Shown here in pieces: positions 1 through 53,933 of a DNA stretch of 53,933 bases. The stretch is from contig JAGVZM010000004.1 of assembly GCA_018302545.1 (NCBI GenBank), positions 1 to 53,933 of the forward strand, written 5' to 3'. A model generated the notes under the pieces. The model was not told the DNA's origin. It saw only the letters and a program-made list of their open reading frames with translations, and made no database searches. Within the stretch, counting starts at the first letter, position 1. Each line of letters begins with the position of its first letter. This DNA is from Candidatus Woesearchaeota archaeon. Lineage in GTDB: Archaea > Nanobdellota > Nanobdellia > SCGC-AAA011-G17 > GW2011-AR18. Position numbers and translations under genes: made by a program.

Positions 1-464
1 GCTTGATTTTCTCTATAAATTAGTCCTAGCGTCTCCTTCGCAATCAGAGTAGTGGCTTCTTTACCTAGAATACTGACTTGTTTAATTGCTTTAACTACTG
101 GACTTTGTGAAATATCTCTTTCTTGTGAAGTTCCGATTAAAAATCTTGCATATTTTCTCATATCTTGGTCTTCTAAATCCACATATCGGCCCAATACTTC
201 TAGACCTTCAACCATTTTTTTTTCACGAGAATCTGATTCAGCCATTCTTTCAACTAATTCTTTTCCCATGATAATTTTTCCACTACCTATGGTTTCAGGG
301 AAAAAACAATCACTTATAACCCCCTTAAAACCAGGATTCTTCAACTTATTCATTGCTTGAGAGTAATCTCTAGCGAGAGTTACAGCTTGATTTCTTGAAG
401 CTAAATATTGCTCTGCTGGGCTTGCATATCTTGGGTTGTCTTCAACCAATAATATTTTTGACAT
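1..464 (-). CDS. CheY-like receiver-domain protein, partial (C-terminus outside window)
   Basis: Minus-strand ORF starting at ATG 464-462 and open to the window edge, at least 154 codons. The N-terminus MSKILLVEDN is the beta-1/acidic-pocket signature of response-regulator receivers (E8, D9), and D52 in VISDCFFPE fits the phosphoacceptor. After about residue 55 the sequence departs from a canonical receiver: a charged helical stretch replaces the usual T/S and K positions, so phosphorylation is likely but signalling output is unknown. No DNA-binding domain is visible in the part present. A TATA-like element at 496-504 (minus strand) lies about 35 nt upstream. The rest of the gene cannot be judged. 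Confidence 0.75.
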   Translation of the reverse strand, partial: MSKILLVEDNPRYASPAEQYLASRNQAVTLARDYSQAMNKLKNPGFKGVISDCFFPETIGSGKIIMGKELVERMAESDSREKKMVEGLEVLGRYVDLEDQDMRKYARFLIGTSQERDISQSPVVKAIKQVSILGKEATTLIAKETLGLIYRENQ

Positions 465-495
465 TTTATACACCTTCTTTATGTAATAATATCAA

Positions 496-504
496 CTATA
501 TAAG
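496..504 (-). promoter_or_regulatory. TATA box for the receiver-domain gene
   Basis: The minus strand reads CTTATATAG about 35 nt before ATG 464, a normal distance for an archaeal promoter giving a short leader. Confidence 0.45.
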
Positions 505-534
505 GCTTTTGGGTATTTACTACTCTATAGTAAT

Positions 535-546
535 ATATTTAAATAC
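535..546 (+). promoter_or_regulatory. TATA box for the metallophosphoesterase gene
   Basis: ATATTTAAATAC lies about 60 nt upstream of ATG 600, so this mRNA probably has a leader of roughly 35 nt, unlike most genes here. A weak purine-rich AAGGA sits just before the start codon. Confidence 0.45.
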
Positions 547-599
547 TTGTTTATTCTTCTATAAGTAAGGTTTATTAGGTAAGAGGGATTATTAAGGAT

Positions 600-1208
600 A
601 TGGATAAAAAAATGAGAATCTTGGCTGCAAGTGATTTACATGGAGATAGTCAACAAGCTTTAAGATTAGCTGAAAAAGCTGAAAAAGAGAATGCAGATTT
701 AGTTGTTTTATGCGGAGATTTGTCTAGCCCATTACAAACTAAAGGAATAATAAAACCTTTTAAAGATAAAGGCAAAAGAGTATTACTTGTTCCTGGAAAC
801 CATGATGGTCTAGTTTTAGGAGAATTTTTGGCTGAGTTATATAACTCTAGAAATTTACATGCTAAATATGCTAAATATTATCAAATTGGTTTTTTTGGAT
901 TAGGGGGGGCTAATGTTGGAATAGATGCTTGGTCCGAGAAGGAAGGATTCAATGTTTTGAGAGAGGGGTTCTATAAAATTAAGGATTGTAAAAAAAGAGT
1001 TATGGTTACACATGTTCATCCTGATGGAACAATAGTAGATAAGATTGCACCTGGTTTTGGAAGTAAAGGTGTGAGAGAGGCTATTGAAAAATTTCAGCCA
1101 GATATTTTGCTTTGCGGACATGTCCATGAAGCAGAGGGTATGGAAGATAATATTGGTAAAACTAAAGTGTTTAATGTTGGAAGGAACGGTAAAATTATAG
1201 AAATTTAA
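600..1208 (+). CDS. Calcineurin-like metallophosphoesterase
   Basis: 202-aa protein with the ordered metal-binding motifs of the calcineurin-like phosphoesterase superfamily: D12-x-H14, G39-D40, G66-N-H-D69, THVH near residue 138 and GHVH near residue 172. It probably hydrolyses a phosphomono- or phosphodiester with a bimetal centre in the cytoplasm; the substrate cannot be read from sequence. There is no signal peptide or membrane segment. Its length suits the small single-domain YfcE/MJ0936-like branch. An internal ATG at codon 5 is an alternative start. It stands alone between the divergent receiver gene and topoisomerase I, which has its own TATA box. Confidence 0.85.
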   Translation: MDKKMRILAASDLHGDSQQALRLAEKAEKENADLVVLCGDLSSPLQTKGIIKPFKDKGKRVLLVPGNHDGLVLGEFLAELYNSRNLHAKYAKYYQIGFFGLGGANVGIDAWSEKEGFNVLREGFYKIKDCKKRVMVTHVHPDGTIVDKIAPGFGSKGVREAIEKFQPDILLCGHVHEAEGMEDNIGKTKVFNVGRNGKIIEI

Positions 1209-1220
1209 TTTTGAGTTAGT

Positions 1221-1229
1221 TTTATATAC
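1221..1229 (+). promoter_or_regulatory. TATA box for topA
   Basis: TTTATATAC is centred about 27 nt before ATG 1252. This supports leaderless transcription and the choice of ATG 1252 over the in-frame TTG at 1243. Confidence 0.55.
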
Positions 1230-1251
1230 ATTTCTTTTTAATTTGGTTTTT

Positions 1252-3462
1252 ATGAGTAAAGATAAATATGAACTTATTGTATGTGAGAAACCTAATGCTT
1301 CTAAAAAAGTTGCAGAAGCATTGGCAGATAAAAAACCAATTAAGAAAACTATTGGAAAGGTTAGTTATTATGAGTTAGAACATAATGGAGAGAAAATTGT
1401 AGTTGGTTGTGCAGTTGGTCATTTGTTTAACTTAGCTGAAAAAAATAAGAGTAAAGGATGGACTTATCCTGTGTTTGATTATGAATGGAAACCTAGTTAT
1501 GAAGTTAGTAAGGCTGCTACATTTTCTAAACCGTATGTTAGTGTTTTGAAAAAATTAGCTAAAGAAGCTGGTAGTTTTGTAGTTGCTTGCGATTATGATA
1601 TTGAAGGTAGTACCATAGGCTGGAATGTTGTTAATTTTATTTGTGGAAAAAAAGACGGCAAGAGAATGAAGTTTAGTACTTTAACTAAAGATGAATTAAT
1701 TTCTAGTTATGAAAATGCATCTAAACATTTAGATTTTCCACAAATTGAAAGTGGAGTTACGAGGCATAGTCTGGATTGGATGTGGGGAATGAATTTGAGT
1801 AGAGCATTAACACTTAGTGTTAAGAATTCTATTGGTATGTTTAAAATTTTAAGCACGGGTAGAGTTCAAGGACCTGCTCTAAAAGTATTAACTGAAAGAG
1901 AAAAGGAGATTGCTGCTTTTAAATCTGTTCCTTATTGGGAGATAAGGTTAGATGGGGAAACTAAAAAGAAGGAGGTTATAGAAGCTTGGCACAAAAATGG
2001 AAAATTTTGGGAGAAAAAAGATGCAGACAATGTTTTTAAAAATACTAATGGTAAAAAAGCATTTGTTTCAAGTGTTGAATTTAAAGAGTTTAAACATAAA
2101 CCTCCAGTTCCTTTTGACTTAACTTCTTTACAAATAGAGGCGCATTCTGTTTTGGGAATTAGTCCACAAAGGACTTTAGATATTGCTCAAGATCTTTATA
2201 CAAATGGTTGGATAAGTTATCCTAGAACTAGTAGTCAACAATTGCCAGAAAGCATTGGTTATCAGAAAATTCTTAAGAAATTAGAAAAGAGGTTTAGTAA
2301 TGAAGTTAAACTTTTATTGAGTAAAAAAGAATTGAAACCGAATAATGGGAAGAAGGTTGATCCAGCTCATCCTGCAATATATCCCACAGGAGACTTGCCT
2401 GGAAAATTAAATGATGATAAAGCGGGTGGTTTGTATGAATTAATTACTAGAAGATTTTTGGCTACATTTGGTGATGAAGCAATTAGAGAGACATTAACTG
2501 TTGAAATAGATATCAATAATGAGATATTTATTATTAAAGGAACTAGAACAAAACTTAAAGGTTGGCATGATCTTTATGGAAGATTTTTGAAATTAGATGA
2601 AATTGAATTACCTAAGTTTGAAGTTAAAGATGAGATTTATGTTAAGAAAATTGAAGTTTTGGATAAGGAGACTAAACCTCCTGCAAGATATACAGAGGCT
2701 AGCATAATAAAAGAACTGGAAAAAAGGAATTTAGGAACTAAAGCAACTAGAAGTACTATTCTTCAAAACTTATTTGATAGAAATTATCTTTCTGATAAAC
2801 CTATAAAAGTTACTAATCTAGGTATGCATACTGTTGAAACTTTGGAAACTTATTGTCCTGAAATTTTGGATGAGGCATTGACTAGGAAATTTGAAGAAGA
2901 AATGGAATATATTCAAGAAGGAAAGAAAAAAGGTGAAGAGATTATTGAAGAAGCTAAAATATTTTTAGATAAAGCTTTGAAACATTTTAAGAAAAATGAA
3001 AAAGAAATCGGAAAAGGTTTAGGAGAAGCTGCTATAGAGACAAGGGACAAAGAAGCATTTATTGGCAATTGTCCTAATTGCAAAGAAGGGAATTTACAAA
3101 TGAGGAGAGGCAGATTTGGATTATTTGCTGCTTGTGATAGATATGAACAAGGTTGTAAGACTACATTTGCTTTGCCTAAAAATGGTAAAGTTAAAGGATT
3201 GGATAAAAGTTGTAACGTGTGTAATTATCCAGTTATACAAATTCTTAGAGCTAGAAAAAGACCGCAAGAGATTTGTATAAATCCTGATTGTAAGACTAAA
3301 AAAGATGAAGAAGAGAAATTAAAGAAATTAATTGAAGGCAAGAAATGCCCTCATTGTGGAAGTGATTTAGTTCTTAAATCTGGAATATATGGTTTTTTTG
3401 GGGCTTGTCCTGGCTATCCTAAATGTAAACATATAGAGAATTTAAAAAATAATTCTAATTAA
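1252..3462 (+). CDS. topA: DNA topoisomerase I (type IA)
   Basis: About 736 aa from ATG 1252 (MSKDKYELIVCEKP). An in-frame TTG at 1243 would add three residues, but the TATA spacing favours 1252. The N-terminus carries a Toprim domain (CEKPNASKKVAEAL; ACDYDIEG as the acidic DxDxEG-type triad). The type IA core contains the catalytic tyrosine Y323 in GWISYPRTSS. The C-terminus has three cysteine-rich zinc modules: CPNC...CDRYEQGC, CNVC...CINPDC and CPHC...CPGYPKC. It relaxes negatively supercoiled DNA through a 5'-phosphotyrosine intermediate. There is no reverse-gyrase helicase domain, consistent with a non-hyperthermophile. It converges with the DUF1761 gene with a 3-nt gap. Confidence 0.95.
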   Translation: MSKDKYELIVCEKPNASKKVAEALADKKPIKKTIGKVSYYELEHNGEKIVVGCAVGHLFNLAEKNKSKGWTYPVFDYEWKPSYEVSKAATFSKPYVSVLKKLAKEAGSFVVACDYDIEGSTIGWNVVNFICGKKDGKRMKFSTLTKDELISSYENASKHLDFPQIESGVTRHSLDWMWGMNLSRALTLSVKNSIGMFKILSTGRVQGPALKVLTEREKEIAAFKSVPYWEIRLDGETKKKEVIEAWHKNGKFWEKKDADNVFKNTNGKKAFVSSVEFKEFKHKPPVPFDLTSLQIEAHSVLGISPQRTLDIAQDLYTNGWISYPRTSSQQLPESIGYQKILKKLEKRFSNEVKLLLSKKELKPNNGKKVDPAHPAIYPTGDLPGKLNDDKAGGLYELITRRFLATFGDEAIRETLTVEIDINNEIFIIKGTRTKLKGWHDLYGRFLKLDEIELPKFEVKDEIYVKKIEVLDKETKPPARYTEASIIKELEKRNLGTKATRSTILQNLFDRNYLSDKPIKVTNLGMHTVETLETYCPEILDEALTRKFEEEMEYIQEGKKKGEEIIEEAKIFLDKALKHFKKNEKEIGKGLGEAAIETRDKEAFIGNCPNCKEGNLQMRRGRFGLFAACDRYEQGCKTTFALPKNGKVKGLDKSCNVCNYPVIQILRARKRPQEICINPDCKTKKDEEEKLKKLIEGKKCPHCGSDLVLKSGIYGFFGACPGYPKCKHIENLKNNSN

Positions 3463-3465
3463 TCT

Positions 3466-3870
3466 TTATAAAAATTGAACAATAATTAAAGTTGCTATTA
3501 CTAATGAACTTAATGAATATAACATATTAATCCAATAGACTCCCCATGGTTTCCCTTCCCAAAATACAGATCCTGTTGCTGATGCTAATTGGAAACCAAT
3601 CCAAATTAATATTGTAGTTAATAATGCATTAATCATATTTTCTGTTGCCATTAAAAAATATGCTAAAATAAATAAAGTTATGAATGTTGAAATGAAATTC
3701 CCTATATATGCAAGAGTCATATTTTTACCTTTCATAGATTTTTTATCAAATTTCATTAATTTCATCCAAATCTTTCCAAATAAAATTGGTGAATACCATA
3801 AAGCACCTAGAATGTAAACAGCAATTGTTGCTAATAGAATCCCTAACCAAACCATTCCATTATAAACCAT
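3466..3870 (-). CDS. DUF1761 family membrane protein
   Basis: 134 aa with four hydrophobic segments (about residues 7-27, 52-72, 80-100 and 114-133). The sequence GALWYSPILFGKIWMK after the first helix and the F/W-rich W-G-x-PWG stretch before the last are typical of DUF1761, a small integral-membrane family of unknown function. A strong minus-strand TATA (ATTTATATATAA) lies around 3889-3900, about 25 nt before the ATG, so the mRNA is probably leaderless. RadB follows upstream with a 32-nt gap but seems to have its own promoter. Confidence 0.75.
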   Translation of the reverse strand: MVYNGMVWLGILLATIAVYILGALWYSPILFGKIWMKLMKFDKKSMKGKNMTLAYIGNFISTFITLFILAYFLMATENMINALLTTILIWIGFQLASATGSVFWEGKPWGVYWINMLYSLSSLVIATLIIVQFL

Positions 3871-3902
3871 ATTGTCTTATTGTTTTTGTTATATATAAAT
3901 AT

Positions 3903-4526
3903 TTAGATTTTTATTCCTTCATTTGTAATTTCAAAATACTTTTCTTTTTTATTTGGTTTTATGACTTTTATCTTTCTTTTTGGATCTTTTTCTAATTTTA
4001 CTATTGTTTCACAATATCTTACTAATATTTGATGAGCTAAGGGTAAGAAATTATTTTTCATATCAGAATATACTTGTGAAGTTAATAAAATAGGAATATT
4101 CTTATCTGAAATGGATTTTAATATTTTTAGTTGTTTTGTTAACATTGCTTTAGCTAGTTCTGGTTGGCTTCTTACTAATCTTCTATAGAAATTGGTGAAT
4201 GAATCTATTACAATTAATGAAATATTTTTTATCTGTTCTAATTGTTGAATGTTTTTATGTTGATAATTGAAATTTTTAATTTTTAATATTAATATATTTT
4301 GTAATAATTCGTTTTGATTATTGGTTAGTTGTTGGAATCTTTCTATTGAGAAAGAGTTTTCTGTGTCTATAAAAATTATTTTTTTATTTTCTCTTGCTTT
4401 AGTTATTGTTGCTAGTAAGCATATGGTTGTTTTTCCTGAAGCTGCTGGTCCATAAATTAAATTTATTTTATTTTTTTCACAATCTTCTAGAAAATTATCT
4501 AAATCTTTTGAACCTGTTGGAATCAT
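3903..4526 (-). CDS. radB: DNA repair and recombination protein RadB
   Basis: 207-aa RecA/Rad51-superfamily ATPase. Walker A is GPAASGKTT (residues 26-34) and Walker B is SLIVIDSFTNF near residues 104-114. The length and the lack of the N-terminal HhH domain distinguish it from RadA and match archaeal RadB, a Rad51 paralogue thought to assist recombination. The C-terminal part is very basic. A TTTAAAG TATA-like element lies about 25 nt upstream, so it probably has its own promoter although the kinase gene ends only 44 nt upstream. RadA is not in the window. Confidence 0.85.
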   Translation of the reverse strand: MIPTGSKDLDNFLEDCEKNKINLIYGPAASGKTTICLLATITKARENKKIIFIDTENSFSIERFQQLTNNQNELLQNILILKIKNFNYQHKNIQQLEQIKNISLIVIDSFTNFYRRLVRSQPELAKAMLTKQLKILKSISDKNIPILLTSQVYSDMKNNFLPLAHQILVRYCETIVKLEKDPKRKIKVIKPNKKEKYFEITNEGIKI

Positions 4527-4570
4527 TAAAATGTCAATTTTTTATTCTTTAAATTTTCTACGTTTTGATT

Positions 4571-5389
4571 TTACCTATTTCCCTTTCTAATCATAGCAGC
4601 TAATCCTTTTTCTAATTCTCTTTTGAAATGGATCCTATTTCTTAAATCTCTTCTTTTGCTTGACGCATTGAAATATACAAATCCAAATCCATTTGGCATT
4701 CTTGGATTTTGTATTATATTCTCTTTTGTCCAAGCATCATAATCTTCAACTTTTTTTATCCACTCTTCTGGGGTTCTAGAACTAAAAGGGGAGGTTGTAC
4801 TGCCTGTTATCATCATGTATAGGATTACTCCTATAGAGTATAAATCTGTACTATTATTTTGTCCATATCTTCCTTGAAACCTTAGTTCTGGTGCCCAATA
4901 ACCTGGACTTCCTACAATTTCTCCGTTTGGGGTTATATCTGGGGAATTTGGATATCTTGCAGAACCAAAATCAGTAATCCTTATTTTTCCATTTGGTTGT
5001 AACATTATATTTGCTGGTTTAAGATCTCTATGAACTAACCCGTGTGTTTCTGCGTCTTCAAGAAATTCAGTTATTTGTCTTGTGAAGAAATAAGCTAAAA
5101 TTGGGTCTATTGGTCCCGTGTGTTGTAAGTAATATTCTAGAGTTTCTCCAGGTATTTTTTCCATTCTTATTCTTGGAAAGTTTTCTCCCTTGCTTTTTAT
5201 AACCATTGCAAGTCTTGGAGTATGCCTTATTCCTTTATTGATACAGTATAATAATGCGCCTATTTCATTTACAAATATTGCTTTTCTATTTGGCACATCA
5301 GGACGAATTATCTTATCTATATAATAAGTTCCAGGTAATATTTCAGCCATTGATCCGTTTCTTGCACTTTGGGGGGTTGTTGGTACCAT
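4571..5389 (-). CDS. Hanks-type Ser/Thr protein kinase
   Basis: 272-aa eukaryotic-like kinase. The catalytic loop H120-R-D122-L-K-P-A-N127, the DFG motif (140-142), GSPGYWAPE (160-168) and DLYSIGVILYMMITG are all intact, so the C-lobe looks active. The N-lobe is short: I cannot find a glycine-rich loop or a clear VAIK lysine (K36 in NRKAIFVNE is the best candidate). It has no membrane segment or sensor domain and should be cytosolic. A minus-strand TATA-like ATTATATTTTT around 5410-5422 precedes the ATG by about 25-30 nt. The PP2C-like protein at 13989 is a conceivable opposing phosphatase, but nothing links them beyond the shared window. Confidence 0.85.
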   Translation of the reverse strand: MVPTTPQSARNGSMAEILPGTYYIDKIIRPDVPNRKAIFVNEIGALLYCINKGIRHTPRLAMVIKSKGENFPRIRMEKIPGETLEYYLQHTGPIDPILAYFFTRQITEFLEDAETHGLVHRDLKPANIMLQPNGKIRITDFGSARYPNSPDITPNGEIVGSPGYWAPELRFQGRYGQNNSTDLYSIGVILYMMITGSTTSPFSSRTPEEWIKKVEDYDAWTKENIIQNPRMPNGFGFVYFNASSKRRDLRNRIHFKRELEKGLAAMIRKGNR

Positions 5390-5560
5390 AAATCTAGTAA
5401 TAACTAGAAAAAAATATAATCCTTTTGGGATTTAGAATTTCTAATCTATGAATTTTGAGGTAATTTATGTTTGTTTTTCTTTGTAAGTTTCTTGGAATTA
5501 TTTATCAAAAACTTTATATATTTGTTGTATATCTATATTGTGTATACTTTATGGTTAAAA

Positions 5561-5911
5561 ATGAAAGATATATTTGATCAAGTGGTTTTATGCAGTAATT
5601 GTAATATTCAGACTAATAAAAATATTGCAGTTAAAGATGGTTTTAAGTTAAGGATACTAGAATGTCCTAAATGTGGTGAGATTATTTATCATCCTGGAGA
5701 TCTTAAAGAATTTGAAGAATTTAATAAACTCAGGACTAGAAACTTTAATGTAAAGTTAAGGATGGTTGGAAATAGTTTTTGTGTTTCAATACCTAAAGAA
5801 CTAGTTGATTTTCATAGGGAATTTGAACAAGAATTTAATGATTTAGTTAAAATGAGCTTAGAAGGGCCGGGTAAGATTATTATATCTTTTAGAGGGAGGA
5901 AATACTTATAA
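5561..5911 (+). CDS. Zinc-ribbon / AbrB-like transcriptional regulator
   Basis: 116 aa from ATG 5561. The N-terminal part has two CxxC pairs (C11/C14 and C35/C38), a zinc ribbon. From about residue 64 the sequence VKLRMVGNSFCVSIPKELV is the hallmark of the SpoVT-AbrB swapped-hairpin DNA-binding fold. It is probably a dimeric DNA-binding regulator. The longer in-frame extension upstream is hydrophobic and overlaps the TATA-rich promoter, so I rejected it. The gene lies 27 nt upstream of cdc48 on the same strand and may share its transcript; targets are unknown. Confidence 0.7.
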   Translation: MKDIFDQVVLCSNCNIQTNKNIAVKDGFKLRILECPKCGEIIYHPGDLKEFEEFNKLRTRNFNVKLRMVGNSFCVSIPKELVDFHREFEQEFNDLVKMSLEGPGKIIISFRGRKYL

Positions 5912-5938
5912 GTTTCAATTACTTATAAGTTTAAGATT

Positions 5939-8212
<2,274 letters not shown>

Positions 8213-8213
8213 A

Positions 8214-8363
8214 ATGAATAATCTTCTTAGATTTATTTTAATAATCTTATTTTTAGGAATCTTAATAATCGGTTTATTTTTTTATGGTTTTATTTTGTGG
8301 CTGGCTTTTATAGTTTTATTTACTTCTCTTTTTTTAATATTGGTTAAGAAAGTAATTAAGTAA
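8214..8363 (+). CDS. Small hydrophobic membrane protein (49 aa)
   Basis: ATG 8214 to TAA 8361-8363, beginning one base after the cdc48 stop, so probably translationally coupled. The protein MNNLLRFILIILF... is almost wholly hydrophobic and can form two closely spaced membrane helices (about residues 5-22 and 25-43) with a lysine-rich KKVIK tail. I recognise no family. Coupling to cdc48 raises the possibility of a membrane recruitment factor, but that is speculative. It converges with the 67-aa ORF at 8366. Confidence 0.5.
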   Translation: MNNLLRFILIILFLGILIIGLFFYGFILWLAFIVLFTSLFLILVKKVIK

Positions 8364-8365
8364 TT

Positions 8366-8569
8366 TTATTCTGTTAATTTAGTTATGGCTTCTCTAATTT
8401 TATCAGAAAGGTCCATTCGAAGCAACTCTTTTGTGGTTAATCTTCTGGCTCTTACCATTTTTCCATCAGCACCATAACTACTAAGTAGAAATTTTTCTCC
8501 TCCGTATGTGATGTAAGTGGTTTTATCTATTCTTAGTGATCGACCTACATATAATTCTGGGTTTGCCAT
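8366..8569 (-). CDS. Hypothetical protein (67 aa)
   Basis: Soluble 67-aa protein. The first half (LYVGRSLRIDKTTYITYGGEKFLLSSYG) looks like short beta strands; the second half (TTKELLRMDLSDKIREAITKL) is amphipathic helix. A TTTATAAAT on the minus strand near 8588-8597 sits about 25 nt before the ATG, supporting a real leaderless gene. I do not recognise the family. Confidence 0.55.
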   Translation of the reverse strand: MANPELYVGRSLRIDKTTYITYGGEKFLLSSYGADGKMVRARRLTTKELLRMDLSDKIREAITKLTE

Positions 8570-8617
8570 ATTTAAGATATTTAGAAAAAATTTATAAATC
8601 TGCCTCTTAACTAGAAA

Positions 8618-8652
8618 TCATTCTGTTATAATTACGGGTTTGTCTTTAAATG
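8618..8652 (-). pseudogene. Duplicated C-terminal tail of methionine aminopeptidase
   Basis: On the minus strand this encodes SFKDKPVIITE followed by TGA. It closely matches the end of the intact map gene just upstream (LIKDKPIVLTE-stop) in both protein and DNA. No start codon or body of the enzyme accompanies it, so it is a detached gene end. Together with the PIN remnant between the two tails it looks like an insertion or recombination scar. Confidence 0.55.
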
Positions 8653-8656
8653 AATT

Positions 8657-8744
8657 TTAATTAGGTCCTATTCTTTTTATTTTTTTACTTTGTCAAAGTC
8701 TTTATCAAAAGAGATTAATTTTTTGAATTATATAATTGGAAGCT
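8657..8744 (-). pseudogene. Remnant of a PIN-domain (VapC-like) C-terminus, frameshifted
   Basis: The minus strand encodes KKLISFDKDFDKV, the characteristic last strand of PIN-domain nucleases. A one-base shift in the following A-run continues it as KKIKRIGPN-stop, the usual end of such proteins. The fragment begins right after the map stop codon and has no N-terminal half, so it cannot be functional. It suggests a lost toxin-antitoxin or other PIN gene. Confidence 0.5.
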
Positions 8745-9638
8745 TTACTCTGTTAGTACTATAGGTTTATCTTTAATTAAAATTGTATGTTCATGTTGGG
8801 AGACTACACAGTCTTTTTGTACTTCTGGAAGTTGTGCATAACTAAATAGGATGTTTTGTTTTAATAAATTGTTTAAAGCGAAGTTAACTTTTGCTAAAGG
8901 GAATTTTTTGATTAAATGTCTTGCTGCGAATGGTAAAGATACAAATTCTTTTTCTATATAGTTTAATACCTCTCTTGAAATAGGATCTCGTACTTTTCTT
9001 GGTTGATATAAACGATAATTACTAGAGGGCTTTCCTTCTTTTACTAATCCTGCTCCATTAGATACATGAGGTTCTATTGCTATAACTGTTCCTTCTTCTA
9101 GTTCTGTTTTATCTTTGTTATTATAATTTGGTATTGAAATTCCACTATGCAAAATATAACGATCGACTTTATGGCCATATAAATTTCTTATTACTTTAAA
9201 TCCTGTTGGATCTGTTATAGAAGAGATTGCTTCACCAATCTCCCAAATTTTTATGCCTGGTTTGCATATTTTTATTGCTTGGGTTAATGCTTCTTTACTT
9301 GCATTTATTAATTCTGTATATTTTTTAGTTTTTATTTCTATAGTTAATGCTGAATCTCCTATACATCCTTCAATATGAACTCCTAAATCTAGTTTGATTA
9401 CATCTCCTTCTTCTAAAATTGTTTCATCATTTGGAAGGGGAGTATAATGTGCTGCTATATTATTTTTAGATAATTGAACAGGGAATGCGATTTTTCCTCC
9501 TTTTTTTTCTATTAAGGATTCGATTTTATTTGCTATTTCTAATAAATTAGTTCCTTCTTTTAATAGAGTTTTGCCATATTCTCTTGCCTCTGAAGTTATT
9601 TTTCCAGCTTTTTTCCACAATTCTAGATTTTCTATCAT
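8745..9638 (-). CDS. map: Methionine aminopeptidase, type II
   Basis: 297 aa, the usual length for archaeal MetAP2. The pita-bread metal ligands can be followed in order: the Asp pair in VIKLDLGVHIEGCIGDSA, His in LYGHKVDRY, Glu in VIAIEPHVS and the final Glu in SQHEHTILIKD. It removes initiator methionine from nascent proteins. Its promoter, TTTTTAATTAAA on the minus strand at 9661-9672, is about 28 nt before the ATG and abuts the fen promoter. The DNA just downstream contains a second copy of its C-terminal tail. Confidence 0.93.
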   Translation of the reverse strand: MIENLELWKKAGKITSEAREYGKTLLKEGTNLLEIANKIESLIEKKGGKIAFPVQLSKNNIAAHYTPLPNDETILEEGDVIKLDLGVHIEGCIGDSALTIEIKTKKYTELINASKEALTQAIKICKPGIKIWEIGEAISSITDPTGFKVIRNLYGHKVDRYILHSGISIPNYNNKDKTELEEGTVIAIEPHVSNGAGLVKEGKPSSNYRLYQPRKVRDPISREVLNYIEKEFVSLPFAARHLIKKFPLAKVNFALNNLLKQNILFSYAQLPEVQKDCVVSQHEHTILIKDKPIVLTE

Positions 9639-9644
9639 AGTTAA

Positions 9645-9656
9645 TTTTTTATATTC
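9645..9656 (+). promoter_or_regulatory. TATA box for fen
   Basis: TTTTTTATATTC is centred 25 nt before ATG 9677. With the opposite-strand map box at 9661-9672 it packs two promoters into a 38-bp gap. Confidence 0.5.
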
Positions 9657-9660
9657 TCAT

Positions 9661-9672
9661 TTTAATTAAAAA
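9661..9672 (-). promoter_or_regulatory. TATA box for map
   Basis: On the minus strand, TTTTTAATTAAA is centred about 28 nt before ATG 9638. Confidence 0.45.
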
Positions 9673-9676
9673 GCTT

Positions 9677-10705
9677 ATGGGTGTAAATATTGGATCAGTT
9701 GTCTCTAGACATGAGATAGGATTTGGAGATTTGAAGCATAAGATTGTAGGTGTGGATGCTTATAATGCTTTGTATCAATTTTTAAGTTCTATAAGAGGTT
9801 ATGATGGAAGTTATTTGATGGACGAAAAAGGTAATGTTACTTCTCATTTGCAAGGATTGTTTAATAGAACTTTGAATTTAATGAGCAAAGGTGTAAAATT
9901 AGTTTATGTATTTGATGGTGAACCTCCTAAATTGAAGTTTTCTGAAAATGAATTTAGAAAGGAGAGAAAAGCTATTGCTGAAGCTAAATTTGTAGAAGCT
10001 TCTGATGATGATAATTTAGATGAGATGTATAAATATAGCAAACAATTTATGAAATTAACTAAAAATATGGTTGAAGAGAGTAAAAAACTTATTAGTGCTA
10101 TGGGTTTGCCTGTTGTCCAAGCACCTAGTGAAGCTGAAGGACAGGTTGCTTATTTATGTAGAGAGGGATTAGTTGATTATTCTGCTTCACAAGATTATGA
10201 TTCTTTGTTATTTGGTGCTCCTAGACTTGTTAGAAATTTAACTTTAAGTCAAAAGAGAAGAATTAGAGGTGGCAAAACTGTTTTTACTTTTTTGGAATTA
10301 GTTAAATTAGATGAAGTATTAAAAGAACTTCAGTTAAATCAAGAACAATTAATTGCTTTAGGTATTTTATGTGGTACTGATTTTAATGTTGGAGGCGTTA
10401 AGGGTTTTGGACCTAAGAAGGCTTTGAAGTTAGTTAAAGAATATAAAAATTTTGAACAATTTGATAAGATGTTTAATAATTTAAATGTTGAATTTAAGTG
10501 GAATGATGTTTATGATATTTTTGTAAATTTACCTGTAACTAAAAATGTAAAATTAAGATGGGATGAAGTTAATAATGAGAAAGTTAAGAAGGTTTTAGTT
10601 AAAGATCATGATTTTAATGAAGAAAGAGTTCAGAGTTCTTTAGATAAGTATAGAAAGGAAAATAAAAATTCTAATCAGAAAGGATTAGGGGAATTTTTTA
10701 ATTAG
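9677..10705 (+). CDS. fen: Flap endonuclease 1 (FEN1)
   Basis: 342-aa structure-specific 5' nuclease that removes RNA-DNA flaps in Okazaki-fragment maturation and repair. The XPG-N domain begins with the invariant MGV and carries D27 in KIVGVDAYNALY and FDGEPP; the XPG-I domain has APSEAEGQVAYL and ASQDYDSLLFG; a helix-hairpin-helix follows (GGVKGFGPKKALKL). The C-terminus ends in a textbook PCNA-binding PIP box QKGLGEFF (334-341). Transcription is probably leaderless. Its 3' end overlaps the convergent TPR gene by 8 bp. Confidence 0.95.
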   Translation: MGVNIGSVVSRHEIGFGDLKHKIVGVDAYNALYQFLSSIRGYDGSYLMDEKGNVTSHLQGLFNRTLNLMSKGVKLVYVFDGEPPKLKFSENEFRKERKAIAEAKFVEASDDDNLDEMYKYSKQFMKLTKNMVEESKKLISAMGLPVVQAPSEAEGQVAYLCREGLVDYSASQDYDSLLFGAPRLVRNLTLSQKRRIRGGKTVFTFLELVKLDEVLKELQLNQEQLIALGILCGTDFNVGGVKGFGPKKALKLVKEYKNFEQFDKMFNNLNVEFKWNDVYDIFVNLPVTKNVKLRWDEVNNEKVKKVLVKDHDFNEERVQSSLDKYRKENKNSNQKGLGEFFN

Positions 10706-12524
10706 GTGAGCTTAAAGTTCTTCTTATTTCATTTACTTCAGCATTATGTGATGTGCTTAATTGTGTTGCTCTTGAAACTAAGTATCTTATGTATTTTTCT
10801 TCTTTGGTTCCACTAATACCTATTTGCGCTTTCGCAATCATTAAGTAAGGTTCTGGTTTATTAGGATCTAGTTCTTTTGCAGCTAAAGCATATGATTTTG
10901 ATCTTTCGAAATCTGGTTTTGGATCAAACTCAATAAGCAAACCTTCTTTTTTTGTCTTAGCTCTTTCATAGAAACCTTTTGAATGATTTATTAAAACTTT
11001 AAATGCCTCTTCTCTTGTTTTTTTGATTCTTTTTTCTACTAATCTTTCATCTAATGAACCTGCTAAATCTAACTCTTGTTGAGCGTATCTAATAACTTTA
11101 TCTAATTCTCCGCTTCTTGCACCCCTTCCAATAATTATATCTGCTAACATCCAATGTGATTCCCCATAATTCGGATCTAATTTTATTGCTTCTCTAGCTA
11201 AATTTTCTGCTCTTTCATAAAATTCATCCTTTTGACATTCTTCTACATCATTTCCAGATATAACTTCTCTTTCTGCAGAATCTAAAATATAAGAAGTATA
11301 TTTTCTTTTGATTCCTTTTGCTTCTTCTTCTAAATCTTTTCTTTTTTTTGTTGCACAGCTTAATTTATAAAATATAAACTTTCTTGTTCCATTATCGCTT
11401 AGTTTTGAGTCTAATCTAGCTAATTCTAATTGGGCCCTTGCAATTGTTAAATGGGCTTCTACTGATTTTTCTTCATCTAATTTTAATGCTTTTTGTGCTG
11501 CTTCTCTGGCTGAACTATAAACTTCTTTTGCTTCATCTATTTTTCCACTACTCTCTAAAGTTAAAGCTTCAGATACTAGTGCTCTTGATTCATCTACAAG
11601 TACTTTTGGTATTCCCTTTATTATATGTTCATATTTTTCTTTTAATTTTCCTTCTTTTAATATTGGGTCTAAGTCTGTTATTTGGGCTAGAGCTAAATAT
11701 TGTAGTGCTACATCTAAAGTTTTGTGCAGTCCTCTTGTTACTAAACCTGTTTCATATAAACAAGTAAACATTAATTCATTTATTCTAGAATTATTGGGGT
11801 TTAAATGTAATGCTTCTTCTGTTTTTTCTCTTGCCTCTGAATAAGCATTTAATGATATTCCCAAGTTTTGGCCTATTGCATCTCTTGCACTTCTTAACCT
11901 TCCCATAATATCTGATTCTAATGATCTTAATCTTGTTTCATGAGTTATTATCGATCTTATTCTCCTTACATATAAATCATTTACTGCTTCTGCGAAAGGA
12001 ACTTTTGCTTTTTCTAAAATTTCTTTAAAATTAGGATCATAAGATGGTACTCTGTCTGGATCTAGACTATATTCCTTTGCATATTCTACTTCTTCTTCAG
12101 TTATTTTGTGTGTATTGGGTACTCTTTTTTCTTTATCTGTACCTATGAAAGTTGTTACTTCTTGTATTCCATATGGATAAGGGGATTCTGAAACTGATAA
12201 ACCTGAATTATAACCGGGAGGATCTAACCTCATTTCTATTGCAAATAATTTCTCTAGGTCTCTTCCTTCACTTACTGTTTCTATCCCAATTGTTATTCTT
12301 GGTTTATTTTGATCATCTTTGGAAGCAAATATTTTTCTATCAACACTTTTTACTTTAACGAATGAAGGTTCTAAATTTTTTAATTCTAATGGGGCTGTTA
12401 TCACTTCAATAGCTTTTGCTTTTAATCTTCTTCCTAATTTACTCAATTCTCTTGTTTTTTGCCCTTCTCCAATATATGAGGGATGGACATTGAAATCTTG
12501 ATCTACTAATTTTAGTTCTAACAT
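10698..12524 (-). CDS. TPR-repeat protein (608 aa)
   Basis: Soluble protein. An N-terminal mixed beta region (about 1-130) precedes an all-helical part (about 180-608) with TPR-like repeats marked by ALKLDEEKSVEAHLTIARAQ, AIKLDPNYGESHWMLADI and AAKELDPNKPEPYLMIAKAQ. The stretch AREAIKLDPNYGESHWMLAD is closely paralogous to AREALHLNPNSAKAHWRLAD in the 198-aa protein at 16116. The C-terminus follows the same Y/F-I-x3-L-x2-A pattern that ends its neighbours. The gene follows the 452-aa coiled-coil gene by one base, so they form an operon. TPRs are scaffolds; no enzymatic motif is seen. Confidence 0.7.
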   Translation of the reverse strand: MLELKLVDQDFNVHPSYIGEGQKTRELSKLGRRLKAKAIEVITAPLELKNLEPSFVKVKSVDRKIFASKDDQNKPRITIGIETVSEGRDLEKLFAIEMRLDPPGYNSGLSVSESPYPYGIQEVTTFIGTDKEKRVPNTHKITEEEVEYAKEYSLDPDRVPSYDPNFKEILEKAKVPFAEAVNDLYVRRIRSIITHETRLRSLESDIMGRLRSARDAIGQNLGISLNAYSEAREKTEEALHLNPNNSRINELMFTCLYETGLVTRGLHKTLDVALQYLALAQITDLDPILKEGKLKEKYEHIIKGIPKVLVDESRALVSEALTLESSGKIDEAKEVYSSAREAAQKALKLDEEKSVEAHLTIARAQLELARLDSKLSDNGTRKFIFYKLSCATKKRKDLEEEAKGIKRKYTSYILDSAEREVISGNDVEECQKDEFYERAENLAREAIKLDPNYGESHWMLADIIIGRGARSGELDKVIRYAQQELDLAGSLDERLVEKRIKKTREEAFKVLINHSKGFYERAKTKKEGLLIEFDPKPDFERSKSYALAAKELDPNKPEPYLMIAKAQIGISGTKEEKYIRYLVSRATQLSTSHNAEVNEIRRTLSSPN

Positions 12525-12525
12525 T

Positions 12526-13884
12526 TTATTCTAATCCTCTTCTAATTTGATCTGCTCTTTTTCTGAGATTTTTGTCTAACCCCTCTGCTTTTTTTAGATT
12601 ATGTTTTATGAATCTTGCTTGTGAAGCTCCATCTATTTTGTAAACTGCTTCTGCTAGTAAGAAGTAGGATTCTGCGGAATTTACATCTAAAGTTTTTGCA
12701 TCTGATGCATATCCTTTTGCTTCTTTATATTCAGTTAATCTCATTGAACATCTAGCTGCGCCTAATAGTGCTGCATGATTTTTATTATCTGTTCCTAAGA
12801 CAATTGTGAACATTTCTCTTGCTTTTTTAGGATCTTTTCTTTCTATACTTGTTGCTTCTGCATAAAGATTTACTGTTCTCTGCTCTCTTGAGACATCATA
12901 TCCTTGGAATTGCTCTTCAATTAATTTCTTTGCATCTTCTGTTCTACCTTTTCTAATTTTATCTATTAAAGTTGTATATTGTGGATGTTCTGAATTTTGT
13001 AATTTTGTTACTACTGTATCTACTTTTGCTAGCATATCTCCATTTGCTTCACCTAATTGAGATTCATATGCTTTAATTCTTGATTCTAGTCTTACTCTTT
13101 CTTCAGTTACTTGAGCTATATATCTTGTAGCAGCATCTAATGCTTGTTCTTTTCCAGATAAGTCTCTACTTAAATTTGCAACTCTTTCTGCTAATGCTTG
13201 TTCTGTTTTTGATGCTTTTTCAGCTTGGGCTTTTTCTAATGTTACTAATCTAGCTTCATATTCAGATGCTTTTTGTGTTGCTGCTCTTTCTTTAGTTCTT
13301 GCTTCTAGTGCAACTCTCTTTGCTTCATCTAATCTTGCTCTGAAATCTTCTGCTTGTGATCTATAAGTCTCTGCTTGTCTTAATGCATCATTTCTCTCTA
13401 CCATTCTTGCTTGTAGATTATTTCTTAATGCATCTTCTTGAGTTCTACTCATAGTTCCTTTATTTGCTAATTCTCTCTCTAATCTTTCTACTTCTTCTTC
13501 TAATCTACTAAGTTGCACTTCATTTCCAGTTTGTTGTGGTGGAGAAATTCCTTGTGATTGTAAGTATGCTCTTCTATCTCTTCTATATATTTTTATATCA
13601 TCTGCAGATTTTACTCCAGTGATTAATTCATTTACCCTTCTAAGTATCTCTTCTTCTTGCTCACTTACTTGTTCTCCCCTTTGTAATCTTTGTTGTATGG
13701 GCCTAATTACTGTTCCTTGAATATCCCTTAAGGATGCTCTTACTACATTGTAAAGAATTTTATTTGCAGAGGTTCTTGGTAATCCTATAGTATTGTAAAT
13801 TATTAATCCTTCTGGTAATTCAACTAATCCAAGATAATCGAAACTTGGATCTAGTGAGCTTTCCTGAACTGGTTCATCTGTCAT
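12526..13884 (-). CDS. Coiled-coil and TPR-repeat protein (452 aa)
   Basis: The N-terminal 110 residues (FDYLGLVELPEGLIIYNTIG...) are a globular region I do not recognise. A long Ala/Glu/Arg-rich coiled coil follows (about 120-285), then TPR-like helices (about 300-452; NHAALLGAARCSMRLTEYKE, SAESYFLLAEAVYKIDG). The last segment, ARFIKHNLKKAEGLDK, matches the C-termini of the 198-aa and 309-aa neighbours. It is probably an elongated cytosolic scaffold. It is first gene of a two-gene operon with the 608-aa TPR protein; a TTTTTAAATC element about 25-30 nt before the ATG (near 13908-13918, minus strand) is its probable promoter. Confidence 0.65.
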   Translation of the reverse strand: MTDEPVQESSLDPSFDYLGLVELPEGLIIYNTIGLPRTSANKILYNVVRASLRDIQGTVIRPIQQRLQRGEQVSEQEEEILRRVNELITGVKSADDIKIYRRDRRAYLQSQGISPPQQTGNEVQLSRLEEEVERLERELANKGTMSRTQEDALRNNLQARMVERNDALRQAETYRSQAEDFRARLDEAKRVALEARTKERAATQKASEYEARLVTLEKAQAEKASKTEQALAERVANLSRDLSGKEQALDAATRYIAQVTEERVRLESRIKAYESQLGEANGDMLAKVDTVVTKLQNSEHPQYTTLIDKIRKGRTEDAKKLIEEQFQGYDVSREQRTVNLYAEATSIERKDPKKAREMFTIVLGTDNKNHAALLGAARCSMRLTEYKEAKGYASDAKTLDVNSAESYFLLAEAVYKIDGASQARFIKHNLKKAEGLDKNLRKRADQIRRGLE

Positions 13885-13959
13885 TTTAGTTTTTGCTAAC
13901 TTATCTTCTTTTTAAATCTTTCTTTTTGTAATTACTTAACGGTAGTGTATATGCAAAGA

Positions 13960-13968
13960 TTTATATAC
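13960..13968 (+). promoter_or_regulatory. TATA box for the PP2C-like gene
   Basis: TTTATATAC is centred 25 nt before ATG 13989, consistent with leaderless transcription. Confidence 0.55.
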
Positions 13969-13988
13969 TTTATTGTGTTTTTATTTTT

Positions 13989-15185
13989 ATGGTACAATTA
14001 AAAGATTCAAAAGTTAGAGGTTTGTTAGGAAAAGGTATTGAAAAAATAACTGATCAAGAAGAAAGATCTCCTTCTTTACAAGTACATGCAGTTAGAAGAC
14101 CTGCTCAAGATGGTTATAATGATGTTGGCGTAGTTTATGTTGCACCATGGATTCAAGTTCCTGGTACTAAAGTACAGAGTCCTCATTTAGCTATACAAGG
14201 GAGTGAGGGTAAACTTGGTAATTTTTATTGTGTTGCAGAAGGATTTGATCCTAGTAATCATGGTAGTTATAGAAGTTCTCAGGGACATATTGCTGCTTTA
14301 GCAGCTTCAATTTCTTTTATGGAAAATGCTTATCCTGCTTTGATTGCTGCGAAGAATCCTGTTGATATGATGGAAAGGTTAACAAGAACTACTCTTGATG
14401 GTACTGTTCAAAAATTAAAAAATGAAAGTATGAGGAGAGCAGATTTAGATTTAGGATTATTAGCTATTTTGCCTTCAACAAAGGAAGGTGAGGCAAGAGT
14501 GGCAGTAGCTAATATGGGTAATACCAATGTATTAAAATATGATTCAAGAACTAAAACTTTTAGTTTTATGTTTGATAGAAATTCAATAGGAGAACAACAT
14601 GCTTATCGTAAAGGGGTTCCTATCTTTGATAATGGAAGTGCTTATACAAGTCAACAATCTATTGCAATTGCAGAGGATACTATAAATCAAGGAGATGAAT
14701 TATACTTACTTACCTTTATTGCTGATGCTTGGATACATCCTAATGGACCAAATACTCCTTTTATAACTGGAGGAATTGGTAGAAGAGATAGACACTTAGC
14801 AGATGTTAGAGATTCTGAAACAGGATATGTTGACCTTACTAAACTTAGAACAAAGCATTCTGATATGAGATTAGGGACTAGTATCCAAAAAATGTCTGAA
14901 GGAATAGCTGATGCTACTAATGAACTTGATAAAGTTTACTATCATGGAAGTGGAGTCTGGTGGGATTGTGCGGCTATTGGAGTGAGGTATATGGCAGAGG
15001 TTGATACTCCTGATAGGACTGCCTTTTATGTTAATGAAATTGTTAAATTAGCTGGTGAAACTGAGAGTTTAGCAAAATTAATTCCTGCTGGTGCTGGAGG
15101 GGTTAAAGAAGGGGCTGCTACTAAATTATTGCCTGCTGCAATACAAAGTTTAGTTAAATCAGAGAGTGGAAAACTTAAGAAGTAA
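13989..15185 (+). CDS. PP2C-like protein, possibly a pseudophosphatase
   Basis: 398-aa soluble protein. Several segments follow the order of PP2C/PPM phosphatase motifs in altered form: RRPAQDGYNDVGVVYV for the first strand, FYCVAEGFDPSNHGSY for the FDGHGG loop, VAVANMGNTNVLKYD for the VGDSRxxLY strand, INQGDELYLLTFIADAW for GDxxLLxSDG, and WWDCAAIGVRYM for the last DDxTxIVVR strand. Several metal-binding Asp positions appear changed (DGH to EGF, GD to GN), so it may bind phosphoproteins rather than dephosphorylate them. It is the only plus-strand gene inside a minus-strand TPR/glycosyltransferase cluster. The assignment is by eye and needs a profile search. Confidence 0.4.
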   Translation: MVQLKDSKVRGLLGKGIEKITDQEERSPSLQVHAVRRPAQDGYNDVGVVYVAPWIQVPGTKVQSPHLAIQGSEGKLGNFYCVAEGFDPSNHGSYRSSQGHIAALAASISFMENAYPALIAAKNPVDMMERLTRTTLDGTVQKLKNESMRRADLDLGLLAILPSTKEGEARVAVANMGNTNVLKYDSRTKTFSFMFDRNSIGEQHAYRKGVPIFDNGSAYTSQQSIAIAEDTINQGDELYLLTFIADAWIHPNGPNTPFITGGIGRRDRHLADVRDSETGYVDLTKLRTKHSDMRLGTSIQKMSEGIADATNELDKVYYHGSGVWWDCAAIGVRYMAEVDTPDRTAFYVNEIVKLAGETESLAKLIPAGAGGVKEGAATKLLPAAIQSLVKSESGKLKK

Positions 15186-15186
15186 T

Positions 15187-16116
15187 TCATTTATTTAATT
15201 CTTTTTTTAGATCTTCAATTTCTCTTCTCATATTTTCTTTATAAGGTTTTGACCTTGATAATTTTTCTGCTAATCCTAATTGATAATTTATGAATCTTTT
15301 AATTCCATCATTGTTCAGATTTCCTTCTAAAATACTTAAATATACTTGCATTCTAGCAGTTAGGTATCTTGCCTCAGCTTTTTCTTCATCTGAATTCTCT
15401 CCTTTTGAAATATTTATTGCTAAATTTTTTCCATATCTTAATGCTTTTAGGTAACCTCCTCTTGATTCTTGTTTTATACCCCCTTTTAAGGTTCTATATG
15501 AAATTTCTCCTATCTCATTAATTTCTATTAATCTTTCTGCTGCTGTTTTCTTTGGCTCTAGAATTGGGGCTAAAACTAGCTCATATAAATCTAAAACTTC
15601 TCTTTGAAAAGATATATCTGTGTGCCATAATGCTTCTTTTATCCCCCTTCCATTAAATTTAGGAACCTTTTCTCTAAAATCTATTCCATATAAAATTGAT
15701 TCGATAGAACTTCCTGTATCTACTCTAACTACTCTTTCTTTTTCTGGATCATCTCTATAAATTGTTAATAAACAATAATTTGATTTGTCTTCTTCTACCT
15801 CTGTCTCTTTATTATCTACTAATAATAATCCTGGAAATTTTTTTGGATTTACACTAATCTCTGTTCTGTAATGAACCTCTTTCTCATCTTCTCTCATTAC
15901 TCTTATAGTAATTCCTAGATTAGTATCTTCATCTTCATATAAATATCCTCTTTCCTCTGTTTCTAATGGTTCTCCTTTTTCATCTTTACTACCCAATAAT
16001 ATCTCTAGAATTCCTAATCTTTTTATTTCTAAAATATCTTCCTTAGCTATTTCTTCAAATGATCCATCTAAGTCTAATTCTCTTCTTACTCTTGAAACTA
16101 ATTTGAATGTTTTCAT
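15187..16116 (-). CDS. Hypothetical protein with C-terminal TPR-like module (309 aa)
   Basis: A mixed alpha/beta N-terminal region rich in acidic residues (about 1-160) is followed by a helical C-terminal half. The end, KRFINYQLGLAEKLSRS...MRREIEDLKKELNK, is the shared terminal motif found in the 198-aa and 452-aa neighbours. The N-terminal region may be distantly related to that of the 608-aa protein (both start x-KLV and have ITIxxETVS/ITIRVMRED-like strands), but this is weak. Its ATG overlaps the upstream stop by one base (TAATG), so it is translationally coupled to the 198-aa TPR gene and ends the operon. Confidence 0.6.
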   Translation of the reverse strand: MKTFKLVSRVRRELDLDGSFEEIAKEDILEIKRLGILEILLGSKDEKGEPLETEERGYLYEDEDTNLGITIRVMREDEKEVHYRTEISVNPKKFPGLLLVDNKETEVEEDKSNYCLLTIYRDDPEKERVVRVDTGSSIESILYGIDFREKVPKFNGRGIKEALWHTDISFQREVLDLYELVLAPILEPKKTAAERLIEINEIGEISYRTLKGGIKQESRGGYLKALRYGKNLAINISKGENSDEEKAEARYLTARMQVYLSILEGNLNNDGIKRFINYQLGLAEKLSRSKPYKENMRREIEDLKKELNK

Positions 16117-16712
16117 TATTGATCATTTTTTCTTAATTTTATTCTCAATTCTTTTGTTTTTTCTTTATATGAGGAGTCTAATTTTTCTGCTTTCCATAGA
16201 TGGAAATTTATGAATCTTGCTTGTTTTTCTCCACTAATTTTATATTCTGCTAATGCCACTAAGTAATGTGCTTCTGCTGTTTCTCCATTTGCTCTTAATG
16301 CTGTTTCAGAATATTTTTTTGCTAGACAATTGTTCTTTTTACCTGATATTTTTAAAGCATCTTTGGCTCCTTCCATTAAATAATGCAAATAAATTCTTCT
16401 TCTTTCTTCTGCTACTTCTTTGTATTCTAGGGCTAGTCTTTCTGATTCATCTAAATGATAAGTTATTTCTTCTAAACCTTCGTCTAATCTAAATTCATTT
16501 CCAGTTATGCCTAAAATTATGTCTGCTAATCTCCAATGTGCTTTTGCAGAATTTGGGTTTAAATGTAATGCTTCTCTTGCTAGAGTTTCTGCATTTCTAT
16601 AATATTCTAATCTTCTTAGTATATCTTTTTCTTCATTTCCTAATCCTATAATTTTTGCTATAGATGATAATAATTTGTTTGCTCTTTCTTCGGGAGTTAA
16701 TTCTCTTGACAT
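16116..16712 (-). CDS. TPR-repeat protein (198 aa)
   Basis: All-helical protein with TPR units: AREALHLNPNSAKAHWRLAD, an irregular EITYHLDESERLALE helix pair, then ETALRANGETAEAHYLVALA and a terminal KQARFINFHLWKAEKLD. It looks like a compact paralogue of the C-terminal half of the 608-aa protein at 10698. The ATG directly follows the stop of the glycosyltransferase fusion region in a tightly packed operon with no intergenic space. Role: probably a protein-protein scaffold; no catalytic residues. Confidence 0.65.
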   Translation of the reverse strand: MSRELTPEERANKLLSSIAKIIGLGNEEKDILRRLEYYRNAETLAREALHLNPNSAKAHWRLADIILGITGNEFRLDEGLEEITYHLDESERLALEYKEVAEERRRIYLHYLMEGAKDALKISGKKNNCLAKKYSETALRANGETAEAHYLVALAEYKISGEKQARFINFHLWKAEKLDSSYKEKTKELRIKLRKNDQ

Positions 16713-19436
16713 TTACTTTCTCTCCTGCCTGAATAGTGTTAATTCTTGATCTAAATATCCTATTTTAGCACCTGCTCTTGCAATGCTTCCCCAAAATCTC
16801 CAGTCTTGCGCCCTTCTCCATAGTACATTTTGATATCCTGCTTTTTCAATTATCTCCCGTGTTGACATAGTTGTTTGTGCATGGATTTGAGATGTATAAG
16901 CTATTGTTCTATTATTTTTAGGATTTAGATCTCTACTTTTGAATTGTCTTTTTCTTCTTTCATGCCAACCTGAATATGGATGCTCTGGGAAGTCTTTTTC
17001 ATATTGGTCAATTGTCCTTGCGTTTGAATGAACAAAATCTAAATTATTTATTTGTAAATAATCTACTAAATTTGCAGTTCTTTTTGGAAGTGCTACCTCT
17101 GCCCCATCTAAGAAAGATATGTATCTTGCATTACTTTCTAATGCTAATTTAATTCCTAAATTTCTTGCTGATGCAGCTCCTCCATTTCTTTTACTAATTA
17201 CTTTTAATTTTCCTGAGCTTATATGTTTGGAGAATAATTCTCTTGCTTTCTCAGCAGTTAATCCTTTTGTGGAACCATCGTCTATAAGAATCATTCCAAT
17301 ATTACCTGAATAATCTTGTTTTTCTAAAACACTTTCTACTACTTGTTTTGTATGTTCTGGATTCTCATTATAACAAGGGACTATATACATTACGTCATAT
17401 TTTTGGGTTTTTAATTCTTCTGTAGTTTTTTGTACTTCTAAATCTGTTACTTTGTCTCTAGCAGCTCTTTCTAAACTACTTGGACATTGTTTGATGACTT
17501 TTTCTAATAAGCTTAATGCACTTGGTCTATTTCCCAATGCTAATTCATTTATTGCTTTGTGATAATTTACTAATTGGGAATTTGGATCTGCTTTTTGTGC
17601 TTTCCAAAAATAATAATTGGCTCTTTTGTGTTGACTTACAGTAGCGTAATTAATTGCAGTTTCTATATCTGTTGCTCCCTCTAATTTTTTAGGAGTTATC
17701 TCTTTTTTTAATTCTCCTGCTTCTTTATAACCTAATTTTTCTGCTTTATTTATACTATCAACAGCTTCTACAGTTCTTCCCTGTTTTGCTAATAATCTTG
17801 CTTTTAATGCATGAGCTTCTGCGGATAACGGATCTACATAATTAACTACTTCATCTATTGCTGCTAAGCCTAAATCATTTTGGTTTGTTTTTTCTAATTC
17901 TTTTACTAAACCTAACCATGCTGCTCTATGCATGTAATCTGCTGCAATTACTCCTATGAAACCTTTTCCTGCATTAGGCCATTCTTTTTTATCTACTTTT
18001 TCGAATTCTAATCCTATTGCTTCTTTTGAATTTCCATTCTTAGAATCTTCTAGAGCTTCTTTGTATAATCTTAATTTGTATAATTCTCCTTGGTATTCTT
18101 CTGCTTTTTTTAATCCTTTAGAGTCTTCTAATAACCAATGTTCCCCTCTTATTTTTGTAAATTCTGCTTCTGCTTTGTCTACTAATCCTTCTCTACTATA
18201 ATTTATTCCTTGATCAATTATTTTCCTTTCTGTATCTCTCTGTTCTAAAGTGGAAGTATAAATTTGATTCATCTCTTTAGCTTTCTCTAACCATTGATGT
18301 CTTCTAGTTAGTTCTACTCTTGCAGTTTCTGCTTTTTCTTTTGCTTTAGAATCATTTAATGATCTTAATAATGCGGATTTTAATGATCCTACATCTTTTG
18401 GCTCGCAGCCTTCTGCAAAACCTGGTTCAATATATAATTCTGTTGGGCCTCCAGATCTAGTTGCGATTACTGGAGTTCCCATGCACAATGCTTCTAAAGG
18501 AACTAGTCCATATGGTTCTTCCCAGCTTGGCAATACAAACCTATCTGCCATTGAATAAGAAGCTGCTAACTCTATATCATCATCTTTAATCCAATCTTTG
18601 AAAGTAATATGATCTTTAGAACTTGGTAAACTTTTTCTTGCTTCTTCTATTTTTTCTGGACTTAAATCTGATACAATTACTAATCTTGTGTTATCTATTA
18701 ATCCTTCTGAATATAAACTTTCGAAAGCTTGAGTTAATTCTACTAATCCCTTTCTTGGAGCTGATCTTCCTGTAAATAAGATTACTTTTTCTCCATCCTT
18801 TGCTACTTCTCTTCTTATTTCTTTTGCTCTTGATACTACTTTTGGATTTTTATAATATCCCATAAATTTAGTGCCATGACCGACAACTACGCCTTTATCT
18901 TTAATATCAAATGGAAAACCATTTTCTTGTGCTTCTTGCATGTATCTAGAAATATGAACTATTCTATCTGCTCTTTTTGCTGTTTCTGAAACTGCTCTTT
19001 TCCAAGAAGGTATTTTATATTCTCTGAATGGATTATCATGTAAAGTATAAATTAATGGTGCTCCTGGTAGAACTTCCCTTATTCTTTTTAGACCTCCTTC
19101 TAATTCATCTGCAAATGTAAATGTGTGAGTATGGATTATCTCGTATTCATCTGGATTTATTTCTCTTAATAGTTCTTCTATAGATTTATATTCTGTTCCT
19201 TCTGTTTCACCTTTTCTAATTAAGTGAAATGGTCTTTTTGGAAAGTGAATAACTAAATCAACTTCTCTTCCTTCTACTCTTAATCCTTCTGATAATTCAT
19301 CTATTGTTCTTCCCATTCCTCCATGCCTGAAAACTGGGCTTAACATTAAGACTTTTTTTCTTTGAGTAATATTTGGATCTATCTTTAATGAAGGGCCTCC
19401 AGGTCCGAATGCGCTGTTTATTCTAGGAATAGCCAA
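16713..19436 (-). CDS. GT4-TPR-GT2 fusion glycosyltransferase
   Basis: 907 aa with three parts. Residues about 25-400 form a GT-B (GT4 family) glycosyltransferase: HGGMGRTIDELSEGL donor loop, ILFTGRSAPRKGLVEL, and the E-x7-E motif in EEPYGLVPLEALCMGTPVI. Residues about 410-690 are TPR-like helices. Residues about 695-907 form a GT-A (GT2) domain: YIVPCYNENPEHTKQVVESV, ILIDDGSTKG, KRNGGAASARNLGI, a LDGAE sequence where LDxDD is usual, and QDWRFW as the catalytic-base region. Such a protein could add two sugars in turn to a glycan or lipid. The GT-A metal motif is atypical. It overlaps the upstream GT4 gene by 14 bp. Confidence 0.85.
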   Translation of the reverse strand: MAIPRINSAFGPGGPSLKIDPNITQRKKVLMLSPVFRHGGMGRTIDELSEGLRVEGREVDLVIHFPKRPFHLIRKGETEGTEYKSIEELLREINPDEYEIIHTHTFTFADELEGGLKRIREVLPGAPLIYTLHDNPFREYKIPSWKRAVSETAKRADRIVHISRYMQEAQENGFPFDIKDKGVVVGHGTKFMGYYKNPKVVSRAKEIRREVAKDGEKVILFTGRSAPRKGLVELTQAFESLYSEGLIDNTRLVIVSDLSPEKIEEARKSLPSSKDHITFKDWIKDDDIELAASYSMADRFVLPSWEEPYGLVPLEALCMGTPVIATRSGGPTELYIEPGFAEGCEPKDVGSLKSALLRSLNDSKAKEKAETARVELTRRHQWLEKAKEMNQIYTSTLEQRDTERKIIDQGINYSREGLVDKAEAEFTKIRGEHWLLEDSKGLKKAEEYQGELYKLRLYKEALEDSKNGNSKEAIGLEFEKVDKKEWPNAGKGFIGVIAADYMHRAAWLGLVKELEKTNQNDLGLAAIDEVVNYVDPLSAEAHALKARLLAKQGRTVEAVDSINKAEKLGYKEAGELKKEITPKKLEGATDIETAINYATVSQHKRANYYFWKAQKADPNSQLVNYHKAINELALGNRPSALSLLEKVIKQCPSSLERAARDKVTDLEVQKTTEELKTQKYDVMYIVPCYNENPEHTKQVVESVLEKQDYSGNIGMILIDDGSTKGLTAEKARELFSKHISSGKLKVISKRNGGAASARNLGIKLALESNARYISFLDGAEVALPKRTANLVDYLQINNLDFVHSNARTIDQYEKDFPEHPYSGWHERRKRQFKSRDLNPKNNRTIAYTSQIHAQTTMSTREIIEKAGYQNVLWRRAQDWRFWGSIARAGAKIGYLDQELTLFRQERK

Positions 19437-21045
19437 TTTTATCTAAGACCTCCTTTGTTTTAGTTTCTATGTTTGGGTCAATTTTTTTTGCTTGATGTAA
19501 ATGCCATTCTGCTAATTTTCTGACTCCAGAATTATCACTATCTTTGAAACAGTGATAAGTTATGTAATTTAATCCAGGATTTTTTGAATCTAAATCTGCA
19601 GCTTTTTTATATCTTTGTCCTGCTTCCTCTAATCTTCCTTCTCTAAAGTATAATCTTCCAAGTTCTACGAAGGCTTCTCTATGATATGGGTCTTCTTGAG
19701 TTATCCTTTCAAATAAAACCTTAGAATTCTCAGGATTTCCATTATAACCTTTCCATCTTGCTAATTTATACATCTCAACTAGCTTTTTCTCTCTTGTAAT
19801 GTCTCTTCCGATTACTCCTTCGAAACATCTTAAAGCATCATTACTTCTTCCTTCTCTCATTGCTTTTAGACCATTACTATATGCTTCTAGGCTTTGTTTT
19901 CCTGCATCTGCCATATGTTGGTATAATTTTGTTGTCCTTCTTGCAGATTCTTCTATTGTAAACTCTCTCTTTGCTACTTGCTTGGCATGATCTAACATTC
20001 TTGCAATTTCTTCTGGATTTTCAACAGTCCATATTACTGCCTCTATAATTGATTCAGGAGTTGGTTGCATACCTATTGCTATTCCTCTTGATGTGAATAA
20101 TTCGTTTGGTCCATAATTATCTGTTATTGCTACAGGTAAACCTCTTAAGAATCCGTCAACAGCAGCGAGACAGAAACTTTCACGATCACTAGGAATTATT
20201 AATAAGTCAGACATTGTATAAAAAGCATATAATTTTGTAGTATCAGTTACTCTATCTGCAAAATGAACTTTGCCTATACAACTTTCTACATTTTTTTCTA
20301 ACTCTCTTTTTAAACTTTCATTACCTCCTCCAACAAAGATTAATTTTGAATTTATTCCATAATCCTTTTTTAATCTTCTTTCGATTATAGGAAATGCGTT
20401 AGATAATCTTCTTAATCCCTTTTCGCCTGCTATTCTTCCAACATAAAGAAGAACCAGATCATCATCTTCAATTGGGAATTCTTTGGAATATAATTTCCTC
20501 AAAACTCTTTTATCTTGTTTCTCTTCTGTAGGTAATGGGGCTCCGTTTGGAATTATTACTGATTTGTGTATTCCTGGATACCCTATGCAAGGACCTAATG
20601 AAGCTAACATATTATTTATAGTGAAGTGTAATAATCTTTGACTTGCTTGTTGTAATCTTTCCATTCCTTCTCCAGGAGAATAGTCTACTGCATGATGCGT
20701 TGTTAACATTGAAGCAGAAGGTAATGAATCTAAGATTAATTCTAGGCCATGGTCTGTTTTGCCGAAAATTGGGCTATGAAAATGAACTATATCAATTCTA
20801 TTTCTATTTCTTTCTAGATATCCTCCTAATTTAACCATCTTTGATTCCCCATTAGGTTTAACCCTTCTCACATATACTCTATCATTTATTGGCCCTCTTG
20901 GAAATAAAACTAAGGTTTCTGAATCTACCTCTCTTCTTTTATTTAATTCATTTGATAAAGATTCAACACTAGAACCTAAACCACCAGACTTTCTTCCATG
21001 AAAAGGGGTTACTTGTAATACAAAAGGTTTTTCTGTAGCTACCAT
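19423..21045 (-). CDS. GT4-family glycosyltransferase with C-terminal TPR region
   Basis: 540 aa. Residues about 8-385 are a GT-B glycosyltransferase of the GT4 type: TPFHGRKSGGLGSSVESLS at the N-terminus, LLYVGRIAGEKGLRRL at the start of the donor domain, and SDRESFCLAAVDGFLRGLPV in the E-x7-E position, with Asp replacing the second Glu. Residues about 395-540 are TPR-like (AFVELGRLYFREGRLEEAGQ, YKKAADLDSKNPGLNYI). No membrane segment, so it probably acts at the cytoplasmic face. First gene of a four-gene minus-strand operon; a TTATAAAA element near 21068-21079 is placed as its promoter. Confidence 0.85.
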   Translation of the reverse strand: MVATEKPFVLQVTPFHGRKSGGLGSSVESLSNELNKRREVDSETLVLFPRGPINDRVYVRRVKPNGESKMVKLGGYLERNRNRIDIVHFHSPIFGKTDHGLELILDSLPSASMLTTHHAVDYSPGEGMERLQQASQRLLHFTINNMLASLGPCIGYPGIHKSVIIPNGAPLPTEEKQDKRVLRKLYSKEFPIEDDDLVLLYVGRIAGEKGLRRLSNAFPIIERRLKKDYGINSKLIFVGGGNESLKRELEKNVESCIGKVHFADRVTDTTKLYAFYTMSDLLIIPSDRESFCLAAVDGFLRGLPVAITDNYGPNELFTSRGIAIGMQPTPESIIEAVIWTVENPEEIARMLDHAKQVAKREFTIEESARRTTKLYQHMADAGKQSLEAYSNGLKAMREGRSNDALRCFEGVIGRDITREKKLVEMYKLARWKGYNGNPENSKVLFERITQEDPYHREAFVELGRLYFREGRLEEAGQRYKKAADLDSKNPGLNYITYHCFKDSDNSGVRKLAEWHLHQAKKIDPNIETKTKEVLDKIGYS

Positions 21046-21146
21046 TTTAATTACTAAACAATGGTAACTATTTTATAAGTTTTTCTATAGGATTTTTATT
21101 ACTATTACTATCTGTTGAAAAATTTTAATTAATAAAGAATTAATTT

Positions 21147-23819
21147 TTAAGGGAATAAAGGGCCGCCTGGACCAAAGGGACCTCCTGTTCCTCCACTAGA
21201 AGTACCGCCTGAAGCTCCTGATCCTCCATAACCTTCTATTTCTATTAAAGTTATCAATTGTGCAATTATATTTCCGTCTTTTAATATAGAGAATACTATT
21301 CCGTAGATGTCTGCCTCACTTTGATTTAATTGATATGGATTAATTATTGATGTTATGTGTACTGCAGTTGGTAATGTTGTTGATTTTATATCCCAGTCTA
21401 TAGTATATTCAGATGCAAAGTCTGCTGGATCTATTCCTTCAGCTCCTCCTAATAATTTATAATTATGGTTTATATCTAAAGGAGTATGTGCTGTTGTAGC
21501 ATTTGTTAGATTTATTACGTTTCCAATTTGTGCATCTCCTGCATCAGCATCTAAAATTGTTATTGTTGGTTTCAATGCTTCTTTAACCTCGACTAATATT
21601 ACATCATATACTTCTGGCATCGCTTCTATATTTCCACTTCCATCTTCTGTTATTGCTGTAGCTATTAAGTAATATGGGCCTGCAGCTAAAGTGTCTGGTA
21701 TATTTACATTTACTGCTGCTCCTTGATTTAATATTGTTCCTTTTGATCTTTCATCTACTGTATCAAAGCCCCCTGCAGCTTCTTTTAGGCTCCAGAATAT
21801 ATTTTTTATTTGACTATTTAGGTCTTCTACTACAGTTGCTTCTACGTCTAAGTTTTGATTTTGATAAACTGTATAAGGTGTTGATGTGTCTACAGTATCT
21901 TCTTTTGTTTTTGGTTTTATAATTTTTATTACTGGAAGTTCTGTTTGTACATTTATTGGGACTTCTATTGTTGCTTCTACATTTCCATTTTTGGAGAAAG
22001 TACATACAATTTTTTTTGTTCCTGGAGATCTTAAGGATATTGCTGCTGTTGGTGGATTGTGATTTGCTCCGAATCCAAATTTATCTTTGTTAGGTCCTGT
22101 TGTTACTAAATCATTTGCTATAATATTTATTTCGTATTCACTTGTTACATTATTTGTATTTCTTGTTGCTTCTGGTAAGAAGTAGAACTTATCTCCAATG
22201 TTTGCAATAAATATATTTGCAGAACTTGCGAAGTTTGGATCTGCTCTTAGATATTCATTTTTATCTTTATCTAATACATTTAAATGGAACTCTGTGGTTC
22301 CTATAGCTTCAGTTACTTCTATATGGAAGAAATCCAATAATGGTTTGTTATTAAATGGACTTACATATACTTTATTTTTATCAAATAAAGCAACACAAAT
22401 TATAGTATTCATTCCTTGAGGGAGATCTAATGGTGCTGTTCCTAATGGTGTGGTAAAGGGTTTTGTTCCATCACTATCTCTTATTCTTGTTGCATGAGAT
22501 ATTACCTCTGGAGTTATATCTGTCACATGTCCTGGAACATATAACCAACGTGCATTGGAAACTGCTTTTGGTATAGATCCTTCTATTCTGTAATTAAATG
22601 TAAGGTTTGTTCCATTGTTTGTAGGGGGATGTGTTCTGTTTCCTGTTGCAGTATCAATTGGTTGCTTGATAATAAGTTGTGGAGGTCTTATGTCTACAAC
22701 AACATCTTCTGACCCTAAAGCTTGAATTGATCCATCTGTTAAGTTTGTTGCGACTACAGAAATATTTAGTACGTTTCTTAGTCTACCTCTAATTCTTTTT
22801 TGTGTTATATGTGCATCATTAGGAATCTTATAAGTAATTGTTGGTCCATGGGACTGATTATTTAAAGTGTGTGAATCTTCAATATCTATCCCTCCGACAT
22901 TCCATGCAAAATGGAAGCCTTGACCGGTTACATCTTCTTTTGAACTTAAGAATAAAGCTCCTTTGATTTTGAAAACTTTTCCTGTTATACTTAGAGTTTG
23001 ACCTAAAGGATAACCGTCTGCAAAGGTACTTATTAATGGAAAGGTACTTATTACAACATCAAGTTTTTCTGCTTTTAATCTTTCTGCACCTCTTCCACCT
23101 AACTCTCCTGCTATGTCTCCTGCTCCACTTAGTGTTTTTCCTATTCCTTTACCTAAACCTTCACCTGCTGCTCCTGCTCCTTTTAATAAACCGCCTAAGC
23201 CTTCAGCAGCTGCGCTTGCTCCTGCACTTCCTCCAGCTGTTCCTCCTGCTCCTTTAATTACCCAAAGAAGTAATAGTATTATTCCTACTAGTATTGCTGC
23301 TGGTATTAACCAAGGAGGCAACAAACCAAAAGGTAGTAATCCAGGGAATAATTCAGACATAATTATTAATGCTAATATTAGTAGAATTACTGCTGGAAGT
23401 ATTGCAATGCTATCTTGTTTTGTTAAGAACTGATACATCAAAGCTATGAATAATATAATAAAAACTATTAGGATTAAAGGACCGAAATCAAAAAGAGATA
23501 ATCCTCTTGCGCTTAAGAATAAAGTCAGTCCTAATGATGCAAATAATCCGATGCCTAAATATAATCCTGTTGCACCTGCAGGTTCTTTTCCATCTTTTCC
23601 ATATATTCTTGTATAGCCTATTCTTGCTGCACTTGCGAAGACCAAGAAAAAGACTGCAGCATCAATCCAAGTCTGCCATGCAAAATATAAAGTTCTTAGA
23701 TCAGGAGGAGCATAGAATGCTGATACTAAATTTTCAAATAGTGCAAATACACTTGGAATTAATGTTAATAGAAATATTGTAATAAGTAGTAAAACACCCA
23801 CTCTCTTTTTAATTTGCAT
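21147..23819 (-). CDS. Large multi-TM surface protein with Ig-like repeats (890 aa)
   Basis: The N-terminus has about six hydrophobic segments (roughly 7-27, 50-70, 85-105, 112-132, 140-160, 170-190), followed by a Gly/Ala-rich linker (about 190-250). A long extracellular part (about 260-865) consists of beta-rich domains with PxIxIxxPxxxT-like strand starts typical of archaeal Ig/PKD-type surface modules, for example LIIKQPIDTATGNRTHP and PVIKIIKPKTKEDTVDT. It ends in a Gly/Ser/Pro-rich tail. No sortase or catalytic motif is seen. A likely role is cell-envelope structure or interaction. The neighbouring glycosyltransferases could modify it, but that is inference. Confidence 0.65.
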   Translation of the reverse strand: MQIKKRVGVLLLITIFLLTLIPSVFALFENLVSAFYAPPDLRTLYFAWQTWIDAAVFFLVFASAARIGYTRIYGKDGKEPAGATGLYLGIGLFASLGLTLFLSARGLSLFDFGPLILIVFIILFIALMYQFLTKQDSIAILPAVILLILALIIMSELFPGLLPFGLLPPWLIPAAILVGIILLLLWVIKGAGGTAGGSAGASAAAEGLGGLLKGAGAAGEGLGKGIGKTLSGAGDIAGELGGRGAERLKAEKLDVVISTFPLISTFADGYPLGQTLSITGKVFKIKGALFLSSKEDVTGQGFHFAWNVGGIDIEDSHTLNNQSHGPTITYKIPNDAHITQKRIRGRLRNVLNISVVATNLTDGSIQALGSEDVVVDIRPPQLIIKQPIDTATGNRTHPPTNNGTNLTFNYRIEGSIPKAVSNARWLYVPGHVTDITPEVISHATRIRDSDGTKPFTTPLGTAPLDLPQGMNTIICVALFDKNKVYVSPFNNKPLLDFFHIEVTEAIGTTEFHLNVLDKDKNEYLRADPNFASSANIFIANIGDKFYFLPEATRNTNNVTSEYEINIIANDLVTTGPNKDKFGFGANHNPPTAAISLRSPGTKKIVCTFSKNGNVEATIEVPINVQTELPVIKIIKPKTKEDTVDTSTPYTVYQNQNLDVEATVVEDLNSQIKNIFWSLKEAAGGFDTVDERSKGTILNQGAAVNVNIPDTLAAGPYYLIATAITEDGSGNIEAMPEVYDVILVEVKEALKPTITILDADAGDAQIGNVINLTNATTAHTPLDINHNYKLLGGAEGIDPADFASEYTIDWDIKSTTLPTAVHITSIINPYQLNQSEADIYGIVFSILKDGNIIAQLITLIEIEGYGGSGASGGTSSGGTGGPFGPGGPLFP

Positions 23820-23840
23820 TATAAAAAACTTACCAAAATT

Positions 23841-23850
23841 ATTATATAAA
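23841..23850. promoter_or_regulatory. Symmetrical TATA box shared by trm5 and the 890-aa surface protein gene
   Basis: ATTATATAAA reads as a good TATA element on both strands. Its centre is about 25 nt before ATG 23871 (plus) and about 26 nt before ATG 23819 (minus). The 51-bp gap contains no better candidate for either gene. Confidence 0.5.
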
Positions 23851-23870
23851 CTTTACTATATCTTGTTTTT

Positions 23871-24863
23871 ATGAAATGTGTAAGAGTTAATTTAAAAGAA
23901 GCAGAAAAAGTTAAGAAAAAACTTACGGATTTAGAAGTTTTTGATGATAATTATCTTGTTGAAAAAGATGAACAATATATTTATTTTCCTATTAATGGAA
24001 TTGTAAATGATTATGAAATTGTAGATAAGAACTTAGATAGAAAAAGAAATCATCTAAGTTTTGAAGATCTTTTGAAAAATAAATTAGAGGATGAAGAAAT
24101 TGAATTGATTAGTAAGAGTTTTGATGTTATAGGAGATATTGCAATACTTGAAGTTGATGATAAACTATTAGATAAAAAAGAGTTTATTGTTGAGGCTTTA
24201 TTGAAATCTAATAAAAATATTAAAACAGTTATAAGAAAGAAAGGAATTCATGAAGGAGTTTGTAGATTACAAGATTATGAATTTTTAGGCGGTGTTGAAA
24301 ACTATGAGGCTTTGTATAAGGAGAGTGGGATCTTAGTAAAACTAGATGTTAGAAAAACATATTTCTCCCCCAGATTGAGTACAGAAAGATTAAGGATTAG
24401 TAGACAAATTACTCCAGATGAAAATGTTTTAGTTATGTTTTCTGGTGTTGCTGTTTATGGATTGATTATTATTAAACATTCTAAAGCAAATTTAGTTTAT
24501 TGTGTTGAAATAAATGAAGATGCTTCTAAATATGCAGAAGAGAATGTCAATTTAAATAAATTTTCAAATAAGATAAGACTATTTTGTGGAGATGTTAATG
24601 AAGTTGTTCCTAAAATTGGTAAAAAATTTGATAGGATTTTAATGCCTTTGCCCAAAACTTCAATTGATTTTTTAGATTTAGCTTTAAGTCATATTAAGAA
24701 AGGAGGGATTATTCATTTTTATTGTTTTGCTGATGAACAAGAGGTTGTTAAAATTGTTAGTTCTATAAAAGAAAGATGTAAATGTGAGATTTTAGGGATC
24801 TTTAAATGTGGACAAGCTTCTCCTAGAATTTTTAGGTACTGTATTGATTTTAGGGTTTTATAA
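23871..24863 (+). CDS. trm5: tRNA (guanine-37-N1)-methyltransferase Trm5
   Basis: 330-aa class I SAM-dependent methyltransferase forming m1G37 next to the anticodon, which prevents frameshifting. The N-terminal D1-type region is followed by the D2/D3 core: YFSPRLSTERLRIS, the SAM-binding VLVMFSGVAVYGLI strand-loop, YCVEINEDASKYAEENVNLN, CGDVNEVVP and RILMPLPKTSIDFLDLAL (N/D-P-P-like catalytic loop in its Trm5 form MPLPK). Length fits archaeal Trm5. The cofactor loop reads FSGVAVYG where FAGVGPF is more usual, which is worth checking. Leaderless start at 23871. Confidence 0.9.
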   Translation: MKCVRVNLKEAEKVKKKLTDLEVFDDNYLVEKDEQYIYFPINGIVNDYEIVDKNLDRKRNHLSFEDLLKNKLEDEEIELISKSFDVIGDIAILEVDDKLLDKKEFIVEALLKSNKNIKTVIRKKGIHEGVCRLQDYEFLGGVENYEALYKESGILVKLDVRKTYFSPRLSTERLRISRQITPDENVLVMFSGVAVYGLIIIKHSKANLVYCVEINEDASKYAEENVNLNKFSNKIRLFCGDVNEVVPKIGKKFDRILMPLPKTSIDFLDLALSHIKKGGIIHFYCFADEQEVVKIVSSIKERCKCEILGIFKCGQASPRIFRYCIDFRVL

Positions 24864-24980
24864 GTTATTCCATCTTTCGTCTTGTTTATTATCCCAATCT
24901 TTTTTTAGAATTTCTTCTGAAGCTAACATTGTTAAAATTCCTTCTCTAGTCATAATCCCTTTTTTTGTCTTATCTTTCAT
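24858..24980 (-). CDS. Small acidic-tailed protein, possibly antitoxin-like (40 aa)
   Basis: ATG 24980-24978 to TAA 24860-24858 on the minus strand, too short for routine calling. The product MKDKTKKGIMTREGILTML... ends in LKKDWDNKQDERWNNL. A tail of the form KDWDNxxDxxWNxL is common at the C-terminus of VapB-type archaeal antitoxins. A TATATAAATC element at about 25012-25021 lies some 33 nt upstream. It overlaps the 3' end of trm5 by 6 bp. No partner toxin gene is adjacent, so the antitoxin reading is tentative. Confidence 0.4.
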   Translation of the reverse strand: MKDKTKKGIMTREGILTMLASEEILKKDWDNKQDERWNNL

Positions 24981-25065
24981 GATTTCTCTTATTTTTTTAA
25001 TTATAGTAAGATTTATATATTAGTTACTATTTACTAGTAGTGATATATGGGGGATAAAATATAAA

Positions 25066-25488
25066 ATGGTTTTTTGGGATTATGGTTCAATGGAACCTCA
25101 AACAAGAAGAACAATAGATGCAGTTACTAAGCTTATTTTAGGAACTGTAGCTGCTGGAGCTTTAGCTGCTTTAGCTTTTGGGGGTTCTGGAAGAGGTTGT
25201 TCTGTTGGATGTAGCGATAATGATAGAAAAGATTCTTATGGTGCTAGATATGGTATTGGTTATATTGGAGATTGTGAAGTTATAGAACATTATTCTCCAA
25301 ATGGTAAATTGTTAGCAGTTTATCAAATTCCAGATGATCCAAATGCAAGACATTTAGATCCTAGCTATAGAAGATTCCAAGCTTTTGTTGCAAAAGCAGA
25401 ACCTGATGCAGTTGTTACTGTTACAGATTTAAAGGATAGAAGATGTAGATTACTTGCTCAACCTAGTACTAAACCTTTCAAACCATAA
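25066..25488 (+). CDS. Hypothetical single-TM protein (140 aa)
   Basis: A short charged N-terminus is followed by one hydrophobic helix (about 22-42, LILGTVAAGALAALAFGG), then a Gly/Ser/Cys stretch (GRGCSVGCSDND), and a globular C-terminal region of about 90 residues (IGDCEVIEHYSPNGKLLAVYQIPDDP...). It is probably membrane-anchored with the C-terminal part outside; four cysteines could form disulphides. I do not recognise the family. A TTTATATAT element around 25012-25021 is about 45 nt upstream. Confidence 0.55.
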   Translation: MVFWDYGSMEPQTRRTIDAVTKLILGTVAAGALAALAFGGSGRGCSVGCSDNDRKDSYGARYGIGYIGDCEVIEHYSPNGKLLAVYQIPDDPNARHLDPSYRRFQAFVAKAEPDAVVTVTDLKDRRCRLLAQPSTKPFKP

Positions 25489-25518
25489 TCTTTTAAATTT
25501 TTGTTCTTATAATTTAAT

Positions 25519-25581
25519 GCGTAATGATGAGGTGAACACCCGAAGACGAAAGGATGATTGATGGAAGTAGCTTCTGAACGC
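25519..25581 (+). ncRNA. C/D-box guide sRNA (2'-O-methylation)
   Basis: A 63-nt element with a consensus C box ATGATGA (25524-25530), a D box CTGA (25574-25577) and a terminal stem GCGT/ACGC (25519-25522 with 25578-25581). An internal C'-like TGATTGATG (25556-25563) and a D'-like CCGA (25540-25543) are less perfect. GC content is clearly above the surroundings. TTTAAA at about 25492-25497 is 25 nt upstream of the predicted 5' end, and a T-rich stretch follows. The guide upstream of D reads ATGGAAGTAGCTT; I cannot assign its rRNA or tRNA target from memory. Confidence 0.75.
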
Positions 25582-25622
25582 TTTACAATAATTTTATATA
25601 ATCGAATTGTTATAGAATAATA

Positions 25623-26246
25623 ATGGTAAAAAAGAGAGGGGTAAACTTTAGGAGATTGAATTCTACACGAAAGAGTAAAAAAGCACAGATTTTTGCAAAT
25701 TCTGATATAAAATCTGAATTAGATCAAGTTCTTAGTTTAGAGAAAAAACAAATTAAAGAAGACAAGAAAGTACAATTTTTAGAGAAAAAACAATTAAATA
25801 AATTAGAAGAGTTAAGAAAATTAGAGAGTGAAATTAAGAATAAAGTTGGTGAGCATCCTTTAAGAAAGATTACATATAAAGATATTGGTAAATCTATGAT
25901 TGGAGCTTTTGTAGGTATTGTTAGTCATTATACTATATTAGAAGGTTTACATTTTGCAGGAGATATTTCTATATTAAGGGCAAATTCTTTTTATCTTATC
26001 TCTTTTTTTGTAGGTCTTGTAATGTTATATTATACGGGTTTTAGGAAAGTTAAGGATGTGAGGTTGTTTGCTATTTTACCTATTAGATTATTTTTAATTT
26101 ATTTTGTTGTAATAATAAGTTGCTTAATTGCGTTATATTTTTTTAATGTTCATCTTGATTGGGGTTTAGTTTACAAACAAGTTGCAGTATTAAGTTTGCC
26201 TGCTATGATTGGTGCCTGTGCTGCTGATTTAATAGGAGGAGAATAA
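25623..26246 (+). CDS. Integral membrane protein, DUF2391-like
   Basis: 207 aa. The first 80 residues are lysine/glutamate-rich and likely form a cytoplasmic coiled coil (LDQVLSLEKKQIKEDKKVQFLEKK is representative up to its first 20 residues). Four membrane helices follow (about 90-110, 118-136, 148-172 and 182-202). The sequence SMIGAFVGIVSHYTILEG at the first helix resembles the DUF2391 family of unknown function. Its stop codon overlaps the next ATG by one base (TAATG), so the two are translationally coupled. Confidence 0.6.
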   Translation: MVKKRGVNFRRLNSTRKSKKAQIFANSDIKSELDQVLSLEKKQIKEDKKVQFLEKKQLNKLEELRKLESEIKNKVGEHPLRKITYKDIGKSMIGAFVGIVSHYTILEGLHFAGDISILRANSFYLISFFVGLVMLYYTGFRKVKDVRLFAILPIRLFLIYFVVIISCLIALYFFNVHLDWGLVYKQVAVLSLPAMIGACAADLIGGE

Positions 26247-26644
26247 TGGGTGTTGTCCAGAGAGAGGGTAGTAGAAGAAATTTATTAGGTTTTAAGATTA
26301 GATCTAATTTAGGTAAGACTAGAAAGGAGGCTTTAGTTTTATGGGATAGTTTTTTGGATAGTTTAAATGTTCAATTATTAAATTTAGTTGCTACTGGAGA
26401 AACTGATTTTACTATTTTAAGTAGTGTAAGTCAAGGCATAGAAGGGACTCATGATATTCTTCTTGGATTAATGGAAGGTGATTCTAGAAACAGTATTGTT
26501 GAAGAAGAATATAATTTATTTTTAGAAATTAAATCTAAACTAGAAAATTATAATCCTATTAAAAATGCTGATGAAGTTGCTGATTTAGCTCATAAATTGA
26601 GGAATTTATCTGCAAAGAGAAAGAGAATTCCTCATACTTTATAA
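26246..26644 (+). CDS. Hypothetical helical protein (132 aa)
   Basis: Soluble, mainly alpha-helical protein (RKEALVLWDSFLDSLNVQLL..., EEEYNLFLEIKSKLENY...). No recognised domain. It is coupled to the DUF2391-like membrane protein by a TAATG overlap, so the two may act together. Its 3' end overlaps the convergent herA gene by 6 bp. Confidence 0.55.
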   Translation: MGVVQREGSRRNLLGFKIRSNLGKTRKEALVLWDSFLDSLNVQLLNLVATGETDFTILSSVSQGIEGTHDILLGLMEGDSRNSIVEEEYNLFLEIKSKLENYNPIKNADEVADLAHKLRNLSAKRKRIPHTL

Positions 26645-28378
26645 TCCTAGTTCTTTTGCTGCTTTTCCTTTTGCTTTTATTGCTGTAGGTGCTTCTCCTC
26701 CATGCCAAGTAAATCTTGGTCTTATCTGTAATGGATAAATTCTTTCAGAATTATCATCCAGAACTAAAGCTGAACCTCTCATTTTTGGAAGAATATTAAA
26801 ATATTTTTGAATTACTCCAGGCATATAACTTTGCATCATGCTATTTAATGCTTCTACATCTCTTTTTGCTGTTAATCTGTGACTTATTACTATATCTGTT
26901 TGTGTTATTACATCTTGATGGATTTCTCCAGGTTGTTGTGTTGCAAGAATTAAACTTATTCCTGGTTGACGTCCTTCTCTTAAGATTGTTACTAATGGTG
27001 CTGTTGCTGGTGTTGTTTTGTCTTTTGGTAAGAAATTATGTGCTTCATCAATTAGTATCCAAATTAAAGGTGTTTCTTTTCCTGTTGTTTCTTGTGTTTC
27101 TTCAAAATAAGAATGTCCTTTTTTTATGTCTTCCATTTCTTCTTTTTTTCTTGCTATAACTCTTTCTTCCATTAATTTTCTACAGATTATTCCAGTTACT
27201 AATGTTTTTATGTTCCATTCTTTGTATGCACTAATGTCTAATACAGAAACTTTTCCTCCTTTAATCAATTCTTTAATTGGAGTTGCTTCTTCTGAAAAAA
27301 TTCCCCATGATTCTGCTGCTATAAACCTATTTATGGTTATTAACCTTAGTTGTTGATCTAAATTTTTATTATTTTCAATAAATTCTATTATATCTTTTAT
27401 TGAATAGTCTTGTTTTTTTTCTTTTAATTTTGCTAATGTTGATTCTATTGCTGCTCCTATTGGCTCAATGATTGAGACTTCAAATGAATTGCACCAGTCT
27501 AATGCAGATAATTCTGATGGGTTTATTGTAAATGGAAAATCTGCAGGTATTCCTTTTTCTTTGTAAGTGTTGAAATATCCTTTTGGAGTATAAATACTTA
27601 TATCTAATGGTTTTTTTGGCAACTTCCATTGATCTAGTAGATCTTCATCTTTCTCATTTGGAAACCTCATTGTCCAGAATATTCCCATTGTGTCTATCAT
27701 TAAAACTGCTATTTTTTCTTTTACTTCTTGAGGAAGGTGAGCCATCTCTTCTGCTATGACTCCGATTGAATAACTTTTTCCTGAATTGTGCGAGATAATA
27801 TTATTTGCTATAAAAGAATGTGTTAATGGGACAGTTAAATCATAAACTTCTTTAATGTTATTTATCTTTTCTATTTTTTTTATTGTTTTTTTTAATATTT
27901 GCTTATTCTCTTCTCCAACTAAACTTTCTTTTTCTTTTAAATCCTTAGCTTTGACCCATTTTAGATCTTTATCTTTTAATGTCAATAGGGGATGTTCTTT
28001 TGTAGCTTTAATCTCTGAGTTATCTTCTAATATTATTCTTATTAACTCTTCATTTTTTATGCTATACTTTAATAGTGCTGCGGGAGAATAACTGAATTTT
28101 TTACTTTTTTTATTAAATGTTAGAATTTTATTTTTGAGTTTATCAAATTCTTTTATAGGAATGTAGCCTGTGTCTGTTAATATTTTTGTATTTGGAGCCA
28201 AACAACCTCTTTTACCAGAAAGTAAGACAACATGGGTTTTTGCAACGTCTAAAAATATTTTATTTGATAAAGAAGTAGTGTTACCCATCTTAACATAATG
28301 CTTACCTAAAAATACAGAGCCTTGAGTACCTAAATCTTTTCTATCAGAATCTGATCTTCCTACAACAATTTCATACAT
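26639..28378 (-). CDS. herA: HerA-like DNA-translocating ATPase interrupted by a mini-intein
   Basis: 579-aa precursor. The mature HerA-like ATPase (about 439 aa) has its P-loop split: GKRG (55-58) is followed by the intein and then SGKS, which restores GKRGSGKS after splicing. Other features are ILIDEAHNFLP (Walker B), ATQQPGEIHQDVITQTD (sensor/glutamine switch) and VISHRL. HerA pumps DNA in end resection with the NurA nuclease; NurA is not in the window. The N-terminal beta-barrel region is short, as in the compact HerA/HAS-barrel proteins. Without intein removal the ATPase cannot bind nucleotide. Confidence 0.88.
   Translation of the reverse strand: MYEIVVGRSDSDRKDLGTQGSVFLGKHYVKMGNTTSLSNKIFLDVAKTHVVLLSGKRGCLAPNTKILTDTGYIPIKEFDKLKNKILTFNKKSKKFSYSPAALLKYSIKNEELIRIILEDNSEIKATKEHPLLTLKDKDLKWVKAKDLKEKESLVGEENKQILKKTIKKIEKINNIKEVYDLTVPLTHSFIANNIISHNSGKSYSIGVIAEEMAHLPQEVKEKIAVLMIDTMGIFWTMRFPNEKDEDLLDQWKLPKKPLDISIYTPKGYFNTYKEKGIPADFPFTINPSELSALDWCNSFEVSIIEPIGAAIESTLAKLKEKKQDYSIKDIIEFIENNKNLDQQLRLITINRFIAAESWGIFSEEATPIKELIKGGKVSVLDISAYKEWNIKTLVTGIICRKLMEERVIARKKEEMEDIKKGHSYFEETQETTGKETPLIWILIDEAHNFLPKDKTTPATAPLVTILREGRQPGISLILATQQPGEIHQDVITQTDIVISHRLTAKRDVEALNSMMQSYMPGVIQKYFNILPKMRGSALVLDDNSERIYPLQIRPRFTWHGGEAPTAIKAKGKAAKELGL
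27785..28204 (-). other. Mini-intein in HerA Walker A motif (140 aa)
   Basis: Residues 59-198 of the precursor. It starts with Cys (CLAPNTKILTDTGYIPI, block A), has T126-x2-H129 in block B (KATKEHPLLTL), and ends VYDLTVPLTHSFIANN...HN (blocks F and G; H197, N198) before extein Ser199. At 140 aa it has no room for a homing endonuclease, and no LAGLIDADG motif is present. All splicing residues are intact. Confidence 0.92.
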
Positions 28379-28435
28379 CTTTTTTCATTAAATGAGAAGA
28401 ACTCTTTGCTTAAAAATGTTTCATAATGAGTTATG

Positions 28436-28446
28436 TTTTTATAAAA
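28436..28446 (+). promoter_or_regulatory. TATA box deciding the DMT transporter start
   Basis: TTTTTATAAAA is centred about 24 nt before ATG 28465, which favours that start over the in-frame ATG at 28426, which lies upstream of the box. Confidence 0.5.
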
Positions 28447-28464
28447 GTTATTCTCACTTATATT

Positions 28465-29337
28465 ATGGATATTAATCTTGGAGTAATTTTTGCATTTGTT
28501 GCTATGTTTAGCTGGGGCATTGGCGATTTTTTGATTCAAAAGACAGTTAGAAAAGTTGGTGATGTTGAGGCTTTAGCTTATATTGGAATTATAGGCGGTA
28601 TTTTATTGCTGCCTTTTGTAATCCTTGAATTTAATCTTTTATTTTCTTTAGCTAATGTATTAGTTTTAGTATTGTTAGGTATTGTTACTTTTATTGCTGC
28701 CCTTTTTAATTTTGAAGCTTTGAAGAAAGGTAAACTCTCTGTTGTTGAGATAATGTTAGAAATTGAACTGCCAATTACAGTTGTATTAGGGTTTATCTTT
28801 TTTAAAGAAAAAATTTCTTTTTTACAATTTTTTATTATTTTGTTGATCTTTCTTGGGATATTATTGATCGCTTTAGAGAAAACCTCTTTTAAGAATAAAT
28901 TTTTTGTATTTGAGAAAGGGGTTTTATTTGCTTTAATTGCTGCTCTTGGAATGGGATTAATAAATTTTTTTACTGCTTTTTCTTCTAGGGAAGTTTCTCC
29001 TTTTATGGCAGTTTGGTTTCCATGGGTTCTTTTTACAACTCTATGTATTTTTTATTTAATTAAGAATAAAAGATTTAATAAATTATTTTTAGATTTTAAA
29101 AAATTTAAAATTTTGATTATATTTATGGGGGTATTTGATACTTTAGCTTGGTTGTCTTATGCTTCTGCTGTAAAGACTAGCAATTTGGCTGTTACTACAG
29201 CTATAACAGAGAGTTATCCTGCAATAGCTTTGTTTTTAGGACTATTTATTAATAAAGAAAGAATAGATTGGCATCAATATTTAGGAGCTGCTATCGCAAT
29301 TGTTTGTAGTTTTTTACTTGGATTTATCGTTTCTTAA
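28465..29337 (+). CDS. EamA/DMT-superfamily transporter
   Basis: 290 aa from ATG 28465 (MDINLGVIFAFVAMFSWGIGDFL), chosen by TATA spacing; an upstream in-frame ATG at 28426 would place the promoter inside the gene. Ten hydrophobic helices in two EamA halves are visible, with typical halves beginning AFVAMFSWGIGDFLIQK and LFALIAALGMGLINFF and the conserved ITESYPAIALFLGLFINKERI near the end. It probably exports or imports a small metabolite; the substrate is not predictable. The gene stands alone, divergent from herA. Confidence 0.85.
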   Translation: MDINLGVIFAFVAMFSWGIGDFLIQKTVRKVGDVEALAYIGIIGGILLLPFVILEFNLLFSLANVLVLVLLGIVTFIAALFNFEALKKGKLSVVEIMLEIELPITVVLGFIFFKEKISFLQFFIILLIFLGILLIALEKTSFKNKFFVFEKGVLFALIAALGMGLINFFTAFSSREVSPFMAVWFPWVLFTTLCIFYLIKNKRFNKLFLDFKKFKILIIFMGVFDTLAWLSYASAVKTSNLAVTTAITESYPAIALFLGLFINKERIDWHQYLGAAIAIVCSFLLGFIVS

Positions 29338-29379
29338 AATTATAAAAACTATTAAATATTACTTTATACTTTAATTTGT

Positions 29380-29814
29380 ATGGCAAAATTATTGATTCCA
29401 TTTTCTGAGGTTGTTAAAAAGATTATTTCCTTAGATAGATTTTGTAAATCTAATAGTATCTCTAGAAAAAATCTTTCTGATAATTTAATTTTTAAAGTGA
29501 TGGGACCTTTTTCTGAAGCTATAAGGGAAAAAGCAAGAAAAATGAAATTAAATGATGAGTGGATTGATTATGATTTTTCGTTCTTTGAGGAATTTTCTGA
29601 TTCCATAAAGGGTGATTGGGTTTTAGATCCTGTTCAAGGCTTTTCAATTATGGGTGCTCAACCTAGTACTATTTATTTATTCTTAATTTATTCTTCTGAT
29701 ACTGGTAAGAAGGTTAGAAATACAATTTCTTTAAGATATGAATTGACTTATGCACAATTGAGTAATCTGATAAACTTTGGATTAGTTCAAAGACGATTTA
29801 GTTTTAATCTTTAA
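29380..29814 (+). CDS. Hypothetical protein (144 aa)
   Basis: Soluble protein with a basic helical N-terminal half (LDRFCKSNSISRKNLSDN...) and a more beta-rich C-terminal half (VLDPVQGFSIMGAQPSTIYLFLIYSS). A TATA-like ATATTACTTTATAC region about 25 nt upstream supports a leaderless gene. I do not recognise the family. Confidence 0.5.
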   Translation: MAKLLIPFSEVVKKIISLDRFCKSNSISRKNLSDNLIFKVMGPFSEAIREKARKMKLNDEWIDYDFSFFEEFSDSIKGDWVLDPVQGFSIMGAQPSTIYLFLIYSSDTGKKVRNTISLRYELTYAQLSNLINFGLVQRRFSFNL

Positions 29815-29954
29815 TTTTGTAGTCTCTAATCGTAATGATATATATATTGGTTTAAATAAAAATAATTTAGTTTTAAATAAAATAATAATCCCAACAAATT
29901 AGAGGATAATCAGTTTACGCAAAACTTTAAATACTAAATACATTTTGTTTTTTT

Positions 29955-30791
29955 GTGGTAAAAAAGAAGTCTAAATTGAATAAATCTTCTAGTAAAAATA
30001 AGAAATTAATTTTATCTATTGCAGTAGTAGGGATAGTTATTCTATTAGCTGCTGTCTTAATAGGAGAGTTGACTGAGTCTAAAGTTGAAAATGGGGATAC
30101 TGTTGTCATTAATTATATTGGTACATTAAATGATGGAACTGTTTTTGATACTAGTGTTGCTTCTGTTGGTCTTCAATTTGGTTTAGATAGGACTACCTAT
30201 GAGCCATTTACTTTTAAAGTAGGTGAAAACCAAGTTATTCCAGGTTTTGAAAGTAATGTCTTAAATCTTAAAGTTGGTGAAAAAAAGAATTTTACTTTAC
30301 AACCGAGCGAGGCTTATGGGGAGATTAATCAAGATTTAGTTGTTGCTGGATTAAATAGATCTTTGCAAATTACAAGGTATTCTGATGTTCCTCTTGAATT
30401 ATTTAGTAATATTTTTGGGGGAGAGGTTCAGGTTGATAAAATTTTAACTAGAGAAGATATTCCTTGGGAACTAAGGATAGATTCTTCTAATGACACTTAT
30501 GTTAGGATTGAGAATTTGCTTGTATTAGGACAGGAAATAAGTGTTTCTGGTACAGAGTGGAAGGCTAAAGTTTCTGCAGTTACAGATGAAGTTGTAACTC
30601 TTTATCAGAATCCTCAGGTTGGTAATTCTGTTTCATTCCCTACACCTCAAGGGTTATTGAGAGGTGTTGTTGCTAATGTTGAGGAAGAAACTTATGATGT
30701 AGATACTAATCACAGGTTAGCTGGTAAAACTTTAAATTTTGAAATAGAAATTTTAGAAATTAAAAAACCAATAAATAATGGAGGAGAATAA
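29955..30791 (+). CDS. Membrane-anchored FKBP-type peptidyl-prolyl isomerase
   Basis: 278 aa from GTG 29955. A lysine-rich N-terminus leads into one membrane helix (about 18-40), so the catalytic part is outside. The FKBP domain runs GDTVVINYIGTLNDGTVFDT, FKVGENQVIPGFESNVLNLK, GEKKNFTLQPSEAYGE; after a long insert-in-flap region (about 130-245) it closes with NHRLAGKTLNFEIEILEI. The design matches archaeal FKBP26-like chaperone-isomerases. It probably assists folding of exported proteins such as the surface proteins in this window. The following 54-aa ORF begins one base after the stop and may be co-transcribed. Confidence 0.88.
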   Translation: MVKKKSKLNKSSSKNKKLILSIAVVGIVILLAAVLIGELTESKVENGDTVVINYIGTLNDGTVFDTSVASVGLQFGLDRTTYEPFTFKVGENQVIPGFESNVLNLKVGEKKNFTLQPSEAYGEINQDLVVAGLNRSLQITRYSDVPLELFSNIFGGEVQVDKILTREDIPWELRIDSSNDTYVRIENLLVLGQEISVSGTEWKAKVSAVTDEVVTLYQNPQVGNSVSFPTPQGLLRGVVANVEEETYDVDTNHRLAGKTLNFEIEILEIKKPINNGGE

Positions 30792-30792
30792 A

Positions 30793-30957
30793 ATGGCATT
30801 AAGTAGAAAGGGAGAATCTGTTAGGACCAATCTTTTGTCTTTATTTAGAGGGTTGCCTAGTTTGGGTACTAAAAAATTTGAAAATGATGGCACGCTAAGG
30901 GAAGAAATTGAAGTTATTATATTAAACTTAGAATCTATAAAATCTAAATTAAAATAA
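30793..30957 (+). CDS. Small hypothetical protein downstream of FKBP (54 aa)
   Basis: ATG 30793 to TAA 30955-30957, one base after the FKBP stop codon and preceded by GGAGGAG (30779-30785), a strong Shine-Dalgarno-like sequence that is rare here. The protein MALSRKGESVRTNLLSLFRG... is basic at the start and ends in an amphipathic helix REEIEVIILNLESIKSKLK. No family recognised. It overlaps the end of convergent rfcL by 9 bp. Confidence 0.55.
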   Translation: MALSRKGESVRTNLLSLFRGLPSLGTKKFENDGTLREEIEVIILNLESIKSKLK

Positions 30958-32106
30958 TTGTTTTTTTATCCATTCTATTTCTTCTTGATTTAACTGAAGC
31001 TCTTCTTGTATAACTTTATTATTTAATATATTTAAATAATTATCAAAGTTTTTTGTTATTTCTCTTGTTGAACAATGAGTATTTTTTGCTAATTTTTCTG
31101 TTATTGTTTTTCTTTTAATTGTTTTCATATTTATCTGCCATATCCTTAATGGTCTTGAAGATCTTTTATAAGGTGAAAATTTTTTATTTATTTGTTTCTT
31201 TGCTAGAGAAATTCCTGAGGTTAATAATAAACTTTGATAATACATGAAACGCCAATATTGCCACCTTGTTATCCTTCCTTTGAATATATCTGCTTTTGAA
31301 AATAACTCATATGCATTAAATAAATCTTTAGACTCTTGATATTCTATTGGTAGATTTTGATCTAACCATAAGGAATATTCATTTAGATCAATGTTTGTAT
31401 TTTCTAAAGCTTTGTAGGCTTCTATTGTTTTTTGTTTAAATATCTGATTTAGAATATGGTTTATTCCTATTTCGTATTCCCTTTGTTGGTTTTGACTTAC
31501 TAATCTATTATTTATTATATTACTTTGTAAATCATTAATTGCAGCTCTTAAATCTCCACTTGAGTTTATTGAAATTTTTGATAAAGTATCTAGATCATAC
31601 TCTACTTTTTCTTTATCGCATATTTCCTTTAAAATTTTTGTTATTTCTTTTGTTCTTATTGGAGGAAATTCTATTAATGGAACTATTTTTTTTATTTCTT
31701 TTATTTTATCACTAAAAGGATCGTTTGCGGTTAATATTATTGGGAATTTTGTTGTTTTAATGACTGCAGCTATTGCTGTTGCTCCTCCTCGGTCTTCTCT
31801 TCCAGATAAACAGTCTACTTCATCAATTATTAAGATCTTTTCCTTCATGAATAAACTTTGCTGTTGTGATGCTTTTCCAATTATTGTGTTTATCTGTTCT
31901 TTTGTTCTAAAATCTGAGGCATTTACTTCTATTGTTTCTAAGTTTAGTTCATTGGCTATTGTATATGTTGAGGAGGTCTTACAAGTTCCAGTTTGACCAT
32001 AAACCATTGCACATTTTTTCCCTTTAATTATGCTTTTTAGAAGTGATAAATCTTGAGGTATGTCTTCTGATTTTTTTGGCTGATACTTCTCAATGAAACT
32101 TTTCAT
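30949..32106 (-). CDS. rfcL: Replication factor C large subunit
   Basis: 385-aa clamp-loader subunit. The N-terminal FIEKYQPKKSEDIP, Walker A GQTGTCKT (37-44), Walker B ILIIDEVDCLSG and sensor ILTANDPFSDK identify archaeal RfcL rather than RfcS, which lacks the DEVD-C-LSG form. RFC loads the PCNA clamp at primer-template junctions. At 385 aa it lacks much of the usual C-terminal extension (typical RfcL is nearer 450-500 aa), so its PCNA-binding tail appears reduced. Last gene of the rfcS - HExxH - rfcL operon. Confidence 0.92.
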   Translation of the reverse strand: MKSFIEKYQPKKSEDIPQDLSLLKSIIKGKKCAMVYGQTGTCKTSSTYTIANELNLETIEVNASDFRTKEQINTIIGKASQQQSLFMKEKILIIDEVDCLSGREDRGGATAIAAVIKTTKFPIILTANDPFSDKIKEIKKIVPLIEFPPIRTKEITKILKEICDKEKVEYDLDTLSKISINSSGDLRAAINDLQSNIINNRLVSQNQQREYEIGINHILNQIFKQKTIEAYKALENTNIDLNEYSLWLDQNLPIEYQESKDLFNAYELFSKADIFKGRITRWQYWRFMYYQSLLLTSGISLAKKQINKKFSPYKRSSRPLRIWQINMKTIKRKTITEKLAKNTHCSTREITKNFDNYLNILNNKVIQEELQLNQEEIEWIKKQLF

Positions 32107-32111
32107 GATAA

Positions 32112-32687
32112 TTACTTTAAATGATTGTTTTTTAAAAATTTTATAATATCATTTTTGAATTTTGGATAAATTGTATTTACTTCTGGCCAAACTGAATTTA
32201 ATAAATCAATATGCATTTCTTTTTCTAATACTATTTTGAATTCTTTTTGTCCATATAAATTTTCAATGACTTTTCTGGTTATTAATAATACAGGAACATG
32301 TATCTTAAATTCTACTGCCTCTTCAGGATATGTTTTTTCTATTAACTCTTTTAGTTTGACCTTATTATCTTCAAACAATATATGTATTAATTCATGGATT
32401 AATATTGTCTTTGCTCTTTCTATATGTTCTTTTTTTATAGTTAATGGGTTCGAGATAGCAGTATATCTCATACTATTAACAATGAAACATTGTCTATTTA
32501 TTTTAAATTTTAAGTTAGATATTTTTTCTATCTCTTTTATTATTTTACTTTCTTCTTTTTTCCATATAGCTTCTAATTCTTCTTTATAAAATTCCATCTC
32601 TTTTAATTGTGCTTCATTAAATTCTTTTTTAGACATGTCTGTAAGTAAGTTATCATATATTGGTGAATAAATAAATTCTATTTTCAT
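32112..32687 (-). CDS. HExxH metalloprotein between the RFC subunit genes
   Basis: 191 aa from ATG 32687 (MKIEFIYSPIY), chosen because it forms a 4-bp ATGA overlap with the rfcS stop. An upstream ATG at 32702 lies inside rfcS. It carries ILIHELIHILFE (H98-E99-x-x-H102), the zinc-peptidase consensus, after a helical N-terminal region. A third zinc ligand may lie in the following charged helices. I do not recognise the exact family; SprT/Wss1-like or an uncharacterised DUF peptidase are possibilities. Its place inside the clamp-loader operon suggests a link with replication or DNA-protein crosslinks, but that is inference. Confidence 0.65.
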   Translation of the reverse strand: MKIEFIYSPIYDNLLTDMSKKEFNEAQLKEMEFYKEELEAIWKKEESKIIKEIEKISNLKFKINRQCFIVNSMRYTAISNPLTIKKEHIERAKTILIHELIHILFEDNKVKLKELIEKTYPEEAVEFKIHVPVLLITRKVIENLYGQKEFKIVLEKEMHIDLLNSVWPEVNTIYPKFKNDIIKFLKNNHLK

Positions 32688-33640
32688 TTTGTTTTTAAAC
32701 AAATATAAGCTAATAATGATTCGAGTTGAATATAATCATCTGAACCTTCTACTAACCTAAATTCTATATCTCCACACTTGTCTATAATACTTAATTTTTT
32801 TTCATCATCAATTGATAGGTTCATTATCTCTTTTTGTATTTGTTTTACTATTTCTGTACCTGAAAGGCCTCTTAAATACATTAAATCTAATAATATTTTT
32901 CTTGCTTCCAAGAACTTGTTTTTAATGGCTAAAGTTAATATTTCTTCCACTTCCTTTGCTTCTATTTTACTTACAAAACCACTTACTGCTTCTTGGTTTA
33001 TATTTTTAGTAACTGAGCTTGTTGATTGTAATATGTTTTGTAATTGTCTTACATCTCCATTACATTGTTTAAATAATATTTTAATTGTTTCTTCTTCTAA
33101 ATTTAATTCTTCTTTATTTGCAATATTTGTAATTATTTCTTCAATTGCTCCTTCATTTAATGGTTTGAACTGGAATATAGCACATCTTGACTTAATAGGA
33201 TCAATGATTTTACTTGGAAAATTGCAAGAAAGGATAAATCTGCATGAAGAAGCATAAGTTTCCATTGTTCTTCTTAATGCTTGTTGTGCTTCTTTTGTTA
33301 ATGCATCTGCTTCATCTAAGAGAATTATCTTAGGGGATTCTTCAGCTTGAATTCCCATTGTTTTTGCGAAATCTTTTACTTGGTTTCTTATAGTATCGAT
33401 GCCTCTTGCATCACTCGCATTTAATTCTAAAAAGTTATTTCTCCAATTGTCTTTATGAAGTTTTTTTGCTATAATTAATGCTGTTGTTGTTTTTCCAGTA
33501 CCTGCTGGTCCACTGAATAGTAGATGAGGAATATTTTTGTTTTCTACTAGAGACTTTATTCTATCTATTATCTCTTTTTGTCCTTTTACTTCTTCAAAGT
33601 TTTGAGGTCTGTATTTTTCTGTCCATATTTGAGAAGCCAT
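32684..33640 (-). CDS. rfcS: Replication factor C small subunit
   Basis: 318 aa from ATG 33640 (MASQIWTEKYRP), the canonical RfcS start; an in-frame ATG nine bases upstream is less likely given the TATA box at 33662-33670. Walker A GPAGTGKT (44-51), Walker B ILLDEADALT, sensor 1 FILSCNF and the SRC motif in IKSRCAIFQF are intact. Four copies plus one RfcL form the clamp loader. No intein is present here, unlike the MCM and HerA genes. First gene of the operon. Confidence 0.95.
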   Translation of the reverse strand: MASQIWTEKYRPQNFEEVKGQKEIIDRIKSLVENKNIPHLLFSGPAGTGKTTTALIIAKKLHKDNWRNNFLELNASDARGIDTIRNQVKDFAKTMGIQAEESPKIILLDEADALTKEAQQALRRTMETYASSCRFILSCNFPSKIIDPIKSRCAIFQFKPLNEGAIEEIITNIANKEELNLEEETIKILFKQCNGDVRQLQNILQSTSSVTKNINQEAVSGFVSKIEAKEVEEILTLAIKNKFLEARKILLDLMYLRGLSGTEIVKQIQKEIMNLSIDDEKKLSIIDKCGDIEFRLVEGSDDYIQLESLLAYICLKTK

Positions 33641-33661
33641 AATTAACAAATTTTTATTTGA

Positions 33662-33670
33662 CTTATAAAT
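33662..33670 (-). promoter_or_regulatory. TATA box for the rfcS operon
   Basis: The minus strand reads TTTATAAGT, centred about 26 nt before ATG 33640; it supports the MASQ start. Confidence 0.55.
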
Positions 33671-33697
33671 ATTTATGTTTAGGAGGATAATATTTTT

Positions 33698-35926
33698 TTA
33701 TCTGAACATTTCATGTATCCCTTCCATAATTCTATTAAATGGATTAGAACCTCTTTGTATGCTTTCTTGGGGAGTTTCTCTTCTTATTTGGGTTGGGACA
33801 CAGTAATAGTTTCCATCTTGGGTTGCTTCACAATTTCTGCCTATTCCACAATTTATATTTGTGCCTATTGGATTTATACAAGTTGTTCCATCACTACTAC
33901 AACTTGTTTCATCTTCTATATTTCCACAAGGGTATCTTTCTAGTGTTCCAACACATTTCATTCCATTAGAAGTTGTTATACAAATTTTACCATTGGTACA
34001 ATCATTATTGGTATTGCATTGGTTTGGATCATTTTCTATTATCCTTAAATTATTTTCATCATTATTTCTTGTGTTGTTATTTGTTTCTTGTTGTTGAGGT
34101 GTTTCTGGTATTGTGTTTGCAGGCCATACTAATCCAGAATTTGTTTGAGTTACTATATTTGAAATGTCAATTATTATAAGGTTTGAGACTGTTCTTACTC
34201 CTCCTTCTCTAGACAAATAGATTATTGCTAAGTTATTTTCTCCAACAAAGTCTATTCCTACTATTGCATTTTGGATATTTAATTTGTATGAACTAATTAT
34301 CCTTGGATTAGTTAAATCACTTAAATCCCAGAATTTAACTTCATCTTCTCTTGCAGTTGCCATTAAGTTTTTAGATGGATGCATTGGTGTTCTTGAATAT
34401 ACTGAATCAGCTCCTATTGATGGGCCTTGGAATATTCTATTTATTTGGTTTGAGTTTGTTATATTTGTTGGATCGATGAAGAATAGATTTCCTTGTATTG
34501 AAACTGACACTAATAACTGATCATTGTAATTGAATTCTATTCTTTCCATACCATCGTTTTGAGAAGGTCTCGGATCAAATCCTCTATTTGCATGTTCTGC
34601 TAAAATTATTTTTGAGTTTAAATCTAATATTGTTATTTTTCCTTCTCTTGGATTTCTTTCTTCTCTTGATACTGCTGCTATAAATCTTCCATTGTTCGAG
34701 ATATCTGCTTGAATTAAACCTTGGTTGGTAATTTGTAAACTTCTAGGGTTTATTCTTGTTGGATTATCTAAACTTCTTATGTTAAAGAAGATCATATCCC
34801 TTACATCATTAAATCCTGTATCAAATCTTATAATTATAAAAGTATTTCCATCTTTAGAAAATTCTATATCTCTTATTGCTCCGTTTCCAGAGCTTATTAC
34901 ATCTAAAATTTGACCCCTGAATCTTGGTTCTCTTGGATTTGAAACATCGAAAAATAATATATCATCAATATCTCTATCTGCTCCTGTTGAAGCAACTATT
35001 GCGATTATATTCCTATCTGAATTATATGTGATATCATCTACTGTGTTTATTTGACTTGTTACTAAAGAATCTATTCGATTATTACTCCTTTCTGAAGTTT
35101 GAGTTGTTGATGTTCCTTCAGGTATAACACATGTTCCTTCTCCTCTTGAATTTTCTTGACATACATATCCATCTTGACATTCTAATTGAGGTGTTTTTGG
35201 ATCTGTACACCCAAATATGCTTGGAGTCTTACAGAAGTTTCCTGAAGTGCTGCAACCACAAGAAACTCTTGAACTTCCTGATGTAAATCCTGGGCAACTT
35301 CCATTTATCCCTGAAATACATCTTTGATTATAACATGTTTGTCCTTGTCCACATTGTGAATTTTGAGAGCATTCTGCATCTAAACACTGCCTATTCTCAC
35401 ATATTTTTCCTGTTGGGCAATTTGCATCTGTTAAACAATATTTACGACATTTGTTTAAAATACAGTAACTATTTGTAAGACATTCATCGTTTCTGAAACA
35501 TACTACTTCTCTACATCTTCCAGGAAATAAATTTCCTCTTTGAGACTCTGCTGTTTGTAAACATACTTCCTCATCTGGGCATTGATTATGTCCTGCTCTT
35601 GTGTTACATACTTCATTAGAACCTTCTCTTGCCCTATAGGTGCTATATTCACAAAATCCTCTGTTACAAGTTGCGCCTGCTTCAGGACAGTCTTGATGTG
35701 TATTACATTGTTGTCCACCTTGGCATTCATAAGTACAGTTTTCTCCGTTTATGCATCTTACTCTTTTGCAACTTTGAGATAATGGACAGTCAATATCATT
35801 ATTACAGGATTGTGCTGTGTTTGAGGCTAAATTTCCTCTTATTGGTTCTTGTGTATTAAAAGCTTGAACTGATAGTGGCAAGATTAGTAAGAATAATATA
35901 ATTAATATTAAGCTCTTTTTGTTCAT
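33698..35926 (-). CDS. Secreted cysteine-rich beta-propeller protein (742 aa)
   Basis: 742 aa from ATG 35926. MNKKSLILIILFLLILPLSV is a clear signal peptide. A TATA box at 35944-35953 (minus strand) lies 23 nt upstream; a 33-residue longer ORF would run past it. Mature region: cysteine-rich EGF/Dickkopf-like repeats (about 30-265; for example CNNDIDCPLSQSCKRVRC, CSQNSQCGQGQTCYNQRC), a propeller of WD40/Lactonase-like blades (about 285-620; DIDDILFFDVSNPREPRFRG, PMHPSKNLMATAREDEVKFW), then more cysteine modules near the C-terminus. It is probably extracellular; the ligand is unknown. Confidence 0.75.
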   Translation of the reverse strand: MNKKSLILIILFLLILPLSVQAFNTQEPIRGNLASNTAQSCNNDIDCPLSQSCKRVRCINGENCTYECQGGQQCNTHQDCPEAGATCNRGFCEYSTYRAREGSNEVCNTRAGHNQCPDEEVCLQTAESQRGNLFPGRCREVVCFRNDECLTNSYCILNKCRKYCLTDANCPTGKICENRQCLDAECSQNSQCGQGQTCYNQRCISGINGSCPGFTSGSSRVSCGCSTSGNFCKTPSIFGCTDPKTPQLECQDGYVCQENSRGEGTCVIPEGTSTTQTSERSNNRIDSLVTSQINTVDDITYNSDRNIIAIVASTGADRDIDDILFFDVSNPREPRFRGQILDVISSGNGAIRDIEFSKDGNTFIIIRFDTGFNDVRDMIFFNIRSLDNPTRINPRSLQITNQGLIQADISNNGRFIAAVSREERNPREGKITILDLNSKIILAEHANRGFDPRPSQNDGMERIEFNYNDQLLVSVSIQGNLFFIDPTNITNSNQINRIFQGPSIGADSVYSRTPMHPSKNLMATAREDEVKFWDLSDLTNPRIISSYKLNIQNAIVGIDFVGENNLAIIYLSREGGVRTVSNLIIIDISNIVTQTNSGLVWPANTIPETPQQQETNNNTRNNDENNLRIIENDPNQCNTNNDCTNGKICITTSNGMKCVGTLERYPCGNIEDETSCSSDGTTCINPIGTNINCGIGRNCEATQDGNYYCVPTQIRRETPQESIQRGSNPFNRIMEGIHEMFR

Positions 35927-35981
35927 ATTTATTATGTTATCTGTTTTTATATAAGCTTTTCTTGTTTTTAAGATAGGTAAC

Positions 35982-35990
35982 TTTATAAAT
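35982..35990 (+). promoter_or_regulatory. TATA box for ileS
   Basis: TTTATAAAT is centred about 28 nt before ATG 36014. Confidence 0.5.
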
Positions 35991-36013
35991 TTTGTATAAA
36001 GATCTTTTGAATT

Positions 36014-38863
36014 ATGTATAGCCATGAGGTAGATAAGGAGATATTAGGTTATTGGGAAAAGAATAAAATTTTTAATAAACTTAGAGAGAAGAATAAAAAT
36101 AAACCTCCTTTTTCTTTTATGGATGGCCCTATAACTGCTAATAATCCTATGGGAGTTCATCATGCATGGGGTAGGACTTTAAAAGATGTTTTCCAAAGAT
36201 GGAAGGCAATGCAAGGATTTGATCAGAGATATCAAAATGGCTTTGACTGTCAAGGTTTATGGTTAGAAGTTGAGACAGAAAAAGATTTAGGTTTTAATTC
36301 TAAAAGAGAAATAGAGGAATACGGTCTTGATAAATTTTCTAGAGCTTGTAGACAGAGAGTTGAGAAATTTTCAAAGATTCAAACTGAACAGTCTAAATTA
36401 TTGGGTCAATGGATGGATTGGGGTAATGATTATTTTACTATGTCTGATAGTAACATTGAATCTATCTGGTATTTTTTAAAGAAGTGTCATGAAAAAGGTT
36501 GGCTGTATAAAGGGAAGAGAATTTTACCTTGGTGTATTAGGTGCGGTACTAGTAGTTCCAAACATGAGATGAGTGATGATGGTTATGCTGATTTAATACA
36601 TCCTTCTGTTTATGTTAAAGCAAAATTAAAAGGTAAAACAGATGAATGCTTGTTGATATGGACTACTACAGAATGGACGCTAAGCAGCAATGTTGCTGCT
36701 GCAGTTAATCCAGAATTAAATTATGTTAAAGCTACAGATGGTAATCAAACTTTTTATTTAGCAGAGACTTTGGTACATAAACTAGGAAATGAATTTTCTG
36801 TTGTTGGAAAGATTAAAGGTAAAGAGATGGTCGGATGGGAATATGAAAGTTTCTATCCTGAGTTAGATGTTCAACAAGGAATTGTTCATAAAGTAATTCC
36901 TTTTGATGAAGTTGGAGAAAATGAGGGTACAGGAATAGTTCATATTGCTCCAAACTGTGGTGATGTAGATTATGAACTTGGCAAAAAATTAAGACTTAAA
37001 ATATTAAATCCTGCTTTAGATGATTTTGGTAATTATAATCAAGGTTATGGTTGGTTATCTGGAAAAAATGTTAAAGATGTTAAAAAAGAAATTGTAAAAG
37101 AATTAGATCAAAGAAAAATTTTGTTTAAAGTTGAAAACTATAAACATAGGTATCCTATATGTTGGAGATGTAAAGAGGAGCTAGTTTTTAGATTAGATTT
37201 TTCTTGGTTTATTTCTTGTGATGAATTAAGACCTTTAATGAAAGAAGAAAGTGCGAAAGTTGAATGGACTCCTGAACATGTTGGGAAATTAATGCAGGAT
37301 TGGTTAGATAATATGGATGATTGGAATATTTCTAGAAAGAGATATTGGGGATTACCTTTGATGTTTTATGAATGTGGAAAATGTGAAAATCTTGAAGTTA
37401 TAGGTAGTAAAGAAGAGTTGAAAGATAAGTCAATTGATCCTGATAAGGTAGATACTCTTCCAGAATTACATAGGCCTTGGATAGATGAAATTAAAATAAG
37501 ATGTAAATGCGGAGCTGAGATTTCTAGAATTCCTGAAGTTGGTGATTGTTGGTTAGATGCAGGTATAGTTCCTTATTCCACTTTGAAATATTTTAATGAT
37601 AAAGAATATTGGGAGAAATGGTTCCCAGTAGAGTTAGAAATTGAGATGAGAGCTCAAGTTAGATTGTGGTTTTATGCACAGTTGTTTATGAGTATTGTAT
37701 TAGAAGGTGTTGCTCCATATAAGAAGGTTTTAGCTTATGAAGAAGTTAGAGATGAAAAAGGAGAAGCTATGCATAAGAGCAAAGGAAATGCAATTTGGTT
37801 TGATGATGCAGTTCAAAAAATGGGTGCTGATGTTATGAGATGGCAATATTGCAGTCAGAATCCGAGATATAATCTAAACTTTGGATTTGGACCAGGAAAA
37901 GAAGTTGAAAGGCATTTAAGGATTATAACTAATTTATCTAACTATATAAAACAAAATTGTAAGAATCTAGATAATAATTATAGTGAGGATCTTGCTAGCA
38001 AATGGATATTGAGTAGGAGAGAAAATCTGAAGAAGTTAATTACTAGTGCTTTGAATGATTTAGATTATAATAAAGCTATAGATTCACTTAAAAATTATTT
38101 CTTATTTGATTTAAGTAAAACCTATGTGCAATTTGTTAGAGATAATTTAGATGATGGAAAAGTCCAAAGGGTATTATATGATTGTTATTTTGATGGTCTT
38201 GTTTTATTGGCTCCATTTTTACCTTTTATTACAGAAAAATTAAACTTAGAGGTTTATTCTAAACAAAGCATTCATTTAGAAGATTGGCCTGAAATAAATG
38301 ATAATTTAATTGATAATAAGCTTGAGAGAGCGATGATTGACTGTGACCTTGTAATCCAAAGTATAATGGCTGCTAGAGATAAAGAGAAAGTTAATGTTAG
38401 ATGGCCTTTGAATAAAGCAATTGTTTATTTACATAAAGATCATAAAGAGGTTAAAGCTAGTGTTGAAACTTTGAGAGATTTAATTTTGAAACAATGTAAT
38501 TTGAAGGCTATTAATTTCATAGTTGTTCAGAAAACCTTAGATGAAGAGATACAAGGATATGATTTTGATTATGGTCATGTTGTTCTTGACTTAGTAATGG
38601 ATAAAAAATTAGAGGCTGAAGGTTATGCTAGAGAATTGATGAGGAGAATACAAAATTTAAGAAAGGAAGCTAAATTGATTAAAGAAGATTCTATTGAGTT
38701 GTTTATAGATATTGATTTAGATTTAGGAGATTGGAAGGATAATATCTTTACTAAATGCGGAGCAAGTAGTTTAAAATTTGAAAAATCTGCAGATGTAAAA
38801 CATAGGTTAGATGGAGAGATAAAAACTAGGAAATTTAGTGTTGGTTTTAATGTTTTGAACTGA
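36014..38863 (+). CDS. ileS: Isoleucyl-tRNA synthetase
   Basis: 949-aa class I synthetase charging tRNA-Ile. The HIGH equivalent is HHAW in NPMGVHHAWGRTLKD; the editing (CP1) domain has IWTTTEWTLSSNVAAAV and GTGIVHIAPNCGDVDYE; WNISRKRYWGLPL follows; the KMSKS equivalent is MHKSKGNAI; the anticodon-binding domain ends the protein. The GVHHAWGRT and HKSKGN forms resemble, from memory, a group of IleRS proteins in bacteria more than typical archaeal IleRS, so transfer is possible. The gene is single and leaderless. Confidence 0.85.
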   Translation: MYSHEVDKEILGYWEKNKIFNKLREKNKNKPPFSFMDGPITANNPMGVHHAWGRTLKDVFQRWKAMQGFDQRYQNGFDCQGLWLEVETEKDLGFNSKREIEEYGLDKFSRACRQRVEKFSKIQTEQSKLLGQWMDWGNDYFTMSDSNIESIWYFLKKCHEKGWLYKGKRILPWCIRCGTSSSKHEMSDDGYADLIHPSVYVKAKLKGKTDECLLIWTTTEWTLSSNVAAAVNPELNYVKATDGNQTFYLAETLVHKLGNEFSVVGKIKGKEMVGWEYESFYPELDVQQGIVHKVIPFDEVGENEGTGIVHIAPNCGDVDYELGKKLRLKILNPALDDFGNYNQGYGWLSGKNVKDVKKEIVKELDQRKILFKVENYKHRYPICWRCKEELVFRLDFSWFISCDELRPLMKEESAKVEWTPEHVGKLMQDWLDNMDDWNISRKRYWGLPLMFYECGKCENLEVIGSKEELKDKSIDPDKVDTLPELHRPWIDEIKIRCKCGAEISRIPEVGDCWLDAGIVPYSTLKYFNDKEYWEKWFPVELEIEMRAQVRLWFYAQLFMSIVLEGVAPYKKVLAYEEVRDEKGEAMHKSKGNAIWFDDAVQKMGADVMRWQYCSQNPRYNLNFGFGPGKEVERHLRIITNLSNYIKQNCKNLDNNYSEDLASKWILSRRENLKKLITSALNDLDYNKAIDSLKNYFLFDLSKTYVQFVRDNLDDGKVQRVLYDCYFDGLVLLAPFLPFITEKLNLEVYSKQSIHLEDWPEINDNLIDNKLERAMIDCDLVIQSIMAARDKEKVNVRWPLNKAIVYLHKDHKEVKASVETLRDLILKQCNLKAINFIVVQKTLDEEIQGYDFDYGHVVLDLVMDKKLEAEGYARELMRRIQNLRKEAKLIKEDSIELFIDIDLDLGDWKDNIFTKCGASSLKFEKSADVKHRLDGEIKTRKFSVGFNVLN

Positions 38864-38902
38864 TTTTTATAACTTGTAAGTAGTTAGCTAATTTAAAAAA
38901 CG

Positions 38903-38934
38903 TTTATAAATCTTTTCTTTATGTATTTATAAAG
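38903..38934 (+). promoter_or_regulatory. Tandem TATA boxes upstream of tbp
   Basis: Two similar elements, TTTATAAAT (38903-38911) and TTTATAAAG (38926-38934), lie 54 and 31 nt before ATG 38961 (box centres). A purine-rich AGAAGGGGGAAAA (38945-38957) precedes the ATG and could act as a ribosome binding site. Two boxes for the TATA-binding protein's own gene suggest autoregulation. Confidence 0.5.
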
Positions 38935-38960
38935 GGTTGAATTAGAAGGGGGAAAATATA

Positions 38961-39509
38961 ATGGTAAAGAAAGAATTAAAGATTGTTAATATTGTTGCTA
39001 GTACAAGTTTGGAACATGATATTCCTTTAATAAAATTGGCTGAAAAGCTGCCTAATACAGAGTATAATCCTGAACAATTTCCAGGATTAGTCATGAGGAT
39101 TAAAGAACCTAAGACTTCTGCTTTAATTTTTGGTAGTGGTAAAGTAGTTTGTACTGGTGCTAGAAGTATGGTTAAATTAAGAGAGAGTATTGAGCAAATA
39201 ATTAAAAATGTTGAAAAGATAGGCATTAAGATTACTGTTAAACCAAGAACGACTGTCCAGAATATGGTTGCTTCTGGTGGGATAGGCATGGACTTAAATT
39301 TAAACATGCTTGCAATGCAGTTGGAAAATACAGAATATGAACCAGAACAATTTCCAGGATTAGTCTACAAGTTAAGTGGTACAAGAGCTACTTTCTTATT
39401 ATTTAGTAATGGGAAGATTGTTTGTACAGGTACAAGAAGTGAGAGTAAACTAAAAGAAGCTTTAGATTTATTGATAAAGAATTTACAAGAGTTGAAGAAG
39501 AGTAATTAG
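38961..39509 (+). CDS. tbp: TATA-binding protein
   Basis: 182-aa general transcription factor with two direct saddle repeats (about 8-95 and 98-182). Each repeat contains EYxPEQFPGLV followed by ALIFGSGKVVCTGARS in the first and FLLFSNGKIVCTGTRS in the second, carrying the DNA-intercalating phenylalanines. The length equals archaeal TBP. It binds the TATA boxes described in this window with TFB. A Rieske ferredoxin starts 3 nt downstream and may be co-transcribed. Confidence 0.97.
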   Translation: MVKKELKIVNIVASTSLEHDIPLIKLAEKLPNTEYNPEQFPGLVMRIKEPKTSALIFGSGKVVCTGARSMVKLRESIEQIIKNVEKIGIKITVKPRTTVQNMVASGGIGMDLNLNMLAMQLENTEYEPEQFPGLVYKLSGTRATFLLFSNGKIVCTGTRSESKLKEALDLLIKNLQELKKSN

Positions 39510-39512
39510 AGT

Positions 39513-39815
39513 ATGGAGTTTGTTGAAGTAGCTTCTTTGGAAGAACTTAGAGAAAGTAAAAGAAAAAAGATAGAAATAGAAGGTCAATCTATTCTTTTAA
39601 TTTATAGGGGTGGGGAAGTTTTTGCTATAAACTCTGTATGTCCACATGCTGGCGGTCCTTTAGAAGAAGGAGAGATTAATCAAGATGATATTTCTTGCCC
39701 TTGGCATTTTTATACTTTTAATATAAGGGATGGAAGCTGTTTGAATTCTCCTAGTTGTAGAATAAGAAAATATAATATTAAATTAGAAGGGGAAAAAGTT
39801 TTAATTAAAATTTAA
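39513..39815 (+). CDS. Rieske [2Fe-2S] ferredoxin
   Basis: 100 aa. C43-P-H45 and C62-P-W-H65 form the Rieske cluster ligands in VCPHAGGPLEEGEI and SCPWHFYTF. Without a transmembrane helix it is a soluble ferredoxin of the dioxygenase/NirD type, probably a small electron carrier. No reductase or oxygenase partner is next to it; the FAD oxidoreductase at 45728 is the nearest redox protein. It is placed 3 nt after tbp in the same direction, an odd partner for a transcription factor. Confidence 0.9.
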   Translation: MEFVEVASLEELRESKRKKIEIEGQSILLIYRGGEVFAINSVCPHAGGPLEEGEINQDDISCPWHFYTFNIRDGSCLNSPSCRIRKYNIKLEGEKVLIKI

Positions 39816-39958
39816 ATTCTATATCTCTCTTTTATTACTTTTGGGTTAAGTAATATTTTATTTTGCCTTTTATAACTTTTATTCACTTGCTTTGGTTTTG
39901 ATTTAATCCATTTAATCTTTTTGTTTAGGTTTTTATAACTTGTTTGAAAATATTTCAT
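39812..39958 (-). CDS. Small lysine-rich protein candidate (48 aa)
   Basis: Minus-strand ATG 39958-39956 to TAA 39814-39812. The product MKYFQTSYKNLNKKIKWIKS... is strongly basic, with about one third Lys or Arg and no acidic patch, as in small nucleic-acid-binding or ribosome-associated proteins. AATTTATAAAA on the minus strand (39974-39984) is about 21-25 nt upstream, matching the leaderless pattern here. It fills most of the otherwise empty 246-bp gap before mcm. Low-complexity A/T content could produce such an ORF by chance. Confidence 0.4.
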   Translation of the reverse strand: MKYFQTSYKNLNKKIKWIKSKPKQVNKSYKRQNKILLNPKVIKERYRI

Positions 39959-40050
39959 GATTTGGTGGTAAAATTTTATAAATTGTTAAATTATATTTTC
40001 TAGAATAGTATTGCTTTTAAGTGGAACGGTTATCGTATTTTAAGTATAAT

Positions 40051-40056
40051 GGGGTG
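40051..40056 (+). promoter_or_regulatory. Shine-Dalgarno-like site before mcm
   Basis: GGGGTG sits 5 nt before ATG 40062. It supports ATG 40062 over the TTG at 40059. The nearest strong plus-strand TATA (TTTTATAAATT, 39974-39984) would give a leader of around 55 nt. Confidence 0.4.
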
Positions 40057-40061
40057 CTTTG

Positions 40062-43000
40062 ATGGATGTGAATGAGAAAATAGAGGTCTTTAAAGAATTT
40101 ATAGAACTTCATTATAAGAGTCAACTTTATGGGATTATTCAAGAAGGTAAAAACTCCCTATTTATATCCTTTAAGGATCTAGTCAATTTTAATCATGAAC
40201 TTGCAGATGAACTTTTAGATGATCCTGAGGAGACTATTAAACTTGCGGAAGTTTCTTTGGAACAATTTGATTTACCAGATGGTGCTAAAAATCTACTTGT
40301 TAGATTCAAGGATCTTCCTGAAACTCAAAGGATAAGAATTAGTGACATAAGAAGTGTACATCTTGGTAAATTTTTATATATAGAAGGTATTGTAAGGCAA
40401 GCTTCTGATGTAAGGCCGCAAGTTGTTAGTGCTAGATTTGAATGTGCTGGTTGTGGTAACACTCTTTCTATATTACAAATTGATACTAAATTTAAAGAAC
40501 CTAGCAGATGTACTTGCGGTTGGAGAGGAAAGTTTAGACTTTTGTCAAAAGAGTTAATAGATGTTCAACATTTGAAAATTGAAGAATCTCCTGAAAATTT
40601 AGAAGGAGGAGAACAGCCTAAGAGATTAAGTGTTTTTTTGAAACAAGATCTAGTTGATCCTAAAATGGAGAGAAGAACTGTTCCTGGAAGCAAAGTTAGA
40701 GTTCAAGGTGTTGTAAAAGAAGTTCCAATACAGCTAAAAACTGGTGCTCAATCTACTAGATATGATTTAGTTTTAGAATCAAATAATATCGAACCGATGC
40801 AAGAAGATTATTCTCAAATAAATCTAACTGGTGAAGATGAAGAAAAAATTAAAGTATTTTCTAAAGATCCTTTTGTTTTTGATAAATTTGTAAAGGCTAT
40901 TGCTCCTAGTATTTATGGGCATGATAGAATTAAGGAAGCTTTAGTTTTACAATTACTTGGTGGATTAAGAAGAGAGAAACCAGATGGTACAACTACAAGA
41001 GGGGATATACATGTTTTGCTTATTGGTGATCCTGGATGTATTGCTGGAGACTCTCAAGTTTCTTTATACCATAAAGGTATGGAAAAAATTTATAATTTAG
41101 GCAGTGAGCATTTACAACCTATCAATGAAGTAGTTACTAAAATTAGAAGAGATGCTCATGATAAACCTTATGATTTTGCTACTGTTTTTCAAAAATATAA
41201 AAATCAACCAGTCTTAAGATTAACTACTGAGACTGGAAAACAAGTTATATGTACCTATAATCAGCCTTTTTTAACTAAAGAAGGTTGGAAGAGAGCAGAT
41301 GAACTTTTATTAAATACAAAAATAAGAGTTATGCCTAAGATTCCTAATCACATAAAGAGCCTAGCCTTTACTAATTTTTTACCAGTTGAAAAGAAATCTG
41401 GTAGTTTAAAAAATGTTATTATCCCCTCTTATTATACTAAAGAACTTGCTGCCTTATGTGGGTACATAATTGGAGATGGGAATATTCATCCTAAGGGTTA
41501 TAGAGTAACTTGTTATGTTAATGAAGAAGAGAAGGATTTATTACAACATTTGTGTAATCTATGGAGAAATGTCTTTGGTATTGAACCTGCTTTTATTGTT
41601 AGAAATACAGAACCTTTAATTAAAGTGATTGATGATGGCAATGGGTTGCTTAGAGAGTTTGTTTCTACCCAAAATATTTATCTTTTAGAGATTAATAGCA
41701 AGCAAATTACAAGTTGTTTATCTCCTTTATCAGAAAAAAGAGTTCCACAACAAATTTTTCAAAGTCCTAAAGAAGTGATTGCTGAATTTATTGCTTGGCT
41801 TTTTGAGGCTGACGGTTGTTCTTTTTCTAAAGGAAGAGGGCGAACTTCTGTTCAACTGAAATCTAAGTCTGTTGATCTACTAAGAGATGTTCAGCTTTTA
41901 TTACTTTATTTTGGTATTCACTCTAGAATTGTTGAAGATAATTTATGCATTAGAAGATCTTACGACATAGAACTCTTTGCTAGATCTATTGGCTTTAGAT
42001 CTCAAAAGAAGAAAAATAAATTATTATCTGTTTTATATTCTTTACAATTTAAAAGTGAACAGCAAAAGCGTAAAAAGTTTCAGAGATATGAAAGGGTTGT
42101 AGACCTAGTACCTTTTGGTTCCATCGATGTATATGACTTTGAAGTTCCTGTTAGTCATCGATTTATAGCTAATGGGATAGTATGCCATAATTCTGGGAAA
42201 TCACAGTTGCTTCAATTTATTTCTAAAGCTGCGCCTAAGGCGAGATTCGTCAGCGGTAAGGGCGCATCTTTGGACTATAATGAACCTCTATTAATTAGAA
42301 ATGAGGGGATTTTACAAATAGTTAAGATAGGCGAATTTGTTGATCTAAATTGTGAAAATATTGATGAATCTTTTGTAGGCTTAAAGGAAAGAATAGAGAT
42401 TTTATCTTTAAATTTGAAAACTAAAAAGTTAGAATGGAAATATATTAATTCTGTATATAGACATAAAACTTCTGATAAATTACTTAAATTTACATTGGAA
42501 TCTGGAAGACAAGTAACAGTAACTAAAGATCATAGTATCTTTATTTTAGAAGATGGAAAAGTAATAACTAAAAATGCAGGACAATTAAATCTAAATAATT
42601 GCGTTGTTATTCCTTCTAAAATTCCTCATTTGCATTTTGAAACTAATTTATCTTTGGATATAGCGAGATTAATAGGCTATTATATTGCTGAAGGTCATAT
42701 GAGAAATGATCATGGATCTTATAAAATAGAATTTACACTAAATAAATCTGAAGATCAAATAATTAATGATATTAGATATATTTCTAAACTGCATTTGAAT
42801 AGTGAGGCTAGAGCCTATCCTCACGGAGAGAATGGTGCAAGAATAATAATCTATGGGAAAGAGGCTTATTTTAAATTCGCTCATTTTCTACCAGATGTTG
42901 TTGGAAAAGATGCTTTAACTAAAAGAGTTCCTCTAATAATCCTTAATTCTAATTCTGAAATTAAAAAACAATTTATTAATGGTTATATTGCTGGAGATGC

Positions 43001-44618
43001 TGGTGTTACCAAATCTAGGGATCTTATGTCTGATTTACTATATTTATATTTAGAAGAATCTGTAATTGCTTCTTGTAATTCTAGATTAGAAGAAGGAGAA
43101 GTTCAAATAAATAATAGGAAAATAAATATGAAGGGTTATAGATATGATCTAAAAGCGCCTCATCTAAAAAAGAAATTTAAGAATAGATATCTTAATCCTC
43201 CTTTTGAAGCTCTTAATAAGTTAATGAATGATAATTTTTTTAGAGCTAAGATATCAAATGATTATAAAAGAGCTAATTGTAAGAGATTTGGAAATAGAAA
43301 TTTTTTAAAAAGGCTTGAGTTTGTTAATGATTGCATTCTTGCTCCTGGTCCTGAATTGAAAAGAGAATTTGGAGAATCTATTTTGGAATATTTTAATGAT
43401 AATGATAAAATCTTTACAAAAATTAAGTCTGGAAGACAATGTTTTGTTGCTTTATCTGAATATGGTCAAAATTTAATGCAAGAGTTACTAGAATTCCAAA
43501 CTTTGATGAATGGCGATTTAGGTTTTGTTAGAATAAAAAAGATAGAGGAAGTTAATTCAACTTCAGAATATGTCTATGATGTTTCTGTTCCTGGAAATGA
43601 AAATTTTATAGGTGGTTTTGGTGGGATTGTTTGTCATAATTCTGGTGCAGGTATAACTGCTTCGGTTGTAAAAGATGAATTCTTAAGAGGTTGGGCTTTG
43701 GAAGCTGGAGCTTTACCTTTAGCTAATAAAGGAATTTGTGTTGTTGATGAATTAGATAAAATAAATAAAGAGGATACTGATGCTTTGCACTCTGCTATGG
43801 AGCAACAAATAATTCCTATAAATAAAGCTAATATACAGGCCACCTTAACTGCCCAAACTACTTTACTTGCTGCTGCTAATCCTAAATATGGAAGATTTGA
43901 TCCTTATTCTCCAATAGCTTCGCAAATAGATTTACCTAGTACTTTGATTAATAGATTTGATCTAATATTTCCAGTAAGAGATATTCCTAGTAAAGAAAGG
44001 GATGAAAGAATTGCTCTACATGTTTTGGAGAGTGTTCATGATGATACTATCTATGAAACAGAGGTCAGTATTGATTTTATGAGAAAATATATTTCTTATG
44101 CTAAGACCAGAATTAAACCTAAGTTAACTAAAGGAGCTATAACTGAGATTAAGGATTTTTATGTAGGTCTTAGAAATTCTGGGAAAGCAGATGATGAAGG
44201 TGTTAAACCAATTCCAATTTCTGCAAGACAGTTAGAGGGATTGATAAGGCTTTCCACTGCTTCTGCAAGAGTTAGATTAGACACGAAAATAACTAAAGAT
44301 GATGCTAAAAAAGCAATAGATCTTTTGAAATATTGTTTAATGCAAGTAGGTTTTGATCCTGAAACTGGGCAAATAGATATAGATAGAATTAGTAGTGGGA
44401 TTACTGCTTCTGCAAGAGGGAAGATAATTGCTGTTAAAGAGATAATTAGAGATATTGAATCTAGAAGTGGCAAAAAAGAGATTGCTATGGAAGATGTTAT
44501 TGCTGCAGCTGCAGCAAAAGGAATAGAAGAAGGAAAAGTTGAGGAAGCTATAGACCAGCTTAAAAAATCAGGAGATATTTTTGAACCAAGGAGGGGTTTT
44601 ATTTCAAAAGTAGGCTGA
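40062..44618 (+). CDS. mcm: MCM replicative helicase with two inteins
   Basis: 1518-aa precursor. Removing inteins at 326-710 and 736-1193 leaves a 675-aa MCM of normal size. The N-terminal domain has a zinc module (CAGCGNT...CTCGW), the DNA-binding hairpin region and the VPGSKVRVQGVV strand. The AAA+ domain has Walker A GDPG/SGKS (split by intein 1), the GKGA/SGAGIT segment (split by intein 2), Walker B ICVVDELDKI, sensor 1 AANPKYGRFD and arginine finger LINRFDLIFPV. The end is a winged helix. It unwinds DNA at forks; both inteins must splice for ATP hydrolysis. RPA-like and Nudix genes follow. Confidence 0.95.
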   Translation: MDVNEKIEVFKEFIELHYKSQLYGIIQEGKNSLFISFKDLVNFNHELADELLDDPEETIKLAEVSLEQFDLPDGAKNLLVRFKDLPETQRIRISDIRSVHLGKFLYIEGIVRQASDVRPQVVSARFECAGCGNTLSILQIDTKFKEPSRCTCGWRGKFRLLSKELIDVQHLKIEESPENLEGGEQPKRLSVFLKQDLVDPKMERRTVPGSKVRVQGVVKEVPIQLKTGAQSTRYDLVLESNNIEPMQEDYSQINLTGEDEEKIKVFSKDPFVFDKFVKAIAPSIYGHDRIKEALVLQLLGGLRREKPDGTTTRGDIHVLLIGDPGCIAGDSQVSLYHKGMEKIYNLGSEHLQPINEVVTKIRRDAHDKPYDFATVFQKYKNQPVLRLTTETGKQVICTYNQPFLTKEGWKRADELLLNTKIRVMPKIPNHIKSLAFTNFLPVEKKSGSLKNVIIPSYYTKELAALCGYIIGDGNIHPKGYRVTCYVNEEEKDLLQHLCNLWRNVFGIEPAFIVRNTEPLIKVIDDGNGLLREFVSTQNIYLLEINSKQITSCLSPLSEKRVPQQIFQSPKEVIAEFIAWLFEADGCSFSKGRGRTSVQLKSKSVDLLRDVQLLLLYFGIHSRIVEDNLCIRRSYDIELFARSIGFRSQKKKNKLLSVLYSLQFKSEQQKRKKFQRYERVVDLVPFGSIDVYDFEVPVSHRFIANGIVCHNSGKSQLLQFISKAAPKARFVSGKGASLDYNEPLLIRNEGILQIVKIGEFVDLNCENIDESFVGLKERIEILSLNLKTKKLEWKYINSVYRHKTSDKLLKFTLESGRQVTVTKDHSIFILEDGKVITKNAGQLNLNNCVVIPSKIPHLHFETNLSLDIARLIGYYIAEGHMRNDHGSYKIEFTLNKSEDQIINDIRYISKLHLNSEARAYPHGENGARIIIYGKEAYFKFAHFLPDVVGKDALTKRVPLIILNSNSEIKKQFINGYIAGDAGVTKSRDLMSDLLYLYLEESVIASCNSRLEEGEVQINNRKINMKGYRYDLKAPHLKKKFKNRYLNPPFEALNKLMNDNFFRAKISNDYKRANCKRFGNRNFLKRLEFVNDCILAPGPELKREFGESILEYFNDNDKIFTKIKSGRQCFVALSEYGQNLMQELLEFQTLMNGDLGFVRIKKIEEVNSTSEYVYDVSVPGNENFIGGFGGIVCHNSGAGITASVVKDEFLRGWALEAGALPLANKGICVVDELDKINKEDTDALHSAMEQQIIPINKANIQATLTAQTTLLAAANPKYGRFDPYSPIASQIDLPSTLINRFDLIFPVRDIPSKERDERIALHVLESVHDDTIYETEVSIDFMRKYISYAKTRIKPKLTKGAITEIKDFYVGLRNSGKADDEGVKPIPISARQLEGLIRLSTASARVRLDTKITKDDAKKAIDLLKYCLMQVGFDPETGQIDIDRISSGITASARGKIIAVKEIIRDIESRSGKKEIAMEDVIAAAAAKGIEEGKVEEAIDQLKKSGDIFEPRRGFISKVG
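41037..42191 (+). other. MCM intein 1 with LAGLIDADG homing endonuclease (385 aa)
   Basis: Residues 326-710. It begins C326 (CIAGDSQVSLYHKGMEKI), has block C LAALCGYIIGDGNIHP and block E IAEFIAWLFEADGCSFSKG (the two LAGLIDADG helices with acidic residues retained), and ends DVYDFEVPVSHRFIANG...CHN before extein Ser711. The junction is G-C and N-SGKS inside Walker A. The acidic residues of both helices look intact, so the endonuclease may be active. Confidence 0.93.
42267..43640 (+). other. MCM intein 2 with LAGLIDADG homing endonuclease (458 aa)
   Basis: Residues 736-1193. The predicted first residue is Ser736 (SLDYNEPLLIRNEGILQI), because splicing there restores GKGASGAGIT, the normal MCM sequence. 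Block B reads VTVTKDHSIFIL. The endonuclease has IARLIGYYIAEGHM and FINGYIAGDAGVTKS. It ends YVYDVSVPGNENFIGGFG...CHN before extein Ser1194. Ser as first residue is less common than Cys. Confidence 0.9.
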
Positions 44619-44662
44619 ATCACAATTAAGCTTTTAAGTAAATGCTTTTTATTTTTTGAAAT

Positions 44663-45346
44663 ATGGAAGAAATCAAAAGAAATGTGGCTTATAAGGCATG
44701 GATTGCTACTCTTCTTAGTGGGAATTATATTAAAGGGGCTGGTCAATTTGAAAGTGGTTATATCAATGTTAAAGATAATAAAGTTAGTAGAGTTAATCTT
44801 GTGGGGAGTATAATTGATAAGTATCAAGGGAATAATTATTTAGGGGTCAGTTTAGATGATGGATCTGGTGTAATTTTACTTAAAAGCTGGAATGAAGATG
44901 TTAATTTGTTCAATGGTTTTGAAATTGGAGATTTAGTTTTAGTTGTTGGGAAAATTAAGGAATACAATAATAGTATCTATGTCTCTCCTGAAATTGCTAG
45001 AAAATTAGATAATCCTTTATGGTTAAAAGTTAGGAAGTTAGAACTAATTAAAGAATATGGTGAAGTTGAAAGAGTTGAAACTGTTGCTAATATTAACCCA
45101 GGAAGTTCCCATGAGGATGATTATGTTTCTAATGCTATTGAGGAAAAAGTACAGAGTAGCTCTAATAATTCTACTAGAGAAATCTTGTTGAGTTTAATTG
45201 AGAATTTGGATAGTGGAATGGGAGCGGATATTGATCAAGTTCTGGAGAAAAGCGGTTTAGGAGATAATGGTCAAAAAATTATAAAAGATTTAATAAAAGA
45301 AGGAGAGGTCTTTGAATTACAAGTAGGTAGATTAAGGGTCATGTGA
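44663..45346 (+). CDS. OB-fold single-strand DNA-binding protein, RPA-like
   Basis: 227 aa. An OB-fold (about 40-115; VNLVGSIIDKYQGNNYLGVSLDDGSGVI through DLVLVVGKIKEYNNSIYVSPEI, first parts shown) of the tRNA_anti/RPA32 type is followed by a linker and a C-terminal winged-helix-like region (about 165-227; ILLSLIENLDSGMGADIDQV). That is the architecture of the archaeal RPA32-like subunit, which binds ssDNA in replication. The gene sits directly downstream of mcm with its own TATA-like element; its stop overlaps the next ATG (TGATG). Confidence 0.75.
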   Translation: MEEIKRNVAYKAWIATLLSGNYIKGAGQFESGYINVKDNKVSRVNLVGSIIDKYQGNNYLGVSLDDGSGVILLKSWNEDVNLFNGFEIGDLVLVVGKIKEYNNSIYVSPEIARKLDNPLWLKVRKLELIKEYGEVERVETVANINPGSSHEDDYVSNAIEEKVQSSSNNSTREILLSLIENLDSGMGADIDQVLEKSGLGDNGQKIIKDLIKEGEVFELQVGRLRVM

Positions 45347-45768
45347 TGATGGTTGATAAGTTATATGTGGCTATGAAGGCTTTTATTATTTTTAATAATA
45401 AGGTCCTAATTTTAAGAGAGGGCAGTAAATATAATGATGGAACACAAATTGCTAAATATGATTTTCCTGGAGGCAGGGTTAAATTGGGGGAGAGATTTGA
45501 TCAAGGTTTAATAAGGGAAGTCAAAGAAGAAACTGGTTTGGATGTTAAGTTTGGTAAGCCTTTAGCAGTTAATGAGTGGAGACCTAAAGTTAGAGGTGAA
45601 GAATGGCAGATAGTTGCTACATTTATTGAATGTTCTTCAGATACAGATAGAGTTTTTTTGAGTGAGGATCATGATGACTTTAAATGGATTGATCCTAAAG
45701 ACTATAAAGGAAATAATATAATCGAAACTAATCTTGTTGCTTTTGAGAATTATTTGAAGAAGATTTGA
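45346..45768 (+). CDS. Nudix hydrolase
   Basis: 140 aa from ATG 45346, which overlaps the upstream TGA stop (TGATG), so it is translationally coupled to the RPA-like gene. The Nudix box G-x5-E-x7-REVKEETGL is complete (GRVKLGERFDQG...REVKEETGLDV). It probably hydrolyses a nucleoside diphosphate derivative such as an oxidised dNTP or NDP-sugar; the substrate is not evident. Its 3' end overlaps the convergent FAD oxidoreductase by 41 bp. Confidence 0.9.
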   Translation: MMVDKLYVAMKAFIIFNNKVLILREGSKYNDGTQIAKYDFPGGRVKLGERFDQGLIREVKEETGLDVKFGKPLAVNEWRPKVRGEEWQIVATFIECSSDTDRVFLSEDHDDFKWIDPKDYKGNNIIETNLVAFENYLKKI

Positions 45769-46873
45769 TTATTTGATTTGCTGCATATATTCCTGTTATG
45801 AATGCATCTTCCATTCCAATTAAATTATGATCTCCAATTAGATAGGTATCTTTTCTTGAATTAGACTTCCAAATTATTTTTCCATATGTATGAAAAGCAG
45901 GTTTCCATTCCTGAATATTTATTACCCTTGGATTAGTGAAATATCTTTTTAGGTCAATTTTTTTTATTTTAGAATAAACTATGTAACTTCCATCTTGTTG
46001 TTTTCTTATGAAAATTATTTCTGATCTATTTGGAAATAATTCATATTGACCTGACTTTTTTTTGAGTTCTCCTAATAAATGAATTCCAAAACAATTTGAT
46101 GGTTTTTTTATATTTCTTAATCCTAAGAGTTTTTTTGATATTTTGGGGGGTGTTGCAATAACTAGATTTTTAGTTTTATATACTAATCCTTTTTTCGTTT
46201 TAATCTTTTTATCTTTGATAGATGTTACCACATCTATCTTTATTTTATCTTTGAATTTATCTATTAGTCTGTTTTTTAGGAATTCAAATTCATATGCAGG
46301 GATTATTAATGCTGTACATAAACGGAGAAAATCCAAAGCTGAGATTTTATTTATTTTTTCGAATGTGCACATGTATATTCCTTCTGATAGAAATTTTTCA
46401 GTAATTTTCTCAAATTTTTTATTTTTAATAAACTCTTCTGCTGTTTGAAAATATAGTGATTTGTAATATTCATCACTTTCTATTACTTCTTTTTGACTTT
46501 TGTTTAGACATAGTATCTTAAATTTCTCGTATTTTTTCTTGAATATTTTTAATGTTATAATGAACCTTATTGTCTCAATGGGATGTTTCATCATTCTAAT
46601 TAGGTGATAATTTTTTCCATGCCAATGAAACCCTATTTGTAATGGATGCATCCTTTCTTTCTTTTTTATATAAGGTAAAATATTATGATAATTTTTAAGT
46701 ACAAAATATGCACCATAGTTTACATTTCCATCTTTAGAACTTAATATTCTTCCACCAATATCTTTCGTAATTAAAAGAAATTCTTTATTATATTCTTGGA
46801 GTTTTTTTGCACATGCTAAACCTGATATTCCCCCTCCAATTATAATTGTATCTACCTCTCTTTCTATTGGCAT
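45728..46873 (-). CDS. FAD-dependent amine oxidase/desaturase-like oxidoreductase
   Basis: 381 aa. The N-terminal Rossmann motif IIIGGGISGLACAKKL (G13-x-G15-x2-G18) is followed by GGRILSSKDGNVNYGAYFV, typical of the flavin-containing amine oxidase/phytoene-desaturase superfamily (the GGR motif). NLVIATPP near residue 240 and YLIGDHNLIGMEDAFITGIY at the C-terminus are the family's later motifs. The substrate is unknown. The last 13 codons overlap the Nudix gene on the opposite strand. Its promoter appears to be the TATA at 46897-46904 shared with the aIF2-beta gene. Confidence 0.8.
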   Translation of the reverse strand: MPIEREVDTIIIGGGISGLACAKKLQEYNKEFLLITKDIGGRILSSKDGNVNYGAYFVLKNYHNILPYIKKKERMHPLQIGFHWHGKNYHLIRMMKHPIETIRFIITLKIFKKKYEKFKILCLNKSQKEVIESDEYYKSLYFQTAEEFIKNKKFEKITEKFLSEGIYMCTFEKINKISALDFLRLCTALIIPAYEFEFLKNRLIDKFKDKIKIDVVTSIKDKKIKTKKGLVYKTKNLVIATPPKISKKLLGLRNIKKPSNCFGIHLLGELKKKSGQYELFPNRSEIIFIRKQQDGSYIVYSKIKKIDLKRYFTNPRVINIQEWKPAFHTYGKIIWKSNSRKDTYLIGDHNLIGMEDAFITGIYAANQIIKSSSNNSQKQQD

Positions 46874-46896
46874 TATCCTTTATTTTTCTCAAAACC

Positions 46897-46904
46897 TTTA
46901 TATA
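46897..46904. promoter_or_regulatory. Symmetrical TATA box shared by the FAD oxidoreductase and aIF2-beta genes
   Basis: CTTTATATAC on the plus strand and GTATATAAAGG on the minus strand describe the same site. Its centre is about 25 nt from ATG 46926 and about 28 nt from ATG 46873. The gap is only 52 bp. Confidence 0.55.
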
Positions 46905-46925
46905 CATTTCTAGATTTTTAGTTTT

Positions 46926-47330
46926 ATGAAATCTTATGAACAAATGTTGGAAGAAGGATTGAAGTCTTTACCAGAAGGGGCAGTTGTTACTAAAAGATTT
47001 GAGATTCCTAATGTTAAAGGGCATATTCAAGGCAATAAAACAGTTATAACCAACTTTAATCAAATACTTGATTCTTTGAGAAGGGATAGAGATCATTTCT
47101 TGAAATATTTGTTTAGAGAGTTAGCGGCAAGGGGAGATTTTGATGGTCCTAGATTGGTTTTGAATAGGAAGGTTAGTGCTGTTTTGATTAATCAAAAAAT
47201 AGACCAATATTCCAAACTCTATGTTTTATGCAGTAGTTGTGGTAAACCTGATACACAGATTTTAGAGAATGAAGGGATTACTTATTTGAAATGTAATGCT
47301 TGTGGTGATCAAAAAAAGATTACATTATAA
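46926..47330 (+). CDS. eif2b: Translation initiation factor 2 beta subunit
   Basis: 134-aa aIF2-beta. The N-terminal helix MKSYEQMLEEGLKSLPEG, the central alpha-beta domain (KTVITNFNQILDSLRRDRDHFLKY, FRELAARGDFDGPRLVLNRK) and the C-terminal zinc ribbon (C-SS-C...C-NA-C) match the archaeal family in length and order. It is part of the aIF2 heterotrimer that brings initiator tRNA to the ribosome. The NMD3-like gene follows by 4 nt. Confidence 0.95.
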   Translation: MKSYEQMLEEGLKSLPEGAVVTKRFEIPNVKGHIQGNKTVITNFNQILDSLRRDRDHFLKYLFRELAARGDFDGPRLVLNRKVSAVLINQKIDQYSKLYVLCSSCGKPDTQILENEGITYLKCNACGDQKKITL

Positions 47331-47334
47331 GATT

Positions 47335-47658
47335 ATGACAAGTGAAAATAGCAAGCATCCGGAATACTATGAAGCGGTTTTGCAGATTAGGCCTTTGAAT
47401 GAGGAAGTTTTAAATTTTGTTATTGGTTTAGTTGAGGCCAGAAAAGGCACTTCTATTTCCAAGATTGATGAACTTAAAACAGGTTATGATGTTTATATTA
47501 GTGATCAGAAATTTGCTAGAAGCGGATTGGTGAGTAGTCTTAGGAAAAAGTATAAGAATTCAAAAGTTGTAATCACTAAAAGTTTATATGGAATACATAG
47601 AATGAAGAGTAAATTGATATATAGAGCTACTATCTTGTTTAGATTAGATAAGATTTAA
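47335..47658 (+). CDS. NMD3-like protein, short form
   Basis: 107 aa from ATG 47335 (MTSENSKHPEYYEAVLQIRP), 4 nt after aIF2-beta. Longer reading upstream runs inside the aIF2-beta gene. The segment TGYDVYISDQKFARSGLVSSLRKKY and the ending LIYRATILFRL match the central part of archaeal NMD3, a large-subunit biogenesis/quality factor. The N-terminal zinc-binding repeats of full-length NMD3 are missing, so this is a reduced form, or the zinc domains have been lost to another gene. The assignment is moderate. Confidence 0.55.
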   Translation: MTSENSKHPEYYEAVLQIRPLNEEVLNFVIGLVEARKGTSISKIDELKTGYDVYISDQKFARSGLVSSLRKKYKNSKVVITKSLYGIHRMKSKLIYRATILFRLDKI

Positions 47659-48365
47659 GCTGCTTTTTTTTCTATTAATTGATAAAATTCAACAATTAAA
47701 CAATTTAAGTCCCTATCTTTAAATTCTTCTAAAAGTGTAGCTTTGTATGCTGCCATAACTGGCTTATAATTAAGTGTACTTAGTCTTGCCTTTAAACTTA
47801 AAAGAGTTCTCTCTAATCCTATAATCTTTGGTGTTTCTAGAACTATTTTTCTTAAATCCTCAATAATCTTAATTAAGTGATTTAATCTTCCATCGTAACT
47901 TCCACTTCTTTGCCATTTTGCTTCTCTGATGTTTTTATCTAACAAGTTAGGAAATGATTCAACTTTTGTTCTAAATAATAAAATATTTTCTTTTTGTTTA
48001 ATTTCTTTTTGTATTTCTTCATCTGCTTCAATATCTTGGAAAATATTGTTTATAATATAACCCAATCCACATCCCATGAAAATCGATTTTATTTTTGCTT
48101 TCATTTCTTTTGGAAGGGTTACCAATTTTTCTTTATTTAAGTATAATGTCCAATCTTTATTTAGTAATGTTAGCTCTTGGATTTGCATTATTTGAGTTAT
48201 TCTTTTGTCTTGTGTTTTTATATAAAAATTATAAATGTTTGTGTAATAATTAGTGACGTTGCTTCCAACCAATACCTTTTCAGATTCTACTACAAATTCA
48301 TTTAAATTATGAAAATTTCTTACTAAATAATTTAATACTTCACTGGAAATTCTTATACTTTCCAT
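47655..48365 (-). CDS. Hypothetical helical protein (236 aa)
   Basis: Soluble, predominantly helical protein (VLNYLVRNFHNLNEFVVES, EIQKEIKQKENILLF, RLNHLIKIIEDLRKIVL). No recognised motif or cysteine cluster. It has 4 bp of overlap with the NMD3-like gene and is divergent from aIF1A. Function unknown. Confidence 0.55.
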   Translation of the reverse strand: MESIRISSEVLNYLVRNFHNLNEFVVESEKVLVGSNVTNYYTNIYNFYIKTQDKRITQIMQIQELTLLNKDWTLYLNKEKLVTLPKEMKAKIKSIFMGCGLGYIINNIFQDIEADEEIQKEIKQKENILLFRTKVESFPNLLDKNIREAKWQRSGSYDGRLNHLIKIIEDLRKIVLETPKIIGLERTLLSLKARLSTLNYKPVMAAYKATLLEEFKDRDLNCLIVEFYQLIEKKAA

Positions 48366-48426
48366 TTTTTCTAATTTCTTTTACTTTATTAAATACTTTT
48401 TGAATAGTCCTTTTTTAATAAATAAC

Positions 48427-48434
48427 TTTAAATA
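48427..48434 (+). promoter_or_regulatory. TATA box for the aIF1A gene
   Basis: TTTAAATA is centred about 25 nt before ATG 48456. Confidence 0.5.
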
Positions 48435-48455
48435 TCCTTTCTTTGTAGGGATTTT

Positions 48456-48821
48456 ATGGCAAGTCCTCAGGCAAAAGCTAGAAAAGGGAAATCTGATTTT
48501 AAAAATAGAGACAGTCAAGAAGAAATTATAGAGAGAGTTAGGCTTCCTAGAGGCAAAGAAACATTTGGCATTTTAGATCAAAGATTAGGTGGAAGTAAAA
48601 TGAGAGTTAGGTGTATGGATGGTAAAACTAGGATTTGCAGAGTTCCTGGAAGATTAAAAAGGAAATTGTGGGTTAGAGAGGGGGATATTTTATTAATAGA
48701 ACCTTGGTTACTTGGAGGAGATGATAAGGGAGATGTTGTCTACAAATATAGATCCAATCAAGTTGCTTGGTTAAAGAAAAAAGGTCTTTTAGATGAGTTA
48801 GACACTTATGAAGAATTCTAA
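48456..48821 (+). CDS. eif1A: Translation initiation factor 1A
   Basis: 121-aa aIF1A. The S1/OB fold runs ERVRLPRGKETFGILDQRLG, KMRVRCMDGKTRICRVPGRL and WVREGDILLIEPW, with a basic N-terminal tail and the acidic C-terminal end. It helps position initiator tRNA in the small subunit. Its stop lies inside the next gene (14-bp overlap), so the two are translated in a coupled way. Confidence 0.96.
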   Translation: MASPQAKARKGKSDFKNRDSQEEIIERVRLPRGKETFGILDQRLGGSKMRVRCMDGKTRICRVPGRLKRKLWVREGDILLIEPWLLGGDDKGDVVYKYRSNQVAWLKKKGLLDELDTYEEF

Positions 48822-49368
48822 ATTTGTTTCTAGAGCTGGTGAAAAATTAGATTTTGCTTTAAATTATTTTAATATTGAAGTTGAGAATAAAATTATTTTG
48901 GATCTAGGTAGTTCCACTGGTGGTTTTGTTGATTGTTTACTGCAGAGGCGAGCTGGCAAAGTTTATTCTGTTGATACAGCAAAGATGATGCTTAACAATA
49001 AATTGAAATTAAATCCTCGAGTTGAAGTTATTGTTGGAAATGCTGTTCATGTCCAGGTGGGTCAAGTAGATGTAATTACTATAGATGTTGGTTGGACTAG
49101 ACAGGAATTAATAATTCCTAATGCATTGAAAAATTTAAAAATTGGAGGAGATATAGTTTCTTTAATAAAACCTCAATATGAAGCTGAGAGAAGGTGGTTG
49201 ACTAAAGGAGTTGTTGAAAAGATGTTTTTAGAAAAGACTCTAGAGAAAGTTAAAGTTAATTTAAGTAAATTTGATAATTTAGAGATTAAATCTATAATTG
49301 AATCTCCTTTAAAAGGTGGTAAGGGCAAGAATATAGAATACTTGATGTGGTGTAAAAAAGTAAGGTAG
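48808..49368 (+). CDS. TlyA/FtsJ-type rRNA 2'-O-methyltransferase without S4 domain
   Basis: 186 aa. KFVSRAGEKLDFAL leads into the SAM-binding ILDLGSSTGGFVDCLLQRRA, VDVITIDVGWTRQELI, and SLIKPQYEAERRW, the K-D-K-E-type FtsJ core as in TlyA. The N-terminal S4 RNA-binding domain of bacterial TlyA is absent. It probably methylates rRNA ribose; the site is unknown. It overlaps aIF1A by 14 bp and precedes RIO1, so it belongs to the ribosome-biogenesis operon. Confidence 0.8.
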   Translation: MKNSKFVSRAGEKLDFALNYFNIEVENKIILDLGSSTGGFVDCLLQRRAGKVYSVDTAKMMLNNKLKLNPRVEVIVGNAVHVQVGQVDVITIDVGWTRQELIIPNALKNLKIGGDIVSLIKPQYEAERRWLTKGVVEKMFLEKTLEKVKVNLSKFDNLEIKSIIESPLKGGKGKNIEYLMWCKKVR

Positions 49369-49369
49369 A

Positions 49370-49379
49370 TTTATATAAC
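49370..49379 (+). promoter_or_regulatory. TATA box for rio1
   Basis: ATTTATATAAC ends about 20 nt before ATG 49399, with its centre 25 nt away. It starts just after the TlyA-like stop, so rio1 has its own promoter as well as possible read-through. Confidence 0.5.
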
Positions 49380-49398
49380 TTCCTGAATTTTTATTTAT

Positions 49399-50106
49399 AT
49401 GATCACTAAAGAGAAATTTAAAGTTTTCAAAAATGTTTTTGATGAAAAGACTTTAAGAGTTTTATTTAAATTAGAATCTGATGGTTATTTTGAAGATCTA
49501 GTTAGTCCTATAAAAGTTGGTAAAGAGAGTAATGTATTTTCTGCAATTAAAAAAGATGGAACTTATGTTGTTGTAAAAATATATAGGGTGAATAATGCGG
49601 ATTTTAAAAGGATGTATAACTATATTGCTGCTGACTCTAGGTTTGAAGGATTGAGTAATCAAAGAAGGAAAGTTATATTTGCTTGGGCACAAAGAGAATA
49701 TAGGAATCTATTTGTTGCAAGAGAATTTGGTGCTAATGTTCCTTTAGTTTATGCTGTTAATGATAATGTTTTAGTTATGGAGTTGATAGGAGAGAAGGCG
49801 GAATGTGATCCTTTATTAAAAGATAGTGCACCTAAAAATGTTGAAAATTTTTATAAATTACTTTTAGAAGATCTTAAGAAATTTTATAAAGCAGGTTTTG
49901 TTCATGGTGATTTAAGTGAGTTTAATATTTTAAACCATAAAGATAAACCCTATGTAATTGATTTGAGTCATGGAACTAAACTTGATTGTGATTTGGCTAA
50001 TCAATTATTAGAGAGGGATGTTAAAAATATTGTTAGATATTTTAATAAACTTGGTTTGAAATTAACATATCAAGATGTTTTAAAGGAGATCAAAAATGGA
50101 TTTTAA
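49399..50106 (+). CDS. rio1: RIO1-family atypical Ser/Thr kinase
   Basis: 235 aa. The P-loop reads VGKESNVFSAIKKDGTYVVVKIY, with the catalytic lysine in VVVKIY; the linker WAQREYRNLFVAREFGANVP is typical of RIO kinases; the catalytic loop is FVHGDLSEFNIL and the metal-binding loop YVIDLSHGT. It acts late in small-subunit maturation. The last residues overlap the KH-domain gene by 11 bp, matching the conserved archaeal pairing of rio1 and Pno1/Dim2 homologues. Confidence 0.95.
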   Translation: MITKEKFKVFKNVFDEKTLRVLFKLESDGYFEDLVSPIKVGKESNVFSAIKKDGTYVVVKIYRVNNADFKRMYNYIAADSRFEGLSNQRRKVIFAWAQREYRNLFVAREFGANVPLVYAVNDNVLVMELIGEKAECDPLLKDSAPKNVENFYKLLLEDLKKFYKAGFVHGDLSEFNILNHKDKPYVIDLSHGTKLDCDLANQLLERDVKNIVRYFNKLGLKLTYQDVLKEIKNGF

Positions 50107-50626
50107 TTATGAGGTTAAGGTGCCTAAAGATAGAGTTGCTGTTTTATTAGGTGTTAAAGGTAGTATAAAAAGAAAAATTCAAACTGCGCTAAATATTAAA
50201 CTTATTATTGATTCTAAAACTGGAGATGTTGTTTTGGAAGGTAAAGATAGTTTAAATTTGTTGGTTGGACAGAATATTGTTAAGGCAATAGGTAGAGGTT
50301 TTAATCCAGAAGTGGCTCTGGAATTGTTAAATGAAAATAATCATTTTGAAATTATTAATGTTGAAGATTTTGCTAATAATTCTAAAAATAGATTTGTTGG
50401 TTTAAAATCTAGAGTTATAGGCACTGGAGGCAAAGCTAGAAAGACTGTTGAGATATTAACGGATACTAAGATTGTTGTATATGGGAAGACTATTGGTATA
50501 ATTGGTAATTATGAAGGTGTTGAATTAGCTAGAAAAGCCTTTGAAAGTTTGTTAGGCGGAAGCAGGCATTCAACTATTTATGCTTGGTTAGATAGACAAA
50601 AAAAGAAATTAAAAATTAAACTATAG
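50096..50626 (+). CDS. KH-domain RNA-binding protein (Pno1/Dim2 homologue)
   Basis: 176 aa with two KH motifs: VPKDRVAVLLGVKGSIKRKI near the N-terminus and VGLKSRVIGTGGKARKTVEI (about 100-120) with the G-x-G-G loop. The C-terminal HSTIYAWLDRQKKKLKIK is characteristic of archaeal Pno1/Dim2/Krr1-like proteins, which bind the 3' end of pre-16S rRNA during small-subunit assembly. It overlaps rio1 by 11 bp and closes the translation cluster. Confidence 0.92.
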   Translation: MDFNYEVKVPKDRVAVLLGVKGSIKRKIQTALNIKLIIDSKTGDVVLEGKDSLNLLVGQNIVKAIGRGFNPEVALELLNENNHFEIINVEDFANNSKNRFVGLKSRVIGTGGKARKTVEILTDTKIVVYGKTIGIIGNYEGVELARKAFESLLGGSRHSTIYAWLDRQKKKLKIKL

Positions 50627-50735
50627 ACTATATTTTTCCTTTTCTTATATATAAATTTACAAAATGCGAAGAAATATCTTATATTTAAATCCTTTAAAGT
50701 AATTATCTTTGTGAGTGGGAGAAGCCAATTTGTTT

Positions 50736-51263
50736 CTAATTCATGTGAATTATCTTTTTTGAGTTAAATTCTTTTTTGTGTCCATAGATTACAATACCAT
50801 AATGATTGAATTTACACCCATCACAATCTTCATCGTGCCATCGATCTTTTAATTCTTTAAGATTTAAATACGTTCTTAATATTGAAGATGGATCTTCAAA
50901 ATACATCTTCTTTTTATCATAACCTATAACAACAACATAATGTCCATCCACCCAATCTTCTTTCCAATTAGGTTTTTTCTTTTCGGTCCAAGCTTGAAGG
51001 AGTAAGATTACTGGAATATTTTTATTAATACAATCTTTAATTTCTTCTATATTCATTTCTTTTGCTTTGCATTTTAGGTTATATTTTTTTGCGACTTTCT
51101 TTATCCCATTTATGGGGGTTCCCTCCTTTGTTGTTTTTGCTATCTTTATTATCTTCTCTTCTCTTATGTCTAATCCATAGTAACCTAAAACTGCTTCTGT
51201 TGCTTTTGCGCCACAATCATAATCATAAGTTTGTCTTAATATTGGGAAATCTAAAATTTTCAT
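50736..51263 (-). CDS. C39-like cysteine peptidase
   Basis: 175 aa. The papain-like triad of family C39 is visible: oxyanion Gln11 and Cys17 in LRQTYDYDCGAKATEAVL, His108 in DGHYVVVIGYD, and Asp124 in FEDPSS. C39 peptidases cut after Gly-Gly leaders of peptides and are often fused to ABC transporters; here the domain stands alone, without signal peptide or membrane segment. Its substrate is unknown. A TATA-like element about 25 nt upstream (51280-51290, minus) supports ATG 51263. Confidence 0.82.
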   Translation of the reverse strand: MKILDFPILRQTYDYDCGAKATEAVLGYYGLDIREEKIIKIAKTTKEGTPINGIKKVAKKYNLKCKAKEMNIEEIKDCINKNIPVILLLQAWTEKKKPNWKEDWVDGHYVVVIGYDKKKMYFEDPSSILRTYLNLKELKDRWHDEDCDGCKFNHYGIVIYGHKKEFNSKKIIHMN

Positions 51264-51344
51264 CTATTTTTTATCCTTTTTTACTTAATATCTTTTTCCT
51301 GTAAAAGCAAAATTTAAATATTAGTCTTTTCTTTAAGATGTTTA

Positions 51345-53828
51345 TTGGAAAAAGAAGTGTTGAGTAAATTTTCTGCTTATGCTGTATCAGTTTTATTAGT
51401 TATAATTAGCTTTGCAGCTTTTTTTAATATATATGAAGATAAGTTTGGTACTTTTTCTGATGTTACAGATATTAATACTCAAGGTCAGAAAAATCAAGAA
51501 CAGGTTGTTGGTGTTTTTGAACCTAGAGAAGTTGGTAAATCTCAAGAGGATTCTGAAGTTGAAGAGGCTGGTGAACCTGAGGAAGCTTTTGAAGGAGGCT
51601 CTGTTGGTTCTAATCAAAGATGTAGTTCTAGCAGTGAGTGTACTAATGGATTTTATTGTGGTTGGGTACGAGCTGGTGGTTATAGGGGATGCATTCAACA
51701 AATTCCTGATTATCAAACATGTAATCCAAATGATGATAATCCTTGCCAATATAAAAATCTAAATATAAATGGAAGATCACAATCTATTCCGGGGGTTTGT
51801 AGATTTGTTCAAGGTAATGAGCAATTTATTTTAGGGGCTAGAGCTTCATCATCTGGAGGTTATTATTGTTTACCTCCTTTGTTGTCTTATCCTAGTCCTA
51901 CTTATCCTTCTGTTCAGACTAGTGTTTCTTGTAATCATGATGATCAGTGTGATAGAGGTGTTTGCAATTTAAGTCCTTTAGTTGTGGGGGATTATCCTAA
52001 GATTTGTATGGAAAGCAATATTCCGGATGGTGGAGCTTGTTTGGGTCATAACCAATGTAGGTCTACAAGTTGTCTTCGTTCAGCTTCTGGTCCTGGTGTT
52101 TGTGAGACTTCTAATGCAGCATCTGTTTTAACTGTTACTCTTACTGCTGGTTCTGGAGCTGGAACTTATCCAAACTCTCCTTCAGCAACTACAGGTAATA
52201 GGATTACTGTTAATAGTAATCAACCTGTTTCTATTACAAGAACTGTTAGAGGAGTTAATGGAGGATGTACTGTTAGAAGCAACCCAACAAATAGTGCTTG
52301 GACTAATTTACAAATTAGTGAAGGTTATGGTACTGGAACTATTTGGTTTAATACTCCTGGTTTTCCAGGTAGGATTACTGTTACTACAACTTTTGAATTA
52401 TCTTGTACAAGGATTTTTAGTAATGGTCAATCTACTATAATCTCTGCTATTCCTGTTACTATAGATATTGTTGATCCTCCAACTATTACTTTAAGGGCTA
52501 ATCCTTCTTCTGTTAATTCTGGACAAACTGCTGCTTTAGATTGGATAATTAGTAGTACTGCAAGAGTTGAAAGCTGTCAGGCTACTGGAGTTATGTCTTC
52601 TTTGAAAGGACAGAATTGGAATAATATCGATTTTACAAGAGAATTAGAAGGTAGTTTTCATTTTTCACCAACTGTAAATACAAACTTTGGTTTAACTTGC
52701 AGAAATGCAGGTGGATCTAGTTCAGCTCAAGCTGTTGTTAATATTAATCAGGTGACTCCTCCTCAGATTACTTCTTTTACTGCTAGCTCTACTTCTGTTA
52801 GGAGTGGAAGTTTAGTAACTTTATCTTGGAGTTCTACAAATGCAGATTCTTGTACTGGAAGCGGTGGTTTAACTACATCTTGGGATTCATCTAAACCTAC
52901 TTCTGGGACAGCAAATGTTTTCCCTAATAGAAATACGGTTTATACTTTAACTTGCAGTAATTCAGCAGGAAGAATCTCAAGGAGTGTAACTGTAAATGTT
53001 GTTGCTCCTCCAAATATGAATTCCTTTACTGCTAATAGGTTAACTGTAAATAGAGATGCTACAGATGATACTAATAGAGTTGTATTTACTTGGAATATTC
53101 CAGATGCAACCTCTTGTGTTGGTAGTGGTCCTCTTGGAGTTAATGCTGTAACAACAGGAGGAAGTAATTGGTATAATACTATGGGTAATATTAATACTGG
53201 AGTTGCCTTTAGGCCTTTGGCTACTAGTACTTATACTTTAACTTGCAGTAATTCAGCAGGATCTAGTAGTAAGAGTATACCTATTACTGTTAATTCTCTT
53301 ACTAATCTTCCTTTGACTTTTACTTCTAATGTTGCTTCAATTAATAGAGGAGGAAGCGTAACATTAAGATGGAATTCTCCAGGAGCTACTTACTGTACTA
53401 GCTCTCAAGGAATTAGCGGTGAGAGATCTGGATCTAATAGATGGGGTGGAAATGTTTTGGCTAGTTCTGAGTTTCTTACTAGGCCTACAACAACTACAAC
53501 TTATGCTTTGCAATGTTTGGGTAATAATGCTAGATCAATTACTAAATATGTTACAATTCAAGTTAATCAACCTTTGAGTATAAATTCTCTTACATTTAGT
53601 AAACAAAGTCCTAGTTATTGGACACATCAAGTGTATGGTAATATTAATTTTTTGACTACTAATGCTGCTTCTTGTACTTTAGTTGGAGGGCCTTATTCTG
53701 CTGCAAGTCCTCTTAATGTTGGTATTGGTGGAGGTATTTATGTTAATGTTGCACCTTATACTTCATTTACTTTAACATGTAGAGGTTATAGTGGAAATAC
53801 TGTTTTTAGGTCTTTAACAGTTTATTAG
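51345..53828 (+). CDS. Surface protein with cysteine-rich region and Ig-like repeats (827 aa)
   Basis: 827 aa from TTG 51345 (GTG 51357 or TTG 51360 are alternatives; TTTAAATA at 51312-51319 fits 51345). One N-terminal membrane helix (about 10-30), an acidic linker, a cysteine-rich part (about 90-260; CSSSSECTNGFYC, CNHDDQCDRGVC), a domain with two Cys, then five Ig-like repeats of about 85-95 residues starting near residues 378, 473, 555, 654 and 740. Each repeat has the form TxSxxxxxxGxxxxLxW...SC...YTLTCxNxxG. The paired cysteines probably form disulphides outside the cell. Confidence 0.78.
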   Translation: MEKEVLSKFSAYAVSVLLVIISFAAFFNIYEDKFGTFSDVTDINTQGQKNQEQVVGVFEPREVGKSQEDSEVEEAGEPEEAFEGGSVGSNQRCSSSSECTNGFYCGWVRAGGYRGCIQQIPDYQTCNPNDDNPCQYKNLNINGRSQSIPGVCRFVQGNEQFILGARASSSGGYYCLPPLLSYPSPTYPSVQTSVSCNHDDQCDRGVCNLSPLVVGDYPKICMESNIPDGGACLGHNQCRSTSCLRSASGPGVCETSNAASVLTVTLTAGSGAGTYPNSPSATTGNRITVNSNQPVSITRTVRGVNGGCTVRSNPTNSAWTNLQISEGYGTGTIWFNTPGFPGRITVTTTFELSCTRIFSNGQSTIISAIPVTIDIVDPPTITLRANPSSVNSGQTAALDWIISSTARVESCQATGVMSSLKGQNWNNIDFTRELEGSFHFSPTVNTNFGLTCRNAGGSSSAQAVVNINQVTPPQITSFTASSTSVRSGSLVTLSWSSTNADSCTGSGGLTTSWDSSKPTSGTANVFPNRNTVYTLTCSNSAGRISRSVTVNVVAPPNMNSFTANRLTVNRDATDDTNRVVFTWNIPDATSCVGSGPLGVNAVTTGGSNWYNTMGNINTGVAFRPLATSTYTLTCSNSAGSSSKSIPITVNSLTNLPLTFTSNVASINRGGSVTLRWNSPGATYCTSSQGISGERSGSNRWGGNVLASSEFLTRPTTTTTYALQCLGNNARSITKYVTIQVNQPLSINSLTFSKQSPSYWTHQVYGNINFLTTNAASCTLVGGPYSAASPLNVGIGGGIYVNVAPYTSFTLTCRGYSGNTVFRSLTVY
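52940..52970 (+). repeat. 31-bp exact repeat in the Ig-repeat gene, copy 1
   Basis: Identical to 53231-53261; encodes YTLTCSNSAG-type strand ends of adjacent Ig-like repeats. Indicates recent duplication or conversion between repeats. Confidence 0.85.
53231..53261 (+). repeat. 31-bp exact repeat in the Ig-repeat gene, copy 2
   Basis: Identical to 52940-52970. Confidence 0.85.
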
Positions 53829-53849
53829 ATAGGGTTATAATCGTTATTT

Positions 53850-53889
53850 CCACCAGTCTATAGGCGAACAGCAGTGAGCTGACTGGTGG
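53850..53889 (+). ncRNA. GC-rich hairpin, possible structured RNA gene
   Basis: A 9-bp perfect stem CCACCAGTC (53850-53858) with GACTGGTGG (53881-53889) encloses a 22-nt loop in which AGC (53870-53872) can pair with GCT (53878-53880). The segment 53850-53901 is about half G+C against a background near 30%. It begins 21 nt after the surface-protein stop and is followed by CTGA and then A/T-rich DNA. I cannot place it in a known RNA family: it lacks a clear C box and tRNA features. It could also be a 3'-UTR element. Confidence 0.4.
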
Positions 53890-53933
53890 CGTCTGAATCG
53901 CAAGTAATTTCTATTTGAAAATTAAAGAAAGTA

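Follow-up and report, generated by a model that had tools for sequence, protein, structure and literature searches.

The locus described here raises the question of whether seven closely packed genes beside an archaeal surface-protein gene act as one glycosylation system, and whether such a system is a new one. The window (the whole stretch of DNA analysed, 53,933 nucleotides) is contig C23 of a Candidatus Woesearchaeota genome of 1.16 Mb that is 95.6% complete (G000). Little is known about how DPANN archaea, many of which are thought to depend on host contact, construct and diversify their surfaces. We conclude that the locus is a real, rare and syntenic accessory island, which extends the known TPR-glycosyltransferase modules with a lineage-specific TPR family. 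It is possible that it constitutes an undescribed system, and among the papers searched none on such a locus in Woesearchaeota or DPANN was found.

Gene arrangement of the island

The island covers about 10.3 kb between the gene for FEN1 and that for a membrane/Ig-like surface protein. Seven genes are present in the ORF listing at 10698-21045, and they are given here together with one intergenic region and the neighbouring surface-protein gene:

TPR608, 10698 to 12524, minus strand: N-terminal domain related to a 301-aa protein of contig C21, then TPR repeats including two copies of the shared module
CC452, 12526 to 13884, minus strand: coiled-coil protein with a C-terminal TPR module; N-terminal part conserved in genome G008
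Divergent intergenic region, 13885 to 13988: 104 bp between CC452 and the PP2C-like gene
PP2C-like protein, 13989 to 15185, plus strand: 398 aa
TPR309, 15187 to 16116, minus strand: uncharacterised N-terminal domain and a helical TPR-like module at the C-terminus
TPR198, 16116 to 16712, minus strand: small TPR protein with two module-like repeats
GT907, 16713 to 19436, minus strand: GT4-TPR-GT2 fusion with a putative TTG start (mechanical ORF listing)
GT540, 19423 to 21045, minus strand: GT4-TPR, with the shared C-terminal module weakly recognised
Surface protein, 21147 to 23819, minus strand: five or six TM-like segments, then a long ectodomain-like part

All seven reading frames named in an earlier sequence-only reading of this DNA are present where it had placed them, and the tight minus-strand packing that it described is borne out: CC452 and TPR608 are separated by 1 bp, TPR309 and TPR198 overlap by 1 bp, TPR198 and GT907 abut, and GT907 and GT540 overlap by 14 bp. 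The giant surface protein that it saw next door is a protein of 890 aa carrying the TM-like segments. Within the divergent intergenic region a TATA-like stretch, TTTATATA, lies about 24 bp upstream of the PP2C-like start, read by eye as a promoter. No TM-like segments were found in any island protein, and from their sequences these proteins look soluble. The GC content of the island (0.32) and the GC3 of its genes (0.11-0.17) are similar to those of the remaining window and therefore give no sign of recent import.

Occurrence of the island in related genomes

The core of the island recurs in one other species, of another genus of the same family (G008, a Woesearchaeota MAG). The order there is TRM5, surface protein (809 aa), GT4 (444 aa), PP2C-like gene on the opposite strand, coiled-coil protein, a second GT4 (381 aa) and FEN1. 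The recurring core, made up of the surface protein, a GT4, the PP2C-like protein and the coiled-coil protein, has the same order and orientation as in the window and lies within the same flanking genes; in both genomes the PP2C-like gene faces the glycosyltransferase side tail-to-tail and, across about 100 bp, the coiled-coil gene head-to-head. The second GT4 of G008 differs from that of the window. The coiled-coil proteins match with an E-value of 4e-6, that of G008 being readable for 258 aa before a run of N, so that its C-terminal end is not visible. This run interrupts the island at 11071-11086 of the G008 contig (C7), where FEN1 (12297-13306) is read in two frames (residues 1-247 and 270-341) owing to a frameshift or an assembly error. 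The co-occurrence in relatives that the sequence-only reading had named as a check is found, in order, for the four core genes in one other genus, but not for the stand-alone TPR genes, which are confined to the window's genome.

In other relatives FEN1, surface-type proteins and TRM5 are retained and the island is missing. In G001 and G003, one or two large proteins come directly after FEN1, among them a match to the window's surface protein, and TRM5 is next. The FEN1-TRM5 interval of G002 holds a protein of 1095 aa, whose TM block at the N-terminus is similar, together with an ORF of 147 aa. The contigs of G004 and G005 stop at or barely past the large gene adjoining FEN1, and in G007 two ORFs (504 and 173 aa) follow FEN1 close to the contig end. 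No match to the island genes was found at the FEN1 sites of these six genomes, and the surface protein is a resident of this site both with and without the island. Across the relatives the large surface-type proteins adjoining FEN1 vary in length between about 720 and 2470 aa, with conserved flanking genes. The sequons of the surface protein showed no special enrichment, nor was sequon enrichment specific to genomes with the island. In a tree built on three genes of the neighbourhood, G008 falls outside the group of G000 and G003-G005 (SH-aLRT 92 and 93, quick method), which implies either that the island was ancestral and then lost in G003-G005 or that it moved.

Within the phylum sample the PP2C-like protein was detected in 2 of 371 genomes, and within the order convincingly in 2 of 103, in scans that rely on sequence similarity and that distant homologues may escape. 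One record was obtained among the GTDB r220 contigs, from which the window's own genome is possibly absent. Contig JAGWAD010000011.1 (Candidatus Woesearchaeota archaeon RIFCSPLOWO2_01_FULL_28_39) has the same PP2C-like match as the G008 contig. Short matches to this query in G218, G002 and G452 (G212 left out) fall in ORFs that look unrelated. No homologues of the PP2C-like protein were found in viral contigs or phages, and a provirus was rejected as an explanation of the island, the PHROG matches being limited to glycosyltransferase and TPR types.

Such a distribution might suggest that the genes are not one system, being unrelated accessory genes that share a variable site by chance, with the TPR proteins arising from local duplication. 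The TPR proteins private to one genome, the different second GT4 of G008 and the surface gene found regardless of the island all agree with this. Nevertheless we consider it unlikely, given a core order kept across two genera while the PP2C-like proteins are 43% identical, a TPR module that is carried by GT540 besides the scaffold proteins, and genes that abut or overlap.

Glycosyltransferases and TPR proteins

Two GT4 enzymes, one of them with a fused GT2 domain, had been proposed, and Pfam confirms both: GT540 is a GT4-TPR protein (Glycos_transf_1, 3e-22) and GT907 a GT4-TPR-GT2 protein (Glycos_transf_1, 8e-23; Glycos_transf_2, 7e-19, with the GT2 domain at residues 685-835), all far above the cut-offs. 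GT907 has an EX7E motif at 307-315, where GT540 has EX7D instead. GT2 enzymes often carry DxD and [E/D]DW motifs; the GT2 domain of GT907 has LDGAE and QDW. Among ten genomes the top match of the GT907 GT4 domain, ahead of all others, is the syntenic GT4 of G008, which fits common descent. Orthology of the island GT4s was also sought in a GT4 tree, which gave no resolution.

Among named families, both GT4 domains come closest to enzymes for exopolysaccharide, LPS, teichuronic acid and glycolipids, at scores far below the cut-offs, and the GT2 domain also matches families of these types. These matches favour the main alternative to protein glycosylation, in which the glycosyltransferases would act one after another on an acceptor, lipid-linked or polysaccharide, at the inner face of the membrane; the TPR and coiled-coil proteins would keep these enzymes assembled, and the surface protein would be a mere neighbour. 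We regard this as rather unlikely, since the seven genes include no flippase, polymerase, polyprenyl transferase or TM protein, and the fusion of TPR to the glycosyltransferases suggests protein partners.

A further match, to the Pfam GT4-conflict model, is above the cut-off in GT907 and GT540, yet well under the ordinary GT4 models on the same domains. Together with the patchy presence of the island it could point to a defence-type signalling or conflict module, where TPR sensors and a PP2C-like phosphatase would control glycosyltransferase effectors modifying a cellular or invader target. PADLOC components gave nothing beyond weak coiled-coil and chance matches, however, and none of the domains recognised was of nuclease, NTPase or toxin-like type, so that this explanation appears improbable.

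The TPR-like helices announced for the island proteins are recognised by Pfam above the cut-off in three of them, TPR608 (TPR_19, 2e-9) and, barely, CC452 and GT540. The best TPR match of TPR198 (TPR_16, E-value 1.2e-5) and that of GT907 fall under the cut-off, and TPR309 has no Pfam TPR match. The latter was assigned to the TPR set by its homology to other island proteins and by a confident helical model of residues ~190-309, for which all Foldseek matches, to helical-repeat and 14-3-3-type proteins, had E-values >0.1. In addition to its TPR-like repeats CC452 has a long coiled coil, in line with the coiled-coil scaffold of the sequence-only reading.

Pairwise tests strongly linked the C-terminal modules of TPR608, CC452 and TPR198 (TPR198 matches TPR608 with an E-value of 3e-14) and more weakly those of TPR309 and GT540, whereas the TPR region of GT907 was linked solely to that of GT540. 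The suggested common ancestry of the TPR regions is therefore retained for the C-terminal module of five of the six TPR-bearing proteins, with GT907 outside. A module model built from six island copies matched two proteins of contig C21 of the same genome that had been left out of its construction (240 aa, E-value 3e-14; 301 aa, E-value 1e-12), so that the homologous C-terminal TPR module is found in five island proteins and two proteins of a second locus. The extended model gave nothing comparable in the other 102 order genomes (best E-value 0.002). From these comparisons the island TPR proteins appear to be largely one lineage-specific family. TPR608 and the 301-aa protein have related N-terminal domains (0/300 shuffles); homology between the N-terminal domains of TPR608 and TPR309 seemed plausible by eye and was unsupported (47/300 shuffles). 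The two C21 proteins adjoin each other at 9945-11638, both ending in the module, and the N-terminus of the 240-aa protein is FHA-like by eye, without Pfam support.

TPR arrays joined to glycosyltransferases have precedents. OGT, of family GT41, combines a TPR array with a glycosyltransferase acting in the cytosol. The same combination is described for SPINDLY, also of GT41 (PMC9715652). The island proteins share this joining, their catalytic domains matching GT4 and GT2 models and not GT41. In Caulobacter crescentus the TPR domain of FlmG binds flagellins, which its glycosyltransferase domain then modifies while they are still in the cytoplasm and not yet exported (PMC7591256). GT907 and GT540, as predicted soluble proteins with a TPR region and a GT-B-type glycosyltransferase in one chain, resemble FlmG, also in having a surface protein as possible client (PMC7591256). 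They differ from it in that the TPR region is C-terminal to the glycosyltransferase and not N-terminal, in their GT4 (and GT2) Pfam families, in the several stand-alone TPR paralogues and in a client that is here a candidate.

The PP2C-like protein and the function of the island

The gene on the opposite strand that had been called PP2C-like is present, but no PP2C family model or solved PP2C was matched in Pfam, NCBIfam or PDB sequences to support the name; a canonical PP2C from the order is easily detected. PPM/PP2C phosphatases have Asp residues in motifs 1, 2, 8 and 11 (PMC12088040). When these motifs were placed by hand they fell on D41, E84 (Glu replacing Asp in both species), D246 and D326, and D41, E84-G85, D246 and D326 are common to the window protein and its G008 orthologue. 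Comparison by hhalign with a profile of ten canonical PP2Cs gave a P-value of 0.0066 and 1/300 column shuffles, figures that, like the others of this kind here, are optimistic because several tests were tried after the resemblance had been seen. The match spans motif 2 (CVAEGFD...GH against VADGMGGH), while a forced full-length alignment put motifs 8 and 11 off from their by-eye placement.

In an ordered-motif scan the window protein came out at 2/300 and that of G008 at 22/300, with motifs partly at the by-eye positions; the figures were 14/200 and 1/200 for two divergent PP2C-like proteins of the order, and the longer, unrelated surface protein had a similar raw score. A link to these two divergent proteins (A7) was sought by profile comparison, which gave no signal. 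The structure predicted from two sequences was unusable (pLDDT 29.5). The profile comparison and the conserved acidic residues make the PP2C identity plausible; the protein probably has a PP2C fold, with a clear margin of doubt, and we place phosphatase activity below this.

No island-specific kinase was found. A 729-aa protein at 13754-15943 of contig C21, in which TM-like and TPR-like parts accompany a weak APH-type kinase domain, was considered as a dedicated kinase and rejected, because it is present in 9 of 10 family genomes and hence not tied to the island. The island resembles the bacterial PP2C/kinase pairs in that a PPM phosphatase would act on a process related to the surface, and differs from them by having no adjacent kinase.

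Our favoured reading, held tentatively and at somewhat less than an even chance, is that the accessory island at the surface-protein site encodes a cytosolic glycosylation module. Its catalytic GT4 and GT2 domains, with the TPR arms that they carry, would cooperate with the related TPR and coiled-coil proteins; the latter would bring the glycosyltransferases to a protein client or to one another. The client may be the neighbouring membrane/Ig-like surface protein, and the divergent PP2C-like protein may reverse a phosphorylation controlling assembly or activity. Client, sugar, physical assembly, phosphatase activity and regulation are all things that we infer. This proposal is favoured by the presence of GT4/GT2 and TPR in the same chains, the core order and orientation kept in G008, the best match of the GT907 GT4 domain to the syntenic GT4, the module shared by scaffold proteins and GT540, the soluble look of the proteins and the FlmG precedent. 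Against it count the surface protein of relatives without the island, the sequons without special enrichment, the EX7D of GT540 and the LDGAE/QDW of the GT2 domain, the GT4 tree that gave no orthology resolution, and the uncertain PP2C identity together with the lack of a dedicated kinase. Of the scaffolded, phospho-regulated surface glycosylation machine first suggested, scaffolded glycosylation thus remains a reasonable inference, but phospho-regulation meets weak PP2C statistics and no island-specific kinase.

If the proposed module is real, a variable surface-protein gene with soluble TPR-glycosyltransferases encoded next to it would offer a testable route to surface variation, and the TPR-glycosyltransferase logic of FlmG and OGT/SPINDLY would be extended to archaea with GT4/GT2 enzymes. 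A more elaborate version, in which the private TPR module at the C-terminus would serve a glycosyltransferase and several adaptors as a common docking tag in an undescribed archaeal system with a two-locus assembly and PPM-type phosphatase control, seems to us a long shot.

Other PP2C-type genes were observed in the same order. In G221 a canonical PP2C domain is joined to a TM-like, LysM-like region (contig C31, 2-2022), and this protein adjoins one with an FHA-like stretch recognised by eye. A divergent PP2C-like pair, 37% identical, occurs in two other families of the order (L065, 1456-2328; L067, 1090-2013), one member being above and the other below the Pfam cut-off.
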